Below, one piece after another: positions 1-64,000 of a stretch of 64,000 nt of DNA; position 1 is the stretch's first letter; each line of letters starts with the position of its first letter. The stretch covers positions 1,736,001 to 1,800,000 of the forward strand of contig NZ_CP134867.1 of the NCBI RefSeq assembly GCF_031954525.1, given 5' to 3'. This stretch comes from Dyella sp. BiH032 (lineage in GTDB: Bacteria > Pseudomonadota > Gammaproteobacteria > Xanthomonadales > Rhodanobacteraceae). A program made the translations under genes and the position numbers. Under the pieces are notes generated by a model. The model was not told the origin of the DNA. It did no database searches and worked only from the letters and a program-made list of their open reading frames with translations.

Positions 1-6
1 CGTGCC

Positions 7-585
7 TCAGGCCAGCGCGATGGCCGAGCCCGAAAACGCCACCACCATCTCGTAGCCGCTGGGCGTCGGCGTGATCGGTGCGCCTTCCGCCGTGCCGAAC
101 TGGGTAACGCCGACCGGCAGGATGTGCGCCAGGTCGTAATGCCTGCCGCCGAGCTCGAACGGCGCGCTCTCCACCAGCCGCGCGGAAAAGACGTTGGACG
201 CCACCAACGCATGCCCGGCCGCATTGGCGACGGTGGTACCCACCACCACCGAGGTACGGCGGAACGTGGCGATGCGCTCGCCCTGGGCGAAGGAGAACGG
301 GTCGTCGAAGGTGCTGGCCGGCGTGCGCTGCAGGTACAGCGAGAATTCGCCCACCGGGTCGAGCGACATCTTCAGGCCGCCGTTGGACACGCCGCGGGCG
401 GAGAAGGGCGTGGCTGCGAAGGTGAAGCGAGCATTACCTTCGCCCGGCTTCCCGGTGAATAGTTCTTCGTGGTCGATGCCGGCCAGGTGCAGGAAATAGC
501 CGTAGTCGGCGAGGTTGCCGGTTTTCTTATGGTCCAGATAGAAGCGGCCGGTGACGTACCAGGCCAGTTCGGCGGGCAGCAGCAT
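7..585 (-). CDS. Conserved hypothetical protein, 192 aa
   Basis: Complete reading frame ending in TGA, with an ATG preceded by an AGGGGA-like ribosome site. The product has no signal peptide and no membrane segment. It begins MLLPAELAWYVTGRFYLD, with 'GYFLHLAGID' near residue 30, and ends in a beta-rich hydrophobic stretch. I do not recognise the family. The mix of aromatic and glycine-rich short strands suggests a soluble beta-sandwich or barrel, but that is only an impression. The preceding gene lies outside the window, so operon context is unknown. It runs divergently from the lysozyme-inhibitor gene that starts 350 bp away. Confidence 0.65.
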   Translation of the reverse strand: MLLPAELAWYVTGRFYLDHKKTGNLADYGYFLHLAGIDHEELFTGKPGEGNARFTFAATPFSARGVSNGGLKMSLDPVGEFSLYLQRTPASTFDDPFSFAQGERIATFRRTSVVVGTTVANAAGHALVASNVFSARLVESAPFELGGRHYDLAHILPVGVTQFGTAEGAPITPTPSGYEMVVAFSGSAIALA

Positions 586-934
586 GGGGGTTCCCCTGGG
601 CTTGGATGGATGGGCGGCAGCTCGCCGCCCGCATCAGGCCGGCCGATCATGGTCCGGGCGGGTTCACCCAGCAATAGCCATGCGGCTGCGCTGGCCGTGT
701 TCTCTTTCCGTTACTGCGTTGGCCGCATGCGACCAAAGTGTGGACCGGTTGGGAAACCGGAAATCGCAGGCAGTTGAGCCACTTGAGCGACGAGGAACGA
801 TCCCCTATGGTGGGCCGCCGCCGGACATGCGCCGGCGGGGAAGGATCTTCACACCGCTCCCGGTGTGGGCGCGCCGGACCCGCAAGCCGGACGACGTGCG
901 CCATGGCAAGGAACGTATGTCAGGAGTTGCATTC
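586..934. other. Intergenic region, no gene recognised
   Basis: 349 bp between two divergent genes. It should hold both promoters. I see no convincing -35/-10 pair and no reading frame with a ribosome site. A reading frame continuous with the downstream inhibitor gene extends back to 551, but its sequence is low-complexity and Arg/Pro-rich, and a clear signal peptide begins only at 935. Confidence 0.5.
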
Positions 935-1384
935 ATGAAGATGTTCAGGACGATCGCCCTCCCCCTCACTCTCGCGCTGCTCGCCAACGGCACCGTGGCA
1001 CTGGCGGCGGACAGCACCAGCCAGGTCATCAAGCGCGACGCGCCCAAGGGCATCTCTGCCGCGTTCTACGCGTGCATCGACAAGGCCGGCTCGGACACCA
1101 CCGCCAGCGCGGCCTGCCTGATGGACGAGAAGCAGAAGCAGGACGCCCGCCTCAACGCCGCCTACAAGAAGCTGCTCGCCAAGCTCGACAGCAAGGCGAA
1201 GGACCAGCTGGTCGCGGCTGAGAGAGCGTGGCTCGATCTGCAGGGCAAGACGGGCCGGCTCGAGACTTCGCTCTACGGCGACGAAACCATTTCCAATCTC
1301 CAGCTCACGCAGAACGAGATCTTCCGCCTCTGCGAGCGCGCCAACGAACTGGAAAAGTACCTGTCCCTCGCGGACGACCAATAA
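935..1384 (+). CDS. Periplasmic lysozyme inhibitor LprI-type (DUF1311); probable T4SS immunity protein
   Basis: 149 aa. Residues 1-24 form a signal peptide (MKMFRTIALPLTLALLANG, cleavage near VALA-AD). The mature part has the LprI/DUF1311 layout: a Cys near residue 47, 'TASAACLMDEKQKQDARLN' with a second Cys, then 'LVAAERAWLDLQ' and a third Cys in 'FRLCERANELEKYL'. The start is set by CAGGAG eight bases upstream; an in-frame ATG at 917 lacks this. LprI-family proteins inhibit lysozymes in the periplasm. The next gene, 45 bp downstream on the same strand, encodes a peptidoglycan-targeting effector with a Xanthomonadales T4SS secretion domain, so the likely job is self-protection (X-Tfi). Family assignment is from motifs; the pairing is inferred from position. 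Confidence 0.8.
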   Translation: MKMFRTIALPLTLALLANGTVALAADSTSQVIKRDAPKGISAAFYACIDKAGSDTTASAACLMDEKQKQDARLNAAYKKLLAKLDSKAKDQLVAAERAWLDLQGKTGRLETSLYGDETISNLQLTQNEIFRLCERANELEKYLSLADDQ

Positions 1385-1429
1385 ACCCACACTTAAACCC
1401 GCCCACTCGTTTCTTCACGGAGGAAGACC

Positions 1430-2974
1430 ATGTCAGGACCCAATACGCACGACGCCGACGCGCTTTCCGGCGCCATCTATTTCGCCGTCGGACGCGGCAC
1501 CGAGGGCGGCCCGTCCTCGTACCACCTCTCCATCGCCGGCGTCACGTCCGGCACGTCCGACCCGAACTGGGGCAAGGCGGACAAGATCGTCGCCGACAGC
1601 GGCTACTCGCTCGGCACCATCCAGGTGGACCTCGGCAAGCGCGGCACCTGGGCGCTGGGCTCGATCGACGGTTCCGCGCCGAAGGCCGGCGAAACCACGT
1701 ATGTGGACGGCATCATCGACCAGTCCGAGAAGTACGCGAAGGACCACGGCCTGAAGTTCACCCAGGACAAGGCGCAGCTGCGCGCGGACCTGCTCACCCA
1801 CGGCAACGGCGAGAACGGCCGCACCACGCTGTCCTTCATCAACAAGGACACGCGCGACAGCATCAATGCCTGGGCGTCCTCGGAAGACGGCCAGAAGTGG
1901 ATCCACAAGAACGTCGACTATCCGCAGATCAAGAACGCGACGCAGTCGGCGATGGACATGCTCGACAAGTACGGGAAGAACATCCCCGAAGACCATCGTC
2001 TGGAAACCATCGCCATCCTGGCGAAGACGGAAAACCAGATGCCGTCGCAGATGAAGAAGTTCGAGAAGGTCCTGAAGGACGGCGGCGATTACGACGACGT
2101 CCTGGCCAAGGCGAACGAGATCAAGGGCAAGTACGCCTACTACGACGGCCCGAAGGCCGCCGCGATGGCCGCGGAATACAAGCAGGCCTTCGACGATCCC
2201 CAGAAGGCCGCCGCACTCGAGCGCGCCCAGACCAAGGTGAGCGATGCCAACTTCAACCCGGCCAAGGCCGGCGACGACGCGGACGTCAAGGAAGCCCTGA
2301 AGGCCATCGGCCAGGGCGGCCGCGCGCACGGCGGGCACGGTGCGCTGAAGCAGGGCGCGCACGGCGACGAGGTCACCAAGCTGCAGACGGACCTGGCCAA
2401 GCTCGGCTACACCGATGCCCACGGCCGCCCGCTTAAGCCGGACGGCGACTTCGGCCCGGGTACCAAGGCGGCGGTCGAGAAGTTCCAGCACGACCATCAC
2501 ATGAAGGAAGACGGCGTTGCCGGTCCGAAGACGCTGGAAGCGCTGAAGAAGGCCGCGCATCCGCAGGTGAGCCTGGCCGATCCCCACAACCCCGGCCATG
2601 CGATGTACGACCAGGCGCTGCAGAACGTCCGCGCCATCGATGCCGCGCGCGGCCGTGCCTCGGACAAGATGACCGAGAACTTCGCCGGCTCGCTGGCGGC
2701 GTCCGCCCGCACGCACGGCCTGGACCGCATCGACCACGTCGTGCTGAGCGACGACGGCCGCCGCGCCTACGCCGTGCAGGGCGAGCTGAACTCGCCGTTC
2801 AAGCGGATCGCCGAAGTGGACGTAGCGCAGTCGGTGGCCAAGCCGCTGGAGCAGAGCAGCACCGAATTCCAGCGCGCCGCACAGCAACCGCAGCAACCCG
2901 GCCAGGCTCCGCCGCAGCAGCACCAGCAACCGCCGCAGACGCCGCAGCACGAGCCGCAGAGCATGCATCGATAA
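1430..2974 (+). CDS. Xanthomonadales T4SS effector (X-Tfe): lysozyme-like domain, peptidoglycan-binding domain, XVIPCD
   Basis: 514 aa, no signal peptide, with GGAGGA seven bases before ATG. Three parts are visible. Residues 1-300 are a lysozyme-like region ('GRGTEGGPSSYH', 'SGYSLGTIQVDLG'), whose fold I infer rather than recognise. Residues 303-375 are a PF01471 peptidoglycan-binding domain ('GALKQGAHGDEVTKLQ', 'PDGDFGPGTKAAVEKFQ', 'DGVAGPKTLEAL'). Residues 384-480 match the XVIPCD, the C-terminal domain recognised by VirD4 of the bacteria-killing T4SS ('MYDQALQNVRAID', 'HGLDRIDHVVLS', 'RRAYAVQGELNSP'), followed by the usual Gln/Pro-rich tail (482-514). It is predicted to be delivered into rival Gram-negative cells and to cleave their cell wall. 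The LprI-type inhibitor just upstream fits this. No secretion-machinery genes lie in the window. Confidence 0.82.
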   Translation: MSGPNTHDADALSGAIYFAVGRGTEGGPSSYHLSIAGVTSGTSDPNWGKADKIVADSGYSLGTIQVDLGKRGTWALGSIDGSAPKAGETTYVDGIIDQSEKYAKDHGLKFTQDKAQLRADLLTHGNGENGRTTLSFINKDTRDSINAWASSEDGQKWIHKNVDYPQIKNATQSAMDMLDKYGKNIPEDHRLETIAILAKTENQMPSQMKKFEKVLKDGGDYDDVLAKANEIKGKYAYYDGPKAAAMAAEYKQAFDDPQKAAALERAQTKVSDANFNPAKAGDDADVKEALKAIGQGGRAHGGHGALKQGAHGDEVTKLQTDLAKLGYTDAHGRPLKPDGDFGPGTKAAVEKFQHDHHMKEDGVAGPKTLEALKKAAHPQVSLADPHNPGHAMYDQALQNVRAIDAARGRASDKMTENFAGSLAASARTHGLDRIDHVVLSDDGRRAYAVQGELNSPFKRIAEVDVAQSVAKPLEQSSTEFQRAAQQPQQPGQAPPQQHQQPPQTPQHEPQSMHR

Positions 2975-3032
2975 CGATGGCCGGAGGCACCTACTCCGGT
3001 CGTTGCTGCAAGGAATTAGAGAGGCAGTCACC

Positions 3033-3061
3033 GAGGCGCCGCGAACCGGCGCCTCTTTTTT
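3033..3061 (+). terminator. Intrinsic terminator after the effector gene
   Basis: Perfect 8-bp stem GAGGCGCC / GGCGCCTC with a 7-nt loop, followed at once by a run of T. It lies about 60 bp after the effector stop codon and closes the inhibitor-effector unit. Confidence 0.85.
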
Positions 3062-3242
3062 GCCCTAGGCCGGCGTGCGCAACATCGCGTGCAATGGGGG
3101 GAAGGATGCGCGACGTCGCCGCCGCGAAAATCGCGGGCGTGCCGCGCGGCCGCCGCCGAGAACGCGGGCTGCATGCGGCGGCAGATAGCCTGGGCGGATG
3201 TCTTCCGCCGAGACATGGCGCGGTTGGCAGCCGTCCTGCGCA

Positions 3243-3270
3243 ACCGGGAATGGGCACGCCCATTCCCGGT
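3243..3270 (-). terminator. Strong hairpin downstream of the DUF4785 gene
   Basis: 13-bp perfect inverted repeat (ACCGGGAATGGGC / GCCCATTCCCGGT) with a tiny loop, 15 bp past the stop of the minus-strand gene. No U-tract follows on either strand, so it may terminate weakly or protect the 3' end. Confidence 0.45.
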
Positions 3271-3284
3271 CTTCGCTTGCGGGG

Positions 3285-4541
3285 CTAGAGCGAGAATCGC
3301 AACGCCGTGGCGCGCCGTTCGACCAGGCCCATGGCGGGCTGGTCCTGCAGGCGCAGGTCGTGCAGCTCGTACGGCGGAGCCAGGCCGCGCAGGCTGGCGG
3401 GATCGAAGCGCAGATGCAGTTCGCCGTTGCCTGCTTCCAGCCATGCCGCCGACTGCGCGTATGCGGCGGGCAGAACCGCGCCTTCGGCGTTGCGGCCGTA
3501 CAGCACGCCGGACACCGCATAGCGGCTGCCGCTCTGCACGTCGACGCTGAACGCGATATCGATACCGCCGTCCGTCGCGCGCCGCGGCTCGGCGGTACCG
3601 ACGAAGCGTGCATCCGGCACCGCGACCGCGAAGGTGGTGGTGACGTTGCGCCGCACTTCGCGTCCGCTGGCATCGGTGCCGGTGACGATGCTCTGCGCTT
3701 CCCACAGGCCGGGAACGGCCGCCTGCTTCGCCGGGCTGGCGATCGCGACGAAACCGCCGCCGGCCTGCCGGCGATAGCGCAGCGGCGTGGTCTCGCCGTC
3801 GGGCGAACGCAGCACGCCGGTGGCTTCGCCCAGCGCGCGCGGCTGCGCGCCATCGCGCAGGTTCACGGACACCTGGAGACTGCCGCCAAGCAGCAGCTCA
3901 GGCCGGTCGGCCTGCGCTTCCACCACCAGCGGGCTCTGCGGCTCGTACACGTATACGACGTAGCGTCCACGCGCCGTGGCGGCCTGCAGTGTGGTACGGC
4001 CGGCGCCCAGGTCCGGACGCAGCTGGAGCGCAAGCGAGGCGTCCGTGGCGTCCATGCCGGCGGCCTGCAGTTGCGCCGCATCGGCGACGTGGCGCGTGGC
4101 CGTGCGCCCGTCGAACTGCTTGCCGCCGATCTGCAGGCGCATGTCCGCCGCCTGTATCCGCGCGCTGCCCTGGCCGGGACTGAGGCGGATGATCGCGCCG
4201 GGTGCGGTGGTCGAAAGCTCCACGCCGCGCTGCAGTTCGGTGTCGCTCACTTCGCGCCAGTATTCGCGGCTTTCGCGGCGCACCGGTTGCGGCGCGGCGT
4301 CGAGCGGGTCGGCGGGGTTGAGGGCCCAGCTCACCTGGATCGGCTGCCGTTCTTCATGCACCTGGGGCGCGGCCGGCGAGAGGCGACTGGACACCGTCGC
4401 GGCGGGGCTGGCGATGCGGGCGTGGACCAGGGTGGGAACGAGATCGCCGGCCTGCGGCGGCAGCAGGCTCTGCGAAGCGGCGAAGGCGGTCAGCGGAAGG
4501 GCGCCGGCGAAGAGCGCCAGCGTCAAGAGTCGAATGCGCAT
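3285..4541 (-). CDS. Secreted DUF4785-type protein
   Basis: 418 aa with a clear signal peptide (MRIRLLTLALFAGALPLTAFAA). The mature protein is beta-rich, with repeated Ig-like segments, for example 'TDASLALQLRPDLGAGR', 'SPLVVEAQADRP' and 'GGIDIAFSVDVQSGSRYAVSG'. The overall architecture resembles the DUF4785 proteins of Xanthomonadales and Legionellales, whose function is unknown. It starts 6 bp after the stop of the upstream secreted hydrolase gene, so the two are almost certainly one transcript. The context suggests a periplasmic or surface partner of that hydrolase, for example a binding or chaperone-like protein. This role is inference; no catalytic motif is visible. Confidence 0.6.
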   Translation of the reverse strand: MRIRLLTLALFAGALPLTAFAASQSLLPPQAGDLVPTLVHARIASPAATVSSRLSPAAPQVHEERQPIQVSWALNPADPLDAAPQPVRRESREYWREVSDTELQRGVELSTTAPGAIIRLSPGQGSARIQAADMRLQIGGKQFDGRTATRHVADAAQLQAAGMDATDASLALQLRPDLGAGRTTLQAATARGRYVVYVYEPQSPLVVEAQADRPELLLGGSLQVSVNLRDGAQPRALGEATGVLRSPDGETTPLRYRRQAGGGFVAIASPAKQAAVPGLWEAQSIVTGTDASGREVRRNVTTTFAVAVPDARFVGTAEPRRATDGGIDIAFSVDVQSGSRYAVSGVLYGRNAEGAVLPAAYAQSAAWLEAGNGELHLRFDPASLRGLAPPYELHDLRLQDQPAMGLVERRATALRFSL

Positions 4542-4547
4542 GGCGGC

Positions 4548-5408
4548 TTATCCCTTGAGGTCGTTGGCGAGGATGGTCTGCAGCCCGAAGCAGGCGCGGC
4601 GGCTCTGGTTGTGGTTGAGCACGGCGCCGCCGCTGGTGCGCTGCGTATCGCGGAACCACACGGAACCCGCGGCCGAGGCGCTGCTGCACTCGATGAAGCC
4701 GTCGGAGCAGCTGTCCAGCCAATTCTGCGTGATCTCCAGGCCCACGCTCTGCGCATAACCGCCGCAGTAGCTGTCGCCGTCCCAGACGGCCGAGGTGACG
4801 TCGGTGCCCACCACGCTGCGGAAAGTGACCGGAAGCGCGGGGCGGCCGGCGGTGCCCAGCAGGTTCTGCTGGTTGTAGGTGGCCATCCAGCCGACCTGCT
4901 GCATGCGCACCGCGTCGTTCTGGTAGCCGAGCAGCCAGCCCAGCGACGACTCGAACACGTTGCCGTTGATCACCGCGTCGGCCAGCGGCGTGCCGGCGCT
5001 GGATGGCGCGATGGCGTTCACCCGCACGATGCGGCGGATGATGTTCGGATAGCGCGCGTCGTAGGTCGGGTTGGAGAGAATCCAGCGCATCACGTTGCCG
5101 CCGTTGGAATGCGTGATGACGATGAGGCGGTCGATATTGCGCGCGTTAATGAAATCGGTGAGCTGCTGCGCCAGGCAGCCGGCTGCGCGGTTGTCCCACA
5201 TGTACTGGGTGAAGTCGCAATTGACCACCAGCAGGTTCTGGCTGTCGGTCAGGCCGGCGCGCACGCCGTCGACCATCGCCGATTGCCAGTAATCGTTGGC
5301 CGCATCGGTCTGCTGGCCGGTGCCGTGCACCAGGGCGACACCGGTGGCTGCGTGGGCCGTGGCGCAGGCCAGGCCCAGGATCAGGCTTCCCATGATTGAA
5401 CGTCGCAC
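4548..5408 (-). CDS. Secreted alpha/beta-hydrolase (lipase/esterase-like)
   Basis: 286 aa starting at GTG, placed 9 nt after GGAGG. The frame stays open to 5555, but the upstream extension is Arg/Pro-rich and precedes the ribosome site. Residues 1-20 are a signal peptide (cleavage ATAHA-AT). 'VALVHGTGQ' (residues 25-32) is the oxyanion-hole strand. 'LIVITHSNGGN' places the nucleophile Ser at residue 101, with Thr-His in place of the usual Gly-His. The C-terminal 'LNHNQSRR' offers the catalytic His. Several Cys residues could form disulfides, as expected for an exported enzyme. It is co-transcribed with the DUF4785 gene (6-bp gap). The substrate cannot be read from the sequence. Confidence 0.75.
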   Translation of the reverse strand: MRRSIMGSLILGLACATAHAATGVALVHGTGQQTDAANDYWQSAMVDGVRAGLTDSQNLLVVNCDFTQYMWDNRAAGCLAQQLTDFINARNIDRLIVITHSNGGNVMRWILSNPTYDARYPNIIRRIVRVNAIAPSSAGTPLADAVINGNVFESSLGWLLGYQNDAVRMQQVGWMATYNQQNLLGTAGRPALPVTFRSVVGTDVTSAVWDGDSYCGGYAQSVGLEITQNWLDSCSDGFIECSSASAAGSVWFRDTQRTSGGAVLNHNQSRRACFGLQTILANDLKG

Positions 5409-5731
5409 GTGCTCTTCCCTCCATAGTGAGCGCACGGCGGACGCCATGCGCGGATGAGGCGCGCGTGCGGGACGAGTCGGCTCGTCGGGAACGGCGCGCC
5501 GCGACCGGGCGTGCATGGAGGGAGACGCCCAGCGATGCCCGGCATCGGCATCCATGCGGCCGAAGGCTTAGCCGGTCGAAATCTAGTGGCCGAATGCGCT
5601 TCGTTTCTGTGAAGCGGCGCGGCTATCTCGGTTGCAGACAGGTTTCACCCGCGCGGCTGCGCGGCGCGGCGTGATGAAGTCGTGAGCGTGCGGGCGATGG
5701 CGTTTCGAACGTTTCGAACGACAGCCGCGCT
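5409..5731. other. Intergenic region, no gene recognised
   Basis: 323 bp between two minus-strand genes. It must carry the promoter of the hydrolase-DUF4785 unit. The only structure I see is a tandem TTTCGAACG (5703-5720). No terminator-like hairpin and no credible small gene. Confidence 0.4.
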
Positions 5732-6385
5732 TCACCCGCGCCTTTCGCGAAGCGGCGGCGATCGTGGCGCCGCCGGCCCGGAGACGTAGCGATTGCCGGG
5801 CACACTCCAGCGCCACGGCAAATCCTTCGCGACGCTGATACCGATACGCGGACTGCCCACGAGGCCTTCGGGCGGCGCCACGCCGTCGTCGAGGACGGTG
5901 AATCCCTCGGCGGCGGCGACCAGATCGATGCCGTCCTGCGCGCCGTCGATCCCCATGGCCTGGGTCAATCGCGCCGGGCCGCGGCACAGATCGCGATCGA
6001 TCGCCGTGCGCGGACGTGCCGCGCGCATCAGCGCCAGTCCATGCACCGGCTCCAGCGCGCGGATGAGTACGGCGACGCCGGTGCCCTCGGGGCCGCACAC
6101 GCAGTTGCAGCACCAGTGCATGCCATAGGTGAAATAGACATACAGATGGCCGGGTGGACCGAACATGGTCGCGTTGCGCGCGGTCTTGCCGCGGTAGGTG
6201 TGCGCCGCGGGATCGATGGCACCCGCATAGGCTTCCACTTCCACGATGCGTCCGGCGCGGCCGTCTGCCGCCGCGAGCACCTTGTTGAGCAGCAGCGGCG
6301 CCACCGTGATGGAGGGCCGGTCGAAGAAGACGCGCGGCAGCGGCGTGCCGGGCCAGGCGATGGCCGGTGTCTTCTTACGCGCCAT
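5732..6385 (-). CDS. 3-methyladenine DNA glycosylase (AAG/MPG family)
   Basis: 217 aa, starting at MARKKTPAIAW. Family hallmarks are all present: 'IVEVEAYAG' (catalytic Glu at residue 51), 'DPAAHTYRGKTARNATMF', 'GHLYVYFTYGMHWC' and 'CRGPARLTQAMGI'. The family excises alkylated purines (3-methyladenine, hypoxanthine) by monofunctional base flipping. The frame stays open upstream to 6535, but that part overlaps the CYTH gene and is Arg-rich. The start codon lies 11 bp inside the end of the CYTH gene, so translation is probably coupled. The C-terminus ends in a short Pro/Arg-rich tail beyond the usual domain. Confidence 0.9.
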   Translation of the reverse strand: MARKKTPAIAWPGTPLPRVFFDRPSITVAPLLLNKVLAAADGRAGRIVEVEAYAGAIDPAAHTYRGKTARNATMFGPPGHLYVYFTYGMHWCCNCVCGPEGTGVAVLIRALEPVHGLALMRAARPRTAIDRDLCRGPARLTQAMGIDGAQDGIDLVAAAEGFTVLDDGVAPPEGLVGSPRIGISVAKDLPWRWSVPGNRYVSGPAAPRSPPLRERRG

Positions 6386-6887
6386 GCCGGAACGCCTGCA
6401 TGCCCGCTGCGTATCGGGCGGCGAGAGCGGCGCCGGAGTACGCCTCCTGGCCGGTGATTTCCTCGCCCACGAACTCCGGCGGCGCATAGTCCGCCGCCTC
6501 CTGTTCGGAGGCGAACTCGATCTCGAACACGGCAAGAGACAGCGGCGAGGGATAGAGATCGATGGCGCCGCGTTCCACGGCGTAACGCTGTTTCACCACC
6601 CGCGCGCCGGGCAGCGCGCAGAACACCTGATATTCCTCCGGCGAAAGATAGATGTTCGTGATCGGCTGCGACGATGCGCCGGCGCGGCCGTACTTCTTGC
6701 CAAGCTTGTGGATCACCGTGCCGTCGGGTGCGCGGATGCTGCGCAGGCGCAGCCGCGTGCCGTCGAGGTAGGTGTCTTCGATGACGCGACAGGGCAGGGT
6801 GGCCAGCTCGGCCGGAGACGGAGCGGGAACGAGCCAACGCCGCTCGATTTCCATCAGGGAGTATCTGGGCGGTTGCATGTCGGCCAT
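6375..6887 (-). CDS. CYTH-domain protein (triphosphate tunnel family)
   Basis: 170 aa. The N-terminal 'SLMEIERRWLV' is the CYTH signature (ExExR/K variant). It is followed by 'YLDGTRLRLR', 'HKLGKKYG', 'EVVKQRY'-like 'ARVVKQRYAVE' and 'LAVFEIEF', the alternating charged strands of the eight-stranded tunnel. Bacterial CYTH proteins often hydrolyse inorganic triphosphate; the actual substrate here is unknown. The usual Lys/Arg/Glu tunnel pattern looks intact. It overlaps the glycosylase gene by 11 bp. A second in-frame ATG three codons in is an alternative start. Confidence 0.8.
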   Translation of the reverse strand: MADMQPPRYSLMEIERRWLVPAPSPAELATLPCRVIEDTYLDGTRLRLRSIRAPDGTVIHKLGKKYGRAGASSQPITNIYLSPEEYQVFCALPGARVVKQRYAVERGAIDLYPSPLSLAVFEIEFASEQEAADYAPPEFVGEEITGQEAYSGAALAARYAAGMQAFRHGA

Positions 6888-7021
6888 GCCGGATCATGGG
6901 AGGAGGGGCAGACTATAGTGCCTGCCTCGCACCGGGCATGTCTTCGGCGCATCCGCCGGCCGTCACTTCCGCACGCTGGGCTTCGCTGCTATAGAGCGGC
7001 GGAATGCGCGAGGTTCACGGC

Positions 7022-7762
7022 ATGCAGAACCCACATGGTTTCCGCTCGGCACGCACGGGGATCGAACGCCTGCCGCCGGGCTATGCGCTGCCCAGGCACC
7101 AGCATGCCGAGGCCTATGCCACCGTGTTGTTGCGCGGTGCCTTCGAACAGTGCAGCTACGCCGGACGCATGCGCATCCGGACGGGCGACGTGCTGGTGCA
7201 GCCGACGCTGGACTGTCATGCGGACCGCATGCTCAGTGCCGGACTGACCGTGCTGCGCCTGCCCTGGCCACGCGAGGAAGGATGCGGCGGTGTGTATGCC
7301 GGCTGCGACGTGGACCTGATCGCCAGGCTGGCGGAGCGGGACGTGGCCGAGGCGTCGGTGGCGTTGCGCGAACATCTTGCAGGCAGGCCGTGGTCGCCCG
7401 CGCTGTCCGAAGACCCGGCCGACGCGCTCGCCGCGGCGCTGATGGCGCCCGAGGTGGTCGCCATCGGCGACTGGGCCGAGGAGGCGGGCTTTGCCCGCGA
7501 AACGATGTCGCGCGGCTTCGGCCGCCTGTTCGGCGTGCCGCCGAGCCGCTTTCGCGCGGACTGGCGTGCGCGCGCCGCATGGCTGCGCATCACCGGCGGC
7601 AGCGAACCGCTGGCCTCGATCGCGGACCTCTGTGGTTTCGCCGACCAGGCGCACATGACGCGTGCCGTGCGCCGGTTGACCGGTGCGCCACCGGCGGCCT
7701 GGCGACGAGAGTCACATTCGTTCAAGACCGGCAGCGGAAACGACGGCAGGCTGGCGGAATGA
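7022..7762 (+). CDS. AraC-family transcriptional regulator
   Basis: 246 aa. The start at MQNPHG has GAGG eight bases upstream; an ATG at 7004 has none at proper spacing. The N-terminal half is cupin-like ('LPPGYALPRHQHAEAYATVLLRG', 'MRIRTGDVLVQPTLDCH'). The C-terminal half has two helix-turn-helix units: 'IGDWAEEAGFARETMSRGF' and 'SIADLCGFADQAHMTRAVRRLTGAPPAAWRR'. It overlaps the following gene by ATGA, so it is translationally coupled to an NTF2-like protein that it may regulate. The ligand is unknown. Confidence 0.85.
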   Translation: MQNPHGFRSARTGIERLPPGYALPRHQHAEAYATVLLRGAFEQCSYAGRMRIRTGDVLVQPTLDCHADRMLSAGLTVLRLPWPREEGCGGVYAGCDVDLIARLAERDVAEASVALREHLAGRPWSPALSEDPADALAAALMAPEVVAIGDWAEEAGFARETMSRGFGRLFGVPPSRFRADWRARAAWLRITGGSEPLASIADLCGFADQAHMTRAVRRLTGAPPAAWRRESHSFKTGSGNDGRLAE

Positions 7763-8460
7763 TCACGCTACTGCTGACCCTCGCCATGGCCGGTCCCGCC
7801 GCGGACTCCCTCGAAACCACGCTGCGCGCCAAGGACCAGGCCCTGCTCGACGCCATCGCGCCCGGCGATCGCGCCTTGTGGGAGCGCACCCTGACCAAGG
7901 ACGCCGTCTACGTCGACGAGAACGGGACGATCATGGATCGCCAGGCCTTTCTCGCGTCGCTGGTGCCGCTGCCGCACGGCGTCACCGGTTCCATCGCGAT
8001 CACCGACTATCGTGTGCAAGCCCACGGCGACAGCGCCTTCGTCATTCACCGTGACGAGGAGCGCGAGTCCTTCCACGGACAGGCGCTGCTGGCGCATTAC
8101 CTGATGACCGAGAGCTGGCGTCGCGAAGCGGGCGAATGGAAGCTGGCCTCGGCGCACGTCTACGTGGTCAACGACGATCCGCCGGCGGTGGCATTGCCAG
8201 CCGCCAGGCTCGCGGAGTACGCGGGCCGCTACGAGGCCGCGCCGGACCTGCACTACGTCGTGCGCGTCGGCGATGGCCGTCTGATGGGCGGGACCGAAGG
8301 GGGCACCATGCAGCCGTTGCTGGCGGAAACCGCCGACGTGCTTTTCCTCAAGGGGCAGCCGCGCAAGCGGTTCGTCTTCCAGCGGGACGGGCAGGGCAGG
8401 ATCGTGGCCTTCGCCATGCGGCGCGAAGGCCACGACGTGCGCTGGATGAAGTTGCCCTAG
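7759..8460 (+). CDS. NTF2/SnoaL-like (DUF4440-type) protein
   Basis: 233 aa, beginning MITLLLTLAMAGPAADSLE, probably a short signal peptide. Residues 20-130 match the DUF4440/SnoaL-like cone fold ('LLDAIAPGDRALWERTLTKDAVYVDENG', 'ITDYRVQAHGDSAFVIHR', 'LMTESWRREAGEWKLASAHV'). The remaining ~90 residues form a beta-strand domain ('LAEYAGRYEAAPDLHYVVRVGDGRL') of the type that follows beta-lactamase-like or DUF4440 domains. The start ATG shares bases with the stop of the AraC gene. The enzymatic or binding role is unknown. Confidence 0.75.
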   Translation: MITLLLTLAMAGPAADSLETTLRAKDQALLDAIAPGDRALWERTLTKDAVYVDENGTIMDRQAFLASLVPLPHGVTGSIAITDYRVQAHGDSAFVIHRDEERESFHGQALLAHYLMTESWRREAGEWKLASAHVYVVNDDPPAVALPAARLAEYAGRYEAAPDLHYVVRVGDGRLMGGTEGGTMQPLLAETADVLFLKGQPRKRFVFQRDGQGRIVAFAMRREGHDVRWMKLP

Positions 8461-8608
8461 CGGTGCCCTGGCCGCGTCCGGCCTCGCTTCCGCGCTGCCG
8501 GCGTGGGTGGCGTTCGGGAGTTTTTTTCGCGAGCGTGTCGATTTCCGGCCGTTCCATTCGTCGTCTTATGGCAAACCGGCGAAGCCGGCCCGGACGAGGA
8601 GACGGACG

Positions 8609-8980
8609 ATGCGTGTGATGGTGTTGGTGAAAGCCACTGAGTACAGCGAAAAGAACCCCTTCGCCCCCACTCCCGAAAATCTCGCGATGCTCGAGGCGAT
8701 GGGCAAGTTCAACGAGGAACTGATCAAGGCCGGCGTCATGCGCGGGGGCGATGGCCTGCGGCCCTCCTCGGAGGGCAAGCGCGTGGCCTTCGATGGCCCC
8801 GGGCGCGTGGTGATCGACGGGCCCTTCGCGGAAACCAAGGAGCTGGTCGCCGGCTTCTGGCTGTGGGAAGTGAAGGACATGGACGAGGCGGTCGCGTGGG
8901 TCAAGCGCTGCCCCAACCCCATGCCGGGGCCGAGCGAGATCGAGATCCGGCCGCTGTACGAGATGGCCGATTTCCAATGA
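8609..8980 (+). CDS. YciI-family (DGPF-type) protein
   Basis: 123 aa starting MRVMVLVKATEYSE, seven bases after GAGGAGA. The frame is open from 8507, but the extra 34 residues lack a ribosome site. 'VVIDGPFAETKELVAGFWLWEVKDMDEAVAWVKRCP' is the typical YCII-related/DGPF segment, and 'GPSEIEIRPLYEMADF' is the typical end. These ferredoxin-fold proteins often accompany extracytoplasmic sigma factors, but none lies beside it here. Function unknown. Confidence 0.85.
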   Translation: MRVMVLVKATEYSEKNPFAPTPENLAMLEAMGKFNEELIKAGVMRGGDGLRPSSEGKRVAFDGPGRVVIDGPFAETKELVAGFWLWEVKDMDEAVAWVKRCPNPMPGPSEIEIRPLYEMADFQ

Positions 8981-9294
8981 GCGCACCATGAGGCGCGGCG
9001 CCGCGTGACGTCGCGCGGCGCCGTTGCCGCGAGGCGTATGCAGCGGCACCGTGGGGTCTTTCACGAACTCACTGCGCGCGGCGGCGAGCGAGCAGTGGCG
9101 ACGTTCGCGTCGTCCGCGCAAGCGTGCACGATTCGCAGGTCTTCACGGCAGCCCGCTGCAAGTTCGCGCAGGCTTCGTTATGTGAACGGTCGCCGCACGT
9201 GCGCGGGATCGACGATCGCGGACACATAAATTTGTTGTTCGTTGGGGATACTTGGCGACTGCCACGCCCGGTGGCGGTCATTCGAGAGCCGCGT
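8981..9294. other. Intergenic region with a GC-rich hairpin
   Basis: 314 bp. A strong GC inverted repeat around 8992-9022 (GGCGCCGCG / CGCGCGGCGCC) follows the YciI gene and may end its transcript, although no T-run follows. A T-rich stretch (9230-9245) precedes the autotransporter gene and probably contains its promoter. No credible reading frame. Confidence 0.4.
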
Positions 9295-10524
9295 ATGCCT
9301 ATCCGCAACCTCCGTATCGGCGCAACGCGAACTGGCGCCCCGCACGATCTGCCGCCCACACGCGCCGCCGGATTCCGCTTGGGCATCGGTGCCCTCCTGG
9401 CGGTTGCGCCTTGCGCGGCCGCGCTCGCGCAAAGCCAGCCCTTCACGGCCTCCGGCTCGGCCAATCAGGTGGCGGTCGCCCGCGCCTTGCAGTCCTTGCC
9501 CACGCGCAGCGCGCTGCGGACGTCCCTGCAGAGCCAATGGCCGGCCGATCCGTCCAGCGCGGGCGCCGGCTATGACCGCCTATCCGGTGAAATCCATGCC
9601 GCGGTCGGCACGCAGATGATCCAGGACAGCCATTTCGCGCGCGACGCGGCGTTCGCCAGGCTTTCCTGCGCGGCCGGCTGCGCCGACGGCAGCCACCTGT
9701 GGGCGCAGGCGGATGGCGGCTGGAGCCACCAGGGCAGCGACGGCAATGCCGGCGCGGTCACGCGCGACGTGGGCGGCGTGATGGGTGGCGTCGATACGTT
9801 GGTCTTCGCCGACCGCTGGCGCGTGGGCCTGCTGTTCGGCTACGACCATGCGTCGCTCGATGCCGACAGCCGCTACTCCACCGCCAGCGTGCACAACACC
9901 ACGTACGGCGCCTATGCGGGCACGCAGTGGGATGCCTTCACGCTGAAGTTCGGCGCGGCGTACATGCGCCATCACATCGTCACGGACCGCTCCGTGCAGG
10001 TGCCCGGACTGGCGGCTTCCAGTCTCGGCACCGACTATTACGGGCACACCGCCCAGGCCTTCGCGGAGCTGGGCTACGGCATGCACTGGGGCCGCATCCA
10101 GTGGCAGCCCTATCTGCAACTGGCCGGCCTGCGGCAGAACATCGAGGCGTTCCGCGAAGCCGGCGGGCCGGCCGCGCTGGCGGGCAGCAGTCACAAAGCC
10201 GACGTGACCTATTCGACCCTGGGCGTGCACATCGTGGCCGACAGCTTCCAGCTGGGCACGGTGGCGGTGAATGCGCGGGCCGGTCTCGGCTGGCGACACG
10301 CCACGGGCGATGTCGATGTCGGCCATACCCTCGCCTTCCGCGCGGGCGGCACGGCATACGACCTGCATGGGCTGGTCGTGAGCCGCAACGTCGGCGTGCT
10401 CGACGCCGGCCTGGATTTCACCCTGGCGCCCAATGCCGTGTTCTCGCTGAGCTACAACGGCCAGGCCGGCAGCCAGCGTTTCGTGGATCAGGATCTGACG
10501 GCAGCGATGTCCGTGCGCTTCTGA
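9295..10524 (+). CDS. Autotransporter beta-domain protein with very short passenger
   Basis: 409 aa. The frame is open from 9124, but the first signal-peptide-like start is MPIRNLRIG at 9295 (cleavage near AAALA-QS, after an N-region extended by ~25 residues, as in some autotransporters). After a ~90-residue linker ('GAGYDRLSGEIHAAVGTQMI', typical of the segment just before the barrel) comes a ~290-residue autotransporter barrel: 'HLWAQADGGWSHQGSDG', 'WRVGLLFGYDHASLDADS', 'YGAYAGTQWDAF', ending in the outer-membrane insertion signal 'AAMSVRF'. A classic passenger (hundreds of residues) is missing. Either the protein works as a barrel alone or it is the surviving end of a longer gene with a re-attached signal peptide. 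Confidence 0.8.
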   Translation: MPIRNLRIGATRTGAPHDLPPTRAAGFRLGIGALLAVAPCAAALAQSQPFTASGSANQVAVARALQSLPTRSALRTSLQSQWPADPSSAGAGYDRLSGEIHAAVGTQMIQDSHFARDAAFARLSCAAGCADGSHLWAQADGGWSHQGSDGNAGAVTRDVGGVMGGVDTLVFADRWRVGLLFGYDHASLDADSRYSTASVHNTTYGAYAGTQWDAFTLKFGAAYMRHHIVTDRSVQVPGLAASSLGTDYYGHTAQAFAELGYGMHWGRIQWQPYLQLAGLRQNIEAFREAGGPAALAGSSHKADVTYSTLGVHIVADSFQLGTVAVNARAGLGWRHATGDVDVGHTLAFRAGGTAYDLHGLVVSRNVGVLDAGLDFTLAPNAVFSLSYNGQAGSQRFVDQDLTAAMSVRF

Positions 10525-10540
10525 CGCGGCCCCAGAGAAA

Positions 10541-10563
10541 GCCCCGCGCTGGATGCGCGGGGC
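10541..10563. terminator. Hairpin between convergent genes
   Basis: Perfect 9-bp stem GCCCCGCGC / GCGCGGGGC with a 5-nt loop, between the autotransporter gene and the convergent VOC gene. Read on the minus strand it is followed by TTTC, so it should serve mainly the VOC gene. Confidence 0.6.
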
Positions 10564-10607
10564 GAAGACGAAGCCGCTGTCCGGTTCGAATCGATCGTGC
10601 GTGTCGG

Positions 10608-11609
10608 TCAGCCACCCTGCGACGTTGCGCCTGCGCAGGGTGCGCTGCCGTTGCGCATCGCATGGAATTCGATGGACAGGCCCAGGTCGTCCTGCGTGGG
10701 CGCGAGGACGGATTCGCCGGACAAGCCGCGATACGTGGCCAGTTTGCGCTCATAGCCGCGCTCGGCCCAGCGCTGCGCGCGCCCCAGGTCGGCCACCGCG
10801 AAACTCACGCCGAGAATGCGCGGGCCGCCGTTCGCCATGGTCTGCGCGGCCAGGCCCGCGCCGTCGGGCTGCAGCGCGAGCAGCGCGGTTGGCCCGACCG
10901 GCACGCAGAATCCTTTCGCGCCGACCTCGGGCAGCTTCACCGGCACCGCGTGGCCGAAGCCCATCTTCTCCAGCTGCAGGCGATCGGCGTCGGCATCGGC
11001 CGAGACCAGCCAGATCGACGAAAGCGCACGCGCGCCGTTGGGATGTTCGCGCGTCGCGCGATAGTCGCCGGCGTTGGACGGATCGAATTGGTCGGGCGCG
11101 TAATCGTTCGCGTAATCGATGAAGAAGGTGTTGCTCGACAACGGCGCGCGATCGAACGCGAACAGGCGCCAGCCCGGCTTGGCGCTGTCGGGGCCGGCGA
11201 AGAACGGCGTGACGGCGTAGTGCTGCGCTTGCAGCGCGCCGCGAATGGCGTCGAGCGACGAAGAACGGAAGCCGAAGGTGCGCGAGCCCGGTCCGCCTTT
11301 CAGCGCCTGCTGGTCTTCCTTCGTGCCGGGGTCGAAGGCAGGGTCGGGCTTGGTGATGCCGAGCAGCTCGATGAAGCTGGTATCGGCGAACCGGATGTAG
11401 CGATTCGCCACGCCGCCGGGATCGCGCCCGGGCCGGACCTGGAAGCCCAGCTTCACCGCCATGACGGAGGTGACCTGATCGATGCCGCGTCCCCACAGCA
11501 GGACGTGGTCGAGGCGGGTGGTCGCGGCTTGCGCCGCCGGTGCCGGAGCGGCGGCCTGCGCGGCTCCCAGGCCGAGCAGCCATGCCGTCATGAACAGGAT
11601 GGAGCGCAT
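10608..11609 (-). CDS. Secreted VOC/glyoxalase-like protein
   Basis: 333 aa starting MRSILFMTAWLLGLGAAQA, a signal peptide, nine bases after AAGGA. An upstream in-frame ATG at 11648 lacks a ribosome site. The mature protein matches the glyoxalase_3-like VOC layout: 'TTRLDHVLLWGRGIDQVTSVM', 'DTSFIELLGITKP', 'FGFRSSSLDAIRGAL', 'FFIDYANDYAPDQF' and, in the second half, 'GGPRILGVSFAVADLGRAQR'. VOC proteins bind a metal and small molecules; export to the periplasm is unusual for dioxygenase or lyase members. It lies downstream of a GlxA-type regulator on the same strand, 177 bp away. Confidence 0.75.
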   Translation of the reverse strand: MRSILFMTAWLLGLGAAQAAAPAPAAQAATTRLDHVLLWGRGIDQVTSVMAVKLGFQVRPGRDPGGVANRYIRFADTSFIELLGITKPDPAFDPGTKEDQQALKGGPGSRTFGFRSSSLDAIRGALQAQHYAVTPFFAGPDSAKPGWRLFAFDRAPLSSNTFFIDYANDYAPDQFDPSNAGDYRATREHPNGARALSSIWLVSADADADRLQLEKMGFGHAVPVKLPEVGAKGFCVPVGPTALLALQPDGAGLAAQTMANGGPRILGVSFAVADLGRAQRWAERGYERKLATYRGLSGESVLAPTQDDLGLSIEFHAMRNGSAPCAGATSQGG

Positions 11610-11786
11610 GTGGATCCTTGCGTGAAAGAGGGGCAGGGGAGTTCGCATCGGCGCGTGCCTGCGCGGTCATCGCCGAAGCGTTTTTTAGGGGCGGTCGCAG
11701 GCCGCCCGCAAGGACAATTTCCGGACAAAAAAAGCCAAGTGCCGCAGCCGTCGTGCAGCGATGCCGCGCATATCCGCTACTCGCGA

Positions 11787-12722
11787 TCAGGCGCCGGCGC
11801 TGCGGCGCAACGACTGCGGCGAGGTGCCGAAGGCGCGCACGAAGGCGCGGCGCATGCGGCTGGAATCGCCGAAGCCGGTCGAGGCGGCGATGTGATCCAG
11901 GTGCAGATGGCTGGTTTCGACGGCCACGCGCGCTGCTTCCAGCCGCAAGCCTTCGACGACTTTCGCCGGCGTTGCGCCGATCTCCGCCGCGAAGGCGCGC
12001 GCGAAGTTGCGCGGGCTCATCGACGCGCGCTCGGCCAGCCGCTCGACCGTCATGGGTTCGGCGAGGCGTGCGCGCATCCAGCCGATCAATTCGCCGAAGC
12101 GTCCGGTCTTGCCGCCTTGTTCCACCAGCACGGAGTACTGCGATTGCCCGACGTGCCGACGCTGGTGCACGACCAGTTGCTGCGCAGCGCGCCGCGCGAT
12201 GCCCGGGCCGAGATCGTCCTCGACCAGCGCCAGGGCCAGGTCGATGCCGGCGGAAATGCCGGCCGAGGTCCACAGGTCGCCGTCCCTGACGAACATGCGC
12301 TCGGCATCCAGCCGCACTTGCGGATAGAGCTGCCGGAAGCGTTCGGCTGCCGCCCAGTGCGTGGTGGCGCGCCGGCCGTCGAGCAGCCCGGCGTGCGCCA
12401 GGAAGAAGGCACCGGAACAGACCCCGGCTGCGCGCCGCCACGCCTCGCCGCGCAGCCAGGCCATGACGCGCTCCTGGTTCTGTTCCACTTGGCCGAGGTT
12501 GCCGCCCGCGACGATCACCGTATCGAAACGCCGCGCTTCCAGCGGTTCCGCCGCCAGGCACACGCCGGAGGAACTGCGCACGACGCCGCCTTCCGGCGCC
12601 AGCACGCTGATCGCGTAACTGTCCGGCCGGAACCGCTCCGCCATCTCGAACACGGCGACCGGACCGGCGGCGTCCAGCAACTGGAATCCCGGAAAAACAA
12701 CGATGGCGATCTCGCGTCGCAT
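11787..12722 (-). CDS. GlxA-family regulator (DJ-1/PfpI + AraC HTH)
   Basis: 311 aa. The N-terminal domain (1-180) is DJ-1/PfpI-like: 'IAIVVFPGFQLLDAAGPVAVFE', 'FDTVIVAGG' and 'AAGVCSGAFFLAHAGLLDGRRATTHW', with the nucleophile-elbow Cys retained. The C-terminal part has two AraC-type HTH units ('MTVERLAERASMSPRNFARAF', 'HLDHIAASTGFGDSSRMRRAF'). Such regulators often control choline/carnitine or amidase genes; nothing of that kind is adjacent. The nearest gene on the same strand is the secreted VOC protein. Confidence 0.88.
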   Translation of the reverse strand: MRREIAIVVFPGFQLLDAAGPVAVFEMAERFRPDSYAISVLAPEGGVVRSSSGVCLAAEPLEARRFDTVIVAGGNLGQVEQNQERVMAWLRGEAWRRAAGVCSGAFFLAHAGLLDGRRATTHWAAAERFRQLYPQVRLDAERMFVRDGDLWTSAGISAGIDLALALVEDDLGPGIARRAAQQLVVHQRRHVGQSQYSVLVEQGGKTGRFGELIGWMRARLAEPMTVERLAERASMSPRNFARAFAAEIGATPAKVVEGLRLEAARVAVETSHLHLDHIAASTGFGDSSRMRRAFVRAFGTSPQSLRRSAGA

Positions 12723-12948
12723 GGTGGCCGCTGGTCGATGGGGTGGCGGGAAAACTGGCCTAGGAGCCGATGGGCGTCAAGGCCGTCGAGCACGGTCGAG
12801 TTCGCTGGCTGGCTGCACCGTGCGTGCATGAAAGAACCATCCGCGCAGCCTCGTTTCTGTCGCCCCGAAAGCCGGCTTGTTATCGAAGCATTTTGCGTCG
12901 CAGCGTGACAGCTCGCCTGTTCGGGGTCTTAATTTCGCGCCAGGGGAT

Positions 12949-12962
12949 TTGGATCGATCCAA
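12949..12962. promoter_or_regulatory. Perfect palindrome TTGGATCGATCCAA, candidate LacI-family operator
   Basis: 14-bp perfect palindrome with a central CG, the symmetry typical of LacI-family operators. A 13/14 copy lies at 13303-13316. It is about 500 bp before the TonB receptor start. No lacI-type gene is in the window. Confidence 0.45.
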
Positions 12963-13302
12963 GTCTTGGATGCGTTTTCTGGCCGATTGGCGGCGTGGAA
13001 CCCATCGAGACCGGGACGACCGGGGAGGGAGCGTCGGTCGCGCCATCGGGCGCGCCTGGATGCTGCTGCTTCCCGCCAGACAGGTGGAGGGAGTGGGAAG
13101 CCGCCGTATGAAAGCAGAATCCGCCCGCGTTTCCGTTCCGGCAGGCCCGCGTGTCCGCGCGTCCGGCCTCGTTCTTTGGCCCTGCTCCGGCGATGCCATC
13201 GCTCACCGCAGGCCGCACCACCCGACCCAGGTTCCAGCGACCGCCTGCAGGCGCCTTTGAGGCGGCGACGCCGATAAGCCGAGGCCGGTTGGCCACCCAG
13301 TG

Positions 13303-13316
13303 TTTGGATCGATCCA
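13303..13316. promoter_or_regulatory. Second near-perfect copy of the operator-like palindrome
   Basis: TTTGGATCGATCCA(G): the inner 12 bp TGGATCGATCCA is perfectly palindromic and identical to the copy at 12949. It sits about 140 bp before the receptor start codon, followed by two TCGATCC half-sites. Spacing of about 354 bp between copies would allow looping. Confidence 0.5.
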
Positions 13317-13456
13317 GTGTCCGAGTCGATCCGGTGTTCGATCCAGTTTTGAGGGAGGACGTCCGCAGTCATAGCTCGCCCATCTGCAGCACGTGAACGA
13401 ACGGGGATCACCGCGCCGGTGCAAGCGGCGCACATCACGTAGGGGAATCAACCGAA

Positions 13457-16400
13457 ATGACTTACCTGCCACACATGTTGACGCGCAAGCCGCTGTGCGC
13501 CGCGCTCGCCCTGGCCACCTTGTCGCTGGGCGGCAGCCTGATCGTGCCCGCGCCCGCTTTCGCACAGACCGCCGCAGCCGCGGCCACCCCGGCGTCGTCG
13601 CCGGCACAAACCTCCGATGCCCAGAACGCCACCGGCGAGGAAGCACAGAAGAAGGGGAAGCCCGGCGACAAGAACCCCACGACCTTGCAGACGGTCGTGG
13701 TCACCAGCTACCGGCAGTCGATCGACCAGAACGTCCAGGACAAGCGCGACTCCAATTCGATCGTCGAAGTGATCAACGCGCAGAACATCGCGCAGTTCCC
13801 CGCCAAGAACATCGCGGACGCGCTGGCGCACGTGCCGGGCGTGGTCATCAGCCGCGAGTCGGGCGAAGGCAAGACGGTGAGCATCCGCGGCCTCGCCCCC
13901 GAGCTGACGCTGACCCAGTTGAACGGCAACTACGTGGCGTCTGCCGATACGTCGGCGGGTCTCTCGCGTTCGTTCAACTACACGCTGTTCCCGGCCAACA
14001 TGTTCTCGGACATCAAGCTCTACAAGAGCCTCGAGGCGCGCCTGGACGAAGGCGGCATCGGCGGCAACGTCGATCTGCGCACGCGCCGTCCGCTGGAGAT
14101 GGACGCGAACGAAGGTTTCGTCTCCGGTACCGCCGCGAGTTCCGATACCAGCTCGAAGACGGAGCCGCAGGGTTCCGCGCTGTGGTCGTGGAAGAACAAG
14201 GATGAAACCTTCGGCATCCTTCTCGCCGGCGCCTACCAGAAGCGTCAGGCCACCACGTACGAAGCCGATGCGACGAGCTGGCACTGGTGGTCGGACAACT
14301 GTACGGACCACGTGACCTGCACCCAGCCGCCGGTGGACGTCAACGGCAGGCCGTATCCCTCGGCGGTCAACAACAATATCGACCTGTGGGGCAACGGCGT
14401 GGTCGACCAGTCCGGCAGGGTCTACAACGGCTACTGGATGCCGCAGCAGTTCGCCACCAGCCGCAACGACCTGACCCTGAAGACCAAGGGCGCCCAGGCC
14501 ACGATGCAGTTCAAGGCGAGCGACCACTTCCTGTTGACCGGTAATTACTTCCGCTTCCAGCGCGAGCAGAACCAGATCACCAACACGCTGGAAATCCCCG
14601 AGTGGGGCCTGCCGAACAACAGCAACTACGCCGACCAGAACGGCCGCCTGCTCGCGCCCAACGGCCTGACCTTCGACAAGTCCGGCACCGTCGTCACCGG
14701 TGCCAACTACGTGCTGCCGCCCAAGGGCGTCGGCTGCAACTCGGCGGTGAACCCGGTCACTGGCGCGCCGCGCCAGGCGGTGGACGTGTGCTCGACGGAA
14801 ATCCCGTGGCTCAACGGCAACTACTCCGTGGAGAAGGCCACCTCGCAGACCCTCAACCTGGAAGGCGAGTGGGATAACGGCGGCAGCCTGAGCGGTTCGT
14901 TCAACGTCGGCCGCACCTGGGCCAAGGGCGGCCCCTCGATCGAACTCGGCATGGCGGCCAAGCCGCGCAACTTCGTCAATGGCCAGTGGGTGGATGGCAG
15001 CACCGGTGCGGCGTGGAACTTCAACGGCAAGCCGGGCATCGTCGCCGATCAGTCCGTGCTGCAGAACATGCTCGCCGGCGCCGGTCAGGTCGACCTCGGT
15101 TCGACCGGTTCCAACATGGTGAACACCCGCACCTCGCAGAACTTCGCGCAGGCGGACTTCACCTGGGCGTTCGATTCCTCGTGGATGCAGTCGCTGCAGT
15201 TCGGCGCCAAGTACAGCGACGCCAATGCCGAGCAGCAGAGCAACGAAGTGCGCTGGTACTGCAAGGGCACCACCTCGCAGTTCCAGACCTGCGATCCGAA
15301 CGCGGGCCAGCTGCCGGCCAGCTTCCTGTTGCCGACCTACCTCAATGGCGCGAACCACGCCTACGAGGACAGCATCTTCCCTGCGATCAACTTCCCGGCG
15401 TACTACAACCACCTCAACTCCACCTACGACCGGGTGCTCTACAACAAGCCGCAGAACAAATCGTCGATCGGCGAGAAGATCGCGGCGGCCTACGTGCAGG
15501 CGAACTTCGACACCGGCACCCTGCGCGGCAACGTCGGCGTGCGCTTCGTCACCACGAAGCAGGAGCTCACCGTCGCCAACCAGGTCACCACCAACAACGC
15601 GGTGTACTACCACGACCCGGCGGGCAACATCCTCATCTGCCCGGCCTCGGGCGTGAACGCGGGCGGCGGTGCGTGCGCTCCGGGTGACTTCCAGTACCTT
15701 CCGCGCGAAGTGTCGGTGATCGAGAACTTCAACAACTCGACCACCAACAAGCGCTACAACAAGTTCCTGCCGAGCTTCAACATCGCGTGGACGATCGCGG
15801 AAGACTTCGTCCTGCGCGCCGCCGGCTCGCAGGCGCTGGCCCGCGCCAATTACACCGACCTGGCCCAGCTCGGCCAGCTGACCAACAACACCCAGGAGTA
15901 CTACAACGACCGCAAGCAGTTCGGCGCGCCGCTGCCGGGTTGGTACGGTTCCGGTGCCAATGCCGAGCTGAAGCCGTTCACGGCTACGCAGTTCGACCTC
16001 GCCGGCGAGTGGTACTACGCGCCTCACGGCGTGGTCGGCATCGACCTGTTCCAGAAGAAAGTGAAGAACTTCGTCGTCCCGGTCACCGTCAACAACATCG
16101 ACGTGAACGTGGGCGGTACCCAGACGAACTTCCGCCAGTACAGCACCAATGCCAACGGCCGCTCTGGCACGTCGAAGGGCATCGAGCTCTACGCGCAGCA
16201 CACCTGGGACTCGGGCTTCGGTTACATCGTCAACTACACGCTCAACAAGACCAACGAAACCGCGGTGTCGCTGGGCGATACGCAGGTGGGCAAGGCCGAG
16301 CTGATCGGCAGCGCGAAGTACGCGGCGAACGTCTCGCTGTTCTACGAAAAGAACGGCCTGCTGCTGCGTGCCAGCGAGAACTGGACGGGCCGCACCATGG

Positions 16401-16639
16401 AGGGCTTGACCGCGGGCTTGCCGATCTACGCACAGCCGTACCACCAGATCGATCTGAACGGCGACTACGAGATCAACAAGCACTTCATGATCACGGCGTC
16501 GATCATCAACTTCAACAAGGCGACGCCGCACACCTACCTGGGTGGCGACACGCGCGCGCGCCTGGTCCAGTTGATGTATCCGGGCCGGCAGTACTACCTG
16601 GGCGTGACCTACAAGTTCGGTGGTGCCAGCAACAGGTAA
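13457..16639 (+). CDS. TonB-dependent outer-membrane receptor (probable glycan receptor)
   Basis: 1060 aa with a signal peptide (cleavage near PAFA-QT). A low-complexity Ala/Lys-rich linker leads to a TonB box ('LQTVVVTSYRQS'), a plug domain ('INAQNIAQFPAKNIADALAHVPGVVIS', 'KTVSIRGLAPELTLTQLNG') and a long 22-strand barrel ending 'QYYLGVTYKFGG'. The pattern is that of the Xanthomonas/Caulobacter TonB receptors involved in carbohydrate uptake, not a siderophore receptor. It lies just before a GH92 mannosidase gene (62-bp gap), so the ligand is likely a mannose-containing glycan; this is inference from context. A second in-frame ATG at 13475 is an alternative start. Confidence 0.9.
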   Translation: MTYLPHMLTRKPLCAALALATLSLGGSLIVPAPAFAQTAAAAATPASSPAQTSDAQNATGEEAQKKGKPGDKNPTTLQTVVVTSYRQSIDQNVQDKRDSNSIVEVINAQNIAQFPAKNIADALAHVPGVVISRESGEGKTVSIRGLAPELTLTQLNGNYVASADTSAGLSRSFNYTLFPANMFSDIKLYKSLEARLDEGGIGGNVDLRTRRPLEMDANEGFVSGTAASSDTSSKTEPQGSALWSWKNKDETFGILLAGAYQKRQATTYEADATSWHWWSDNCTDHVTCTQPPVDVNGRPYPSAVNNNIDLWGNGVVDQSGRVYNGYWMPQQFATSRNDLTLKTKGAQATMQFKASDHFLLTGNYFRFQREQNQITNTLEIPEWGLPNNSNYADQNGRLLAPNGLTFDKSGTVVTGANYVLPPKGVGCNSAVNPVTGAPRQAVDVCSTEIPWLNGNYSVEKATSQTLNLEGEWDNGGSLSGSFNVGRTWAKGGPSIELGMAAKPRNFVNGQWVDGSTGAAWNFNGKPGIVADQSVLQNMLAGAGQVDLGSTGSNMVNTRTSQNFAQADFTWAFDSSWMQSLQFGAKYSDANAEQQSNEVRWYCKGTTSQFQTCDPNAGQLPASFLLPTYLNGANHAYEDSIFPAINFPAYYNHLNSTYDRVLYNKPQNKSSIGEKIAAAYVQANFDTGTLRGNVGVRFVTTKQELTVANQVTTNNAVYYHDPAGNILICPASGVNAGGGACAPGDFQYLPREVSVIENFNNSTTNKRYNKFLPSFNIAWTIAEDFVLRAAGSQALARANYTDLAQLGQLTNNTQEYYNDRKQFGAPLPGWYGSGANAELKPFTATQFDLAGEWYYAPHGVVGIDLFQKKVKNFVVPVTVNNIDVNVGGTQTNFRQYSTNANGRSGTSKGIELYAQHTWDSGFGYIVNYTLNKTNETAVSLGDTQVGKAELIGSAKYAANVSLFYEKNGLLLRASENWTGRTMEGLTAGLPIYAQPYHQIDLNGDYEINKHFMITASIINFNKATPHTYLGGDTRARLVQLMYPGRQYYLGVTYKFGGASNR

Positions 16640-16645
16640 GCCAAC

Positions 16646-16683
16646 GACGGGGCCGGGTAGATCACCGGCCCCGTCTTCTTTTC
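16646..16683 (+). terminator. Intrinsic terminator between receptor and GH92 genes
   Basis: 11-bp stem GACGGGGCCGG / CCGGCCCCGTC followed by TTCTTTT. It begins 7 bp after the receptor stop. It would reduce rather than abolish expression of the GH92 gene if the two share a promoter. Confidence 0.8.
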
Positions 16684-16700
16684 AGGCGAAGGAAAATCAC

Positions 16701-19067
16701 ATGAAGACACTCATGGCACGCCTTCCCCATCGTGCCCTCGCCGTCGCGTTGTCGATGCTCATCGTGACTTCCGCGACAGCCTTGCCGGGCAAGGACAGCA
16801 AGCCGGCGAACGCTGCCGCGGCGGCGGTGGATCTGGCCAACCCGCTGGTGGGAACGGCACCGCTCGACGACCAGACCCTGCTCGGCAACGCGCCGCCACC
16901 TGGCGAACCCACCTACACCGGCATGACCACGCCGGGTGCCAGCCTGCCGCAGAGCGCCACCGAAGCCGCGCCGGTCAACATCAATGCCGACCTGAGCTTC
17001 GCCACCGGCGTGCCCGTGGCCTACGACTACCGGCGTCCTACCATGTTCGGCTTCAGCGGCGGCGGCTCGACCTATGGCGCTCGCGGCGCACCCATCGTCA
17101 TGCCCGTGGTGGGCGACTGGACGGTGCCGCCGGACTACGCGGCGTCGTACTACGACAAGGCCACCGAAAAAGCCTCGCCCGGCTACTACGCCGTGGACCT
17201 GGCCACGTTCCACACGAAAGCCGAGCTGACGGCTACGCAGTGGACCAGCCTGATGCGCTTCACCTTCCCGGCAAGCCACCGGTCGAACGTGGTACTGAAT
17301 CTGCGCCGCGCCGGCGGCGATGTGGAGGTGGTGGACGACCACACGATCCGTGGCGTCGCCACGGCCGGCCGCCGCGACCGGGATGCCGATGGTCCTTTCT
17401 TCATCGCCGAGTTCTCGCGGCCGTTCACCACCTTCGGCACGTTTCGTTCCGAGGTTACCGCCAAGGGCGAGGGCCTGGGCCGCGAAGACGTGAAGGCGGG
17501 CCGCCGGCAGGTCTCCGGCGATTACGCCGGCGCCTACGTCACCTACGACACGAAGGCCGGCGACCAGATAGTGGTGCGGATCGCCCACGGCCACAGCGCC
17601 GCGGAAGCCGAGCAGAGGCTGCGCGCGCAGGACAGCGACACCGACTTCGACCGCGTGCATGCGAAGGCGCGTGCGCGCTGGGCGGAACTCTTCGAGCGCG
17701 TGGAAGTGACCGGCGGCACGCCGAAGCAGCGCATGCTGTTCTATTCGACGTTGTACCACTCCTTCGCCAGCCCGCGCATGATCGCACGCAAGGGCGAGCA
17801 TTACACCGACGCCAACGGGCGCGACCAGGTGGCGGACTACGACCATTACGGACCGGTGCCGTTCTGGGACACGGGCCGCAACCAGATCGCCCTGCTGATG
17901 CTGCTGCAACCGAACGTGGTGCAGGACATCATGCGTTCCGAGCTGGACCGCGCCCGTGAGCGCGGCTACATGAACACCTCGTTCCACGGCGACCATGCCG
18001 TGCTGCTCTATGACGGCGCCTGGCGGCGCGGCATCGATTTCGATTACGCCGCGGCCTACGAGTACCTGCGCAAGAACGCCACCGATCCCAACGGCCCTCG
18101 CGGCGCCCTCGCCGAATACATGAAGCAGGGCTGGATCTCTGACGTTCCCGACGACAACCCCAGCCCGCCGCATGCCGACGGCAAGGCCGGCGTCGCCAAG
18201 ACGCTGGAATACGCCTGGGACGACCATGCACTGGCCGACGTCGCGCGCCGGCTCGGCAAGACGGACGACGCCGACATGTTCACGCGCCGCGCCGCGAACT
18301 ATCGCCACCTCTTCGACCCCTCGGTCGGCTTCTTCCGCGGCAAGACAGACGACGGCAAGTGGATCTCGCCATTCGACCCCGGCGAGCCTTACTACAACTT
18401 CATGATGAAGGAAGCCTCCGGCTGGTCCACGCTATGGCTGGTGCCGCACGACGTGCAGGGCCTGATCGATCTGCTCGGCGGTCGCGACGCCTTTAACGCG
18501 AAGCTCGACGCCTTCTTCTCCACGCCCTATACAGCCAAGGGCATCTGCCGCGACTGCACGGGCCTGATCGGCCAGTACGTGCAAGGCAACCAGCCGGACC
18601 AGCAGGCCGCCTATCTCTACGCATGGAGCGGCCAGCCGTGGAAGACGCAGGCGCTGGTGCGCCGCATCCTCGCCGAGCTGTACGGCAGCGACGCTACGGG
18701 CTACGGCTTCCCCGGCATGGACGACCAGGGCTCCACCGCGTCGTGGTACGTACTCAGCGCGATGGGTTTCTATCCGGTCGATCCATCGACGCCCGATTAC
18801 ATCCTGGGCAGCCCGATCTTCGACCGCGTGCGCTTGCGTCTGGGTAATGGCAAGGTGTTCGAGATCGTTGCGCGCGACAACTCGGCGAAGAACCAGTACA
18901 TCCAGTCCGCCACGCTCAACGGCAAGCCGTGGAACAAACCGTGGTTCAGCCATGCGGACATTGCGCAGGGCGGTACCTTGGAGTTGACGATGGGGCCGGA
19001 GCCGAACAAGGGATGGGGCGCGGATGCGGGCGCGGCGCCGGCTTCGATGTCGGCACTGCGGCGGTGA
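16701..19067 (+). CDS. GH92 exo-alpha-mannosidase, exported
   Basis: 788 aa with a signal peptide (MKTLMARLPHRALAVALSM...TALPG), preceded by GAAGGA at good spacing; the frame open from 16620 crosses the terminator hairpin and is rejected. Family marks: 'VDLANPLVGTAPLDD' and 'PTYTGMTTPGASLP' near the N-terminus, 'WDTGRNQIALLMLLQP', 'FHGDHAVLLYDGAWRRG' and the C-terminal block 'YGFPGMDDQGSTASWYVLS' with 'AMGFYPVDPSTPDYILGSP'. GH92 enzymes are Ca2+-dependent inverting alpha-mannosidases acting on N-glycans or yeast mannan. The signature differs slightly from the common form (GMDDQGSTASWY in place of GNDDxGQMSAWY), which may mark a distinct subfamily. It forms a small utilisation locus with the TonB receptor. 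Confidence 0.92.
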   Translation: MKTLMARLPHRALAVALSMLIVTSATALPGKDSKPANAAAAAVDLANPLVGTAPLDDQTLLGNAPPPGEPTYTGMTTPGASLPQSATEAAPVNINADLSFATGVPVAYDYRRPTMFGFSGGGSTYGARGAPIVMPVVGDWTVPPDYAASYYDKATEKASPGYYAVDLATFHTKAELTATQWTSLMRFTFPASHRSNVVLNLRRAGGDVEVVDDHTIRGVATAGRRDRDADGPFFIAEFSRPFTTFGTFRSEVTAKGEGLGREDVKAGRRQVSGDYAGAYVTYDTKAGDQIVVRIAHGHSAAEAEQRLRAQDSDTDFDRVHAKARARWAELFERVEVTGGTPKQRMLFYSTLYHSFASPRMIARKGEHYTDANGRDQVADYDHYGPVPFWDTGRNQIALLMLLQPNVVQDIMRSELDRARERGYMNTSFHGDHAVLLYDGAWRRGIDFDYAAAYEYLRKNATDPNGPRGALAEYMKQGWISDVPDDNPSPPHADGKAGVAKTLEYAWDDHALADVARRLGKTDDADMFTRRAANYRHLFDPSVGFFRGKTDDGKWISPFDPGEPYYNFMMKEASGWSTLWLVPHDVQGLIDLLGGRDAFNAKLDAFFSTPYTAKGICRDCTGLIGQYVQGNQPDQQAAYLYAWSGQPWKTQALVRRILAELYGSDATGYGFPGMDDQGSTASWYVLSAMGFYPVDPSTPDYILGSPIFDRVRLRLGNGKVFEIVARDNSAKNQYIQSATLNGKPWNKPWFSHADIAQGGTLELTMGPEPNKGWGADAGAAPASMSALRR

Positions 19068-19220
19068 TGCTGGGGCGTGTGCGGGTGCCGTTTTGGGCAG
19101 CGTGCGCGGTGTTTTCGGATGGTTGGTTTGGGGCTGGTCGTTGGTCCTGCGTACGTTGATGCTTCGGGTGCTGGTTCGCGTTGCGGAGTGGGTTTTGCTC
19201 TCCTGCGGGAGAGCGATTGC

Positions 19221-19312
19221 GTAGGTTGGGGTGAGCTTGCGAACCCCAACGTCGGGCGCTGACGATCGCATCGCCTCTACTTACTCGTCATTCCGGCGCA
19301 GGCCGGAATCCA
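19221..19312. repeat. Two short REP-like palindromes
   Basis: 19221-19250 is GTAGGTTGGGGTGAGC...GAACCCCAAC, the same unit found twice in inverted orientation at 53121-53222. 19290-19309 is ATTCCGGC / GGCCGGAAT, a short palindrome of a type widespread in proteobacterial intergenic DNA; a related GCGCCGGAATGA occurs near 61770. Confidence 0.6.
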
Positions 19313-19331
19313 TTGGCGTCAGCGCTCGGTT

Positions 19332-19744
19332 GTCGCCTTATCGCAAGCCTTGCCTCGCCCCTCGCGGGGCGAGGGTTTCGCTCTCCTGCCGGAGAGCGAG
19401 TTACTTCTTCTTGCTTGCCCATCCCCTCAAGGGGGACCACGAGAAGAAGTAACCAAGAAGAAGGGCCCCCTGCGCGGCGCCCTCCGCAGCCTACGCTGCT
19501 GCGGGTGCGTTGAGGGCTGGCCGGGCTTTTCGACAGGGCATCCATGCCCTGATCGAAAAGGCGGGGGCGTCCTGCCCCCGCCCGCCTGCGGCGGCCTGAT
19601 CGTCCAGCCCTCACCGCCGCGAAGGGAACCCGGGAGATCAAGAGCGTGACGGAGCATCGCTTCGCTCGCTCTTGTTTGGTTTTCGCCTCGGTCCATCACT
19701 TCTCCTTCTCCCCGCCGGGGAGAAGGCGGGATGAGGGGCGGGGG
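19332..19744 (+). repeat. Dispersed ~410-bp intergenic repeat, copy A
   Basis: One of three copies (B at 58196, C inverted at 61866), aligned by eye with high identity over nearly the full length. Its modules in order: a hairpin GCCTCGCCC...GGGCGAGG; CTCTCCTGCCGGAGAG; GTTACTTCTTCTT...AAGAAGTAAC; GCGGCGCCCTCCGCAGC; CTTTTCGACAGGGCAT / ATGCCCTGATCGAAAAG; GCGGGGGC / GCCCCCGC; and a final CTTCTCC...GGAGAAG hairpin. Copy A carries a small insertion relative to B (CCCCTCAAGGGG near 19424). Frames across it (such as 'MDALSKSPASPQRTRS') recur in all copies but follow the repeat, not a gene. Function unknown. Confidence 0.85.
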
Positions 19745-19782
19745 CTCGCGAAAACGCAGCTAGCGCGAGCTCTTCAAATGCA

Positions 19783-22700
19783 TCACGTAGATCGACGCAG
19801 CTGGTGCCTCGCCATCAACAAGAAGGCTGCGGGAATCACCAGCATCGACAGCAAGGGTGCGGTGAGCATGCCGCCCACCATCGGGGCGGCGATGCGCTGC
19901 ATCACTTCCGAGCCGGCGCCATGGCCCAGCAGGATCGGCAGCAAGCCGGCGAGGATGACCGCGACCGTCATCGCTTTCGGCCGTACGCGCTGCACGGCAC
20001 CCTCGCGGATGGCGTCATGGAGCGCCGCTACATCCATGGCGCCTTCCATGCGCCGCCGGTCCCAGGCGTGGCGCAGATAGAGCAGCATCACTACCCCGAA
20101 CTCCGCTGCGACGCCGCCCAGCGCGATGAAACCGATCACCGTGGCGACCGATACCGCGTGTCCCATCGCCAGGATCAGCCACAGGCCGCCCACCAGGGCG
20201 AGCGGGACGCTCAGCATGATCAGCGCCGCTTCGTCGGCGCGGCGGAACACGGCGTAGATCAGCCCGAAGATGATCGCCAGCGCGGCCGGCACGACATACG
20301 CCAGCCGGTCCATCGCCCGCGCCAGGTATTCGAACTGGCCCGACCATGCCAGGGTGACGCCGGGTGGCAATGGCACCTCGCGCGCCACGGCCGCCTGCAG
20401 GCCGCGCACCACCGCGCCGAGGTCACGCCCCGCGGTATCGACGTAGACATAGGTGGCCAGCTGGCCGTCCTCGCTCTTGAGCATCGGCGGCCCCTCGCTC
20501 ACTGCGACCTCGGCGATCTGGCCGAGCGTGAGTTGCGCCCCGCCGGGCGCCACGATCGGCAAGGCAACCAGCGCGGCGACCGAGTCGCGCATTTCGCGCG
20601 GATAGCGCACGACAATCGGATAGCGCTCGCGGCCTTCCACCGACTGCCCGATCGCATCGCCACCCACGGCGGCCGCGATCAGCGACTGCACGGCCTCCTG
20701 CGTCAGGCCATAACGCGCGGCCGCGTCGCGCCGTATGCGCACGTCCACGTAACGCCCGCCGGCACTGCGCTCGGCGATGGCCGAACCGACGCCGGGTACA
20801 CGGCGCGCCACCGCTTCGATCTGGCTGGCCACGCGCTGCAAGGTCGCCACATCCGGCCCGAGCACCTTGATGCCGACCGGACTCTTGATACCGGTGGCGA
20901 GCATGTCGATGCGATTGCGGATCGGCGGCACGAACAGATTGGTCAGACCCGGCACCCTCACCGCGCGGTCGAGCTCGGCCTTGAGCTTGTCCATCGTCAT
21001 GCCGGGACGCCACTGCGCCTTCGGCTTGAAGGTGATGGTGGTTTCGAACATCTCCAGCGGCGCCGGATCGGTAGCGGTCTCCGCGCGCCCGGCCTTGCCG
21101 AAGACGTGATCGACCTCCGGCACGGTCTTGATCATGCGATCGGTGAGCTGCAGCAGTTGCGCCGCCTTGCCTGTGGAGAGGCCCGGCAAGGCGGTGGGCA
21201 TGTACAGCAGCGTGCCTTCGTCCATCGCCGGCATGAACTCGCTGCCCAGGCGGGCGAGCGGCCATAGCGCGCTCAGGAGCAGCACGCCTGCCAACACCAG
21301 CGTGCTTTTCGGATAGCGCAGCACGCGGTCCAGCACGGGCCGATACAGCGCGATCAGGCCGCGGTTGAGCGGATTGTCGCGTTCGGCACGAATGCGGCCG
21401 CGCACCAGATAACCCATCAGCACCGGCACCAGGGTCACGGCCAGCCCGGCGGCGGCCGCCATGGCATAGGTCTTGGTGAAGGCGAGCGGCTTGAACAGCC
21501 GTCCTTCCTGCGCTTCCAGCGCGAACACCGGCACGAAGGACAGCGCGATGATCAGCAGGCTGACGAACAGGGCCGGGCCCACCTCGGCGGCGGCTTCTGC
21601 CATCAGCGCCCAGCGTTCCGCGCCATGCGGGTCCGCGCCCGCATGCGCGTCGCGCCAGTGCTCCAGATGCTTGTGCGCGTTCTCGATCATCACCACCGTC
21701 GCATCGACCATCGCGCCAATGGCGATCGCGATGCCGCCCAGCGACATCAGGTTCGCCGACACGCCCTGCAGATGCATCACGCCGAACGCCGCGAGCACAC
21801 CGAGCGGCAGGCTGATCACCGCGACCAGCGCCGAACGCAGGTGACCGAGGAACAAGGCGCACACCAGGGCGACGACGAGGAACTCCTCCGCCAGCTTGCC
21901 CCACAGGTTGTCGACCGCCGCGTCGATCAGCTGGGCGCGATCGTAGGTGGGCACGATCGTCACGCCGGCCGGAAGACTGCGTTGCAGTTCGGCGAGCCGG
22001 CTTTTCACCGCGGCGATCGCGGCCTTGGCGTTCTTGCCGGAGCGCAGCACGATCACGCCGCCGGCGACTTCGCCCTGGCCGTCCAGCTCCGCGACGCCGC
22101 GGCGGAAGGCTGGGCCGCGGCGCACGCTCGCGACATCGCGCAGCAGGATGGGCACGCCGTCCTTGCCGGTGCCCAGTGGTACCTGTTCGAAGTCCTGCTG
22201 GCGGCGCAGGTAACCCTCGCTGCGCACCATCAGCTCGGCTTCGCCCTGTTCGATCACCGAGCCGCCGCTGGCGCCGTTGGCTGCGCGCACGGCGTCCACC
22301 AGTTGCGCGACGGTGAGTTGCCGCGCGGCAAGCGCCTGCGGGTCGGGCACGATCTGCCAGGCGCGCTCCATGCCGCCCAGGCTGGCGACTTCCGCCACGT
22401 CCTGCACGGTCTTCAGCTGATAGCGCAGGAACCAGTCCTGCAACGCGCGCAACTGACCGAGGTCGTGCCGTCCGGTGCGATCCACCAGCGCGTACTCGTA
22501 GATCCAGCCCAGGCCGGTGGCGTCGGGTCCCAGCGACGGGCTGACGCCGGCAGGCAGCCGGTCGCGCACCTGGCTCAGGTATTCCAGGACGCGCGAGCGC
22601 GCCCAGTACAGGTCGGTGTGTTCGTCGAACAGCACGTAGATGTAGGAGTCGCCGAAGAACGAGTATCCGCGCACCGCCGTCGCGCCCGGCACCGACAGCA

Positions 22701-22917
22701 TGGTGGTGGCGAGCGGATAGGTGACCTGATCCTCCACCACCTGCGGCGATTGTCCGGGCCAGTTGGTGCGCAGGATCACCTGCGTGTCGGAGAGATCGGG
22801 CAGGGCGTCGATCGGCGTGCGCCACGCGGCGTACGCGCCGGCCAGGGCCAGCACCAGCGCGGCGAGCAGCACCAGGCCGCGATGGGCGATCGCCAGACGG
22901 ATCAGGCGGGCGATCAT
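19783..22917 (-). CDS. cusA: Cu(I)/Ag(I) efflux RND pump CusA
   Basis: 1044 aa, the normal length for heavy-metal RND pumps. The start is the ATG that overlaps the cusB stop as ATGA; the frame stays open to 24606, but that extension is the shadow of cusB. Matches to E. coli CusA run end to end: '[12 protein letters not shown]', '[18 protein letters not shown]', '[15 protein letters not shown]', '[24 protein letters not shown]', '[17 protein letters not shown]' and '[19 protein letters not shown]'. The three Met positions that define the Cu/Ag site are kept in context ('[10 protein letters not shown]', '[10 protein letters not shown]', '[13 protein letters not shown]'). It forms the inner-membrane, proton-driven part of the tripartite CusCBA complex with the two genes upstream. 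Confidence 0.95.
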
Positions 22918-24188
22918 CGGGCGTTCTCCATCGGCGCCATCGCCGGCACGCTGGCCGCGGCGGCGGGTGCGGATTCCAGGCGCTGCAGCGCGCCGGAAAG
23001 ACTGGCTTCCGAATCGAGCAGGAACTGGCCGGAGACCACGATCTGTTCGTCGCCGCGCAGACCGGCGACGACTTCGGTGTAGCCATCGGCGGCACGCCCT
23101 GTGCGCACTCCCACCGGCCGGAAGCGGCCTTCTCCGGTGGCGACGATCACGCGTGGGCGATCGCCACCGACGATCAGCGCTTCGGTGGGAATGGCCAGCA
23201 CGGGCGCTTCCGCACCGGGTGAGAAAGCCACGCGCACGAACTGGCCGGGGCTGAGCCTTCCCCCGGCATTGGCCAGCACGATGCGCGCGCGCTGCGTGCG
23301 CGTGGCCGGATCGATGTCCGGCAGCAGGCTTTCGACCGTGCCTGCGATCGCTTCGCCGGCGAGCGCGTCGCCGCGCACGGTCACCGGCGTGCCGGCCCGG
23401 ATGCGGCCGGCGAGCGCCTGCGGCACCGCCGCCTCGACCCAGATGCTGCCCAGGCCGTTCAATGTCATCAGTGTCTGGCCCGCGGTCACGCGCTGGCCTT
23501 CGCGGACGTCCAGCGTGATCACCATGCCCGCCTGCGGCGCATGCAAGGTCACGCCGCCATCGGCGGCGCGCGACGCCTTGAGGTCCATCGCCGTCAGACC
23601 CAGCACGCGCAAGCGCTGTTGCGCCGCCGCGCGCAATGCCTTCGCTTCGGGCGACTGCACCTGGCGCAAGGCGTCGGCTTCGGCAAGGGCGCTGCTCCAG
23701 GCCGGCGCCAACAGGTCCGCCAGGGGCGCGCCGGCGGCAACGGCGGTGTAGGGCGCCCGTACGCGCAGATGCGTTACCACGCCATCCACCTGCGCACTGA
23801 CGACGGTGGCCTGGCGCGGGTCCCAGGTGACCGTGGCCGGCGCATCCAGCTCGCCGGTGAGGACGCGCCGCTGCACGGGCGCAAGGCGCACGCCGAGGTT
23901 CTGCGTGGTGGCGGCGTCGATGCGCATGCTGCCCGCGTCGTCCTCCTGCTGCGCGTACTTGGGCACCATCTCCATGCCCATCGGCGACAGGCCGGGTTTG
24001 TCGAAATGCTGCGCGGGCACCATCGGGTCGTACCAATACAGCACGCGCTGCGAAGCCGCGGCGGCAGGCGCGGTGCTGCTTGCCGCAGAGTTCGGCGAGG
24101 CGGCGGGGCGCCGGCCCAGCCCATAGCCGGCCAGGCCGGCGAGGCTCAGTGCAGCTGCGATGGAGAGCACGATCGTCAAACGCTTCAT
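22914..24188 (-). CDS. cusB: CusB-type periplasmic adaptor with heavy-metal-binding domain
   Basis: 424 aa, starting [21 protein letters not shown] (signal/anchor). Residues 49-76 form the Met-rich heavy-metal-binding motif ('[18 protein letters not shown]' then 'PMGMEMVP'), which hands Cu(I)/Ag(I) to the pump. Then come the lipoyl/hairpin and beta-barrel parts of membrane-fusion proteins ('[17 protein letters not shown]', '[19 protein letters not shown]', '[10 protein letters not shown]', '[15 protein letters not shown]'). The start overlaps the cusC stop and the end overlaps the cusA start, both as ATGA, so the three are translationally coupled. No separate cusF chaperone gene is present. 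Confidence 0.93.
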
Positions 24189-25471
24189 GGGGTGTCTCCT
24201 TCGGGCAGCAGATAGGCGAGCGCGGCCCAGGCGCGACCGTAGTCGGCCTGCATGCGTGCGTAGTCGGCGTGGTGGGACAGCTCGTCGCGCCGCGCCTGCA
24301 GCAGCGGCTGGATGTCGCCGCCGCCGCGATAGGCGGCAAGCGCGAGCGCGGAACGATCGCTCGCCAAGGGCAGCAGCACGTCGCGATGCCGTCGTACCTT
24401 CCGCCCCAGTGCCTGCCATTGCGCCCAGGCCGCTTGCACCGCTTCGGCCTGCTGCCGCCGCGCGTCCTCGTGCTCGGCCTGCACCGCGTCCAGTTCGGCG
24501 GCGCGCGCGGAGATGCCGCGGTCCTGCCGGTTGCGCGTAAACAGCGGGAGACTGACTCCGACCTGCAGCGACACCATGTCCGACAGGCCACGCACGCGCG
24601 AGCCATAGCTGGCGCCTAGCGACCATTGCGGATGCTTGTCGGCACGCGCTTCGGCCAACGCCGCTTCAGCAGCGCGTTCGCGCGCCGCCCAGCCGAGCAG
24701 CGGTGCCTGCTGATCGAGCCGCGCCAGCAGCGCGGTTTCGTCGCTGGGCATGGCCGCGAAGTCCGGGGCGTCGCTCAGCGGCTGGTCGGCGGCATCGCCC
24801 AGCCAGCGCCGCAGTTGCGCGCGTGCCTGCGCTTCCTGTGCCGTCACCGTGTCGATCCGGTTGGCGAGATCCAAGGCTTCCATGCGCGCGGCCAGCACAT
24901 CGGCTGCGCTGCCGCTACCGCCGCGCAGCCGTGCGTTCGCGGCGGCTTCGTCCTGTGCCCACACCGATTGCAGCGCCACCAGCATGGCTCGCTCATGCTC
25001 GGCGCCCCAGGCGCCGATCCAGGCCCCGGCCACCTGCTGGCGGATACCCAGGGCAGTACCGGTTTCCTGCGCGGCGGCCAGTTCGACGTTCGCCGCGCCC
25101 ATGGCGCGTTCCGCCTGGCGTTTGCTCGCCGAGGGCAGCGCCTGGGTCAAACCCACGGTGCGCATGGTCATGCTGTCGCCGCCGGCGGTGAACGCGCCGG
25201 GGCCCTGAATGGCCAGGTTGTCGATGCCCACCGTGAGTTGCGGATCCGGCAAGGCGCCCGCGCGCGCGGATTCCTGCTGGGCCGCGCTGGTCTGCGCGCG
25301 CCGTGCCGCGAGCATCGGCGCGTGCGCCACGGCTTGCCGCAACGCCTCGTCGAGGGTCAATACCGGGGAGGCCGCCCACGCGGGCGACACGATGAAGATG
25401 ACGGCCACCCACGGCAGCCGACGCAGGCGTCGCGCGCGTGCCGCGCCGACGCCGAACCAGGAAGACAACAT
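24185..25471 (-). CDS. cusC: TolC-family outer-membrane channel (CusC-like)
   Basis: 428 aa with a signal peptide ending 'SPAWA-AS' and GGGAG six bases before ATG. It starts with the typical '[23 protein letters not shown]' and continues with long coiled-coil helices ('[20 protein letters not shown]', '[15 protein letters not shown]', '[22 protein letters not shown]'). There is no lipobox Cys, unlike E. coli CusC, so it resembles CzcC/CusC-like channels of metal pumps. It provides the outer-membrane exit of the efflux complex. Confidence 0.88.
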
Positions 25472-25541
25472 GATGAACTCCCATCACACAGGCACACGGC
25501 CGCGCAGGCGCGCGGCCACCGTCAGCGAGTGCGAGGGAGGG

Positions 25542-25955
25542 CTAGATCAGGAGGGAGCAGAACCGCAGCGAAGGCGGGGGATCCGGTGGGTACAGCTCCG
25601 GATTGGGCAGCGGCGCGCGCGGGGATGCATGCGAGACCGCCTTGGCGACATCCGCGAAGTCCGCCGGCAGCAGCAGCGGCGGAACCACGGGTGTCTTTGC
25701 GTCCGGTGTGGCGGGCACGTGGCTCGCGCAGTGTTCGGTGCAGCGCGGATCCACTGGATGGCCATCCGAGGGGCCGGGCGATCCCATGCCCATGGCCGCG
25801 CAGTCGTCCATCATGGCAACGGTCGGTGCCGGCGCGGCCGGCAGCGTGCAGACGTACGCGGCCATCGCCAGCTGCTGAAACAGCAGGCAGAACAGCACGA
25901 CGCCAGCCCAAAGGAGGCGACGGCGGCGGCTGAGGCGTGGAAGGCGCGGGCGCAT
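25542..25955 (-). CDS. Small Met/Cys/His-rich membrane-anchored protein of the cus operon
   Basis: About 137 aa from MRPRLPRL; earlier Met codons at 25968-25970 overlap a promoter-like element. An Arg-rich N-terminus precedes one hydrophobic segment ('LLWAGVVLFCLLFQQLAMAAYVC', read in two parts), then potential copper ligands: 'MMDDCAAMGMG' and 'CTEHCASHVP'. The C-terminal third is Pro-rich and ends 'SLRFCSLLI'. It heads the copper-efflux operon, 70 bp before cusC. Small proteins of this kind (DUF2946- or CopL-like) are common at the head of copper operons; I cannot assign the family firmly. Likely role: periplasmic copper binding or regulation. Confidence 0.6.
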   Translation of the reverse strand: MRPRLPRLSRRRRLLWAGVVLFCLLFQQLAMAAYVCTLPAAPAPTVAMMDDCAAMGMGSPGPSDGHPVDPRCTEHCASHVPATPDAKTPVVPPLLLPADFADVAKAVSHASPRAPLPNPELYPPDPPPSLRFCSLLI

Positions 25956-25965
25956 GGCGACTCGC

Positions 25966-25997
25966 ATCATACCCGGGCTGGACCCGGGTCCGGTCAA
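25966..25997 (-). promoter_or_regulatory. Candidate long-spacer (MerR/CueR-type) promoter of the copper operon
   Basis: On the minus strand TTGACC, 20 nt, TATGAT. The spacer holds a perfect palindrome GGACCCGGGTCC. An over-long spacer with dyad symmetry is the hallmark of MerR-family (CueR) promoters. However, the -10 overlaps the most upstream possible start codons of the first gene, so its mRNA would be nearly leaderless; no merR-type gene is in view. Confidence 0.35.
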
Positions 25998-26055
25998 GTG
26001 CCGCGCGCGCGGACGCCCGAGGCCTGGCGCCGCTGGTTGCGATCCGGCAGGAAGC

Positions 26056-27072
26056 TCATTCGACCGGCGCGGGAGCGCAGCCCTTCACGCAACGGAAATA
26101 AGCCATCTCCCTGGGGTAATCGATCGTCACCGCGAAATGCTGGAAGACGTTGCCGCCCACGGCGCCTTCGGTGGGCTTGTCCATCATCTGCGCCATGTAC
26201 TCGTGGAACGCCTTGTCCGGCCGCTCGGTGAACCAGACCGGTCCGATCGACCAGCCCGCGATCTGTACCTTGGGCACCTCGATGATGCGCTGGACCGACG
26301 GATGGGGGACCAGCGTGTCGGCCTGCTCCAGCACTCGCCAGTCGGGGTGTTTCTTGTGCCACTGGTCCAGCTTTCCGGTCGTGATGTAGCTGGTCACGCC
26401 TTGTCCCTGCACCGTCGGCGTGCCGCTGATCTTGGCCGCCGATGGCGTCGGTGCAGCGGTGGCGCCGGTATCCAGCAGCATGTCCAGCGTTTCGCCGTCG
26501 ACGACGATGGGAAGGCGCGCGAAGCCCGTCGTCTGTTTGCCTGCGTCGTTGTATTGGAAGCCCAGCTTGGTCCCGTGCGCGGCGGAGGCAGGGCGCCACG
26601 ACGGACTCTCCAGCGTCATGCGCCGCGCCGGATAGTCGAAGGTCCAGATGCGGCCCGACAGGTAGGCACCGCCGAGTTGGCCTTCCAGGTGCTGGTTGGC
26701 GGGCAGGGAGACGACGAGCAGCGCCGCACCGCACGGGCCATCGATCGGCGGCGGAAGCGCGCGCCGCGGCTGGTAGTCGGGCAGGCGCGCGACCTGCACG
26801 TGGGTATCGCCCAGCGCGCAGTCGTTCGTCGGCAAGTGCAATCGCTCCGCGGTCGCCTTGGCAAACCAGTACATGCCCGAACTACCGCCGCCGCCGGTGT
26901 CGACCAGCAGTTTCAATCGTTGCCCGTCGCGGGTCTCCGGTACGGCGAAGAAATGGCCCGCCTCGTACACGGTGGGTATGACCTGCGCCGTATCGGCCGG
27001 TGCTTCGCCGGCGTGTACCTGCAGCGCGCCAAGCGCCGCGAAGGAGAAAGCGACCACGGCCGAACGCCTCAT
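26056..27072 (-). CDS. Secreted retropepsin-like aspartic protease
   Basis: 338 aa with a signal peptide (MRRSAVVAFSFAALGALQVHA). Two retropepsin-type motifs are visible: 'LKLLVDTGGGGSSG' (Asp58) and 'LDMLLDTGATAAPT' (Asp201), each followed by hydrophobic strands. Two DTG motifs in one chain fit a pepsin-like two-lobed enzyme built from a duplicated retropepsin domain, whereas most bacterial members have one motif per chain and dimerise. It is monocistronic and divergent from the KaiC-type gene. Substrate unknown. Confidence 0.75.
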   Translation of the reverse strand: MRRSAVVAFSFAALGALQVHAGEAPADTAQVIPTVYEAGHFFAVPETRDGQRLKLLVDTGGGGSSGMYWFAKATAERLHLPTNDCALGDTHVQVARLPDYQPRRALPPPIDGPCGAALLVVSLPANQHLEGQLGGAYLSGRIWTFDYPARRMTLESPSWRPASAAHGTKLGFQYNDAGKQTTGFARLPIVVDGETLDMLLDTGATAAPTPSAAKISGTPTVQGQGVTSYITTGKLDQWHKKHPDWRVLEQADTLVPHPSVQRIIEVPKVQIAGWSIGPVWFTERPDKAFHEYMAQMMDKPTEGAVGGNVFQHFAVTIDYPREMAYFRCVKGCAPAPVE

Positions 27073-27314
27073 ATCCCTGTCCCTGCGTTGAAGTGACTGC
27101 AGAGATTCGGGCCGGCTCGAGGGCGGTGCCAGTATCGAAGGTCACATGGCGGAAGGACATGCGAAAGCATCGCAGACATTCGCCGCCGCGCCCGGCTCAA
27201 GCCGCGCCGCCAGGCCGCCAGCGCCATATGTGCAGAGCAGGTTCACGCCATATCGACGCAGTGCTTAGCCCGTTTCCCAAAAATACAAAGCTTTCCTGCC
27301 GAACAGGCCTTCCT

Positions 27315-28808
27315 ATGACGCCATCCCCTCTCTGCAGTTTTGGCGTTCCCGGCCTGGACGCCGTATTGCAAGGCGGGCTTCCTTCCGGCCATCTTTACCT
27401 GCTCGAAGGCCAGCCAGGCTCCGGAAAAACCACACTTTCGCTGCAGTTTCTGCAGGAAGGCGTCAAGGCTGGCGATCGCTGCCTCTACGTCACGCTGTCG
27501 GAGACCTCGGAGGAGCTGAGGGAGGTCGCCGCTTCCCACGGATGGGATCTGGGCGGCATCGACCTCATCGAGCTTTCGTCGGTCGAGGAGGTGCTGGGCG
27601 AAGAACGCAACCAGTCCGTGTTTCATTCATGGGAAGTCGAACTCGGGGAAACCATCGGGCTGATCAAGCAGGAAGTGCAGCGGCTCGAGCCCAGGCGCGT
27701 CGTGTTCGACAGCTTGTCGGAACTTCGGCTGCTCGCCCAGGATCCCCTGCGCTACCGCCGCCAGGTTCTTGCGCTCAAGCAATTCTTCTCGCCGCGTAAT
27801 ACGACGGTGCTGTTCATCGACGATCTGACCAGCGAGGGGAGAGATCGCGACACGCACCTGCACAGCATCAGCCATGGCGTCATTTCGCTCGAACGCTTCG
27901 CGCTGGAATTCGGTGCGGCCCGGCGCCGCCTGCAAGTGCAGAAAATGCGCGGCCATGCCTTCATGGCCGGCTATCACGATCTGAGCATCCGCACCGGAGG
28001 CGTGGAGGTGTATCCCCGGCTCATCGCCGCCGATCATCATGTCGATTTCAGCCTGGGCCCGGTCCTCAGCGGTGTCGCGCATCTGGATGAACTCAGCGGC
28101 GGCGGTTTCCTGCGCGGCACCAGTACCTTGCTCACCGGGCCTGCCGGCACGGGGAAAACCACCCTCGCCATGCAGTACGTCGGCGCGGCTTGTGCCCGCG
28201 GCGAGTGTTGCCAGGTATACGAGTTCGACGAGCGCATCGGCACGCTGCTCAATCGGACCGAGGCGATGGGCATCCCGTTGTCACGCTACATCGAGGAAGG
28301 CCTGCTCGAGATCACGCAGGTCGACCCGGCGGAAATGCCGCCAGGCGAGTTCGCGTGGCGGGTTTTTCGTGCGGTCCAGGAACGGCGATGCTCCATGGTG
28401 GTGATCGATAGCTTGAACGGTTACCTCTCCGCCATGCCGCAGGAGAAGCATCTCCTGCTGCAGATGCATGAGCTGCTCGCGTTTCTCAATCAATCCGGGG
28501 TGACGACGTTCCTGATCAATCCACTCTTCGGCCTGGTCGGTTCGCTGGATACCGGCCAGCTCAATGTGTCCTATATCGCCGACACGGTGGTCCTGCTCCG
28601 GTTCTTCGAGGCGGAGGGCCGCATTCGCAAAGCCATTTCCGTCATCAAGAACCGCGCCGGAAAGCACGAGGACACCATCCGCGAGCTGCATATCGACGGC
28701 CGCGGCCTGCGCGTAGGCGAGCCGCTAGCGGATTTCCGCGGAGTACTCACGGGCACGCCTGAATTCATCGGAGCAGCCAAACCGCTGCTGGAAGCCCGGG
28801 ATGCTTAG
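27315..28808 (+). CDS. KaiC-type double-domain ATPase (circadian-clock-protein family)
   Basis: 497 aa from MTPSPLCSFG. Two RecA/KaiC domains in tandem, each with Walker A: 'EGQPGSGKTTLSLQF' (residues 31-45) and 'GPAGTGKTTLAMQY' (near 275-288). Walker B-type strands are 'RRVVFDSLSEL' and 'CSMVVIDSLNGY'. The protein lacks a long clock-type C-terminal tail and there is no kaiA/kaiB, so a clock role is unlikely. KaiC-like proteins beside histidine kinases occur widely in non-cyanobacteria and probably act as signalling ATPases. Its last 8 bases overlap the next gene, a hybrid kinase, so the two are translationally coupled. Confidence 0.85.
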   Translation: MTPSPLCSFGVPGLDAVLQGGLPSGHLYLLEGQPGSGKTTLSLQFLQEGVKAGDRCLYVTLSETSEELREVAASHGWDLGGIDLIELSSVEEVLGEERNQSVFHSWEVELGETIGLIKQEVQRLEPRRVVFDSLSELRLLAQDPLRYRRQVLALKQFFSPRNTTVLFIDDLTSEGRDRDTHLHSISHGVISLERFALEFGAARRRLQVQKMRGHAFMAGYHDLSIRTGGVEVYPRLIAADHHVDFSLGPVLSGVAHLDELSGGGFLRGTSTLLTGPAGTGKTTLAMQYVGAACARGECCQVYEFDERIGTLLNRTEAMGIPLSRYIEEGLLEITQVDPAEMPPGEFAWRVFRAVQERRCSMVVIDSLNGYLSAMPQEKHLLLQMHELLAFLNQSGVTTFLINPLFGLVGSLDTGQLNVSYIADTVVLLRFFEAEGRIRKAISVIKNRAGKHEDTIRELHIDGRGLRVGEPLADFRGVLTGTPEFIGAAKPLLEARDA

Positions 28809-30855
28809 CGAAACCGCGCGCGGCCGGCGGGTGGAAGTCGTGGCGCCCTGGCAGCACGACGGCAAAAGCCTGGTCGAGGTGTTGACGAAGAACGGCTACC
28901 GTGCCGCGCTTTATCCGGACCAGGTGACTTTGGCCACGCATCTCGATCAGCAGACCGGCATCGTCATCCTGACCCAGGAAGCGTTGCAGAGCGGCACGGA
29001 CGCCGTGCAGCGATCGCTCGCCGCCCAGCCGGCGTGGTCGGACATTCCGTTCGTGGTCCTGCAATCGGCCCGGTCCGGGCAGGAAATCCACGTCTCGCCG
29101 CTGCCGCGCACCATCCTCAATGTCATCGAACTCGAGCGCCCCCTCGGCTCGGCTTCGCTGCTGAGCGCTGTCGAGATCGCCATGCGCTCCCGGCAGAAAC
29201 AGTTCGAGATCAGGGACCGCATGGAAGAACTCGCCGCCAGCCGCAAGGCGCTGGCCGAGAGCGAAGCGGAGCTGCGGCGCATCACCGATGCCTTGCCCGT
29301 GCTGATCGCCTTGCTCGATACCACCTGCCGCTATCGTTTCGCCAATCAGGCATACCGGGAATGGTTCGGCATCGATCCGGCGGACATGCTGGGCCGGACG
29401 GTCGAGCAGGTGTTCGGCGAGGCCGCGTGGCGCGCGCAGGAAGACGCCATGCGCCGTGCGCTGGCCGGGGAGGCCGTGCGGATCGAGCTGAGCCTGCCGC
29501 TTCCCGATGGCCGGCGGCGCGAAACCGAGCTTCGCTATCTGCCGCGGACCGTCGGTGGCGGCCGCATCGACGGCGTGCATCTGTTCGCGGCGGATATCAC
29601 CGAACGCAAGCATGCGCTGGAAGCCATCAGCCAGGCGGCCGCACGCCTGGAAAAACGCGTTGAAGAACGCACCGCGGCGCTGCGGATGGAAATGCAGGCG
29701 CGCTCGGAAAGCGAGGCGGCGCTCCGGCAGGCGCAGAAGATGGAAGCGGTCGGGCAACTGACCGGCGGCATCGCGCACGACTTCAACAATATGCTCACCA
29801 GCATCATCGGCGCACTGGACATCGTCGCCATCCGGATGAACGACGAGCGGACCGCCAAAGTCGTCCATGCCGCGATGGAATCCGCGCGCCGGGCCGCGGC
29901 GCTGACGCAGCGCCTGCTAGCGTTCTCGCGGCGGCAATCGCTGGATCCCAGCCCGGTCGACGTGAATGCGCTGGTGCAATCGATGCACATGCTGCTGGCG
30001 CAGACGCTGGGCGAGCGCGTACGGATGGAAGTCGACCTGGCGCCGCGCCTGGAGCGGGCGCTGGTCGACGCCAACCAGCTGGAGAGCGCGCTGCTGAATC
30101 TGTGCCTCAACGCCCGGGATGCGATGCCTGACGGCGGGCGGCTCAGGATCGCCACCCGGTTCTCGGCGTCCATGCCGTTGCTCCGCCCAGATCATGAGGC
30201 GAACGCTGGCGGATACGTGGTGCTCGACGTGGCGGACACCGGCGTCGGCATGGAACCGGCCGTCAAGGAGCGCGTCTTCGAACCCTTCTTCACGACCAAG
30301 CCCATCGGGCAGGGCACGGGCCTGGGGCTTTCGATGATCTACGGCTTCGTGCAGCAATCGAAGGGTTGCATCGACCTGCAATCCTCGCCCGGCGAAGGGA
30401 CCACGCTATCGCTCTATCTTCCGGTCGCGCCCGCCGCCGCAGCCGCCGCCCCGTCGCGCGAGACGGCGGGGACCACGCCTGGCGACGGCCAGTTGGTGCT
30501 GTTGGTCGAGGACGATGGCCAGGTGCGATTGCTGGTCAACCTCCTGTTGGAGGAACTCGGCTACGTGGTCGTGGCCGCGCGCGATGCGACCGAAGCGACG
30601 TCCCACATCGCATCGCTGAGCCATATCGATCTGCTGGTGACCGATGTCGGTCTGCCGGGCATGAACGGGCGGCAGCTTGCCGAGCTGTTCCGCGAGAAGC
30701 ATCCGTCTGTCCCTGTGCTTTTCATGACCGGCTATGCCGAAAACGCGGCCGTGCGATCGGAGTTCCTGGGGCCGAACATGACCATGATCGCCAAGCCCTT
30801 CGCGCTGGACGTATTCAGCCAGGCCGTCACCAACGCACTGGCCGGCGTGAAGTGA
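28801..30855 (+). CDS. Hybrid sensor histidine kinase (PAS-HisKA-HATPase-REC)
   Basis: 684 aa, soluble, no membrane helix. Residues 1-130 look like a degenerate receiver ('VEVVAPWQHDGKSLVEVLTKNG', read in parts). A PAS domain follows (about 150-275, 'LPVLIALLDTTCRYRFANQAYREWFG'), then a coiled coil, then HisKA with 'GGIAHDFNNMLTSIIG' (His327), HATPase_c ('LLNLCLNARDAMPDGG', 'DTGVGM', 'GTGLGLSMIYGF') and a C-terminal receiver with phospho-acceptor Asp615 ('LLVTDVGLPGMNGR'). It overlaps the KaiC-type gene by 8 bp. The signal is unknown. A cytosolic PAS plus KaiC partner suggests sensing of an internal redox or energy cue; this is inference. Confidence 0.92.
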   Translation: MLSETARGRRVEVVAPWQHDGKSLVEVLTKNGYRAALYPDQVTLATHLDQQTGIVILTQEALQSGTDAVQRSLAAQPAWSDIPFVVLQSARSGQEIHVSPLPRTILNVIELERPLGSASLLSAVEIAMRSRQKQFEIRDRMEELAASRKALAESEAELRRITDALPVLIALLDTTCRYRFANQAYREWFGIDPADMLGRTVEQVFGEAAWRAQEDAMRRALAGEAVRIELSLPLPDGRRRETELRYLPRTVGGGRIDGVHLFAADITERKHALEAISQAAARLEKRVEERTAALRMEMQARSESEAALRQAQKMEAVGQLTGGIAHDFNNMLTSIIGALDIVAIRMNDERTAKVVHAAMESARRAAALTQRLLAFSRRQSLDPSPVDVNALVQSMHMLLAQTLGERVRMEVDLAPRLERALVDANQLESALLNLCLNARDAMPDGGRLRIATRFSASMPLLRPDHEANAGGYVVLDVADTGVGMEPAVKERVFEPFFTTKPIGQGTGLGLSMIYGFVQQSKGCIDLQSSPGEGTTLSLYLPVAPAAAAAAPSRETAGTTPGDGQLVLLVEDDGQVRLLVNLLLEELGYVVVAARDATEATSHIASLSHIDLLVTDVGLPGMNGRQLAELFREKHPSVPVLFMTGYAENAAVRSEFLGPNMTMIAKPFALDVFSQAVTNALAGVK

Positions 30856-30860
30856 GTTGC

Positions 30861-30878
30861 CGCGCGGCATGCCGCGCG
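30861..30878 (+). terminator. Perfect GC palindrome after the kinase gene
   Basis: CGCGCGGCATGCCGCGCG is an 18-bp perfect palindrome 6 bp after the kinase stop. No T-run follows, so terminator function is uncertain. Confidence 0.35.
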
Positions 30879-31030
30879 ATGAGTCCGCCAGCGGAACGGC
30901 AGAGGCGTGAAAGAGGTCTTGAGGCGAATCCCACGCGGTCTAGAAGGACGACACCCTAAGGTCGTGCCCAGGCGCTGAGCGCACAGGCGCCTAAACCCTT
31001 ATCCGGTGCGCGACCATAGAGGAATCTTTC

Positions 31031-31216
31031 ATGCCTGAGTCCAACAAAAACCGCGGTGGTGGCGATCACGCCACGCACGAGCAGCACGTCAAGGCCGGCG
31101 AGCAGAGCCACAAGAACCAACAAGCCGACACCAAGCAAGCCGGTTCCAGCGGCCAGCGTGGCGGCAGCCACGAGCAGCACGTCAAAGCGGGCGAGCAGAG
31201 CCACAAGAACCGTTGA
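31031..31216 (+). CDS. Small hydrophilic stress-type protein with tandem repeats
   Basis: 61 aa, with AGAGGA eight bases before ATG and a strong terminator right after. The sequence is extremely hydrophilic (His, Gln, Lys, Gly) and contains the unit 'HEQHVKAGEQSHKN' twice, separated by a Gly/Ser-rich linker. No hydrophobic core is visible, so it is probably disordered. It resembles KGG/con-10-type general stress proteins in composition and layout, but I do not see the exact KGG motif. Confident as a gene because of ribosome site, internal repeat and terminator; function unknown. Confidence 0.75.
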   Translation: MPESNKNRGGGDHATHEQHVKAGEQSHKNQQADTKQAGSSGQRGGSHEQHVKAGEQSHKNR

Positions 31217-31222
31217 TCTCCC

Positions 31223-31257
31223 GGGCGGCGCCACGGAGCCGCCTCTCTCTTTTTTTG
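31223..31257 (+). terminator. Intrinsic terminator of the small stress-protein gene
   Basis: GGCGGC / GCCGCC stem followed by CTCTCTCTTTTTTT, starting 7 bp after the stop codon. Confidence 0.8.
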
Positions 31258-31557
31258 GGTGCGAGCGTCATCGATATGGATCAGGGCGTGCCTCCGACAA
31301 AAGCTCGAATGCCCGTAGCACGGATCATGCGAAACGCTTCGGGCCCACGTAGGCGTCGTCAGTCTCCGAGGCATGGCCGAACGCGGGCGCGGCCGGCATC
31401 CAGCGTGGACTGAGTGCCGGCCATGCGATTCGGCCATGGCACGTTTTGCGTGACGTGCGCCGGCACCGAATCTATCCTTCGGCAATCAGCGCGTGAGCGG
31501 GAAAGCCATTCCACGCATGGCAGCGCCGTGGCAGCGCGGTATCCGGGGAGTGACCGT
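31258..31557. other. Intergenic region, nothing recognised
   Basis: 300 bp without a convincing gene or repeat. The GGGGAG just before 31558 is the ribosome site of the next gene. Confidence 0.4.
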
Positions 31558-32073
31558 GTGAGCATGCTGCGTTTTCGCGCCACTATCGAACTCAACAACA
31601 TCAACCCTTACGTGCGCGTCAGTGCCGAGGACGCGCAGCGGTTGAAGCCGGATTGGCGCAAGCCGATGCCGGTGCGTGGCCGCGTGAACGGCAAGCCGGA
31701 AGCGTGGTGGCGCATCAACATGATGCCGATCGGCGACGGCTCGTTCTATCTGTACCTGCATGCGGAGGTCCGCAACGCGGCGGATTGCAAAGTGGGCGAT
31801 ACCGTCGAGGTGGAATTGGCGTTCGACGAGGACTATCGAAGCGGCCCCGTTCATCCCATGCCGCCGGCTTTCCGCGCCGCGCTTGAACAGAATCCCGTCG
31901 CGCTTCAGGCCTGGGAGGCCCTGATACCCAGCCTGAAGAAGGAAATCCTGCGCTACTTCGAGCAAGTGAAATCCGCCGACGCCAAGGCCCGCCATCTCGA
32001 ACGCGCGATGTACGTGCTGTCGGGCGGCAAAGGACGGTTCATGGCGCGCTCGTGGAACGGCGACGGCGACTAG
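31558..32073 (+). CDS. YdeI/DUF1905-type protein
   Basis: About 171 aa. A GTG at 31558 is seven bases after GGGGAG; the ATG at 31564 is the alternative. The N-terminal ~95 residues match DUF1905 ('MLRFRATIELNNINPYVRV', 'KPMPVRGRVNGKPEAWWRIN', 'YLYLHAEVRNAADCKVGDTVEVEL'). The C-terminal part matches the bacteriocin-protection/YdeI tail ('PPAFRAALEQNPVALQAWEALIPSLKKEIL', read in parts, and 'RHLERAMYVLSGGKGR'). Proteins of this group are implicated in stress tolerance, but the activity is unknown. Its last 4 bp overlap the convergent MocR gene. Confidence 0.8.
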   Translation: MSMLRFRATIELNNINPYVRVSAEDAQRLKPDWRKPMPVRGRVNGKPEAWWRINMMPIGDGSFYLYLHAEVRNAADCKVGDTVEVELAFDEDYRSGPVHPMPPAFRAALEQNPVALQAWEALIPSLKKEILRYFEQVKSADAKARHLERAMYVLSGGKGRFMARSWNGDGD

Positions 32074-33479
32074 TCGCGCTGCGCGTCGATCAGCTGGTGA
32101 AGCTGCGTGCACGCCGCGGCAACCTGCGTCTCGTTGACGGTGGCGATCCCCAGCAGCAAGCCCGGCCGGGCGGCCGTGCCTCGTGCATACCACGGCGAGA
32201 GTGGCGTAGGGGTCAGCCCTCGCTCGATAGCTTTCTGGACGATCGCCACATCCGATAGTCCCTCCGGCAACTCCACGATGGCCGCCAGGCCACCGAGGCG
32301 GACGCGATAGCCTTTGCGTTCCAGCACGGCCTGCACCGCCTGGCCGCGCGCGGCATAGAGCCGCTTCGAACGGCGCAGGTGCTTCATGTAATGGCCTTCG
32401 TGCATGAACTGCGCAATGGCGTTCTGCACGGCCGGGCCGGGGGCGGAGCCGAAGCACAGCGTCGCTTCGGCAAACCGGTTCACCAGGGGCGTGGGCGCGA
32501 CGATGAAGCCGAGCCGGAGCGCCGGGCTGATGGTCTTGCTGAAAGAGCCGATATGGATGACGCGGCCCGCGCGATCGAGCGATGCCAACGCCGGCGCGGC
32601 GCGACGATGGAGTTGCAGCTCCCCCAGATAATCGTCCTCCAGGATCCATGCCCCCGCGCGTTCGGCCCACGCGAGCAGAGCGAGCCTCCGTTCGAGCGAC
32701 AGCGTCGCGCCCATGGGCGCCTGCTGGCCCGGCGTTACCAGAGCGAGCGCCGCATCCGGCGCCTTGTCCACGCCATAGGCGACGTCGATGCCGTCCTCGT
32801 CCACTGGAATCGGAGCGGGGAGGAGCCGTGCGAATTCCAGCGCGGCCCGGCTCTGGAAAAAGCCGGGGTTCTCTATCCAAACCCGGCGGCCTTCCAGGCC
32901 CAGCACCTGCAAGGCCAGTCCGAGCGCGCCGGCGAAGCCCGCGGTGATGAAGATCTGCGACGTACGGCATTCGAGCCCGCGCGCCAGCGCAAGATGCGCG
33001 GCGATCTCGCGCCGCAGCCCGATCTCGCCGCGCGGGTCGGGATAAGCGACCGGCGCGGCGACTTCGGCACGCGCCGCCTGCGAGCGCAGGCGGGCAAGCA
33101 GGCTGCGGGGAAATCCGTCCGTGGCCGGCACGCCCATCTGGAAGATGGCCGGACGGACGAGCAGGTGGTCGTACAGCGCAGGCGGTGCATCCGCCTCGGC
33201 CGGAAGCATCGCGCGCCCGGCGCCGGCCGGTTGGTGCGCCACGCGGGTTCCGCCGGGGCGCGAGGAGACGATCACCTGTTCGTCGATCAAGCGCTCGTAG
33301 GCGGATTTCACCGTTCCGCGCGCCACGCCAAGTTGCGCTGCCAGAGCCAGCCACGAGGGCAGCTTCGCCCCGGGTTGCAGCACGCCGCTGGCGATCGCCG
33401 CGATGACGCCCTGGCGGATCTGCTCGGCCAGCGTGGCCTTGGCGGACCGGTCGACCTCGATGTGCAGGGGATGGGTCAT
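32070..33479 (-). CDS. MocR/PdxR-type regulator (GntR HTH + aminotransferase fold)
   Basis: 469 aa from MTHPLHIEVD; an ATG 6 codons upstream is possible. The N-terminal winged helix is GntR-type ('LAEQIRQGVIAAIASGVLQPGAKLPS', read in parts, 'GVARGTVKSAYERLIDEQVI'). A fold-type I aminotransferase domain follows, with the PLP-binding block 'HIGSFSKTISPALRLGF' (Lys present) and 'WILEDDYLGELQL'. Such regulators bind PLP and often control the divergent gene. Here that is the cupin/AhpD-like/HD operon; the 91-bp gap contains AAAAC-CCA-GTTTT (33498-33510), a possible operator. Confidence 0.9.
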   Translation of the reverse strand: MTHPLHIEVDRSAKATLAEQIRQGVIAAIASGVLQPGAKLPSWLALAAQLGVARGTVKSAYERLIDEQVIVSSRPGGTRVAHQPAGAGRAMLPAEADAPPALYDHLLVRPAIFQMGVPATDGFPRSLLARLRSQAARAEVAAPVAYPDPRGEIGLRREIAAHLALARGLECRTSQIFITAGFAGALGLALQVLGLEGRRVWIENPGFFQSRAALEFARLLPAPIPVDEDGIDVAYGVDKAPDAALALVTPGQQAPMGATLSLERRLALLAWAERAGAWILEDDYLGELQLHRRAAPALASLDRAGRVIHIGSFSKTISPALRLGFIVAPTPLVNRFAEATLCFGSAPGPAVQNAIAQFMHEGHYMKHLRRSKRLYAARGQAVQAVLERKGYRVRLGGLAAIVELPEGLSDVAIVQKAIERGLTPTPLSPWYARGTAARPGLLLGIATVNETQVAAACTQLHQLIDAQRD

Positions 33480-33570
33480 GCGCCATGGTACATCCATAAA
33501 ACCCAGTTTTGGTTCTTTTGAATGGCCTTTGGCGAGCGCACGATGGCGCCGTCATTGAAGGAGTCCCCCC

Positions 33571-33987
33571 ATGAAGCCAACGACGCTTTTCTCCGTCCTG
33601 CTGACCGCTGCCGCGCTGCTGACAGCCACCGCGGCGGGCGCCCGGGCGCCGGCCGAGTCGGTGAGCCCCAACTTCTCGCACGCCATCACCAACGTTCCCG
33701 GCAAATCGCTCGTCGCGGTGGAGGTGAACTATCCGCCGGGTGCCGCTTCGGCGCCGCACAGCCATGCCAAGTCGGCCTTCATCTACGCCTACGTCGTGTC
33801 GGGCGCGATCGAGAGCCAGGTGGACGACGGCCCCGCGCGCGTCTACACGGCCGGCCAGGCCTTCTACGAAGAACCCGGCGCTCACCACCGCATCAGCCGC
33901 AATGCGAGTAAGACCGCACCGGCCAAGCTGCTTGCCGTGTTCGTCGTCGACACCGGCGACACGCCCCTGACCACTCCCCACGAATAG
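33571..33987 (+). CDS. Exported cupin-domain protein
   Basis: 138 aa with AAGGAG before ATG and a signal peptide (MKPTTLFSVLLTAAALLTATAAG). Cupin motif 1 is 'AASAPHSHAKSAFIYAYVVSGAIES' (read in parts; His-x-His ligand pair) and motif 2 is 'AFYEEPGAHHRISRNAS'. It ends with 'AKLLAVFVVDTGDTPLT', the same ending found in the decayed fragment at 48098-48202. First gene of an operon with an AhpD-like and an HD protein, divergent from the MocR regulator. The activity is unknown; in similar operons these genes are linked to detoxification. Confidence 0.85.
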   Translation: MKPTTLFSVLLTAAALLTATAAGARAPAESVSPNFSHAITNVPGKSLVAVEVNYPPGAASAPHSHAKSAFIYAYVVSGAIESQVDDGPARVYTAGQAFYEEPGAHHRISRNASKTAPAKLLAVFVVDTGDTPLTTPHE

Positions 33988-33995
33988 GTTGTCTC

Positions 33996-34457
33996 ATGTC
34001 ACTGCGCATCGATTACACCAACGCGTCACCGGCCGGCATCAAGGCGCTCGGCCAGGTCTATGGCTACGTCGCCCAGTCGGGTCTCGATACTCGCCTGATC
34101 GATCTGGTCTACCTGCGCATCAGCCAGATCAACGGCTGCGCCTACTGCCTGGACATGCACACCCGCGCCCTGGTCAAGGAAGGCGTCGCCGTGGAAAAGC
34201 TCGCCTTGCTGCAGGCATGGCGCGAAGCCGGCAAGGTGTTCGACGAACGAGAGAAGGCCGCGCTCGCCTGGGCCGAATCGGTCACTCAGGTCGCGCGGAC
34301 CGGCGTACCGGACCACGACTTCGACGCGGCGCACGAAGTGTTCAGCGAGAAGGAGCTGGTCGACCTGACCATCGCCATTGGCTTGATGAACGCCTACAAC
34401 CGGCTCGCGATCAGCTTTCGCAATCCGCCCGAAGCGGCCCGCGCGGCCGAGCACTGA
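33996..34457 (+). CDS. AhpD-like / carboxymuconolactone decarboxylase family protein
   Basis: 153 aa. 'RISQINGCAYCLDMHTRALVKEG' carries the redox CxxC and nearby His of the AhpD-like core; 'DLTIAIGLMNAYNRLAISF' is the typical C-terminal helix. These proteins act as disulfide-dependent peroxidases or decarboxylases. Eight bases separate it from the cupin gene and 13 from the HD gene, so it sits in one operon. Confidence 0.92.
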   Translation: MSLRIDYTNASPAGIKALGQVYGYVAQSGLDTRLIDLVYLRISQINGCAYCLDMHTRALVKEGVAVEKLALLQAWREAGKVFDEREKAALAWAESVTQVARTGVPDHDFDAAHEVFSEKELVDLTIAIGLMNAYNRLAISFRNPPEAARAAEH

Positions 34458-34470
34458 TCGGGGGAAGGTC

Positions 34471-35121
34471 GTGTCACTGGGCAATTCAAAGCTCCGCATG
34501 CCCGACAGCGCGCTCGCTCGCGAAGCAACACAACTGCTTCGCGACGCGGCGAGCGACCTGCTGTTCCGCCACTCGCTGCGCGTGTATGCCTGGGGCGCTC
34601 TTGCGGCAAGCCGCAAGGGCCTCGCGTTCGATCCGGAGCTGCTCTACGTCGGCGCGATGTTCCACGACTTCGGGCTTACCGAAGGCTTCCATCGAAGCCC
34701 GCTGCGCTTCGAAGTGGACGGAGCGAACGCCGCGCGCGACTTCCTGCGCAGCCATGGCATCGCCGAGAGCGACGTTGGCAAAGTGTGGACGGCCATCGCC
34801 CTGCACACGACGCCGGGCATTCCCGAATTCCTGCATCCGGAAGCCGCCTTGCTCCACCTGGCTGCGGGCATGGACGTCGCGGGCGGCTCGTTCGAGCAGT
34901 TCACGGACGAAGAGCGGGAGAGCGTACTGGCTACGTATCCGCGCGACGAGCGTTTCGAAGAGCGCATCATCGACGCCTTCCACGAGGGGCTGAAGGAGCG
35001 CCCCATGACCACCTTCGGCAGCTTCAACGACGACTTCATCGCATTCAAGGACCCGGCGTTCCGGCGCGTGGACATCTGTAGCGTGATCCTGCAGTCGCCG
35101 TGGACGCATGGCGGAAGGTGA
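34471..35121 (+). CDS. HD-domain phosphohydrolase-like protein
   Basis: 216 aa with a GTG start after GGGGAAGG. The HD domain shows 'FRHSLRVYAWGAL', 'YVGAMFHDFGLT' (His-Asp metal pair), 'IALHTTPGIPEF' and 'LHLAAGMDVAG' (final Asp). It resembles the HD proteins often found beside cyanamide-hydratase-like or AhpD-like genes. Last gene of the MocR-linked operon. Substrate unknown. Confidence 0.85.
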   Translation: MSLGNSKLRMPDSALAREATQLLRDAASDLLFRHSLRVYAWGALAASRKGLAFDPELLYVGAMFHDFGLTEGFHRSPLRFEVDGANAARDFLRSHGIAESDVGKVWTAIALHTTPGIPEFLHPEAALLHLAAGMDVAGGSFEQFTDEERESVLATYPRDERFEERIIDAFHEGLKERPMTTFGSFNDDFIAFKDPAFRRVDICSVILQSPWTHGGR

Positions 35122-35277
35122 GAGCGGTGCCGTTCGTCCCGCGTGTGCTTTGCCTTGCAAAGCGGTGGAACCGCTGGCGGTTGAATCGGGTCGCCATGGG
35201 CGAGGGACGAAATCGCTTCACGGACTTGGCTTTCGGGCGGTCTGGCTGATCAAAGCTGGCGAGGACGCCTGCCCAAA

Positions 35278-35307
35278 CCCCTCCCGCGGTCAGCGGGAGG
35301 GGTTTTT
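35278..35307 (+). terminator. Bidirectional intrinsic terminator
   Basis: Perfect 10-bp stem CCCCTCCCGC / GCGGGAGGGG with a GGTCA loop and a T-run on the plus side; AAA precedes it, giving TTT on the minus side. It separates the HD operon from the convergent delta-60 repeat gene. Confidence 0.9.
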
Positions 35308-35345
35308 CCTGATGCCACCTGTGAAACGGGGATTCTCGGCGCGGC

Positions 35346-36605
35346 TTACTGGTAGCGTGCCACCACAAAGGCCGTCGGCGAGTTGCCATAGCCCGCAGCG
35401 ACGATCTTGCCGTCACTCTGTAGAGCGATCCCCAGAATGGCGGCATTCGCACTACCGACCGTGGTGGTGACAGGGCCGAAGCTGTAGTCCTGGTTGCCGG
35501 ACGCGTCGTAGCGGTTCAAGGTCAACTGGCGGTAGCTGCCCGTCGTGGAGTAGCCGCCGATGATGATGCCTCCATTGGCGTCGATGGCCACGTCGTTGCC
35601 GATCGCGTCGCTGCTGCCGACGGCGGTGAGGACGCTGCCCGTGCCTGCCCCAAAGGTGCTGTCCAACACGCCGGCGCTCGTGTAGCGAGCGACCGCAAGC
35701 TGGTAGTAGCCACTGGCCGTGCTCTTCGCATAGCCGCCGGCGACGATCTTGCCATCGCTTTGAATGGCCACCGACATGGCGAGGGCGCCGTTGCCGGAGA
35801 GAGTGCCAGCCACATGGGTCAGCACCTTGCCGCCGGACCCGAACGTGGTGTCCAGCGCGCCACTGGTGGAGTAGCGCGTCAACGCGAAGACGGTGCCATC
35901 GCTGGATGCGTAGCCGGCGAGCACAGGCTTGCCATCCGCCTGGATGGCCAGACTGTTGGCGAACGCGGTGTTGGTGCCCACCGGGGTGGTCACCATGCCG
36001 GTACCACTGCCGAAGCTGTAATCCAGCGCTCCACTGCTGGTAAGGCGCGCCAGCGCAAAGCCGGAACCGGCGTAACCCGCCACCCAGATGGAACTGCCCT
36101 GTACGGCAACGGCATAGGCTTCCGATGCACCCGCGTAGAAGTTGATGGTCACCTTGCCCGAGCTGCCAAAGGTGGTATCCAGCGAGCCGTCCGTGTTGTA
36201 GCGATAAACGGTGAAGTTGCGGATGGAGTTGAAGTTCGGGCACGAGGTACCCGCCGCGACGATCTTGCCGTCCGATTGCAGGGCGAGTGCGCGCGCCTGC
36301 CCCGAGCAGCTGCCGGATGGCGCGGTGGTGACCTTGCCGGTGCCGTTGAAGCTCGTGTCCAACGCGCCGTTCGTCGTATAGCGCGTCAGCGCGAAGTCGC
36401 CGTAGGCATCCTGGCCGGCAGCGACGATCCGTCCGTCAGGTTGAATGACCACCCTGGCGGCGGAACCGTAGTAAGGGAATGGGGTAGACGTGATGCCCGC
36501 CGTACCGAACATGGGGTCCAGCGATGCGGCCCATGCGGGCGATGCAAGTGCGCAGATCGCACTGATGGCCATGCCAAACGAAATCTTCATCCTGTTGCTG
36601 AACAT
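35346..36605 (-). CDS. Exported delta-60 repeat (beta-propeller-like) protein
   Basis: 419 aa with a signal peptide (MKISFGMAISAICALASPAWA; an ATG five codons earlier is also possible). The rest is at least six copies of a ~55-residue unit of the form 'I..DGKIVAAGY......LTRY...GALDTTFG..G', for example 'IQSDGKIVAGGYAKS' and 'ALQSDGKIVAAGYGNS'. This is the delta-60 repeat family (TIGR02608-like), thought to form a propeller. No anchor or autotransporter barrel follows, so it is probably periplasmic or released. Ligand unknown. Confidence 0.85.
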   Translation of the reverse strand: MFSNRMKISFGMAISAICALASPAWAASLDPMFGTAGITSTPFPYYGSAARVVIQPDGRIVAAGQDAYGDFALTRYTTNGALDTSFNGTGKVTTAPSGSCSGQARALALQSDGKIVAAGTSCPNFNSIRNFTVYRYNTDGSLDTTFGSSGKVTINFYAGASEAYAVAVQGSSIWVAGYAGSGFALARLTSSGALDYSFGSGTGMVTTPVGTNTAFANSLAIQADGKPVLAGYASSDGTVFALTRYSTSGALDTTFGSGGKVLTHVAGTLSGNGALAMSVAIQSDGKIVAGGYAKSTASGYYQLAVARYTSAGVLDSTFGAGTGSVLTAVGSSDAIGNDVAIDANGGIIIGGYSTTGSYRQLTLNRYDASGNQDYSFGPVTTTVGSANAAILGIALQSDGKIVAAGYGNSPTAFVVARYQ

Positions 36606-36976
36606 GCTTCCTTCTCCCTGTCGAATGTGGCCGAACCTATAGCTTTCCGTTCAATTCACTGCCGTTTGCCGCGCAGCCCCCTGCTGACGCCACCTCCTCT
36701 TGGAGTTGAACCCGGTCTTGATAGCCATCCCTGGTCGATCCGATGTCGGCGAGCCCGATGCGGCGGAACCCACTGCCGAAGGGTGTCCGTAAGCTTCCTT
36801 GCCAACCCGATCATTATCCGGCTTGCCTGTCTCACGGATTGCGCCGGATGGCGCTGTGGTTTGTACAAGCGGTACATCCATGGGCTTGCCTCGAAGCGGG
36901 CATGTCACACGCACTCCGGCGAGCGTTGAACGCCTCGCTGGTGCGGGCCATGGGGCTTATCGATATAGTCCGGTGA
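36606..36976. other. Intergenic region, no gene recognised
   Basis: 371 bp upstream of the small-gene array. Short frames on both strands (up to ~87 codons) lack ribosome sites and coding-like composition. It is the left boundary of the accessory stretch. Confidence 0.4.
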
Positions 36977-37001
36977 GGTCCGCTTTTGACCCGAAGCAGC
37001 C
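36977..37001 (+). repeat. Array hairpin, copy 1 (degenerate)
   Basis: GGTCCGCTTTTGACCCGAAGC: the left arm is conserved and the right arm is decayed relative to the consensus GTCCGCTTTCGACCCAAAGCGGAC seen at 38097, 38356 and 40859. It lies 27 bp before the first small gene. Confidence 0.6.
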
Positions 37002-37028
37002 TTAGAGAAATGAACCTATGAGGTGCGT

Positions 37029-37346
37029 ATGGCCGGACCCGTCTATCTAGTTGCTCATGCTTGCTTCCGATGCCGCAAGAGCTTCAAGACCCGCCCAAGA
37101 AGGGACGGAAGCGCTACATGCCCTCAATGTGGAGGACCGCTTCACCTCATGGGGCGCTCTTTTCACGCGCCAAAGCTTAGCGACAAGGAGCAATGGGAAA
37201 AGGTACGGCGCCTTCATCAAGCGGGCTTCCGATTCTTCAGTTACCGCAGCATGTCCGGTCCCGCATTGCCGACCAGGCTCGCAGACGTGGATGCGTTCAT
37301 CACTGACAATCCGTCGCACCCGCTGCGTATAGCAGCAGACCCGTGA
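37029..37346 (+). CDS. Small zinc-ribbon protein, orphan
   Basis: 105 aa; ATG seven bases after GAGG, with a GTG at 37023 as alternative. 'HACFRCRKSFKTRP' and 'ATCPQCGGPLH' give a four-Cys zinc ribbon in the first 45 residues. The rest is helical ('DKEQWEKVRRLHQAGFRFF'), ending near 'DVDAFITDNPSHPLRI'. Not recognised beyond the ribbon. It is followed 8 bp later by array hairpin copy 2. Confidence 0.6.
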   Translation: MAGPVYLVAHACFRCRKSFKTRPRRDGSATCPQCGGPLHLMGRSFHAPKLSDKEQWEKVRRLHQAGFRFFSYRSMSGPALPTRLADVDAFITDNPSHPLRIAADP

Positions 37347-37353
37347 ATCGGTA

Positions 37354-37381
37354 AGGTCGGCTGTCGACCCAACGCGGACCT
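37354..37381 (+). repeat. Array hairpin, copy 2
   Basis: AGGTCGGCTGTCGACCCAACG then CGGACCT: same orientation and register as the other copies, with changes in the left arm. Starts 8 bp after the zinc-ribbon gene. Confidence 0.65.
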
Positions 37382-37418
37382 TTCACGCGCATCACTTCTT
37401 TTGTCGGAGACTCCCGGC

Positions 37419-37727
37419 GTGAACCTAGCAGAGCCCGGAAACGACTTCTTTCCCGAAGCCTTCCTAACACCGAGCAAAAGAGGCTGGGCGACCAATGAGC
37501 TGGCCTCGTATGGGGAGAGGGCGGTACCCCTTCTTCGGGCAATTCTCGACGGGTCAGCGGTCAACCGATACGGAGTGCCGTATCGGCGCTTGGGTATGCC
37601 GGTCGACTGTGCCCTCGTCACTGTCAAGATGCTTGGTCCAACTGCTAACTCACTGCGGGAACTGGTTCAAGCAGAGGTAGGTGCAGGCCATCCATACGCC
37701 GATGCGACACTTAGGGCGTTAGGCTAA
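37419..37727 (+). CDS. Small HEAT-like orphan protein
   Basis: 102 aa from a GTG eight bases after GGAGA; a TTG at 37401 is an alternative. Helical repeats are suggested by 'LASYGERAVPLLRAILDG' and 'PVDCALVTVKMLG', which read like HEAT-type helices. No catalytic motif. Second gene of the hairpin-separated array; function unknown. Confidence 0.55.
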   Translation: MNLAEPGNDFFPEAFLTPSKRGWATNELASYGERAVPLLRAILDGSAVNRYGVPYRRLGMPVDCALVTVKMLGPTANSLRELVQAEVGAGHPYADATLRALG

Positions 37728-37797
37728 TCAAATTGTCTGCTTCCGACTCATAGCAGCCGCCATACGGCAAGAGTTAGGCACGGTGAGGAATCAGTTC

Positions 37798-38034
37798 ATG
37801 GGAAGAACTTGCGAATCATCGATGCATCGCAAGCAGCTCCTCGCTAGCGAAGTGGCGGTTTGCTACTACTGCTTTGCCGAGTTTGCGCCTGATGCCATTA
37901 GCGAGTGGTGCGACGGCGACGATCAGGGCCAGACAGCGATCTGTCCGTATTGCGGTGTGGATGCAGTCGTCGGTTTCAATGGCCCCGTGGATGCAGCGTG
38001 GGTAAAGGCAGCCCATCAGCGGGGCTTTGGATAG
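37798..38034 (+). CDS. Small zinc-ribbon cytoplasmic protein, orphan
   Basis: 78 aa; ATG nine bases after GAGG, with a GTG at 37783 possible. 'VCYYCFAEFAPDAISEWCDG' and 'TAICPYCGVDAVVGF' form a zinc ribbon followed by the strand and helix seen in a family of small uncharacterised cytosolic proteins. Second zinc-ribbon gene in the array, not similar to the first outside the Cys pairs. Confidence 0.65.
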   Translation: MGRTCESSMHRKQLLASEVAVCYYCFAEFAPDAISEWCDGDDQGQTAICPYCGVDAVVGFNGPVDAAWVKAAHQRGFG

Positions 38035-38096
38035 ATCGAGCATTGCGACGTCCCGATAGCGGACATTGACAGCGGAGCGGTGCAGTTCATGGTGCC

Positions 38097-38125
38097 CACG
38101 TCCGCTTTCGACCCAAAGCGAACCT
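38097..38125 (+). repeat. Array hairpin, copy 3
   Basis: CGTCCGCTTTCGACCCAAAG then CGAACCT: near consensus. A partial extra copy (GTCCCGATAGCGGACATT) lies just before it at about 38049. Confidence 0.75.
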
Positions 38126-38155
38126 AATAGTCCGAGCAATGGAGAGGGACTTGTA

Positions 38156-38356
38156 ATGATGGCCGAACGACTTGCAGAGGCTGGATACAAGCTTGCAATG
38201 GAGGTACGGGAAGGGCGCTGGGATCACGTCTCTGACTCGAACGAGAAGCCTTCAAAGGCTTACGTGCCATTGATTGACGAGTTGAGGCGGTGCCCTGGCT
38301 ACCGCGACGACGACTACAGCCGTGCCTTAGCGGATGGCCTGTTCAATAGCAGATAG
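38156..38356 (+). CDS. Small orphan protein, 66 aa
   Basis: ATG shortly after GGAGAGGGA. Short, charged, helical protein ('ERLAEAGYKLAMEVREGRW', 'PLIDELRRCPGY'). Not recognised. Its stop codon abuts array hairpin copy 4 and its start follows copy 3, so it is tightly packed between two copies. Confidence 0.5.
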   Translation: MMAERLAEAGYKLAMEVREGRWDHVSDSNEKPSKAYVPLIDELRRCPGYRDDDYSRALADGLFNSR

Positions 38357-38383
38357 CGTCCGCTTTCGACCCAACGCGGACCT
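38356..38383 (+). repeat. Array hairpin, copy 4
   Basis: GCGTCCGCTTTCGACCCAACG then CGGACCT, starting at the last base of the preceding stop codon. Confidence 0.8.
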
Positions 38384-38411
38384 TCGACGAAATCAAGCCC
38401 GGCCCACTCCC

Positions 38412-39407
38412 TCAGGCATCACCCAACGAAACCCCCGTCAACACTTCACTCAACGCCCAGAGCCTACGCGCCGCAACGGGATCGGTAGCCCAGCGGCGGA
38501 CGCCAGAGGAGAGTGAGCTCGAACGGGTGGCGGTGACCTCGTCGTCGGGCATCAGGGTGGCGATGTCGCAGTCTTCGCAGTAAACGCCGCCGATGTCGTT
38601 CAGCAGGGGACTCGTCGCTGCCCAGATCGAGGTGGCGGCGCCTTGCTCGGTGTTCTTCATGCCGCGGCTGAGGTCGGCGATAGGGCGGCCCTGGTCATCC
38701 AAGCCGCCCACACGCTGTAGTTCCTCGCGACTCATGTATCGCGCCAGGTCGGTGATGATGCGGCCCGGGTGCACGGAATACGCGTGTACGCCATGCGGCG
38801 CGCCCCGTTCGTCCAGCGCTAGCGCGAAGAGCGCATTGGCCGTCTTGGACTGGCCGTAGGCCACCCAGCGGTCGTATTCGCGGCGCTCGAAGTTCCAATC
38901 ATCGAAGTCGACTTGCGCATAACGGTGGCCCAGCGAGGACAGCGAGACGACGCGAGCGCCCTGGGCGCGCCGGAGTGCCGGCCAGAGGCGGGCGGTAAGC
39001 TGAAAATGCCCCAGATGATTGGTCGCAAATTGCATCTCATAGCCACGGGCATCGCGCGTGAGCGGGCAGGCCATGATGCCGGCGCTGTTGATCAATAGAT
39101 GGAGCGGTTCGCCCTTGGCAAGGAAGGCGGATGCAAACCCGTCGATGGAGGCCGGGTCGGCGAGATCCATGGCGACGAGTTCGGCGTTCATGCCGGCAAG
39201 GTTGGCCTTGGCTTTCGTCATGTCGCGGGCGGGAACGATGACTCGCGCTCCGGCATCGAGCAGCGCGCGGGTGGTTTCCACGCCGATGCCGGAATAGCCG
39301 CCCGTCACGATGGCGTTCTTGCCGGATAAATCGATGCCGGCGATGACGTCACGGGCGGTCGAGGCCGCGCCGAAGCCGGAGTGGAGCGGAGATTGAGCAT
39401 GGGGCAT
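38412..39407 (-). CDS. Short-chain dehydrogenase/reductase
   Basis: 331 aa from MPHAQSPLHSGFG with AGGAA upstream; the frame open to 39479 is longer than needed. Classical SDR motifs: 'NAIVTGGYSGIGVETTRALL' (cofactor), 'LHLLINSAGIMA' (NNAG variant), 'VVSLSSLGHRY' and 'AYGQSKTANALF' (Tyr-x-x-x-Lys). The long N-terminus and the 'GGVYCEDCDIATLMPDD' tail resemble the retinol-dehydrogenase-like/oxidoreductase subgroup. Divergent from an AraC regulator 54 bp away, a common regulator-target pair. Confidence 0.9.
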   Translation of the reverse strand: MPHAQSPLHSGFGAASTARDVIAGIDLSGKNAIVTGGYSGIGVETTRALLDAGARVIVPARDMTKAKANLAGMNAELVAMDLADPASIDGFASAFLAKGEPLHLLINSAGIMACPLTRDARGYEMQFATNHLGHFQLTARLWPALRRAQGARVVSLSSLGHRYAQVDFDDWNFERREYDRWVAYGQSKTANALFALALDERGAPHGVHAYSVHPGRIITDLARYMSREELQRVGGLDDQGRPIADLSRGMKNTEQGAATSIWAATSPLLNDIGGVYCEDCDIATLMPDDEVTATRSSSLSSGVRRWATDPVAARRLWALSEVLTGVSLGDA

Positions 39408-39461
39408 GGAGGCATTCCTGGGTGGGTCCGGCGATCTTAGGCAGTCAGACCTGGACGATGA

Positions 39462-40463
39462 ATGCTTGAAAGTGCGCATGGCATGCGCAATCGTTCAAAC
39501 ATGATCGATGACCCGCTTTCCGACGTGCTGCGACTGGCCGAAGTGCATTCGGTCGTCGCTGGCGGCTTCTACGCCTCCGGCGCGTGGAGCATCCATTTTC
39601 CTCCGCCCGACAAGGTCAAATTCTTCGGCGTGGTGCGAGGGCAGGGATGGATACGCTTCGACGGCGATGCCATGCCGATGCGCTTTGGCACGGGCGACGT
39701 CATTCTCTTGGCTGCGCCGCGCGGATTCACCTTGGCCAGCGAGCCCGACATGCCGGGGATCGAAGCGCGCACGATCTTCGCTGGCCGCACGGAGGCGTTC
39801 GTTGCCGTGGGTTCCGCATCCAGCACGGATCACGAAGTGATGCAGGTGGGCGGCCATTTCAGTCCGTCCACGGCGTATAGCTCGTTGCTGTTGGATGTGC
39901 TGCCGCCTTTCATCCACGTGCCGGGGGCGTTGCCCGAAGCGCGCGCCCTGCAGTGGATCCTGCAGCATCTCGTGCAGGAGCGCGAAGGCTTGCCTGGGGC
40001 TGCGCTGGCTACGTCGCAATTGGCGCTGTTGCTGTTCGTGCAGGTGTTGCGCGCGCATCTGGCCAGTGGTGCAACGCTGAAGGCCAACTGGTTGCGGGCC
40101 GCCACCGATGCCCGCGTAGCACCGGTACTTCGCCTGATGCACAGCGACCCGGCACGGGATTGGCGACTCGATGAGCTAGCCCGGGCCGCCGCCATGTCGC
40201 GCACGGGATTCGCCGCCCACTTCAAGGCGATGGCCGGCGCGTCGCCACTGGCGTACCTGGCACGATGGCGCATGCACCTTGCAGAGCGTGCCTTGCGCCG
40301 TGGCGAAGCCACGGTGGGCGACCTCGCCCGCACGCTGGGGTACGCCTCCGAGAGCGCTTTCAGTCATGCGTTCAAACGCATCGTCGGACAATCGCCGAAG
40401 CACTACGAAGCGAGTCACCGGAAAGCAGCGCCATCGGGAGATGGGCTTTTGCCTGCGGAATGA
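39462..40463 (+). CDS. AraC-family regulator (cupin_6 N-terminus)
   Basis: 333 aa if started at 39462; an ATG at 39501 (MIDDPLSDVLRL) is equally plausible and begins the conserved domain. 'SDVLRLAEVHSVVAGGFYASG' and 'LPPFIHVPGA' are typical of the AraC_binding_2/cupin_6 group. The C-terminal HTH pair is 'WRLDELARAAAMSRTGFAAHF' and 'TVGDLARTLGYASESAFSHAF'. Probably controls the divergent SDR gene. Confidence 0.9.
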   Translation: MLESAHGMRNRSNMIDDPLSDVLRLAEVHSVVAGGFYASGAWSIHFPPPDKVKFFGVVRGQGWIRFDGDAMPMRFGTGDVILLAAPRGFTLASEPDMPGIEARTIFAGRTEAFVAVGSASSTDHEVMQVGGHFSPSTAYSSLLLDVLPPFIHVPGALPEARALQWILQHLVQEREGLPGAALATSQLALLLFVQVLRAHLASGATLKANWLRAATDARVAPVLRLMHSDPARDWRLDELARAAAMSRTGFAAHFKAMAGASPLAYLARWRMHLAERALRRGEATVGDLARTLGYASESAFSHAFKRIVGQSPKHYEASHRKAAPSGDGLLPAE

Positions 40464-40474
40464 ATGCCCAAAAC

Positions 40475-40519
40475 GGGGTCAGGTTTGCTTTTGGTTCCTC
40501 TGGAAGTAAACCTGACCCC
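40475..40519 (+). repeat. REP-like hairpin GGGGTCAGGTTT, copy i
   Basis: 12-bp arms GGGGTCAGGTTT / AAACCTGACCCC enclosing a 21-nt loop that starts GCTTTTGGTTCCTCTGG. The loop and right arm are identical to copy ii at 42835-42881. It begins 11 bp after the AraC gene and ends 27 bp before the TTG start of the next small gene. Confidence 0.85.
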
Positions 40520-40546
40520 ATTGCGTGATCCACCAAGGAGAATCGT

Positions 40547-40840
40547 TTGGCTACAGATACCGATAATGACTTTTACGATCGCGCGGATGCTGTAATTCGC
40601 TTGGCGAATGATCAGCTCGCGGAGGTTTCGCGCGGAAAAGTCAGTGCCTCGTGCATGTATGCATCGTCCCGCTTCAGTGCTTGGGTGAGCGCTTGCGGTT
40701 TCGAGTCGGGCGAGGACATGGCGGCCGCGAAGCAGGAAACGATGGAGTACTTCGTTAAACAATTCCGATCCATGTTGGAAGAGAACCTAAATGACTACAT
40801 CGATAACTTTAAAACCTACATGAGCCGTAAGGATGGCTGA
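40547..40840 (+). CDS. DUF3144-family protein
   Basis: 97 aa starting at TTG, six bases after AAGGAG. 'DFYDRADAVIRLANDQLAEV' and 'RGKVSASCMYASSRFSAWV' are the DUF3144 signature. Small helical cytosolic protein of unknown function. It lies between a REP-like hairpin (upstream) and array hairpin copy 5 (18 bp downstream), like the other small genes here. Confidence 0.85.
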   Translation: MATDTDNDFYDRADAVIRLANDQLAEVSRGKVSASCMYASSRFSAWVSACGFESGEDMAAAKQETMEYFVKQFRSMLEENLNDYIDNFKTYMSRKDG

Positions 40841-40858
40841 CATTTGCTTGATTTCGTA

Positions 40859-40886
40859 GTGCCCGCTTTCGACCCAAAGCGGACAT
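40859..40886 (+). repeat. Array hairpin, copy 5
   Basis: TGCCCGCTTTCGACCCAAAG then CGGACAT: close to consensus, same orientation, 18 bp after the DUF3144 gene. Confidence 0.8.
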
Positions 40887-40923
40887 CGCAATCGATGCCT
40901 CGACGTTGGAGGCGGACGCTAAT

Positions 40924-41820
40924 TCAGTGGTTGCCGGAATAATCCATCCGCCTGAGATCGTCCAGCAAGCCTGGGCCGCTCGGATGCCAATCCAGAGCCT
41001 TGCGTGTCCACGCGCTCGACGCCAACAGGTCCATGCCGACGAACCCGGCCATCCATCCAAAATGATCTCCCGCATCACTCGGCGGGATGGACGTGACGGG
41101 CACACCCAAGCCCGCACCGATCACTTCGGCGATATCGCGAACACGAATGCCCTCTTCGGCAACGGCGTGATAGCGGGTTCCCGGTTTGCATTTCTCGATC
41201 GCAAGCCGATAGAGCTGCGCCACGTCGAGCACGTGCGCAGCTGGCCATCGGTTGAGCCCTTCGCCGACATAGGCCGATACGCCCTTTGCGCGAGCCACGG
41301 TGATCAAAGGAGTGATAAGGCCTTGCTTCACCGTGTCATGCACTTGCGGAAGCCGCACGACCGACACGGCGACACCGGCCGCGAGCATCTCCGCCCCTGC
41401 GATCTCCGATGCCGACCGCGGGTTGGGATGTTCGGTATTGAAGACATCCTCGGTCGCAGGCTTGCCTGGTAGGGCGCTCCCCATGCCCGTTCCCGACGTG
41501 ATCAGCAGCGGACGGTCGGAACCCACCAGCGCTGAACCCATGGCCTTAATGGCCTGCCGATCCTTTTCGCAGTTGGCGGCAAAGTTGGAAAAGTCGTGAT
41601 CGAACGCGGTGTGGATCACGGCGTCCGCTTTGGCCGCGCCGCTGCGCAGACTATCCAGATCCTCCAGCTGGCCGCGATGCACCTCGGCGCCGGCGGCGGC
41701 GAGCGCACGCGCACCCTCATCCGATCGCGTCATGCCAAGAACGCTATGCCCGGCGGCGAGCAGCTCCGGCACGATCCGGGAGCCGATAAAGCCGGTCGCG
41801 CCGGTCAGGAATATGCGCAT
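40924..41820 (-). CDS. NAD(P)-dependent epimerase/SDR (extended, atypical)
   Basis: 298 aa with GGAG seven bases before ATG. 'MRIFLTGATGFIGSRIVPELL' is the Rossmann cofactor motif; 'ADAVIHTAFDHDFSNFAANCE', 'PLLITSGTG' and 'VSVVRLPQVHD' match NmrA/epimerase-like SDRs. The usual YxxxK is not obvious, as in the atypical (NmrA-like) group. Divergent from an XRE-type regulator whose partner in other genomes is usually such an oxidoreductase. Confidence 0.88.
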   Translation of the reverse strand: MRIFLTGATGFIGSRIVPELLAAGHSVLGMTRSDEGARALAAAGAEVHRGQLEDLDSLRSGAAKADAVIHTAFDHDFSNFAANCEKDRQAIKAMGSALVGSDRPLLITSGTGMGSALPGKPATEDVFNTEHPNPRSASEIAGAEMLAAGVAVSVVRLPQVHDTVKQGLITPLITVARAKGVSAYVGEGLNRWPAAHVLDVAQLYRLAIEKCKPGTRYHAVAEEGIRVRDIAEVIGAGLGVPVTSIPPSDAGDHFGWMAGFVGMDLLASSAWTRKALDWHPSGPGLLDDLRRMDYSGNH

Positions 41821-41844
41821 GGGGAGTCTCCAACGATGGGTGTT

Positions 41845-41859
41845 GGATATAACTTATCC
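41845..41859. promoter_or_regulatory. Candidate operator in the SDR/XRE divergent promoter region
   Basis: Inverted repeat GGATA-TAACT-TATCC in the 98-bp AT-rich gap between the divergent genes. A possible binding site for the regulator at 41919. Short, so chance is not excluded. Confidence 0.3.
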
Positions 41860-41918
41860 CGGCGCGCATACCGGTAAAGCAGTGACATTATCAGGGTATA
41901 AAAACCAACAGGATCGCC

Positions 41919-42755
41919 ATGTCCACGCCTAACAGCAATCCACTCGGCATCTACCTGAAAGATAGGCGCAGCCGGCTCGACCCGGCGGCCTTTGGCTTCA
42001 CTGGCGGGCGCAGGCGCACGCCGGGCCTGCGCAGGGAGGAGGTCGCCCAGCGCGCCAACATCAGCCCCACTTGGTACACCTGGCTGGAACAGGGGCGAGG
42101 AGGCGCGCCCTCGGCGGATGTGCTCAACCGTATCGCCGACGGGCTGATGCTGACCGAGCCGGAGCGCGAACACCTCTTCATACTCGGCCTTGGTCACCCA
42201 CCCGAAGTCCGCTACAAAGCCATCGAAGGTGTCACGCCCAGGTTGCAGCGTGTACTCGAAGCGATGGAAGTCAGCCCTGCCATCGTCAAGACCGCCCTGT
42301 GGGATGTCGTGGCCTGGAATCGCGCGGCGGCTGTTGTGCTCACAGACTACGGTGCGCTCCCGCCCGCAGAGCGGAATATTCTGCGGCTGATCTTTTCCAA
42401 TTCACGGGTGCGCGCCGCTCAGGAAGACTGGCAAAGCGTGGCGCGATTCGTCGTCGGCGCGTTTCGTGCAGACGCTGCGCGTGCAGGTGCGGTTGCGGAG
42501 ATCGGCCAGTTCGTTGAAGAGCTGTCCCGGCAGAGCCCCGAGTTTGAAGCGTTATGGCTGGCCAACGACGTCAGCGCTTACGGAGAGGGCGTAAAACGCC
42601 TGCACCATGCCGAACTGGGTCTCCTGGAGCTTGAGTTTTCCACCTTCGCGGTTGATGGACGACCGGATCTGGGCATGATCGTGTACAACCCGGCGACTAG
42701 CGCAGATAAGGATCGGATTCGTGCGTATATCAAGTCACGGGTAGCGGTGGGTTAA
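41919..42755 (+). CDS. Helix-turn-helix regulator with MmyB-like ligand domain
   Basis: 278 aa. 'LGIYLKDRRSRLDPAAFGF', 'RRTPGLRREEVAQRANIS' and 'TWYTWLEQGRG' form the XRE-type HTH; residues 105-270 match the MmyB-like PAS-type ligand domain ('LQRVLEAMEVSPAIVKTALWDVVAWNRAA', read in parts, 'DVSAYGEGVKRLHHAELG'). This family usually represses the divergent oxidoreductase, here the SDR at 40924-41820. Confidence 0.92.
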   Translation: MSTPNSNPLGIYLKDRRSRLDPAAFGFTGGRRRTPGLRREEVAQRANISPTWYTWLEQGRGGAPSADVLNRIADGLMLTEPEREHLFILGLGHPPEVRYKAIEGVTPRLQRVLEAMEVSPAIVKTALWDVVAWNRAAAVVLTDYGALPPAERNILRLIFSNSRVRAAQEDWQSVARFVVGAFRADAARAGAVAEIGQFVEELSRQSPEFEALWLANDVSAYGEGVKRLHHAELGLLELEFSTFAVDGRPDLGMIVYNPATSADKDRIRAYIKSRVAVG

Positions 42756-42834
42756 AGGTCGGCTTGCGGCTACGGATTAAGGGGGGGCGACGCCCTTGCT
42801 GCTTGCGCAGTCTTTGAATTCAAAACGGCGAAAA

Positions 42835-42881
42835 CGGGCCGGGTTTGCTTTTGGTTCCTCTGGAAGTAAACCTGACCGCGG
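42835..42881 (+). repeat. REP-like hairpin, copy ii
   Basis: CGGGCCGGGTTTGC...GTAAACCTGACCGCG: the 34-bp inner part is identical to copy i (40475-40519); the outer arms differ. It lies 79 bp after the XRE-type gene. Confidence 0.8.
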
Positions 42882-43024
42882 TTGGTGGGTTGGTCAGCGG
42901 CGGTTGACTGCGCATCCGGCGCTTCTTGCGAGCGCCGGGGCTGCGGATCATTGGCCGATTCGGTTTCCCGGGTGCGAGCACACAGGCTCTGATGCTGGCG
43001 GCCTCGCAGGAGAGGCGATTCAGC

Positions 43025-43378
43025 TCAAGCCTGATCGGATGCCGCGCTTCCTCCGCTCGGTGGTGTCTCGGGCGGATGCGCCTCGCCGGGCTGGGAGGTC
43101 ATGGTCTTTTCTAGTTCCATCCACTGCAGCCGACCCTGCGCAAGCGCTGCGCAGCGGATACCCATGGCGGTCATCGCGGCGATGCCTTCCAAGGAGATGG
43201 ACAGGTGGCGATGATCCAAGGGTTCTTCTTCGTTGATCAGGTCGGCGAGCAATCGCGTGGTGTGCCGTGCGTACTGCAACCACTCGGTGGCATCGCTCAG
43301 CAAGTCGTGCGGCGAGGCATTCGGGTCGGCGTAATAGTCGGCGTTGCGTGATAACCAGCGTTCTCCAAACAGGTTCAT
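43025..43378 (-). CDS. Small DUF3077/DUF6124-like orphan protein
   Basis: 117 aa from MNLFGERWLS, nine bases after AGGAG; an ATG at 43426 lacks a ribosome site. The middle is helical ('SDATEWLQYARHTTRLLADL', 'LSISLEGIAAMTAMGI') and the end is Pro/Ser-rich ('SQPGEAHPPETPPSGGS'). Composition and layout resemble small DUF3077/DUF6124-type proteins found near accessory DNA in Pseudomonas and Xanthomonas, but I am not certain. Confidence 0.5.
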   Translation of the reverse strand: MNLFGERWLSRNADYYADPNASPHDLLSDATEWLQYARHTTRLLADLINEEEPLDHRHLSISLEGIAAMTAMGIRCAALAQGRLQWMELEKTMTSQPGEAHPPETPPSGGSAASDQA

Positions 43379-44294
43379 GTCCTTAAGCTCCTGAAGTGAT
43401 GCCGCGGCTTGGTCCAGGTGCGGCACGCCGAAACAGCCGGGCGTGCCGCGATCACACGGACTCGAAGGCTCACCGACGGCCCATGACTGGGCGCCGGGCG
43501 GCTTGATTGAGAAGTGGATGGGCGTCCGTAAGTTCCGCCGCCGCGCAAGGCGACGCGCCGAGTTTCACGGCTAGGGAACAATCCCTGCGAAAAACACTTA
43601 GGCGCGGTTCTTCAACCGTGTTCGCGAAAGGTGCGAACGGCCCGGATGGGGGGTGAGGATGTCGCCGAGGGGATCGGCGGGCGTGCGGGTGCCGTATGAT
43701 CTGGGTCAGCCATGATCAACTCCAACTAGTTGGTGATGGTTAGCGGGTCGTAGGAGCGCCAACTCCTGCGGCCCGCGCTTCTCGCGGCATCATCGTTGCC
43801 GTGGTTGCCCGAGACACGTCTGGAACCGCTACGCGGGCAACGGCTATGAAGCTAGCAAAAAGGGGTTGGGGTTGTCTGTAGGGCAGTGACTGCGGGATAT
43901 GTCGGAGCGATGTCATTTGGTGATTAGCGTGCATGCTGCGCGGGATGCATCACAGTTACTTTTTCGCTCGAGTTGCATTCGGTGAAACAGGTCGATTCGA
44001 AGATCAGTTTGGCAGTGCAGTTGGTCGATGTGACGATCGGTGTAGCCATTGGGCGGCGAGCTTGCTCATGAGACGGCGAGCAGCCTACTTGATGCCGAGA
44101 GATGCGAGTCTGCACCCGTATCGCAGCTGATCCATTTGCTTCCCGTGATCGAAGCCGAGGAGCAGAATCGCGTCCGCCCGGGGAGCGGCTGATCAATTAT
44201 TTTGCTGCGGTATTCCACAAGCGATAACAGCCAAGGCTTTCGAGATACCGTAGAAATTTTCTGCTCTTCTAACCGACAACAATAGGGGAATACT
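43379..44294. other. AT-richer gene-poor stretch
   Basis: 916 bp. One short minus-strand frame at 43612-43713 (33 codons, starting MADPDHTAPARPPIP) has GGAG six bases before its ATG and could be a leader or a broken gene; nothing else supports it. Longer frames around 43924-44196 lack ribosome sites. Base composition shifts toward AT from about 43.9 kb, marking the left edge of the island with the glycosidase gene. Confidence 0.45.
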
Positions 44295-46079
44295 ATGCGG
44301 TGGCTAAGGCTTGGCAGGGGAATAACTCGGTTCGCTGCTCTTCTTTTGTTTCTTATGGCAGGACGAGTTTTTGCAGATACCGCTTGGGACTTCGGCGGCA
44401 TGTATGGTTACTACAATGGTGGTTCTTATAACAATCCCGCGACGAATTCGACCTCGTGCCCCAGCGGTTACACCTCCTACCTGGTGTATGGAACTCCCAG
44501 TGTCGACTGGTCGATGTACTTCTGTGGGCGCCCACATATTTCCGGGCAGGACTCTCTGTACGACTTTGGCGGTATGGTTGGGCTGGCGGGAAGCACTGCG
44601 TACTATGCGGTCCCGTGGCGCGGGTATTTTTATTACGTTAATCCATTCACTCACACGGACGCTTGTCCTCCGGGGTATACGAGGACTCAGGTGCTGGGCA
44701 CTCCCTCCGTAGATAACGTGCTCTTCTTCTGCTGGCGAATTCATTCTTCCGATACCTCGACTGCCAGCATGTACTTTGGTGGGATGACTGGCGATGGAGG
44801 CACGCCTTACGCAAACCCAGCCACGGGATCAGCCTACACGTGCCCTACGGGATACGTAGCCTATTCAGCCTTAGGCACGCCATCCGTTGACTATCGGTTC
44901 TTCTATTGCGGCATCCCGCAAAACGCGTCGACAGTGCTTGCCGGTGCCGGCAGCCTTGGTGTGGGGGAAACTTTGATAGGAAACGTAGATACCCACGGAT
45001 GGACTATCGATCAGCAGGTGAATGCTCTAAATAGCAATGGAATTAACGCAAGAGTTGTTCGGCTCTGGACTCTCGCAACGGACCTTCTATCAAGCCCTAC
45101 GACGGTAGACGACGCAAAGATGTCTGTCGCACAAAGTGCAGTGGCAAGCTTGGAGAGGTCGGGTGTCACCGTGCTTGGGATGGATGGGACGTATCCGCAC
45201 TGGATGACAGGTGGCACGCATTGGGGGCTTATACCTTGCCGAGATCTCACGCCGGGAAGTCACTATCAAGTGTTCTTGGATAATTTCGAACAATCGTGGG
45301 TTACGCTGGCACATGCGCTCCCGAACGTTTTCTTGTGGGAGCCCGCAAACGAAACAAATGGGATGCTGCGCCCAGATACTGACCAGCAAAATGACCCGTT
45401 GTTTTGCCCTGTTGATCACGGCCCTGAATTCACTTGGGAAGAGGCGGCCGATATCACCACGGACCTCATGTTCCGAGCGCATAGGGCAATACATAGCGAA
45501 ATACCCAGTGCAACGGTATTTATTCCGCCACCGAGTCCTTACCCGCACGGCGATTTCGATCCATCATTCTCGAACATGGCGACGTTCATCTCGCGCATCT
45601 ACCGCAACATCAAGGGCGGTACGTGGCCGAGCACCAACACAAGGGACTATTTCGATGGCGGAAGCTGGCATCCCTACATTGCTGGTGATGCAACTGTGTC
45701 CAGTTGGGTTCAGCCGAATATGACTATGTACAACGTCTTCGCAAACAACGGTGACGGTACATTGCCCATGATATTTTCTGAGACCGGCTACTCTGTATGT
45801 GCGACAGGGTGTGCAACCAACTCGCAATCCGTCGCGGCGGCTTGGATGGCTGATGCCATCAGTCTGAGCCAAGCCAACTTTCCTTGGCTCACTTATTTCA
45901 TCTACTTCCGGGCGTTCCAAGACCCCACGGATCCGACGAGCTCGGGTTTCGGAATGATGTCTTCACCTTCTCAATACCCGGGAAGCAGTTGGTTTCCCAC
46001 GGCAACGTCGAATCAAACCATGCCGCCGTCCGGGTTCTGCTATTTCACCGGATGCAGCTATCCGGTACCGAAGCCGTGA
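44295..46079 (+). CDS. Exported clan GH-A glycosidase with three N-terminal Cys-containing repeats
   Basis: 594 aa with a signal peptide (cleavage near RVFA-DT) and AGGGGA before ATG. Residues ~30-210 hold three copies of a ~55-residue unit with consensus FGGM-G...NP-T...CP-GY....LGTPSVD...F-C, two Cys each (probably one disulfide), a likely carbohydrate- or wall-binding module. The rest is a TIM-barrel of clan GH-A type: 'VFLWEPANETNGML' supplies the acid/base Glu353 after Asn-Glu logic, and 'MIFSETGYSV' supplies the nucleophile Glu496. Conserved 'RVVRLW' and 'WHPYIAGD' fit cellulase/mannanase-like enzymes. Exact family (GH5/39-like) is uncertain. Its lower GC than flanking genes suggests acquisition. 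Confidence 0.7.
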   Translation: MRWLRLGRGITRFAALLLFLMAGRVFADTAWDFGGMYGYYNGGSYNNPATNSTSCPSGYTSYLVYGTPSVDWSMYFCGRPHISGQDSLYDFGGMVGLAGSTAYYAVPWRGYFYYVNPFTHTDACPPGYTRTQVLGTPSVDNVLFFCWRIHSSDTSTASMYFGGMTGDGGTPYANPATGSAYTCPTGYVAYSALGTPSVDYRFFYCGIPQNASTVLAGAGSLGVGETLIGNVDTHGWTIDQQVNALNSNGINARVVRLWTLATDLLSSPTTVDDAKMSVAQSAVASLERSGVTVLGMDGTYPHWMTGGTHWGLIPCRDLTPGSHYQVFLDNFEQSWVTLAHALPNVFLWEPANETNGMLRPDTDQQNDPLFCPVDHGPEFTWEEAADITTDLMFRAHRAIHSEIPSATVFIPPPSPYPHGDFDPSFSNMATFISRIYRNIKGGTWPSTNTRDYFDGGSWHPYIAGDATVSSWVQPNMTMYNVFANNGDGTLPMIFSETGYSVCATGCATNSQSVAAAWMADAISLSQANFPWLTYFIYFRAFQDPTDPTSSGFGMMSSPSQYPGSSWFPTATSNQTMPPSGFCYFTGCSYPVPKP

Positions 46080-46086
46080 TTCCGTC

Positions 46087-46200
46087 ATGGCCCGATCCTT
46101 TGCTAAGAAGGTAACTCTCACTTTCTCCTTGGCAGCGATTTCCGTTTTGTTGATCCATGCCAGCTCACCGATCGGTAATGTCTTCCTTCACCAAAGGTAA
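46087..46200 (+). CDS. Possible 37-aa signal-peptide-like ORF
   Basis: Starts 8 bp after the glycosidase stop and ends just before hairpin copy a. The product (MARSFAKKVTLTFSLAAIS, then VLLIHASSPIG) has the n-, h- and c-regions of a signal peptide and almost nothing after it. No ribosome site is visible. It could be the beginning of a gene truncated where the hairpin element sits, a small membrane protein, or chance. Confidence 0.25.
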   Translation: MARSFAKKVTLTFSLAAISVLLIHASSPIGNVFLHQR

Positions 46201-46211
46201 AAACCGATAAC

Positions 46212-46281
46212 GGGCCGGAGGTAGTTAAGCGTGTTGATCCAGTGCATAGCACCGCTACCTTAACTGCCCCCGGCCCCTTTT
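46212..46281 (+). repeat. Long terminator-like hairpin element, copy a
   Basis: GGGCCGGAGGTAGTTAAGCG ... CTTAACTGCCCCCGGCCCC then TTTT: an ~18-bp stem with a long loop containing GTGTTGATCCAGTGC and a T-tail. Related to copies b and c, all in the same orientation. Copies a and b bracket the ATPase-DUF4435 gene. Confidence 0.85.
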
Positions 46282-46321
46282 GGGGTCTGCAGCGGGCTCG
46301 TCGGTAAGGTCCTGGCATACG

Positions 46322-47983
46322 CTAGTCATTAGGCACTTGAGGAAGTGCGCGGCGCAATGCTGCGATAAGCCCTGGGGCTCGATCATTGAGCAATATCCGG
46401 CTAAGCCACGTTTCGAACGGCCCTCTTTTTGTGTTCCTGAGATGGCTTGCCGCAACGGCCAGCATCCCCTTGTTGTCGAAGATTGACAGAAGCGTCAACA
46501 GATCCTTTTCAGCGATGGCCGCGTGGATCTTCTCCCGCCGCCTCGCGGCAATGGCCTGAATGTTGAGGCCACTTGTTTGCGCAGCATAGGCGGCTTCCAT
46601 TTCGTTAATCGTAGTTTTGCCGCTCAGGTCGGTTTTCTTTAGTGCGTGGTCAATCCGGCGCAGCGAGTGCCGGATCACCGCAGACTCCACGGCCCCATCC
46701 TGCGAGGCAAAATCGAGCAACTTGCTCTTTAACCCGTCGATATGCTCTTGAATGTGATCGGTGGCCACGTGTTCGGCGATTGCAATCTCGCGGCTGACCT
46801 CGGGAAGTAGCAATAGATTCTCTGCTTCGGAGACCGGCAAAACCGCTATCCCGAGCCCCCGGAGGTATGCGGCATCGTCCGTATCATAGTCGTCAGCGTC
46901 GATGACTCCCGCGCAATGAATACGCGTAAACGCAGCATTGGCACGCATCGTCACGACTGAATGGATAACATCCTTGCATGAGCCTCGAGGGACGACTGTC
47001 CATTCAGGGTATGCGCTTCTGTAGATTGCCTTATCTAGGCTGTTCAGATCGCCTTCGACGAAAAGGATTGGGCGACGACTCCCCAGAAGGAGAACGGAGA
47101 GCTCTTCAGAAAAGCCGGTGCCATCTGGGACTGCTTCAATGATCCATTTCGGTCCTGCCTGGGAATAGTCGCGAATTACAAATTTTTGGCCGACGCGCGA
47201 CGCTGCGAATTCGAGATCATGTGTGATGAATGCCAACGCGCAATCGGGTCGTGCATTCTCAAGCTCGTCCCAAAGCCTGTTCATGATTGACCGGTGAATA
47301 TGGAGTTCGGGTTCGTCGATTACGAGGAGCGAATTGTCGGCCGCCACCAGTACCTGGCCAATCAGATAGAAGATTGCCCGCTCACCATCGCTCATTTCAG
47401 AGGCGCTATAGAGCTCTCCACTTCCAGGTACTCGAACCTCAATATTGTCGTCGCTGATCACAAGCTCGCGATGCGGCAACAAGTGCTCCCATATGTTCTT
47501 GAGTCGCTCGAACTTCGTAGCTTGGGCTGCGTGCTCGGCTCCCGAGCGGGCTTTAGTATGAGTAACGAGCGCCGTTTTTGACTGCTCGGCGAAGAGTGCC
47601 TGAACGAGGAAATCAAAATCGTTCAAGAGCGCGACGGCAGCTTTTCCATTCGCCCAGCGATGATTGTGGCGATATTCGATATTGGCACGTTCATCTGCAT
47701 AGCCATAGCGAAGGCCTCTCAGGGCATTGCCTTCGTTGATCTTTGGGACGGCGGGGTCTAGTCCTAATGCTCGATGTGCCGAAATTCGATGAACTTGTTC
47801 TCTGGCTGCATTTTCAATGAATAGAGCGAGTCGAGTCTTTCCACTCCCATTGGCGCCGACGAACGTAGCCGATGTTCCCGGGTCAATGATGATCTCGGAC
47901 GGGGCATCGTTGGTCGGGATGGAAAAGCGAAAGGTCATGTAGTCAAGTCCGTATGGGCCAATTGGCTCACAATGATGACTCAT
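46322..47983 (-). CDS. AAA ATPase-DUF4435 (TOPRIM-like) fusion; merged PARIS-type anti-phage system
   Basis: 553 aa. N-terminal half is an ABC-type/AAA15 ATPase: Walker A 'FVGANGSGKTRLAL' (residues 41-54), signature 'SEMSDGERAIFYL' (near 200), Walker B 'SLLVIDEPELHIH' (218-230) and the H-loop 'FITHD' (His255). From about residue 300 follows DUF4435, a TOPRIM-like nuclease domain: 'RPILFVEGDLNSLDKAIY' (Glu310), 'WTVVPRGSCKDVI', 'AGVIDADDYD' (Asp362/Asp364) and 'VSEAENLLLLPE'. In PARIS, an AAA15 ATPase (AriA) holds a DUF4435 effector (AriB) and releases it when phage anti-restriction proteins are sensed; single-gene merged forms are known. All key residues appear intact. It stands alone between direct hairpin copies a and b. 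A start at residue 16 (MTFRFSIP) is also possible. Alternative: another OLD-like ATPase-nuclease. Confidence 0.72.
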   Translation of the reverse strand: MSHHCEPIGPYGLDYMTFRFSIPTNDAPSEIIIDPGTSATFVGANGSGKTRLALFIENAAREQVHRISAHRALGLDPAVPKINEGNALRGLRYGYADERANIEYRHNHRWANGKAAVALLNDFDFLVQALFAEQSKTALVTHTKARSGAEHAAQATKFERLKNIWEHLLPHRELVISDDNIEVRVPGSGELYSASEMSDGERAIFYLIGQVLVAADNSLLVIDEPELHIHRSIMNRLWDELENARPDCALAFITHDLEFAASRVGQKFVIRDYSQAGPKWIIEAVPDGTGFSEELSVLLLGSRRPILFVEGDLNSLDKAIYRSAYPEWTVVPRGSCKDVIHSVVTMRANAAFTRIHCAGVIDADDYDTDDAAYLRGLGIAVLPVSEAENLLLLPEVSREIAIAEHVATDHIQEHIDGLKSKLLDFASQDGAVESAVIRHSLRRIDHALKKTDLSGKTTINEMEAAYAAQTSGLNIQAIAARRREKIHAAIAEKDLLTLLSIFDNKGMLAVAASHLRNTKRGPFETWLSRILLNDRAPGLIAALRRALPQVPND

Positions 47984-48032
47984 TGGCGGCTAGAACTGGT
48001 CTTGGCCGCTAGGTGAGTAGTATGTCGATAAC

Positions 48033-48095
48033 GGGCCGGAGGTGGTTAAGCGTGTTGGTCCAATACGTGTGCCTTAACTGCCTCCGGCCCTTTTT
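48033..48095 (+). repeat. Long terminator-like hairpin element, copy b
   Basis: GGGCCGGAGGTGGTTAAGCG ... CTTAACTGCCTCCGGCCC then TTTTT: 16 of 18 stem positions pair. It abuts the cupin remnant that starts three bases after the T-run. Confidence 0.88.
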
Positions 48096-48097
48096 CC

Positions 48098-48202
48098 CAC
48101 GGCGTCAGCGCCAATGCCAGCGATACGGAGCCGTCGAAGCTGCTGGCGGTGTTTGTCGTCAATACCGATGAGAAGGTGCTGACGATTCGGGGCCCGAAGT
48201 AA
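48098..48202 (+). pseudogene. C-terminal remnant of a cupin gene
   Basis: 35 codons open to a TAA, with no start codon. The translation 'HGVSANASDTEPSKLLAVFV' and then 'VNTDEKVLTIRGPK' aligns with the end of the intact exported cupin at 33571-33987 ('HHRISRNASKTAPAKLLAVF'), including an identical KLLAVFVV. The upstream two-thirds of the gene are gone and hairpin copy b takes their place. It shows that this junction was created by insertion or deletion. Confidence 0.75.
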
Positions 48203-48260
48203 CGCGCAACCGGCGTGCTTGCTTAGGGCGAGCGATCAGGGGTTGTCAGTTGGTGCTCGT

Positions 48261-48316
48261 AAGCGTGTTGGTCCAATGCATAGCACCGCTGCCTTAACTG
48301 CCTCCGGCTCCGTTTT
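48261..48316 (+). repeat. Long hairpin element, copy c (left arm truncated)
   Basis: AAGCGTGTTGGTCCAATGC ... GCCTTAACTGCCTCCGGCTCC then GTTTT. The loop matches copies a and b (GCGTGTTGGTCCAA, ATAGCACCGCT); most of the left arm GGGCCGGAGG is missing. Confidence 0.75.
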
Positions 48317-48558
48317 CCAGGCCATTGCAGGACCAGCGCGTTAACTGTGAGCTATCTCTCAAATTTGCGTAGTCCAAAGACTACAGGCAGGAAATTGCGC
48401 CACAACGGACGCTTAGTGGCGCCTTTGTTTTCACAATCCGTGCACGGAATATCTCGCTGATTTTGCAAGATATTTCGAGCGGCGGCCGATTGACCGTCAC
48501 CGGTTCCATCTCCAAGTATCCAGCGCCGAAAGGGGGCATCACGAAAGGATCTTTTTGC

Positions 48559-49506
48559 ATGGAAATCGGGGTTCGCTCGGCGCTCTTAGCACTTACGTTG
48601 CTCGCTTCCTCGCTGGTCTCAGCACACGCTCATGCAGGTGTCACCACCAGCCTTCCTCATCCCAACCTATTGCCTTCGTGTGGAGAGGGAGGGGACCCGT
48701 CACCGCCGATCAACGAGGTAGTACGGATGCGACCAGCGATGACGTTGGGTAGAACGCCAAGCGAGATCGACGGAAATTTCGCAGGGGTCATTGAAAACAA
48801 TTTCACCCACGGCTCTGCATCGCTCGTTCTCTCGCGGCTGACCGACAAGGAACTGGCGGGGATTGCGCGCTTGTACAGGCAGACCAACGCTGGGCGGCCG
48901 CCGAAGCTGCTGGATGTCTTGGCTTCGCGGCTCACGGCGAAAGAGCTTGTTCGCGTCGCGGGTGTATTCGGGGTCAACGACGTCAATGCCGCCGTTCAAC
49001 GCTCGGCGTCACATTCGGTCGCGTCGATGTACGCCGCCCGGGTAGCCACAGGAGAAGTCACGATTCCGACAACGATCATGCCCATGTCTGGTCCGGCACC
49101 GACCCGGTACATGACTCTCGAGGAGATCTATCTGGAATTCCGAACCGCGCCGGTCGGAAGCTTGGGACCGGCTGCCGCGTTCTCAGAGACCGTCATTTAT
49201 GCCGGTGGCCAAGTCGCCGCGGCCGGAGCCGTAGGCTGGAAAATCGGCTCTGAGGTGGGCGACCTCATTCAGGAATACGATCCCTCGCTATGGGATGCCA
49301 TCGGCGGGACGGTCGCTGGTGTGGCCGACCGTATTCAGAGCGCAGCAGATGCCGTGACCAACAGCTCTGGTGTTCAGCGGGGTATCCAGGAGCACAATGC
49401 TGACGGCATGTTTCAGTACCCCGTATCGTCAAGTAGCGACCCCTACGGTGACTGGGATGCGACATGGGACTTGGGCAACGATATAGGCGATGGCTGCTTT
49501 GACTGA
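48559..49506 (+). CDS. Exported protein of unknown function with Gly/Ala-rich hydrophobic segment
   Basis: 315 aa; ATG nine bases after AAAGGA (the frame is open from 48463 without support). Residues 1-30 are a signal peptide (MEIGVRSALLALTLLASSLV, cleavage near AHAHA-GV). The mature part has a helical region ('LVLSRLTDKELAGIARLYRQ', 'LASRLTAKELVRVAGVFG'), a Gly/Ala-rich hydrophobic stretch ('IYAGGQVAAAGAVGWKIGS') and an acidic, aromatic end ('DPYGDWDATWDLGNDIGDG'). The glycine-rich stretch followed by an acidic C-terminus recalls bacteriocin-like proteins. It is 9 bp before a two-helix membrane-protein gene, so a toxin/immunity or secretion pair is possible. No family recognised. Confidence 0.65.
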   Translation: MEIGVRSALLALTLLASSLVSAHAHAGVTTSLPHPNLLPSCGEGGDPSPPINEVVRMRPAMTLGRTPSEIDGNFAGVIENNFTHGSASLVLSRLTDKELAGIARLYRQTNAGRPPKLLDVLASRLTAKELVRVAGVFGVNDVNAAVQRSASHSVASMYAARVATGEVTIPTTIMPMSGPAPTRYMTLEEIYLEFRTAPVGSLGPAAAFSETVIYAGGQVAAAGAVGWKIGSEVGDLIQEYDPSLWDAIGGTVAGVADRIQSAADAVTNSSGVQRGIQEHNADGMFQYPVSSSSDPYGDWDATWDLGNDIGDGCFD

Positions 49507-49515
49507 GGTGTGGCA

Positions 49516-49839
49516 ATGATTGCTCGGTGGCTTGGGTTACCAGATAGGCGAGGCGCGTGGATCTTCGCACTATCGGCACTTGTTACGCTGGCCTTGCTGC
49601 TTCTGGCTATGCATGGATCAAAGGAGCATCGGGTGAATCTTCTTTTCGATGCTGGCCTCGCATGTTTTGTTGGGTCAGCGCTCCTGGGTCGGGCATGGCG
49701 CGGCCTAGCCAAGACGCTGCCGGAAATCTACAACGAGAAGCTCAAGAGCGGCCGGCGCATGTCCGCGGCGGAAAAACTGCTAGGCGTCCTTTGTATTGGA
49801 CTCATTAGCCTGGCGTTCTACGTCCAGTTCGCCACTTGA
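49516..49839 (+). CDS. Small membrane protein (2-3 TM), partner of the preceding exported protein
   Basis: 107 aa; ATG seven bases after GAGG. Hydrophobic segments at about residues 14-33 ('AWIFALSALVTLALLLLAM') and 44-58 ('LLFDAGLACFVGSALLG'), and again at 88-105 ('LLGVLCIGLISLAFYVQF'). Basic residues in between ('RRGAW', 'KLKSGRRMSAAEK') help fix topology. Nine bases after the exported-protein gene and followed by a strong terminator, so the two form a closed operon. Confidence 0.65.
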   Translation: MIARWLGLPDRRGAWIFALSALVTLALLLLAMHGSKEHRVNLLFDAGLACFVGSALLGRAWRGLAKTLPEIYNEKLKSGRRMSAAEKLLGVLCIGLISLAFYVQFAT

Positions 49840-49862
49840 TGCAATGCTCAATGGAAGTGAAG

Positions 49863-49890
49863 AAGGCGGCCTTGGTGCCGCCTTTTTTTT
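49863..49890 (+). terminator. Intrinsic terminator of the exported/membrane-protein pair
   Basis: Perfect stem AAGGCGGC / GCCGCCTT with a 6-nt loop and a T8 run. Confidence 0.92.
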
Positions 49891-50012
49891 GAGGACAGGG
49901 CCGTTCGACACCAATATTGGTACACAGCCCCTGGCGCCACCCCATGACTTCCAGCGCATGGACTATCCATAACTCCACACTATCCTTCACTCACGGCTAA
50001 GTAGCCCAAAGG

Positions 50013-50387
50013 GTGAGCCAGGTGGAAGACGTTGCCGGCCTGTTGAAGAAATTCCAGAAGGAGCTGTCAGCGGGCACCGTGTCCCTGGTGCTGCTGGCGG
50101 TGTTGGGCCAGTCGAAGCAGCCGATGTACGGCTATCAGATCGCCAAGCGGCTGGAAGAGGTGGGGGAGGGGGTGCTCGCGGGGAAGCAGAGCGCGCTGTA
50201 TCCGGTGCTGCGCAACCTCGAGGCCTACGGTCTGCTGGAGAGTGAAGTCGAGCCCTCGGTGAGTGGCCCGCCGCGCCGCTATTACCGCATCACGAAGCTG
50301 GGGCGCGAGGTGCTGCGCCAGTGGGTGGCTGCGTGGAACGCCACGCGCGATTCCGTCGATACCGTTTTGCAAGGAGGGGTGACATGA
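50013..50387 (+). CDS. PadR-family transcriptional regulator
   Basis: 124 aa from GTG (a second GTG at 50022 has AAGGGTGA in front and may be the true start). 'LSAGTVSLVLLAVLGQSKQP' with 'MYGYQIAKRLEE', 'KQSALYPVLRNLEAYGLLES' and 'RRYYRITKLGREVL' form the PadR winged helix. Its stop overlaps the start of the next gene as ATGA, a common PadR-sensor arrangement. Confidence 0.92.
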   Translation: MSQVEDVAGLLKKFQKELSAGTVSLVLLAVLGQSKQPMYGYQIAKRLEEVGEGVLAGKQSALYPVLRNLEAYGLLESEVEPSVSGPPRRYYRITKLGREVLRQWVAAWNATRDSVDTVLQGGVT

Positions 50388-51286
50388 ACACGCCGCGCAC
50401 TATCGCGGAATACCTGGAACAGCTGCGTGCCGCGCTTCGCGGCGCCGATCCCGCGCTGATCCAGGACGCGCTTTACGACGCCGAGGAACACCTGCGCGCC
50501 GAGTTGCAGGAACATCCGGGCATGTCGCAGGAAGAGATGCTCGCGAAGGTCGTGGGCAGCTATGGCTCGCCGGAGGAAGTGGCGGAGATCTACCGCGACC
50601 AGGAGATCAAGATCCAGCGCGCGCTGCGCCCGCCGCCGCCGCCGAAGCGGCATTCGCTGGCCGGGCGCTTCTTCGGCGTGGCGGCCGACTCGCGCACCTG
50701 GGGCGCGCTGTTCTACATGCTGCTGTCGCTCGCCACGGGCATCTTCTATTTCACCTGGACGGTGACGGGCGTGTCGCTGTCGGCGGGGTTGTCGGTGTTG
50801 ATCGTGGGCATTCCCTTCATCGTGCTGTTCTTCGGCACGGTGCGCGCGCTGTCGCTGGTGGAAGGGCGTGTAGTGGAGACCATGCTGGGCGTGCGCATGC
50901 CGCGCCGGCCGCCGTATCCGGTGGCGGGGCGCACGTTGATGAGCCGCATCGGCGCGATGTTCACCGATGCGCGCACCTGGACGACCATGTTTTACATGCT
51001 GCTGATGCTGCCGCTGGGCATCGTGTACTTCACCATCTCCGTCACGCTCCTGGCGGTGTCGGTGGGCTTCATCGGCGCGCCGCTGGCGTGGACCTTCGGC
51101 CATGTCGACCACGACATCACCATCAACTGGGGTTATGGCTCGCACACGCCGACATTGGGCGATGCACTGGTGCTGTTCGTGGCCGGCGTGTTGCTATTGT
51201 TCGCGACGTTGCACCTGGTGCGGGCGCTGGGCCGTATGCATGGCGTGATCGCCAAGCACCTGCTGGTGTCGCGCGACATCTCTTGA
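50384..51286 (+). CDS. Membrane sensor-domain protein (DUF1700-like N-terminus)
   Basis: 300 aa; ATG after AAGGAGG. Residues 1-75 are an acidic helical domain as in DUF1700/HAAS-type proteins that follow padR genes ('IAEYLEQLRAALRGADPALI', 'AELQEHPGMSQEEMLAKVVG'). A Pro-rich hinge leads to two similar membrane units ('WGALFYMLLSLATGIFYF', 'WTTMFYMLLMLPLGIVYF'), the sensor-domain fold with about six helices. Likely the target and antagonist of the PadR regulator. Signal unknown. Confidence 0.82.
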   Translation: MNTPRTIAEYLEQLRAALRGADPALIQDALYDAEEHLRAELQEHPGMSQEEMLAKVVGSYGSPEEVAEIYRDQEIKIQRALRPPPPPKRHSLAGRFFGVAADSRTWGALFYMLLSLATGIFYFTWTVTGVSLSAGLSVLIVGIPFIVLFFGTVRALSLVEGRVVETMLGVRMPRRPPYPVAGRTLMSRIGAMFTDARTWTTMFYMLLMLPLGIVYFTISVTLLAVSVGFIGAPLAWTFGHVDHDITINWGYGSHTPTLGDALVLFVAGVLLLFATLHLVRALGRMHGVIAKHLLVSRDIS

Positions 51287-51314
51287 GTTGAGTCCACGTC
51301 CTGCCGGAGGCCCC

Positions 51315-52652
51315 ATGCGTTACCCGCGTCCGTGTTCCGTGTTGGTGCTGTGCCTGTCGTTCGCCGCCGCCTCGCACGCCGCCGAGCCGGTGCCCTTCGA
51401 ATCCGCGCGGGCCAAGGCCTGGTTCGACGAGGCGCATCGCCAGTGCGCTGCCGACGGCGGCAAGCTATGGGGCAAGAGCTTGTGCGGGCCGGCGATGTTC
51501 GTCGACCCGGCCACTCGCCGGGTGATCGCCAATCAGGCGGATGCGCAAGGTTTGCTCAAGGCCGAGCAGGGTGTGTTCGTCGGGCGCCTGCCGGACAACG
51601 TTTCTTTCGCCAATACCGCCCTGGATTGGGCCGGCGTGCGCTGGTCCCAGCTGGTCTGGCCGATGCCGGAGGATGCCGGCCAACGCCGCGTGGTGATGGC
51701 GCACGAAGCGTTCCACCGCATCCAGGCCGAGGTGGGGCTGGCGCCGGCGCCCGACGCGCCGGTCGACGCGCTCGACACCTTGCGGGGGCGTTATCTCGTG
51801 CAGCTGGAATGGCGCGCGCTCGCCAAGGCCGTGGCGGCCGCTGACGACCGGGAGCGCCGTCGCCGCGTCGACGACGCGCTGCTGTTCCGTGCCGCGCGCT
51901 ATCGCGAGTTTCCCGAGGCCGCCGCCGCCGAACGCGCGCTGGAGCGCAACGAAGGCGTGGCCGAATACACCGGTATCGCCGTTGGCGCGGTGTCGCCCGA
52001 GGAACGCAAGGCCCTGACCGAAGCGGATCTCACCTCGCATGTATCCGCGCCGAGCTACATCCGCTCCTTCGAGTACGCGACCGGCCCGGCATATGGCTGG
52101 CTGCTCGACCGCTATGCGCCGTCGTGGCGGCAGCGGATACGGGAACAGCCCGACGCCACGCTGTCCGATCTGCTGGCCGCCGCGTTGCGTGCCAAGCCCG
52201 GCGACGCCATGGAGGCCGGGGTCGAACGCCGTGCCGCCGACTACGACGGCGCGACGCTGCTCGCCGCGGAGAAGGCGCGCGAACAGCGGCGCCAGCAGGA
52301 GATCGCGCACTACCGCGCGCAGCTGGTGGATGGGGCGCGTCTCGTGTTGCCGCTGCGCAAGCCGCAGATCATGTTCAATCCCAGCACGCTGGTATCGCTG
52401 GGTGACGTCGGCACGGTCTATCCGACCATGAAGGTCATCGCGGAGTGGGGTTCGATCGAGGTGACCGAAGGCGCCTTGCTCGCGCCGGATTGGAAGAACC
52501 TGTACGTCGCCGTTCCGGGCAAGGATGCGGCCCGGACGGGGACGGTCGCCGGCCCTGGCTGGACGCTCAAGCTCGCCGACGGCTGGCGCTTGAAGGAAGG
52601 CGAGCGGCAGGGCGACCTGAGCTTGAGCCACGAGAACCCGGGCGCACCCTGA
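51315..52652 (+). CDS. Exported zinc-metallopeptidase-like protein (HEAFH)
   Basis: 445 aa with a signal peptide (MRYPRPCSVLVLCLSFAAASHA) after GGAGG. 'VVMAHEAFHRIQAEVG' gives a HExxH zinc site (His130, Glu131, His134), and 'RNEGVAEYTGIAVG' (Glu213 or Glu217) supplies a plausible third ligand, as in gluzincins. The C-terminal ~130 residues form a beta domain ('RLVLPLRKPQIMFNPSTLVSLG', read in parts). The family is not one I can name. Followed by a DUF1579-type gene on the same strand. Confidence 0.7.
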   Translation: MRYPRPCSVLVLCLSFAAASHAAEPVPFESARAKAWFDEAHRQCAADGGKLWGKSLCGPAMFVDPATRRVIANQADAQGLLKAEQGVFVGRLPDNVSFANTALDWAGVRWSQLVWPMPEDAGQRRVVMAHEAFHRIQAEVGLAPAPDAPVDALDTLRGRYLVQLEWRALAKAVAAADDRERRRRVDDALLFRAARYREFPEAAAAERALERNEGVAEYTGIAVGAVSPEERKALTEADLTSHVSAPSYIRSFEYATGPAYGWLLDRYAPSWRQRIREQPDATLSDLLAAALRAKPGDAMEAGVERRAADYDGATLLAAEKAREQRRQQEIAHYRAQLVDGARLVLPLRKPQIMFNPSTLVSLGDVGTVYPTMKVIAEWGSIEVTEGALLAPDWKNLYVAVPGKDAARTGTVAGPGWTLKLADGWRLKEGERQGDLSLSHENPGAP

Positions 52653-52676
52653 CGCCCGACACGCGAGGTGTTTTCG

Positions 52677-53117
52677 ATGCGGGAGACGCTGGAGTTTCTG
52701 ATCGGCCGCTGGACGGGCGAGGAGCAGATCGCCACCACGCGCTGGGGGCAGGGCGGGCCGGCCACGGCGGAGGTGGAAGCACGCCTCGATGTGGGCGGCA
52801 AAGCCGTGGTGATCGACTATCGCGAACAGCGCGACGGCCAGCCGGCGCTGCTGGCGCATGCGGTGATCGCGCCTGGGCCGGAGCACGACCAGTTCCAACT
52901 GTTCTGGTTCGACAGCTACGGCTTCGTACCCTCCGCGCCGGCACCGGGGCATTGGGACGGGCAGCGGCTGACCTTCCTGCGCAGTTCGCCACGCGGACAG
53001 ACGCGGCACGTCTACACGCCGCAAGCCGACGGGAGCTACACGCTTGCGTTGGAAAGCTCGTTCGACGGCGGTGTGCAGTGGGAGCCCGTTATGAGCGGGC
53101 ATTACCGGCGGGCGTAG
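52677..53117 (+). CDS. DUF1579-like protein
   Basis: 146 aa from ATG seven bases after GAGGTG; GTG at 52668 is an alternative. 'LEFLIGRWTGEEQIATTRWG', 'ARLDVGGKAVVIDYREQRDG' and 'FQLFWFDSYGF' match the lipocalin-like DUF1579 family, small beta-barrels of unknown ligand. It is 24 bp after the metallopeptidase-like gene and probably co-transcribed. Confidence 0.75.
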   Translation: MRETLEFLIGRWTGEEQIATTRWGQGGPATAEVEARLDVGGKAVVIDYREQRDGQPALLAHAVIAPGPEHDQFQLFWFDSYGFVPSAPAPGHWDGQRLTFLRSSPRGQTRHVYTPQADGSYTLALESSFDGGVQWEPVMSGHYRRA

Positions 53118-53120
53118 ATG

Positions 53121-53222
53121 TAGGTTGGGGTGAGCGGAACGCGAACCCCAACGGACGCAGGTGCGTGTGCCGACCCATGCGCCGCGCGGTGTTGGGGTTC
53201 GCCGTTGGCTCACCCCAACCTA
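53121..53222. repeat. Paired inverted REP-like units between convergent genes
   Basis: TAGGTTGGGGTGAGC (53121-53135) and GCTCACCCCAACCTA (53208-53222) are perfect 15-bp inverted arms; inside lie GAACCCCAAC and GTTGGGGTTC, a second inverted pair. The same unit occurs singly at 19221. It can form a large cruciform or a bidirectional transcription stop. Confidence 0.85.
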
Positions 53223-53232
53223 CGGTGGTGGG

Positions 53233-54432
53233 TTACACCAGCTGCAGATCCCGCGGCTTCGCGCCGGGAAACACGGACTGCAGCTGGCTCGGTGAGAGCC
53301 CCCACGTCCGCGCGAACAACCCGCCCAGCATGTCGCGGTAATTGTTGAGCACGGGGTAATCCCGGTTCTGCAAAAGATTCTGCGCGTTCACCGCCACCTG
53401 CTCGCCGGCGATGCGGCCGCCGCGCACGCGGCCGCCCAGCACCCAGTACACCGTGCCGTGGCCGTGGTCGGTGCCTTTGTTGCCGTTCTCGCGGAAGGTG
53501 CGGCCGAATTCGGAGACGACCACCACCACGGTGTTGTTCCATTCGTCGCCCAGTGCGTCGGCATAGGCCGCGAGGCCCTGGCCGAGATTGGTGAGATTGT
53601 TGGCGAGCGCGCCGGAGGCGCCGCCCTGGTTGACGTGGGTGTCCCAGCCGCCGACGTCGACGAAGCCCACGCGGTACTGGTCGCGCATCATGGTGGCGAT
53701 GCGCTGCGTCTCGGCGGCGAAGTTCTTCGCGGTGGTGGCGCCGCGGTTGGCCTTCATCATTTCGTCCTGCAGGTCCTTGGAGACCTTCTGGCGCAGTTCC
53801 AGGCCATCGGCCGCGGCGGCGGCGAGCGAGGTGCCCTTGTACATCTCCGCCAGGATGCCGGACTGCCTTTCGTCGAAGGCCGGCTTGGCCACGCCGCGCA
53901 GCGAGATGTTGGGGATGTCCTTGCCGCCGCCCTGAAAGCTCAGTGGCAGCGCGTCGGTGAAGGCGATGGAAGGCACGTTGGCGAGCGAGCCGGAAAGGCG
54001 CGCGAGGAAGCCGGAGCGATAGTCCGTGCGCTGGCCGGTGGGTTCGCCGGACTCGATATTGTCCTGCGTCTCGAAGTGGCTGCGCGACATGTCGTCGGTA
54101 CCGGCGAACGGCACGAAGGCCAGTTGCTTGCGCTGCCACAGCGGATAGAGCGAATCGCGCAGCACGGGGTTGAGGCCCCACTGGCTGTCGAGTGCGATGG
54201 CGCTGTTGGGGTTGGCCGCATCGGGACGCGCGATGGCGATGGTCGGTCGCGATTCGTAATAGAAGTCGCTGCCGCAGGGCACCAGCAGGTTGTTGCAGTC
54301 GTAGCCGCCGCGCAGGAACACCAGCAGGAAGCGCGGCGTGCTGGCCGGCGCGGCGAACAGGCGGCCGGAGTAGGAGAACAGCGGCGCCGTGGCGGCGGCC
54401 GCGGCGGCGAAGAGGAATTCACGGCGATTCAT
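53233..54432 (-). CDS. DUF1501-family exported protein
   Basis: 399 aa from MNRREFLFAAAAAATAPLF with GAGG nine bases upstream. 'NRREFL' is a weak Tat-like motif before the hydrophobic stretch. Sulfatase-like core motifs: 'RFLLVFLRGGYDCNNLLVP', 'SRSHFETQDNIESG', 'GGWDTHVNQGG' and 'VVSEFGRTFRENGNKGTDHG'. DUF1501 proteins belong to the alkaline-phosphatase superfamily and nearly always pair with DUF1800 proteins, as here (10-bp gap). The substrate is unknown. Confidence 0.93.
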   Translation of the reverse strand: MNRREFLFAAAAAATAPLFSYSGRLFAAPASTPRFLLVFLRGGYDCNNLLVPCGSDFYYESRPTIAIARPDAANPNSAIALDSQWGLNPVLRDSLYPLWQRKQLAFVPFAGTDDMSRSHFETQDNIESGEPTGQRTDYRSGFLARLSGSLANVPSIAFTDALPLSFQGGGKDIPNISLRGVAKPAFDERQSGILAEMYKGTSLAAAAADGLELRQKVSKDLQDEMMKANRGATTAKNFAAETQRIATMMRDQYRVGFVDVGGWDTHVNQGGASGALANNLTNLGQGLAAYADALGDEWNNTVVVVVSEFGRTFRENGNKGTDHGHGTVYWVLGGRVRGGRIAGEQVAVNAQNLLQNRDYPVLNNYRDMLGGLFARTWGLSPSQLQSVFPGAKPRDLQLV

Positions 54433-54442
54433 GCGTGCCACC

Positions 54443-56002
<1,560 letters not shown>

Positions 56003-56159
56003 GCGTCTTGGCTTCCTGGCGGTTGACGGCGACGGAGGTTGCGTGGACTGACAACGCGGCACCTTGCCATGCGCCGACACGCCGCGTCCGTGGAGCGAGC
56101 CGCATTCGGTCGAGATTCATGCGGGAAGCCGCCGCATGAAATTGCGGTGGAGACGCTGT

Positions 56160-56447
56160 TCAGAACTCGTCGACGAATTCCACCATGAGGGCCAGCTCGC
56201 GCGCGCCCAGTTCGGCCACATTGCGCACGGTCTCCACCTTGTTGCCGGGCGCCTCGATCTCGACGCGGACGATGCTGCCCGGGTTGTCGTCGACCAGTTC
56301 GCTGGAGCTGGAGTCGTCGCGCATCTCGTCCATCGATTCCTCGTCGACGTCTTCGACGTGCTCGATGCCTTCGATGCCGCGCAGCGTGTTGATCAGGGTA
56401 TCGGCGCTGTCATGGTTGCCGAAGATGCGCATACGAATCATGGGCAT
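56160..56447 (-). CDS. Small acidic ferredoxin-fold-like protein
   Basis: 95 aa, strongly acidic. 'MIRMRIFGNHDSADTLINTL' and 'GIEHVEDVDEES' followed by 'SIVRVEIEAPGNKVETVRNV' suggest a beta-alpha-beta-beta-alpha-beta (ACT/ferredoxin-like) fold with an acidic, Ser-rich loop ('MRDDSSSSELVDDNPG'). Family not recognised. Lies between the DUF1800 gene and the divergent methyltransferase gene. Confidence 0.65.
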   Translation of the reverse strand: MPMIRMRIFGNHDSADTLINTLRGIEGIEHVEDVDEESMDEMRDDSSSSELVDDNPGSIVRVEIEAPGNKVETVRNVAELGARELALMVEFVDEF

Positions 56448-56646
56448 GGCCGGGACTCCGGAACGTTACGGACTGGACAGCATGCTGGCGCGGCCGGCGT
56501 ATGCGGCGGGTGATGTGGAGGGAAAGAGCAGGCGAAAAGCGGTCGCGGTAGCGGTAGGAGGGCTTCCTGCGGCGATAATCCCTGCTTGGCCGCGGAGCGC
56601 CTCTCCGTTCGACCCGCGCCTTTCCCGAACCGGATTGCGAACCGCC

Positions 56647-57252
56647 ATGCCCAAGACTTACGACCGCGCCTATTTCGACAAGTGGTACCGCCACCCGCGC
56701 CATTCCGTGGCTTCGCCCGCCGAATTGCGGCGCAAGGTGGCGATGGTGGTGGCTGTGGCCGAGTACTACCTGGGGCGCCCCCTCCGCAACGTGCTGGACG
56801 TGGGCTGCGGCGAGGCGCCGTGGCGCGCGCACCTGCGTGCGCTGCGGCCCGGCGTGGCCTATCGCGGACTGGATGCCAGCGAATACGTGGTCGCGCGCTA
56901 CGGGCGCAGCCGCAACATCGGCTGGGCCCGCTTCGGCCAGCTCGCGGAGCTGCGCTTCGACGAGCGCTTCGACCTGATCGTGTGCACGGACGTGCTGCAT
57001 TACCTCAAGCCGGCGGAGATCCGCGCCGGCCTGACCGGCATCGTGGATATGCTGGAAGGCGTGGCCTTCCTCGAGGCCTATACCAGCAAGGACGACGTCG
57101 CCGGCGACCACGACGGGTTCGTGGCCCGCGCGCCCTCGTGGTACCTGCATGCCTTCCGCGAGGCCGGCCTGCTGCCGTGCGGTTCGCATTGCTATCTGGG
57201 CCCCCGCCTGGAACGGCGGATCGCCGCCCTGGAGCGGGCCCAGCTGGCCTGA
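56647..57252 (+). CDS. SAM-dependent class I methyltransferase
   Basis: 201 aa from MPKTYDRAYFDKWYRHP. Motif I 'RNVLDVGCGEAPWRAHL', motif II 'AYRGLDASEYVV' and 'FDLIVCTDVLHYL' (motif IV) are all clear. The short length means no accessory domain. The frame open upstream to 56185 overlaps the acidic-protein gene on the other strand and is not coding. Substrate unknown. Confidence 0.9.
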   Translation: MPKTYDRAYFDKWYRHPRHSVASPAELRRKVAMVVAVAEYYLGRPLRNVLDVGCGEAPWRAHLRALRPGVAYRGLDASEYVVARYGRSRNIGWARFGQLAELRFDERFDLIVCTDVLHYLKPAEIRAGLTGIVDMLEGVAFLEAYTSKDDVAGDHDGFVARAPSWYLHAFREAGLLPCGSHCYLGPRLERRIAALERAQLA

Positions 57253-57363
57253 GCCGGGACGGGGCGGGCTGTGCGGCGGTTGGCTAAAAACTAGCCACCG
57301 TTGCCGCTATGATCGACCGGCGCCCAGCGAAGGGCGCCTCAGTTCAACGACCTAGGGATAGCC

Positions 57364-58161
57364 ATGTCGGACATCGGACGCGTCATCAGCCGCCATCGCA
57401 ACAATGCGGCGCTTTCCATCGTCATCCTCGTTTTCGCAGCCCTGCTGCTGGCCTGCGCCGCCTTGCTGCTGACCGTCCGCGGCCACGCCCGGCCCGACGG
57501 CGCGGCCATGATGAACGGCAGCATGATCGGCTGCGCGGTGATCGGCCTGGCGCTGGTCGGCGGCGCCCTGCTCATGCGCCGCACCTACTGGGTATTGGGC
57601 GAAGAAGGCGTGGCGCGACACGGCGGCCGCGGCACGGAGTCGTGGCGCTTCGACCGCATCGCCGAGACCTGCCAGTTCTATCGCGCCGGCCTGCCGGTCG
57701 GGTTGGCCTGGCGCGGCGAGGGCGACCAGGCCTGGGGCGCGGTGAATGCTCACCTGAGCGGCTACCGCAAGTTCCATGACGCGCTGGAGCGCGCCTATCT
57801 CAACGCCCGCCTGCCGCGGCTGATCGCGGAGCTGGAGCGCGGCCACACGCTGGAGTTCAAGGTGCTCACGCAGCTGGGGCAGGCGCAGCGCGACATGGCT
57901 ACCGGCATTCGCGCGTATCTGCGCGCATCGACCGCGAAGGCGGTACGCATCAGCTTGACGGCGGTGACGCTGCAGGGGCGCGAGGTGCCGTTTGCGGATG
58001 TGGTGGAGATGGACTTGACGCAGTGGACGTCGCGGTTGCGCTTGCATTTGCGTGATGGCACGCGGGTGGAGCTGGATTATCAGGTGTTGTTCGATGCGAC
58101 GTTGGTGATGGCGTTGATTGGGGCGTTGATTCCGGTTCGGGGGGTTAGGGAGGCGGCTTAG
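57364..58161 (+). CDS. Membrane protein with DUF6585-like cytosolic domain
   Basis: 265 aa. Two membrane helices near the N-terminus (about residues 18-38 and 55-72), then a PH-like beta domain ('TYWVLGEEGVARHGG', 'ESWRFDRIAETCQFYRAG') and a helix plus strands ('YRKFHDALERAYLNARLPRL'), as in DUF6585 proteins. The 111-bp gap before it holds two small hairpins (57281-57297 and 57319-57338). No function known. Confidence 0.7.
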   Translation: MSDIGRVISRHRNNAALSIVILVFAALLLACAALLLTVRGHARPDGAAMMNGSMIGCAVIGLALVGGALLMRRTYWVLGEEGVARHGGRGTESWRFDRIAETCQFYRAGLPVGLAWRGEGDQAWGAVNAHLSGYRKFHDALERAYLNARLPRLIAELERGHTLEFKVLTQLGQAQRDMATGIRAYLRASTAKAVRISLTAVTLQGREVPFADVVEMDLTQWTSRLRLHLRDGTRVELDYQVLFDATLVMALIGALIPVRGVREAA

Positions 58162-58195
58162 TTTTTTTGCGCAGGGCTTGGCGGTTTGGCTCGCT

Positions 58196-58602
58196 TGTCG
58201 CGTTATTGCCAGTCTTGTCTCGCCCCGTTGGGGCGAGGGTTTCGCTCTCCTGCCGGAGAGCGAGTTACTTCTTCTTTGCTTGCCCAAAGAAGAAGTAACC
58301 AAGAAGAAAAGGCACCCTGCGCGGCGCCCTCCGCAGCCTTCGCTGCTGCGGGTGCGTTGAGGGCTGGCCGGGCTTTTCGACAGGGCATCCATGCCCTGAT
58401 CGAAAAGGCGGGGGCGTCCTGCCCCCGCCCCGCTTCGCGGGCCTGATCGTCCAGCCCTCACCGCCGCGAAGGGAACCCGGCAGATCAAGAGCGGCACGGA
58501 GCGTCGCTTCGCTCGCTCTGGTTTGGTCATTAGGCTGCTTGCCGCGGTACCGCACTTCTCCTTCTCCCCTCCGGGGAGAAGGCGGGATGAGGGGCGGGTG
58601 CT
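58196..58602 (+). repeat. Dispersed ~410-bp intergenic repeat, copy B
   Basis: Same modules and orientation as copy A (19332). It contains the cleaner hairpins GTTACTTCTTCTTTG / CAAAGAAGAAGTAAC-type (58264-58298), CTTTTCGACAGGGCAT / ATGCCCTGATCGAAAAG (58373-58406) and CTTCTCC / GGAGAAG. Starts 35 bp after the DUF6585-type gene and fills nearly the whole gap to the DUF3472 gene. Confidence 0.88.
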
Positions 58603-58694
58603 TGCACAGTCGTTGCTACAGCGACATTACCCAAGCCGCCACGCAGCAACTTCCTCTCTACCGAAGAACAAGCCGCCACGCACCGCCCATCCCC

Positions 58695-59987
58695 TCAAGG
58701 CAACCGATCCAAATCCACCTCCGGCGGCACCCCCTTCGCCGTACGCACGAACGTCTGCCCGGACGTCACCGGCGGCGTAAAGAATCCATCGTTGCGCAGG
58801 TAGAACGCATCGCCACCGCTCACGCCACCGGCGAAGTCGAGGCGCTGTTTGTTGAGCCCGGTGGGGTCGACGTCGTAATACGCCGAGGTCAATTCAGCCC
58901 ATGCTCCGCCGGCCGGCTTGGCCCATTCGTTACCGTAGACGGCGCGGCGTCCGACATAGCCATGGTCCGGATCGAAGGACTCCAGGAAGGAATACAGGCC
59001 GCGCAGATACGTGGCGACGCCGGGGTATTTCCAGGTGGCGATCAGGTGCCACTCGCAGTTGCCTTGCGCGGTCTGCGTCTCGCACTGGCCTCGCGCGGCG
59101 GCGTCGGCGAACCATGAGGTGAACAAGGTGTTGCCTTCACCGTCGAGCTGCGCGCGCGTGAGGAAGCGATACGTATGCCCGGCCACCCAGTCGTAGCGCA
59201 GGTGGCTCTGGCCGCCGGTGCCTTCGCCGCCGAAGCCGTTGGTGATCACGCCGGGGCCTTTGCGCACGAGGGTGGTGCTGCCGCCGCTCGGCGGGTCCCA
59301 GACGGAGAACAGTACGCGGCGTTCGGTGGGCGAGTTCACTTGGATGCCGAAATAGCCGACGTTGAAGCCGTTGGCCATGTAGTACGAGCCCACCGGGTCT
59401 TCGCCGACCGGCACGGTGATTTCGCTGTAGAAGTACTCGGTATTCGCCGGTGCCTTGAAGCCCAGATGCACGGACGGGCCGCGGCGGGACCAGTAGAAAT
59501 TCGCCGGATCGTTGGCGAAGACCGTGCCGGCCGCGGTGGCGCTGCCGCTGGCTTGCAGGCCGGTGATGTCGCCGTAGTAGCCGCCATCGGTGGACACGCC
59601 TTGCAGGTCCACTTTCACGTAGCCGGGTTGCGCGATGGTGAAGCGGCCGGCCTCGAACGGTCCGGCCGCGGTGCTGCTGAGGTTGACCAGGTGCGACTCG
59701 CCGGCGACGGTGACTTTCACGGTGCTGTGGCTGGCCCCATTGAGCGCGCCGACTAGCGCGAGATCGAGCTCGCCTGCTTGCTGCACGTCGAAGTACACGC
59801 TGATCACTGCCTTGCCGGAATCCCAGTGGTGCAGGCCGTCGTCGGCGATGGTTTCGTTGGCCGTGGGCGAGTTTTGAGTGACATAGGCATTGCCGCCCAA
59901 CGGCACGGTGACGGCCGCATCCTGCGCGGCGGCGGTGGCGGACAGGACGAACAGCAGGCCAAGGCTTCGGTACGCAATCGATCGCAT
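58695..59987 (-). CDS. Exported DUF5077/DUF3472 protein, paralogue 2
   Basis: 430 aa with a signal peptide (MRSIAYRSLGLLFVLSATAAA) after GGGAGG. N-terminal DUF5077-like domain (about 25-145: 'LGGNAYVTQNSPTANETIAD', 'VISVYFDVQQAGELDLALVG') with carbohydrate-binding-like strands; then DUF3472 (about 170-400: 'FYWSRRGPSVHLGFKAP', 'YFYSEITVPVGEDPVGSYYM', 'GFNVGYFGIQVNS', 'RRVLFSVWDPP'). It is about 80% similar by eye to the neighbour at 60064 and has a 10-residue Cys-bearing insertion ('GQCETQTAQGNCEW'). Tandem duplication. Confidence 0.88.
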   Translation of the reverse strand: MRSIAYRSLGLLFVLSATAAAQDAAVTVPLGGNAYVTQNSPTANETIADDGLHHWDSGKAVISVYFDVQQAGELDLALVGALNGASHSTVKVTVAGESHLVNLSSTAAGPFEAGRFTIAQPGYVKVDLQGVSTDGGYYGDITGLQASGSATAAGTVFANDPANFYWSRRGPSVHLGFKAPANTEYFYSEITVPVGEDPVGSYYMANGFNVGYFGIQVNSPTERRVLFSVWDPPSGGSTTLVRKGPGVITNGFGGEGTGGQSHLRYDWVAGHTYRFLTRAQLDGEGNTLFTSWFADAAARGQCETQTAQGNCEWHLIATWKYPGVATYLRGLYSFLESFDPDHGYVGRRAVYGNEWAKPAGGAWAELTSAYYDVDPTGLNKQRLDFAGGVSGGDAFYLRNDGFFTPPVTSGQTFVRTAKGVPPEVDLDRLP

Positions 59988-60063
59988 GATTCCCTCCCGG
60001 GTGGATGGCATGGATGCATGGGAGAGGCCGCGCGGCCTCTCCGGCATACGGACAGGCGCGCCC

Positions 60064-61320
60064 TTACGGCAGCGCGTTGAGGTCGATGTTCGGCGGCGTG
60101 CCGTTGGCCGTGCGCACGAAGGTCTGGCCGGACGCGACGGATGGCGTGAAGAAGCCATCGTTGCGTAGGTAGAACGCGTTGCCGCCGCTCAGGCCGCCGG
60201 CGAAATCCAGGCGCTGCTGGTTCAGGCCGGTGGCGTCGACGTCGTAGTAAGCGGACGTCAGTTCCGTCCACGCGCCGCCCGCGGGTTTCGCCCACTCGTT
60301 GCCATAGGTGGCACGCCGGCCGATCCAGCCGCGTTCGGCGTCGAAGCATTCGAGGAACGAGTACAGGCCCGTGAGATACGCGCTGGTGCCTGGGTATTTC
60401 CAGGTGGCGATCAGGTTCCAGGTGGCCGGCGAGGCGGCATCGGAGAACCACGAGGTGTATAGCGTATTGCCGCCGCCGTCGGGCTGCGCGCGGGTGAGGA
60501 AACGATAGGTGTGGCCCGCCACCCACGGATACACCAGGTAGCTCTGCCCACCGGTGCCTTCGCCGCCGAAGCCGTTGGTGGTGACGTTGGTGCCCTTGCG
60601 CACGAGCGTGGTGCTACCGCCGCTGGGCGGATCCCACACGGAGAACAGCACGCGGCGTTCCGTGGCGGAGTTCACCTGGATGCCGAAATAGCCCACGTTG
60701 AAGCCGTTGGCCATGAAGTACGAGCCGATCGCGTCCTGCCCGGACGGCACGTTGATCTCGCTGTAGAAATACTCAGTGCTTGCCGGCGCCTGGAAGCCCA
60801 GGTGGACGGAAGGACCGCGGCGCGACCAGTAGTAGTTGGAGGCGTCATTGGCGAACACTGTGCCGGCCGCGGTGGCACTGCCGCCGATCTGCAGTCCGCT
60901 GATGTCGCCGTAGTAACCGCCATTGGTGGTCACGCCTTGCAGGTCCACCTTCACGTAGCCGGCCTGTGACACGGTGAATGTGCCGGCATCGAACGGTCCT
61001 GCCGAGGTGCTGCTGAGATTCACCAGATGCGACTGGCCCGCCACGGTAACTCTCACCGTGCTGCTGCTGGCGCCATTGAGCGAGCCCGCCAATGCCAGGG
61101 AAAGATTCCCGCCCTGTTTCACGTCGAAATACACGCTGATCACTGCCTGGCTGGAATTCCAGTTGTGCAGGCCGGTGTCGTTGATCAGCTCGTTCGCACT
61201 GGACGATGGCTGAGTGATGAAGGCATTGCCGCCCAGCGGCACGGTGGTGGCGGCCTTGGCGGCGACCGTGCCCGATAAAGCGAGCAACAGGCCGAGGCTC
61301 CGATACGCAATCGATCGCAT
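60064..61320 (-). CDS. Exported DUF5077/DUF3472 protein, paralogue 1
   Basis: 418 aa; identical signal-peptide start (MRSIAYRSLGLL) and identical ribosome-site layout as the paralogue 76 bp downstream, so the duplication included the 5' region. Same two domains, without the Cys insertion. 'YGNEWAKPAGGAWTELTSAYY' is shared nearly word for word. DUF3472 proteins are secreted and of unknown function, often linked to glycan or cell-wall metabolism. The candidate DeoR operator lies 109 bp upstream. Confidence 0.9.
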   Translation of the reverse strand: MRSIAYRSLGLLLALSGTVAAKAATTVPLGGNAFITQPSSSANELINDTGLHNWNSSQAVISVYFDVKQGGNLSLALAGSLNGASSSTVRVTVAGQSHLVNLSSTSAGPFDAGTFTVSQAGYVKVDLQGVTTNGGYYGDISGLQIGGSATAAGTVFANDASNYYWSRRGPSVHLGFQAPASTEYFYSEINVPSGQDAIGSYFMANGFNVGYFGIQVNSATERRVLFSVWDPPSGGSTTLVRKGTNVTTNGFGGEGTGGQSYLVYPWVAGHTYRFLTRAQPDGGGNTLYTSWFSDAASPATWNLIATWKYPGTSAYLTGLYSFLECFDAERGWIGRRATYGNEWAKPAGGAWTELTSAYYDVDATGLNQQRLDFAGGLSGGNAFYLRNDGFFTPSVASGQTFVRTANGTPPNIDLNALP

Positions 61321-61865
61321 GACTCCCTCCCAAATGAATGACGTTCGTTTCGTCGGGCGGGCCGCTCCCCCGAGCGGTCCGGAAAACGGGTCAGCAGGTG
61401 TGGCGGTTGTGGCGATGTCGTTCAGGTGCTTTCGTTTTCGTTTTTGGCGAAAACGAAAGTTATTGATTTGAAACAGAAGTTAATCGACAGAAATCGGAGA
61501 ATAATGAAAGTTCGGTGCAATGCAAGTGCTTGGGCTGCTGTCAGGCAAAGAGGGGGAAAGGAGGAAGTGGTGCACTGAGGTGCGAAGCCATGCTCCCCAG
61601 CGCGCGAGCGCGCGAGCGCGCGGCGAACGCCGCGATGGTCGGCTTATGAGGGGTGGGACAAGGTTGGCGGCACACGCGCTACAACACGAGCCGTGTCGCG
61701 ACTGGATGACTCGCTTCGCTCGCCCCTATGGGCGCTGTCCGCACTGCGCGCGCTCGTCCGGTCTGCGCCGGAATGATGAGGGTGAGAAAGCGAGGTGAAC
61801 GTCAGCGCCTCGCGTTGGGGTTAGGGCTCACCTCGACCTACGACGCTTTCGTAGAAGCGTTCCCG
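61321..61865. other. Promoter region of the DUF3472 pair
   Basis: 545 bp. AT-rich from 61430 to 61520 with the perfect inverted repeat described separately. Around 61600 there is a low-complexity GCGCGAGCGCGCGAGC run, and around 61750-61860 decayed REP-like fragments. No gene recognised. Confidence 0.5.
61429..61459. promoter_or_regulatory. Perfect 12-bp inverted repeat, candidate DeoR-family operator
   Basis: CTTTCGTTTTCG-N7-CGAAAACGAAAG. GAAA/TTTC-rich repeats of this type are the usual operators of DeoR-family sugar repressors (AgaR/GatR class). A DeoR-type regulator is encoded 845 bp away at 62304-63110. The site is 109 bp before the first DUF3472 gene. Confidence 0.55.
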
Positions 61866-62280
61866 CGAGCACCCGCCCCTCATCCCGCCTTCTCCCCGGA
61901 GGGGAGAAGGAGAAGTGCGGTACCGCTGCAAGCAGCCAACCAGAAAACGAGAGCGAGGCGAAGCCGATGCTCCGTGTGGCTCTTGATCTGCCGGGTTCCC
62001 TTCGCGGCGGTGAGGGCTGGACGATCAGGCCCGCGAAGCGGGGCGGGGACAGGGATGTCCCCGCCTTTTCGATCAGGGCAGGATGCCCTGTCGAAAAGCC
62101 CGGCCAGCCCTCAACGTACCCGGAGGTGGCGAAGGCCACCGGAGGGCGCCGCGCAGGGTGCCTTTCTTCTTGGTTACTTCTTCTTTGGCATCAAAGAAGA
62201 AGTAACTCGCTCTCCGGCAGGAGAGCGAAACCCTCGCCCCGCCAGGGGCGAGACAAGGCTGGCGACGCACCCGCGACAAC
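61866..62280 (-). repeat. Dispersed ~410-bp intergenic repeat, copy C (inverted)
   Basis: Same modules as copies A and B in reverse orientation; GGGACAGGGATGTCCCC replaces the GCGGGGGCGTCCTGCCCCC module, a compensated change that keeps the hairpin. With copy B it encloses the two DUF3472 genes as a ~3.3-kb segment between inverted repeats. Confidence 0.88.
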
Positions 62281-62303
62281 CGACCCAAATACACCCACCA
62301 ACC

Positions 62304-63110
62304 TCAAACCAACACCACATCCACCCCAGCCGCGCGCAGCGCCTCCACCACCTTCGCCTCCGCGCTGTTATCCGTAATCACCCGATGCAACTGCTGCACC
62401 GGCGTAATCACCGAAAGACTGCGCTGCCCCAGCTTGCTCGCATCGAACACCGCGATGGTCTCGCGCGAAACGCGGATCATCAGCGCATTGAGCGACGCCT
62501 CCAATGGATCGGGCGTGGTCACGCCCACCACCGGATCCAGTCCGTCCACGCCGAGGAACAGCTTGTCCGCGGAAAGCTTGGACAAGGCCTGCTCCGCGTC
62601 CGGGCCCACCAGCGAATACGAGGTCTCGCGCAGCAGGCCGCCGAGCATCATCACGCGGATGTGCGAAAGGCCCGAAAGCTCCAGCGCGATATTGAGCGCA
62701 TTGGTGATCACGGTAAGCGACTCGAACTTCATCTGGCGGATCTGCCGCGCGATCTCCACCGTGGTGGAGCCGGAGTCGAGGATGATCGTCTCGCCGTTCT
62801 GGATCAGCCGCGCCGCGGCCTGGCCGATGCGCAGCTTCTGCGCATGGTGGCGCGTCTCCTTGATGTTCAGCGGCGTGTCGTGCGCGTTCGGCGCCGTGGC
62901 GGGCAGGGCACCGCCGTGGGAGCGGGCGATGGCCGAGCTGCGCGCCAGGGCTTCGAGGTCGTTGCGGATGGTGACGGCCGAGGTGTGGAAACGCTTGGCC
63001 AGTTCCTCCACCGTGGCCCGGCCCTGCTTGTCCACGTACTCGACGATCAGGCGGCGGCGCTCCTCCACCAGCAGGCGGCGAGTCGGGGCGGAGGCTCGGT
63101 CACGGGTCAT
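62304..63110 (-). CDS. DeoR-family transcriptional repressor
   Basis: 268 aa. 'ERRRLIVEYVDKQGRATVEE' with 'LAKRFHTSAVTIRNDLEAL' is the DeoR winged helix; the sensor part has 'IQNGETIILDSGSTTVEIAR', 'LTVITNALNIALEL', 'VMMLGGLLRETSYSLVGP' and 'KLFLGVDGLDPVVGVTTPD', matching AgaR/GatR-like repressors that bind sugar phosphates. Its start overlaps the amidohydrolase stop as ATGA, so it is the second gene of an operon entering from outside the window. Candidate target: the inverted repeat at 61429-61459. Confidence 0.93.
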   Translation of the reverse strand: MTRDRASAPTRRLLVEERRRLIVEYVDKQGRATVEELAKRFHTSAVTIRNDLEALARSSAIARSHGGALPATAPNAHDTPLNIKETRHHAQKLRIGQAAARLIQNGETIILDSGSTTVEIARQIRQMKFESLTVITNALNIALELSGLSHIRVMMLGGLLRETSYSLVGPDAEQALSKLSADKLFLGVDGLDPVVGVTTPDPLEASLNALMIRVSRETIAVFDASKLGQRSLSVITPVQQLHRVITDNSAEAKVVEALRAAGVDVVLV

Positions 63111-64000
63111 GGAAGGCCTAGCAGTCGGGCGGCGTTGTCATGGTAAACCTTTCGCAGGATAGCGTCCGGCAGGTCCAGGCCATAGATGGACCAGCGTCCC
63201 TGCGGCGGGGTTTCCGCGGGAGCGTAGTCGAAATACTCGTCGTCGGTTTCCAGGAAGCGGTAATAGATCTCGTACAGCGCGTCGCCGAACAGCTGCTGCG
63301 GCACGTCGTCGCCGTAGGGGGAGGGCACCGCGTCGGTGCCGAACAGGATGCGGTCCTGGTAGCGCTCGAAGAAGCGCCGCGCGGTGCGCGGCTGGCGGCC
63401 CAGCTCGCCGATGCGCGCGCTGATGTCCACCACGGTGTTGGGAAAGCGGTCCAGGCAGGCGGACACCGCTTCGAGATTTTCCGCGCCATTGCCCACGTGC
63501 ATGAGCGCGAAGGTCGTCTTCGGATGGCGCGCGATCAGCCGGTCGCGCGCGGCGAGCAGTTCCGCGTTGCTGGGGAATTCCGGTCCATAGAACGACCAGT
63601 CCGGATGGCGTGCCAACTCTTCGTAGCGCTCGTTGCCCGCGTCGGTGGGCAGGAAGAACGCCTCCGGGTCGGAGACGTGCATGAACACCGGCATGTTCAA
63701 GGCGGCGCAGGTCTCCCACATCGGATCGAAACGCCGGTCGTCCACGGCGACCAGCGGGCCGTCGTCGATGCGTTCGCGCAAATAGAGGCCCAGCGTCTTC
63801 AGTAGCTTCAGGCCGCGCGCCCCGATGCTGCGCGCGTGGGCGATGGCATCGGCCTGGCGGTTGGGGTAGTCCGGTTCGGCGAACAGGCCGAACGACGGCT
63901 CGGTGAGGGTGACGAAGCGCCCCGGCGCGGCGTGGTCGAAGCTGCGGATCGCCTGTTCCAGCCCCGCGCCGGTACCGCCGGTGAGGTTGACCAGCGTGCG
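63107..64000 (-). CDS. Amidohydrolase family protein (PF04909-type), 5' end beyond window
   Basis: The frame is open to the window edge (about 297 codons visible), so the TTG at 63781 is not the start. Visible features of the amidohydrolase_2 TIM barrel: 'SIGARGLKLLKTLGLYL', 'ALNMPVFMHVSDPEAFFLP' (His ligand), 'PKTTFALMHVGNGAENLEAV' (second His), 'VVDISARIGELGR', 'RILFGTDAVPSPYGDD' (Asp) and the end 'KVYHDNAARLLGLP'. Related enzymes act on lactones or aromatic carboxylates. Coupled by ATGA to a sugar-type DeoR repressor, so a sugar-derived lactone is a reasonable guess. Confidence 0.85.
   Translation of the reverse strand, partial: RTLVNLTGGTGAGLEQAIRSFDHAAPGRFVTLTEPSFGLFAEPDYPNRQADAIAHARSIGARGLKLLKTLGLYLRERIDDGPLVAVDDRRFDPMWETCAALNMPVFMHVSDPEAFFLPTDAGNERYEELARHPDWSFYGPEFPSNAELLAARDRLIARHPKTTFALMHVGNGAENLEAVSACLDRFPNTVVDISARIGELGRQPRTARRFFERYQDRILFGTDAVPSPYGDDVPQQLFGDALYEIYYRFLETDDEYFDYAPAETPPQGRWSIYGLDLPDAILRKVYHDNAARLLGLP

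Follow-up and report, generated by a model that had tools for sequence, protein, structure and literature searches.

The locus analyzed in the present study, which lies in the genome of Dyella sp. BiH032, raises the question of whether one gene joining an ATPase to a DUF4435 domain belongs to PARIS, an anti-phage system built from AriA and AriB, and, if so, how a nuclease tethered to its presumed sensor may be activated. In the window, i.e., the whole stretch of 64,000 nucleotides that was analyzed, an open reading frame (ORF) of 553 codons runs on the minus strand (46322-47983) without internal stops in its translation, and the gene is present as a single copy in the 5.25 Mb host genome. The first-pass annotation described a 553-residue chain; the frame is open over this length, but the protein itself probably comprises 538 aa and starts at Met16, because the starts of its relatives agree on this residue. 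In alignment A1, 26 of 30 relatives start exactly there, one starts two residues later, and three start further upstream. Residue numbers in the present study refer to the 553-codon ORF, and 15 is subtracted from them for the numbering of P0002, the database copy of the identical protein.

Regarding family membership, the Pfam search returned AAA_21 (4.2e-12) and DUF4435 (1e-5, residues 303-401), the latter at 25.9 bits and narrowly under its cut-off of 27, and P0002 is annotated with PF14491, PF13175, and PF13304. The merged AriAB profile of PADLOC, PDLC02982, matched residues 16-550 at 452 bits (6.9e-136). Among the 25 profiles listed of 54 matching families, the runner-up was AriA with 59 bits, and the profiles of Septu (PtuA), Gabija (GajA), and AbiLi scored approximately 20-34 bits, with matches confined to the ATPase part. 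A second merged profile, PDLC02981, also represents a fused AriA-AriB; it is longer (694 positions) and scored 46.5 bits. The C-terminal half alone was matched by PDLC02982 (2.4e-48), PDLC02981 (1.3e-4), and the AriB profile PDLC02983 (4.2e-4). In a broad alignment of 56 sequences, consisting of the host protein and 55 others with 37-84% identity, PDLC02982 matched all members and the AriB profile matched 28 at 1e-5. In NCBIfam, 25 families matched the protein, none of them close to its cut-off.

Judged by these matches, the protein is a single-gene merged PARIS of the AAA_21 + DUF4435 type and, thus, a further member of a form that has already been described. The first-pass annotation had proposed this fusion and had named the lack of DUF4435 past residue 300 as the finding that would speak against it; the single open frame, the full-length match to the merged profile, the wide margin over AriA, and a DUF4435 match from residue 303 onward all bear out the proposal. 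Its statement that merged forms are known also agrees with the literature: Rousset et al. (2022) described ariAB as two genes or as one fused gene, and their profiles were based on 10 AAA_15+DUF4435 and 10 AAA_21+DUF4435 fusions (PMC9122126), and Belukhina et al. noted that AriA and AriB are fused in some cases (PMC12409363). The expectation that the subtype would be new information was overstated because the form has been catalogued (PMC9122126). The host protein agrees with the merged PARIS represented by PDLC02982 and the fusions of Rousset et al. (2022) in domain order, length class, full-length profile match, and loner gene status, with no recognizable architectural difference; the additions here are a further host and a repeat-bracketed location. 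No experimental study on a merged PARIS was found among the openly licensed papers searched, and one may exist elsewhere.

The layout of a single-chain ATPase-Toprim protein is also typical of OLD enzymes, and an alternative is that the protein is a class 1 or 2 OLD-like enzyme (OLD, GajA), namely, a fused nuclease that cuts invader DNA and shares the architecture of PARIS, but not its tRNA target. The weak scores of the ATPase part with GajA and PtuA are consistent with this possibility, and a review is unsure whether fused AriAB constitutes a separate class or differs in action from class 1 OLD (PMC10568477). However, what is shared with class 1 OLD, GajA, and PtuA is the ABC-type ATPase core, whereas the nuclease part differs: the C-terminal part matched DUF4435, and no OLD-type Toprim family such as PF20469 (name from PMC10952713) was present after the ATPase among the five Pfam families found up to E = 1. 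Furthermore, the merged AriAB profile scored 452 bits against 24 for GajA, and a helicase partner such as GajB was absent among eight neighbors searched with Pfam. We consider an OLD-like DNA nuclease to be unlikely, albeit with an appreciable chance, and prefer the assignment to merged PARIS.

The sequence motifs of the two parts, the coordinates of which are given in Table 1, are intact. The Gly and Lys of Walker A, the Ser and Gly of the signature, the Asp and Glu of Walker B, and the His of the H-loop were invariant in all 56 sequences of the broad alignment, and the signature Asp was present in 55. Glu310, Asp362, and Asp364, which are assigned by motif as the putative catalytic Toprim residues, showed the same invariance, as did Glu386 and Glu388. 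The complete set of ATPase motifs (Walker A, signature, Walker B, and H-loop) and the DUF4435/TOPRIM-like part with Glu310 and Asp362/Asp364 that were reported on the first pass are therefore both upheld, the latter also by the DUF4435 match. In two-gene PARIS, mutations in predicted ATPase or Toprim residues abolished defense (PMC9122126), and tRNA cleavage fragments were not produced by AriB E26A (PMC12409363).

Table 1. Positions in the window of the merged PARIS gene, its domains and motifs, and the surrounding features.
Feature	Position	Strand	Basis
Merged PARIS gene (AriAB), probable 538 aa	46322..47938	-	PADLOC PDLC02982 6.9e-136; 26/30 relatives start at Met16
15-codon upstream ORF extension, probably not translated	47939..47983	-	27/30 A1 relatives stop short of extension
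ABC/AAA (AAA_21-type) ATPase part, ~residues 16-300	47084..47938	-	Pfam, PADLOC
Walker A GANGSGKT, residues 43-50	47834..47857	-	motif and alignment
ABC signature-like MSDGER, residues 197-202	47378..47395	-	motif and alignment
Walker B LLVIDE, residues 219-224	47312..47329	-	motif and alignment
H-loop His255	47219..47221	-	alignment
DUF4435/Toprim nuclease part (AriB-like), ~residues 301-553	46325..47083	-	Pfam DUF4435 1e-5; PDLC02983 4.2e-4
Toprim Glu310	47054..47056	-	invariant 56/56
Toprim Asp362-x-Asp364	46892..46900	-	invariant 56/56
Conserved Glu386-x-Glu388, Toprim part	46820..46828	-	invariant 56/56
Palindromic repeat copy 1, 3' side of merged PARIS gene	46205..46281	.	repeat search, fold test
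Palindromic repeat copy 2, 5' side of merged PARIS gene	48026..48096	.	repeat search, fold test
Partial repeat copy 3, without left arm	48259..48315	.	repeat search
NAD-dependent epimerase-like gene	40924-41820		Pfam
Regulator gene	41919-42755		Pfam
ORF, secreted-looking by eye, without confident family	44295-46079		Pfam; no PADLOC match
ORF without confident family	48463-49506		Pfam; no PADLOC match
ORF without confident family	49510-49839		Pfam; no PADLOC match
Regulator gene	50013-50387		Pfam

The gene lies in a region that is variable between close relatives. The GC content of the window is 0.553 between 44 and 50 kb, compared with 0.620 between 38 and 44 kb and 0.666 between 50 and 64 kb, and no defense match was found in the neighbors scanned (eight ORFs by Pfam and three by PADLOC). 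The gene had been described as alone in a low-GC island; the low GC content is real and no defense partner was detected, but the island fades gradually leftward. When the DNA was compared with that of five congeners, common sequence extended up to approximately 36.9 kb in two and resumed from approximately 49.93 kb in all five. The intervening stretch measures 13.0 kb in the host, approximately 2.8 kb in G003, and 9.0 kb in G004, and only the right side aligned near the locus in G001, G002, and G005 (stretches of 40, 20, and 40 kb compared, respectively); this variation among congeners places the gene in a variable region. Ten proteins encoded beside relatives of the gene, taken from seven loci (of 71 ORFs), gave no PADLOC match and one NACHT NTPase (L008).

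Several other features of the surrounding DNA were observed. Positions 48623-49566, over the ORF at 48463-49506, for which no Pfam family was found, have a DNA paralogue with 70% identity in the host genome (G000:C1:613281-614222). A dispersed repeat of approximately 600 bp at 43269-43894 has five more long copies in the host (G000:C1:2403867, 1195623, 4668132, 4533473, and 531806) and many copies in the congeners G003 and G004; it contains the start of a small-protein ORF (43025-43426, minus strand) and approximately 470 bp of upstream DNA, and a protein akin to this small protein is found at one of the five other copies. At 42831-42877 and 40470-40517, the window contains two occurrences of a 47-bp stretch, which are 94% identical. 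The Rfam search over 43-51 kb yielded one sub-threshold match, located away from the merged PARIS gene: an R1162 plasmid antisense RNA at 43706-43777 (minus strand) within the dispersed repeat, which is probably due to chance (31 bits vs. a cut-off of 55).

The merged PARIS gene is absent from all five congeners, only two of 60 relatives gave matches, which were weak and partial, and six of 398 genomes in the order, including the host, matched at E <= 1e-60. Of the 7999 candidates scored, 2685 qualified as relatives at E <= 0.001, which excludes chance for the reality of the gene; they occur in Xanthomonas, Stenotrophomonas, Rhodanobacter, Pseudomonas, Burkholderia, rhodobacteral, Bacteroidota, and cyanobacterial records, and the closest, P0003 and P0004, are 84 and 79% identical, respectively. 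Matches were detected in 54 of 72,556 plasmid records (31 of them covering 80% or more of the query, and all with less than 60% identity) and in two of 50,697 phage records, both of which represent one Oenococcus phage (24% identity). The phage family PHROG 25246, which is annotated as an ABC transporter in the moron category and is not named PARIS, strongly matched residues 40-514 (5.9e-93), which indicates that relatives are carried by phages or prophages. Horizontal acquisition with a patchy distribution is part of the explanation that we favor. The patchy occurrence in close relatives is unlike that of a housekeeping gene. A housekeeping function independent of phages, for which an archaeal OLD-family ATPase offers a proposed precedent, appears to be highly improbable. 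On a plasmid of Paraburkholderia sabiae (L110, 1-1938), a DUF4435 gene that aligns with the host gene over most of its length is located directly behind another annotated DUF4435 gene, and this pair may represent a two-effector arrangement.

The merged PARIS gene is bracketed by directly oriented copies of a palindromic repeat that is approximately 70 bp long. Its core pattern has three matches in the window versus 0.00 in shuffles, and these are the only matches in the whole host genome with up to two mismatches. Copies 1 and 2 showed strong single-strand folding, with minus-strand z-scores of -3.4 and -3.9 and plus-strand z-scores of -2.6 and -4.6, respectively, and copy 3 was without a strong fold (0.21, one strand tested). 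In the 60 relatives, single matches with two mismatches occurred in three, and a backward control pattern also matched in three; in the 397 other genomes of the order, single matches occurred in six and control matches in three. Six exact 17-mers of the repeat pattern were present in viral contigs. No match outside the host spans the repeat, with every other compared locus reaching 50 of 140 at most and the six loci of the order 43 at most. Direct flanking repeats were searched for at 43 of 48 loci of relatives (up to 1500 bp per side, depending on the contig; the partial matches L040, L042, L048, L052, and L053 were left out), and the threshold was exceeded only at L011 and L036, with repeats of 20 and 62 nt, respectively, that are both unlike those of the host. 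Since no such repeats were found beside other merged PARIS genes at these 43 loci, they are probably a property of the site and not of the merged PARIS system.

Directly after copy 2, the remnant of a cupin-domain gene begins (48098-48211); its 3' end is retained and its 5' part is absent. Similarity to other records starts at 48097-48098 with up to 89.5% identity (among 10 listed of 161 records, with a cupin annotated in four). Because the 5' part is missing right after the repeat, this border looks like a recombination junction, and a cassette-like or recombination role for the repeats is possible. An integron cassette was considered and rejected: the integron integrase model had no match over its cut-off in the host genome, in which two recombinase genes were below the cut-off, and sub-cut-off matches were also obtained in 14 of 14 control genomes. 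The end consensus of attC was absent from the repeats by eye, and they are, thus, not called attC. The truncated cupin fragment, the solitary position of the gene, and the lack of any sigma-70 promoter match between 45.9 and 48.7 kb, where 1.5 would be expected from shuffled sequences, may also suggest a resident orphan that has lost its defense function, for example, one that has been silent since insertion. However, this promoter scan, which relies on a consensus, is weak as a test, and the full-length frame has no stops and retains all of the motifs tested; we regard such a loss of function as improbable.

The best explanation, to which we assign a probability of approximately 0.7, is that the gene encodes an acquired merged PARIS anti-phage system, the tRNase of which would be activated within the chain or oligomer and lead to abortive infection. 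Family membership, intact ATPase and Toprim motifs, the fusion, the single copy, and the patchy distribution were established here, while an oligomer, tRNA cleavage, and abortive infection may be expected from two-gene PARIS. In the latter, three AriB are kept inactive by an AriA hexamer; when AriA is bound by a phage protein, for example, Ocr, AriB departs, dimerizes, and cuts tRNAs (PMC11455837; PMC12409363). The system of E. coli B185 (AriA + AriB) has in common with the host protein an ATPase and a DUF4435/Toprim part, the presumed sensor and tRNase. However, ariA and ariB are separate and AriB is freed as a dimer, whereas the host gene is one continuous ORF and falls outside the two-gene type. 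The functional hallmarks of PARIS, namely, a growth halt upon phage infection, Ocr-type activation, and tRNA cleavage at positions 40/41, are presumed for the host protein. Among the PDB entries listed, it showed no sequence match to the solved AriA or AriB: no entry was named AriA for the host protein (10 entries), its ATPase half (24 entries), or the family profile (best 60 of 229), and none was named AriB for the profile of the C-terminal half (6 entries), from which no counterpart of the B185 AriB lysines K60/K64 was mapped. The transfer of the tRNase mechanism, therefore, spans a wide gap.

In the proposed mechanism, the merged protein would self-assemble via its ATPase domains with the Toprim domains kept inactive, and the ATPase part would sense a phage protein. 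An ATP-dependent rearrangement may then allow the tethered Toprim domains to pair while staying in the chain, and the paired domains would cut a small set of tRNAs, such that translation halts and the infected cell is sacrificed. Activation without release is suggested by the fusion, because a fused Toprim domain cannot be freed as AriB is unless the chain is cut.

The nature of the trigger may also differ. AriA is considered to bind acidic triggers through positive residues (PMC11455837). The ATPase part of the host protein comprises approximately 285 aa, in contrast to 464 aa in the solved AriA. AriA residues 333-446 align to residues 144-260 of a relative on an E. coli plasmid, which in turn align to approximately 152-262 of P0002, and this implies that approximately 180 residues on the N-terminal side of AriA are missing in the host protein; the bridge is approximate because the plasmid relative matches AriA only at E 0.009-0.022. 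The net charge of the ATPase part is -10 in the host protein; across the 56 sequences, it ranges from -17 to +2 and is below zero in 55. This charge is a weak argument on the trigger. No match to HsdR or N6_Mtase, the two type I restriction families searched, was found in the host genome; together with the much shorter ATPase, this means that an Ocr-type trigger is not assured. HsdR was present in two of the six AriAB genomes of the order (G072 and G281) and absent from four, versus 185 of 398 genomes overall, and in these six genomes, which are too few to exclude coupling, there was no sign of it or of carriers avoiding restriction. Based on the shorter, net acidic ATPase and the lack of detectable type I restriction families in the host, we tentatively suggest, as a possibility somewhat short of even odds, that the short merged PARIS is a release-free switch in which Toprim is activated in place in the ATPase oligomer by a trigger other than an Ocr-like DNA mimic.

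The present locus is a compact and clean case of merged PARIS, the host of which gave no match to two type I restriction families; in other respects, it is an ordinary defense annotation. The published model involves the release of AriB from AriA, which in a fused protein would require cutting of the chain; this protein, therefore, allows the need for release to be tested directly. It could likewise be used to test whether PARIS always guards restriction.
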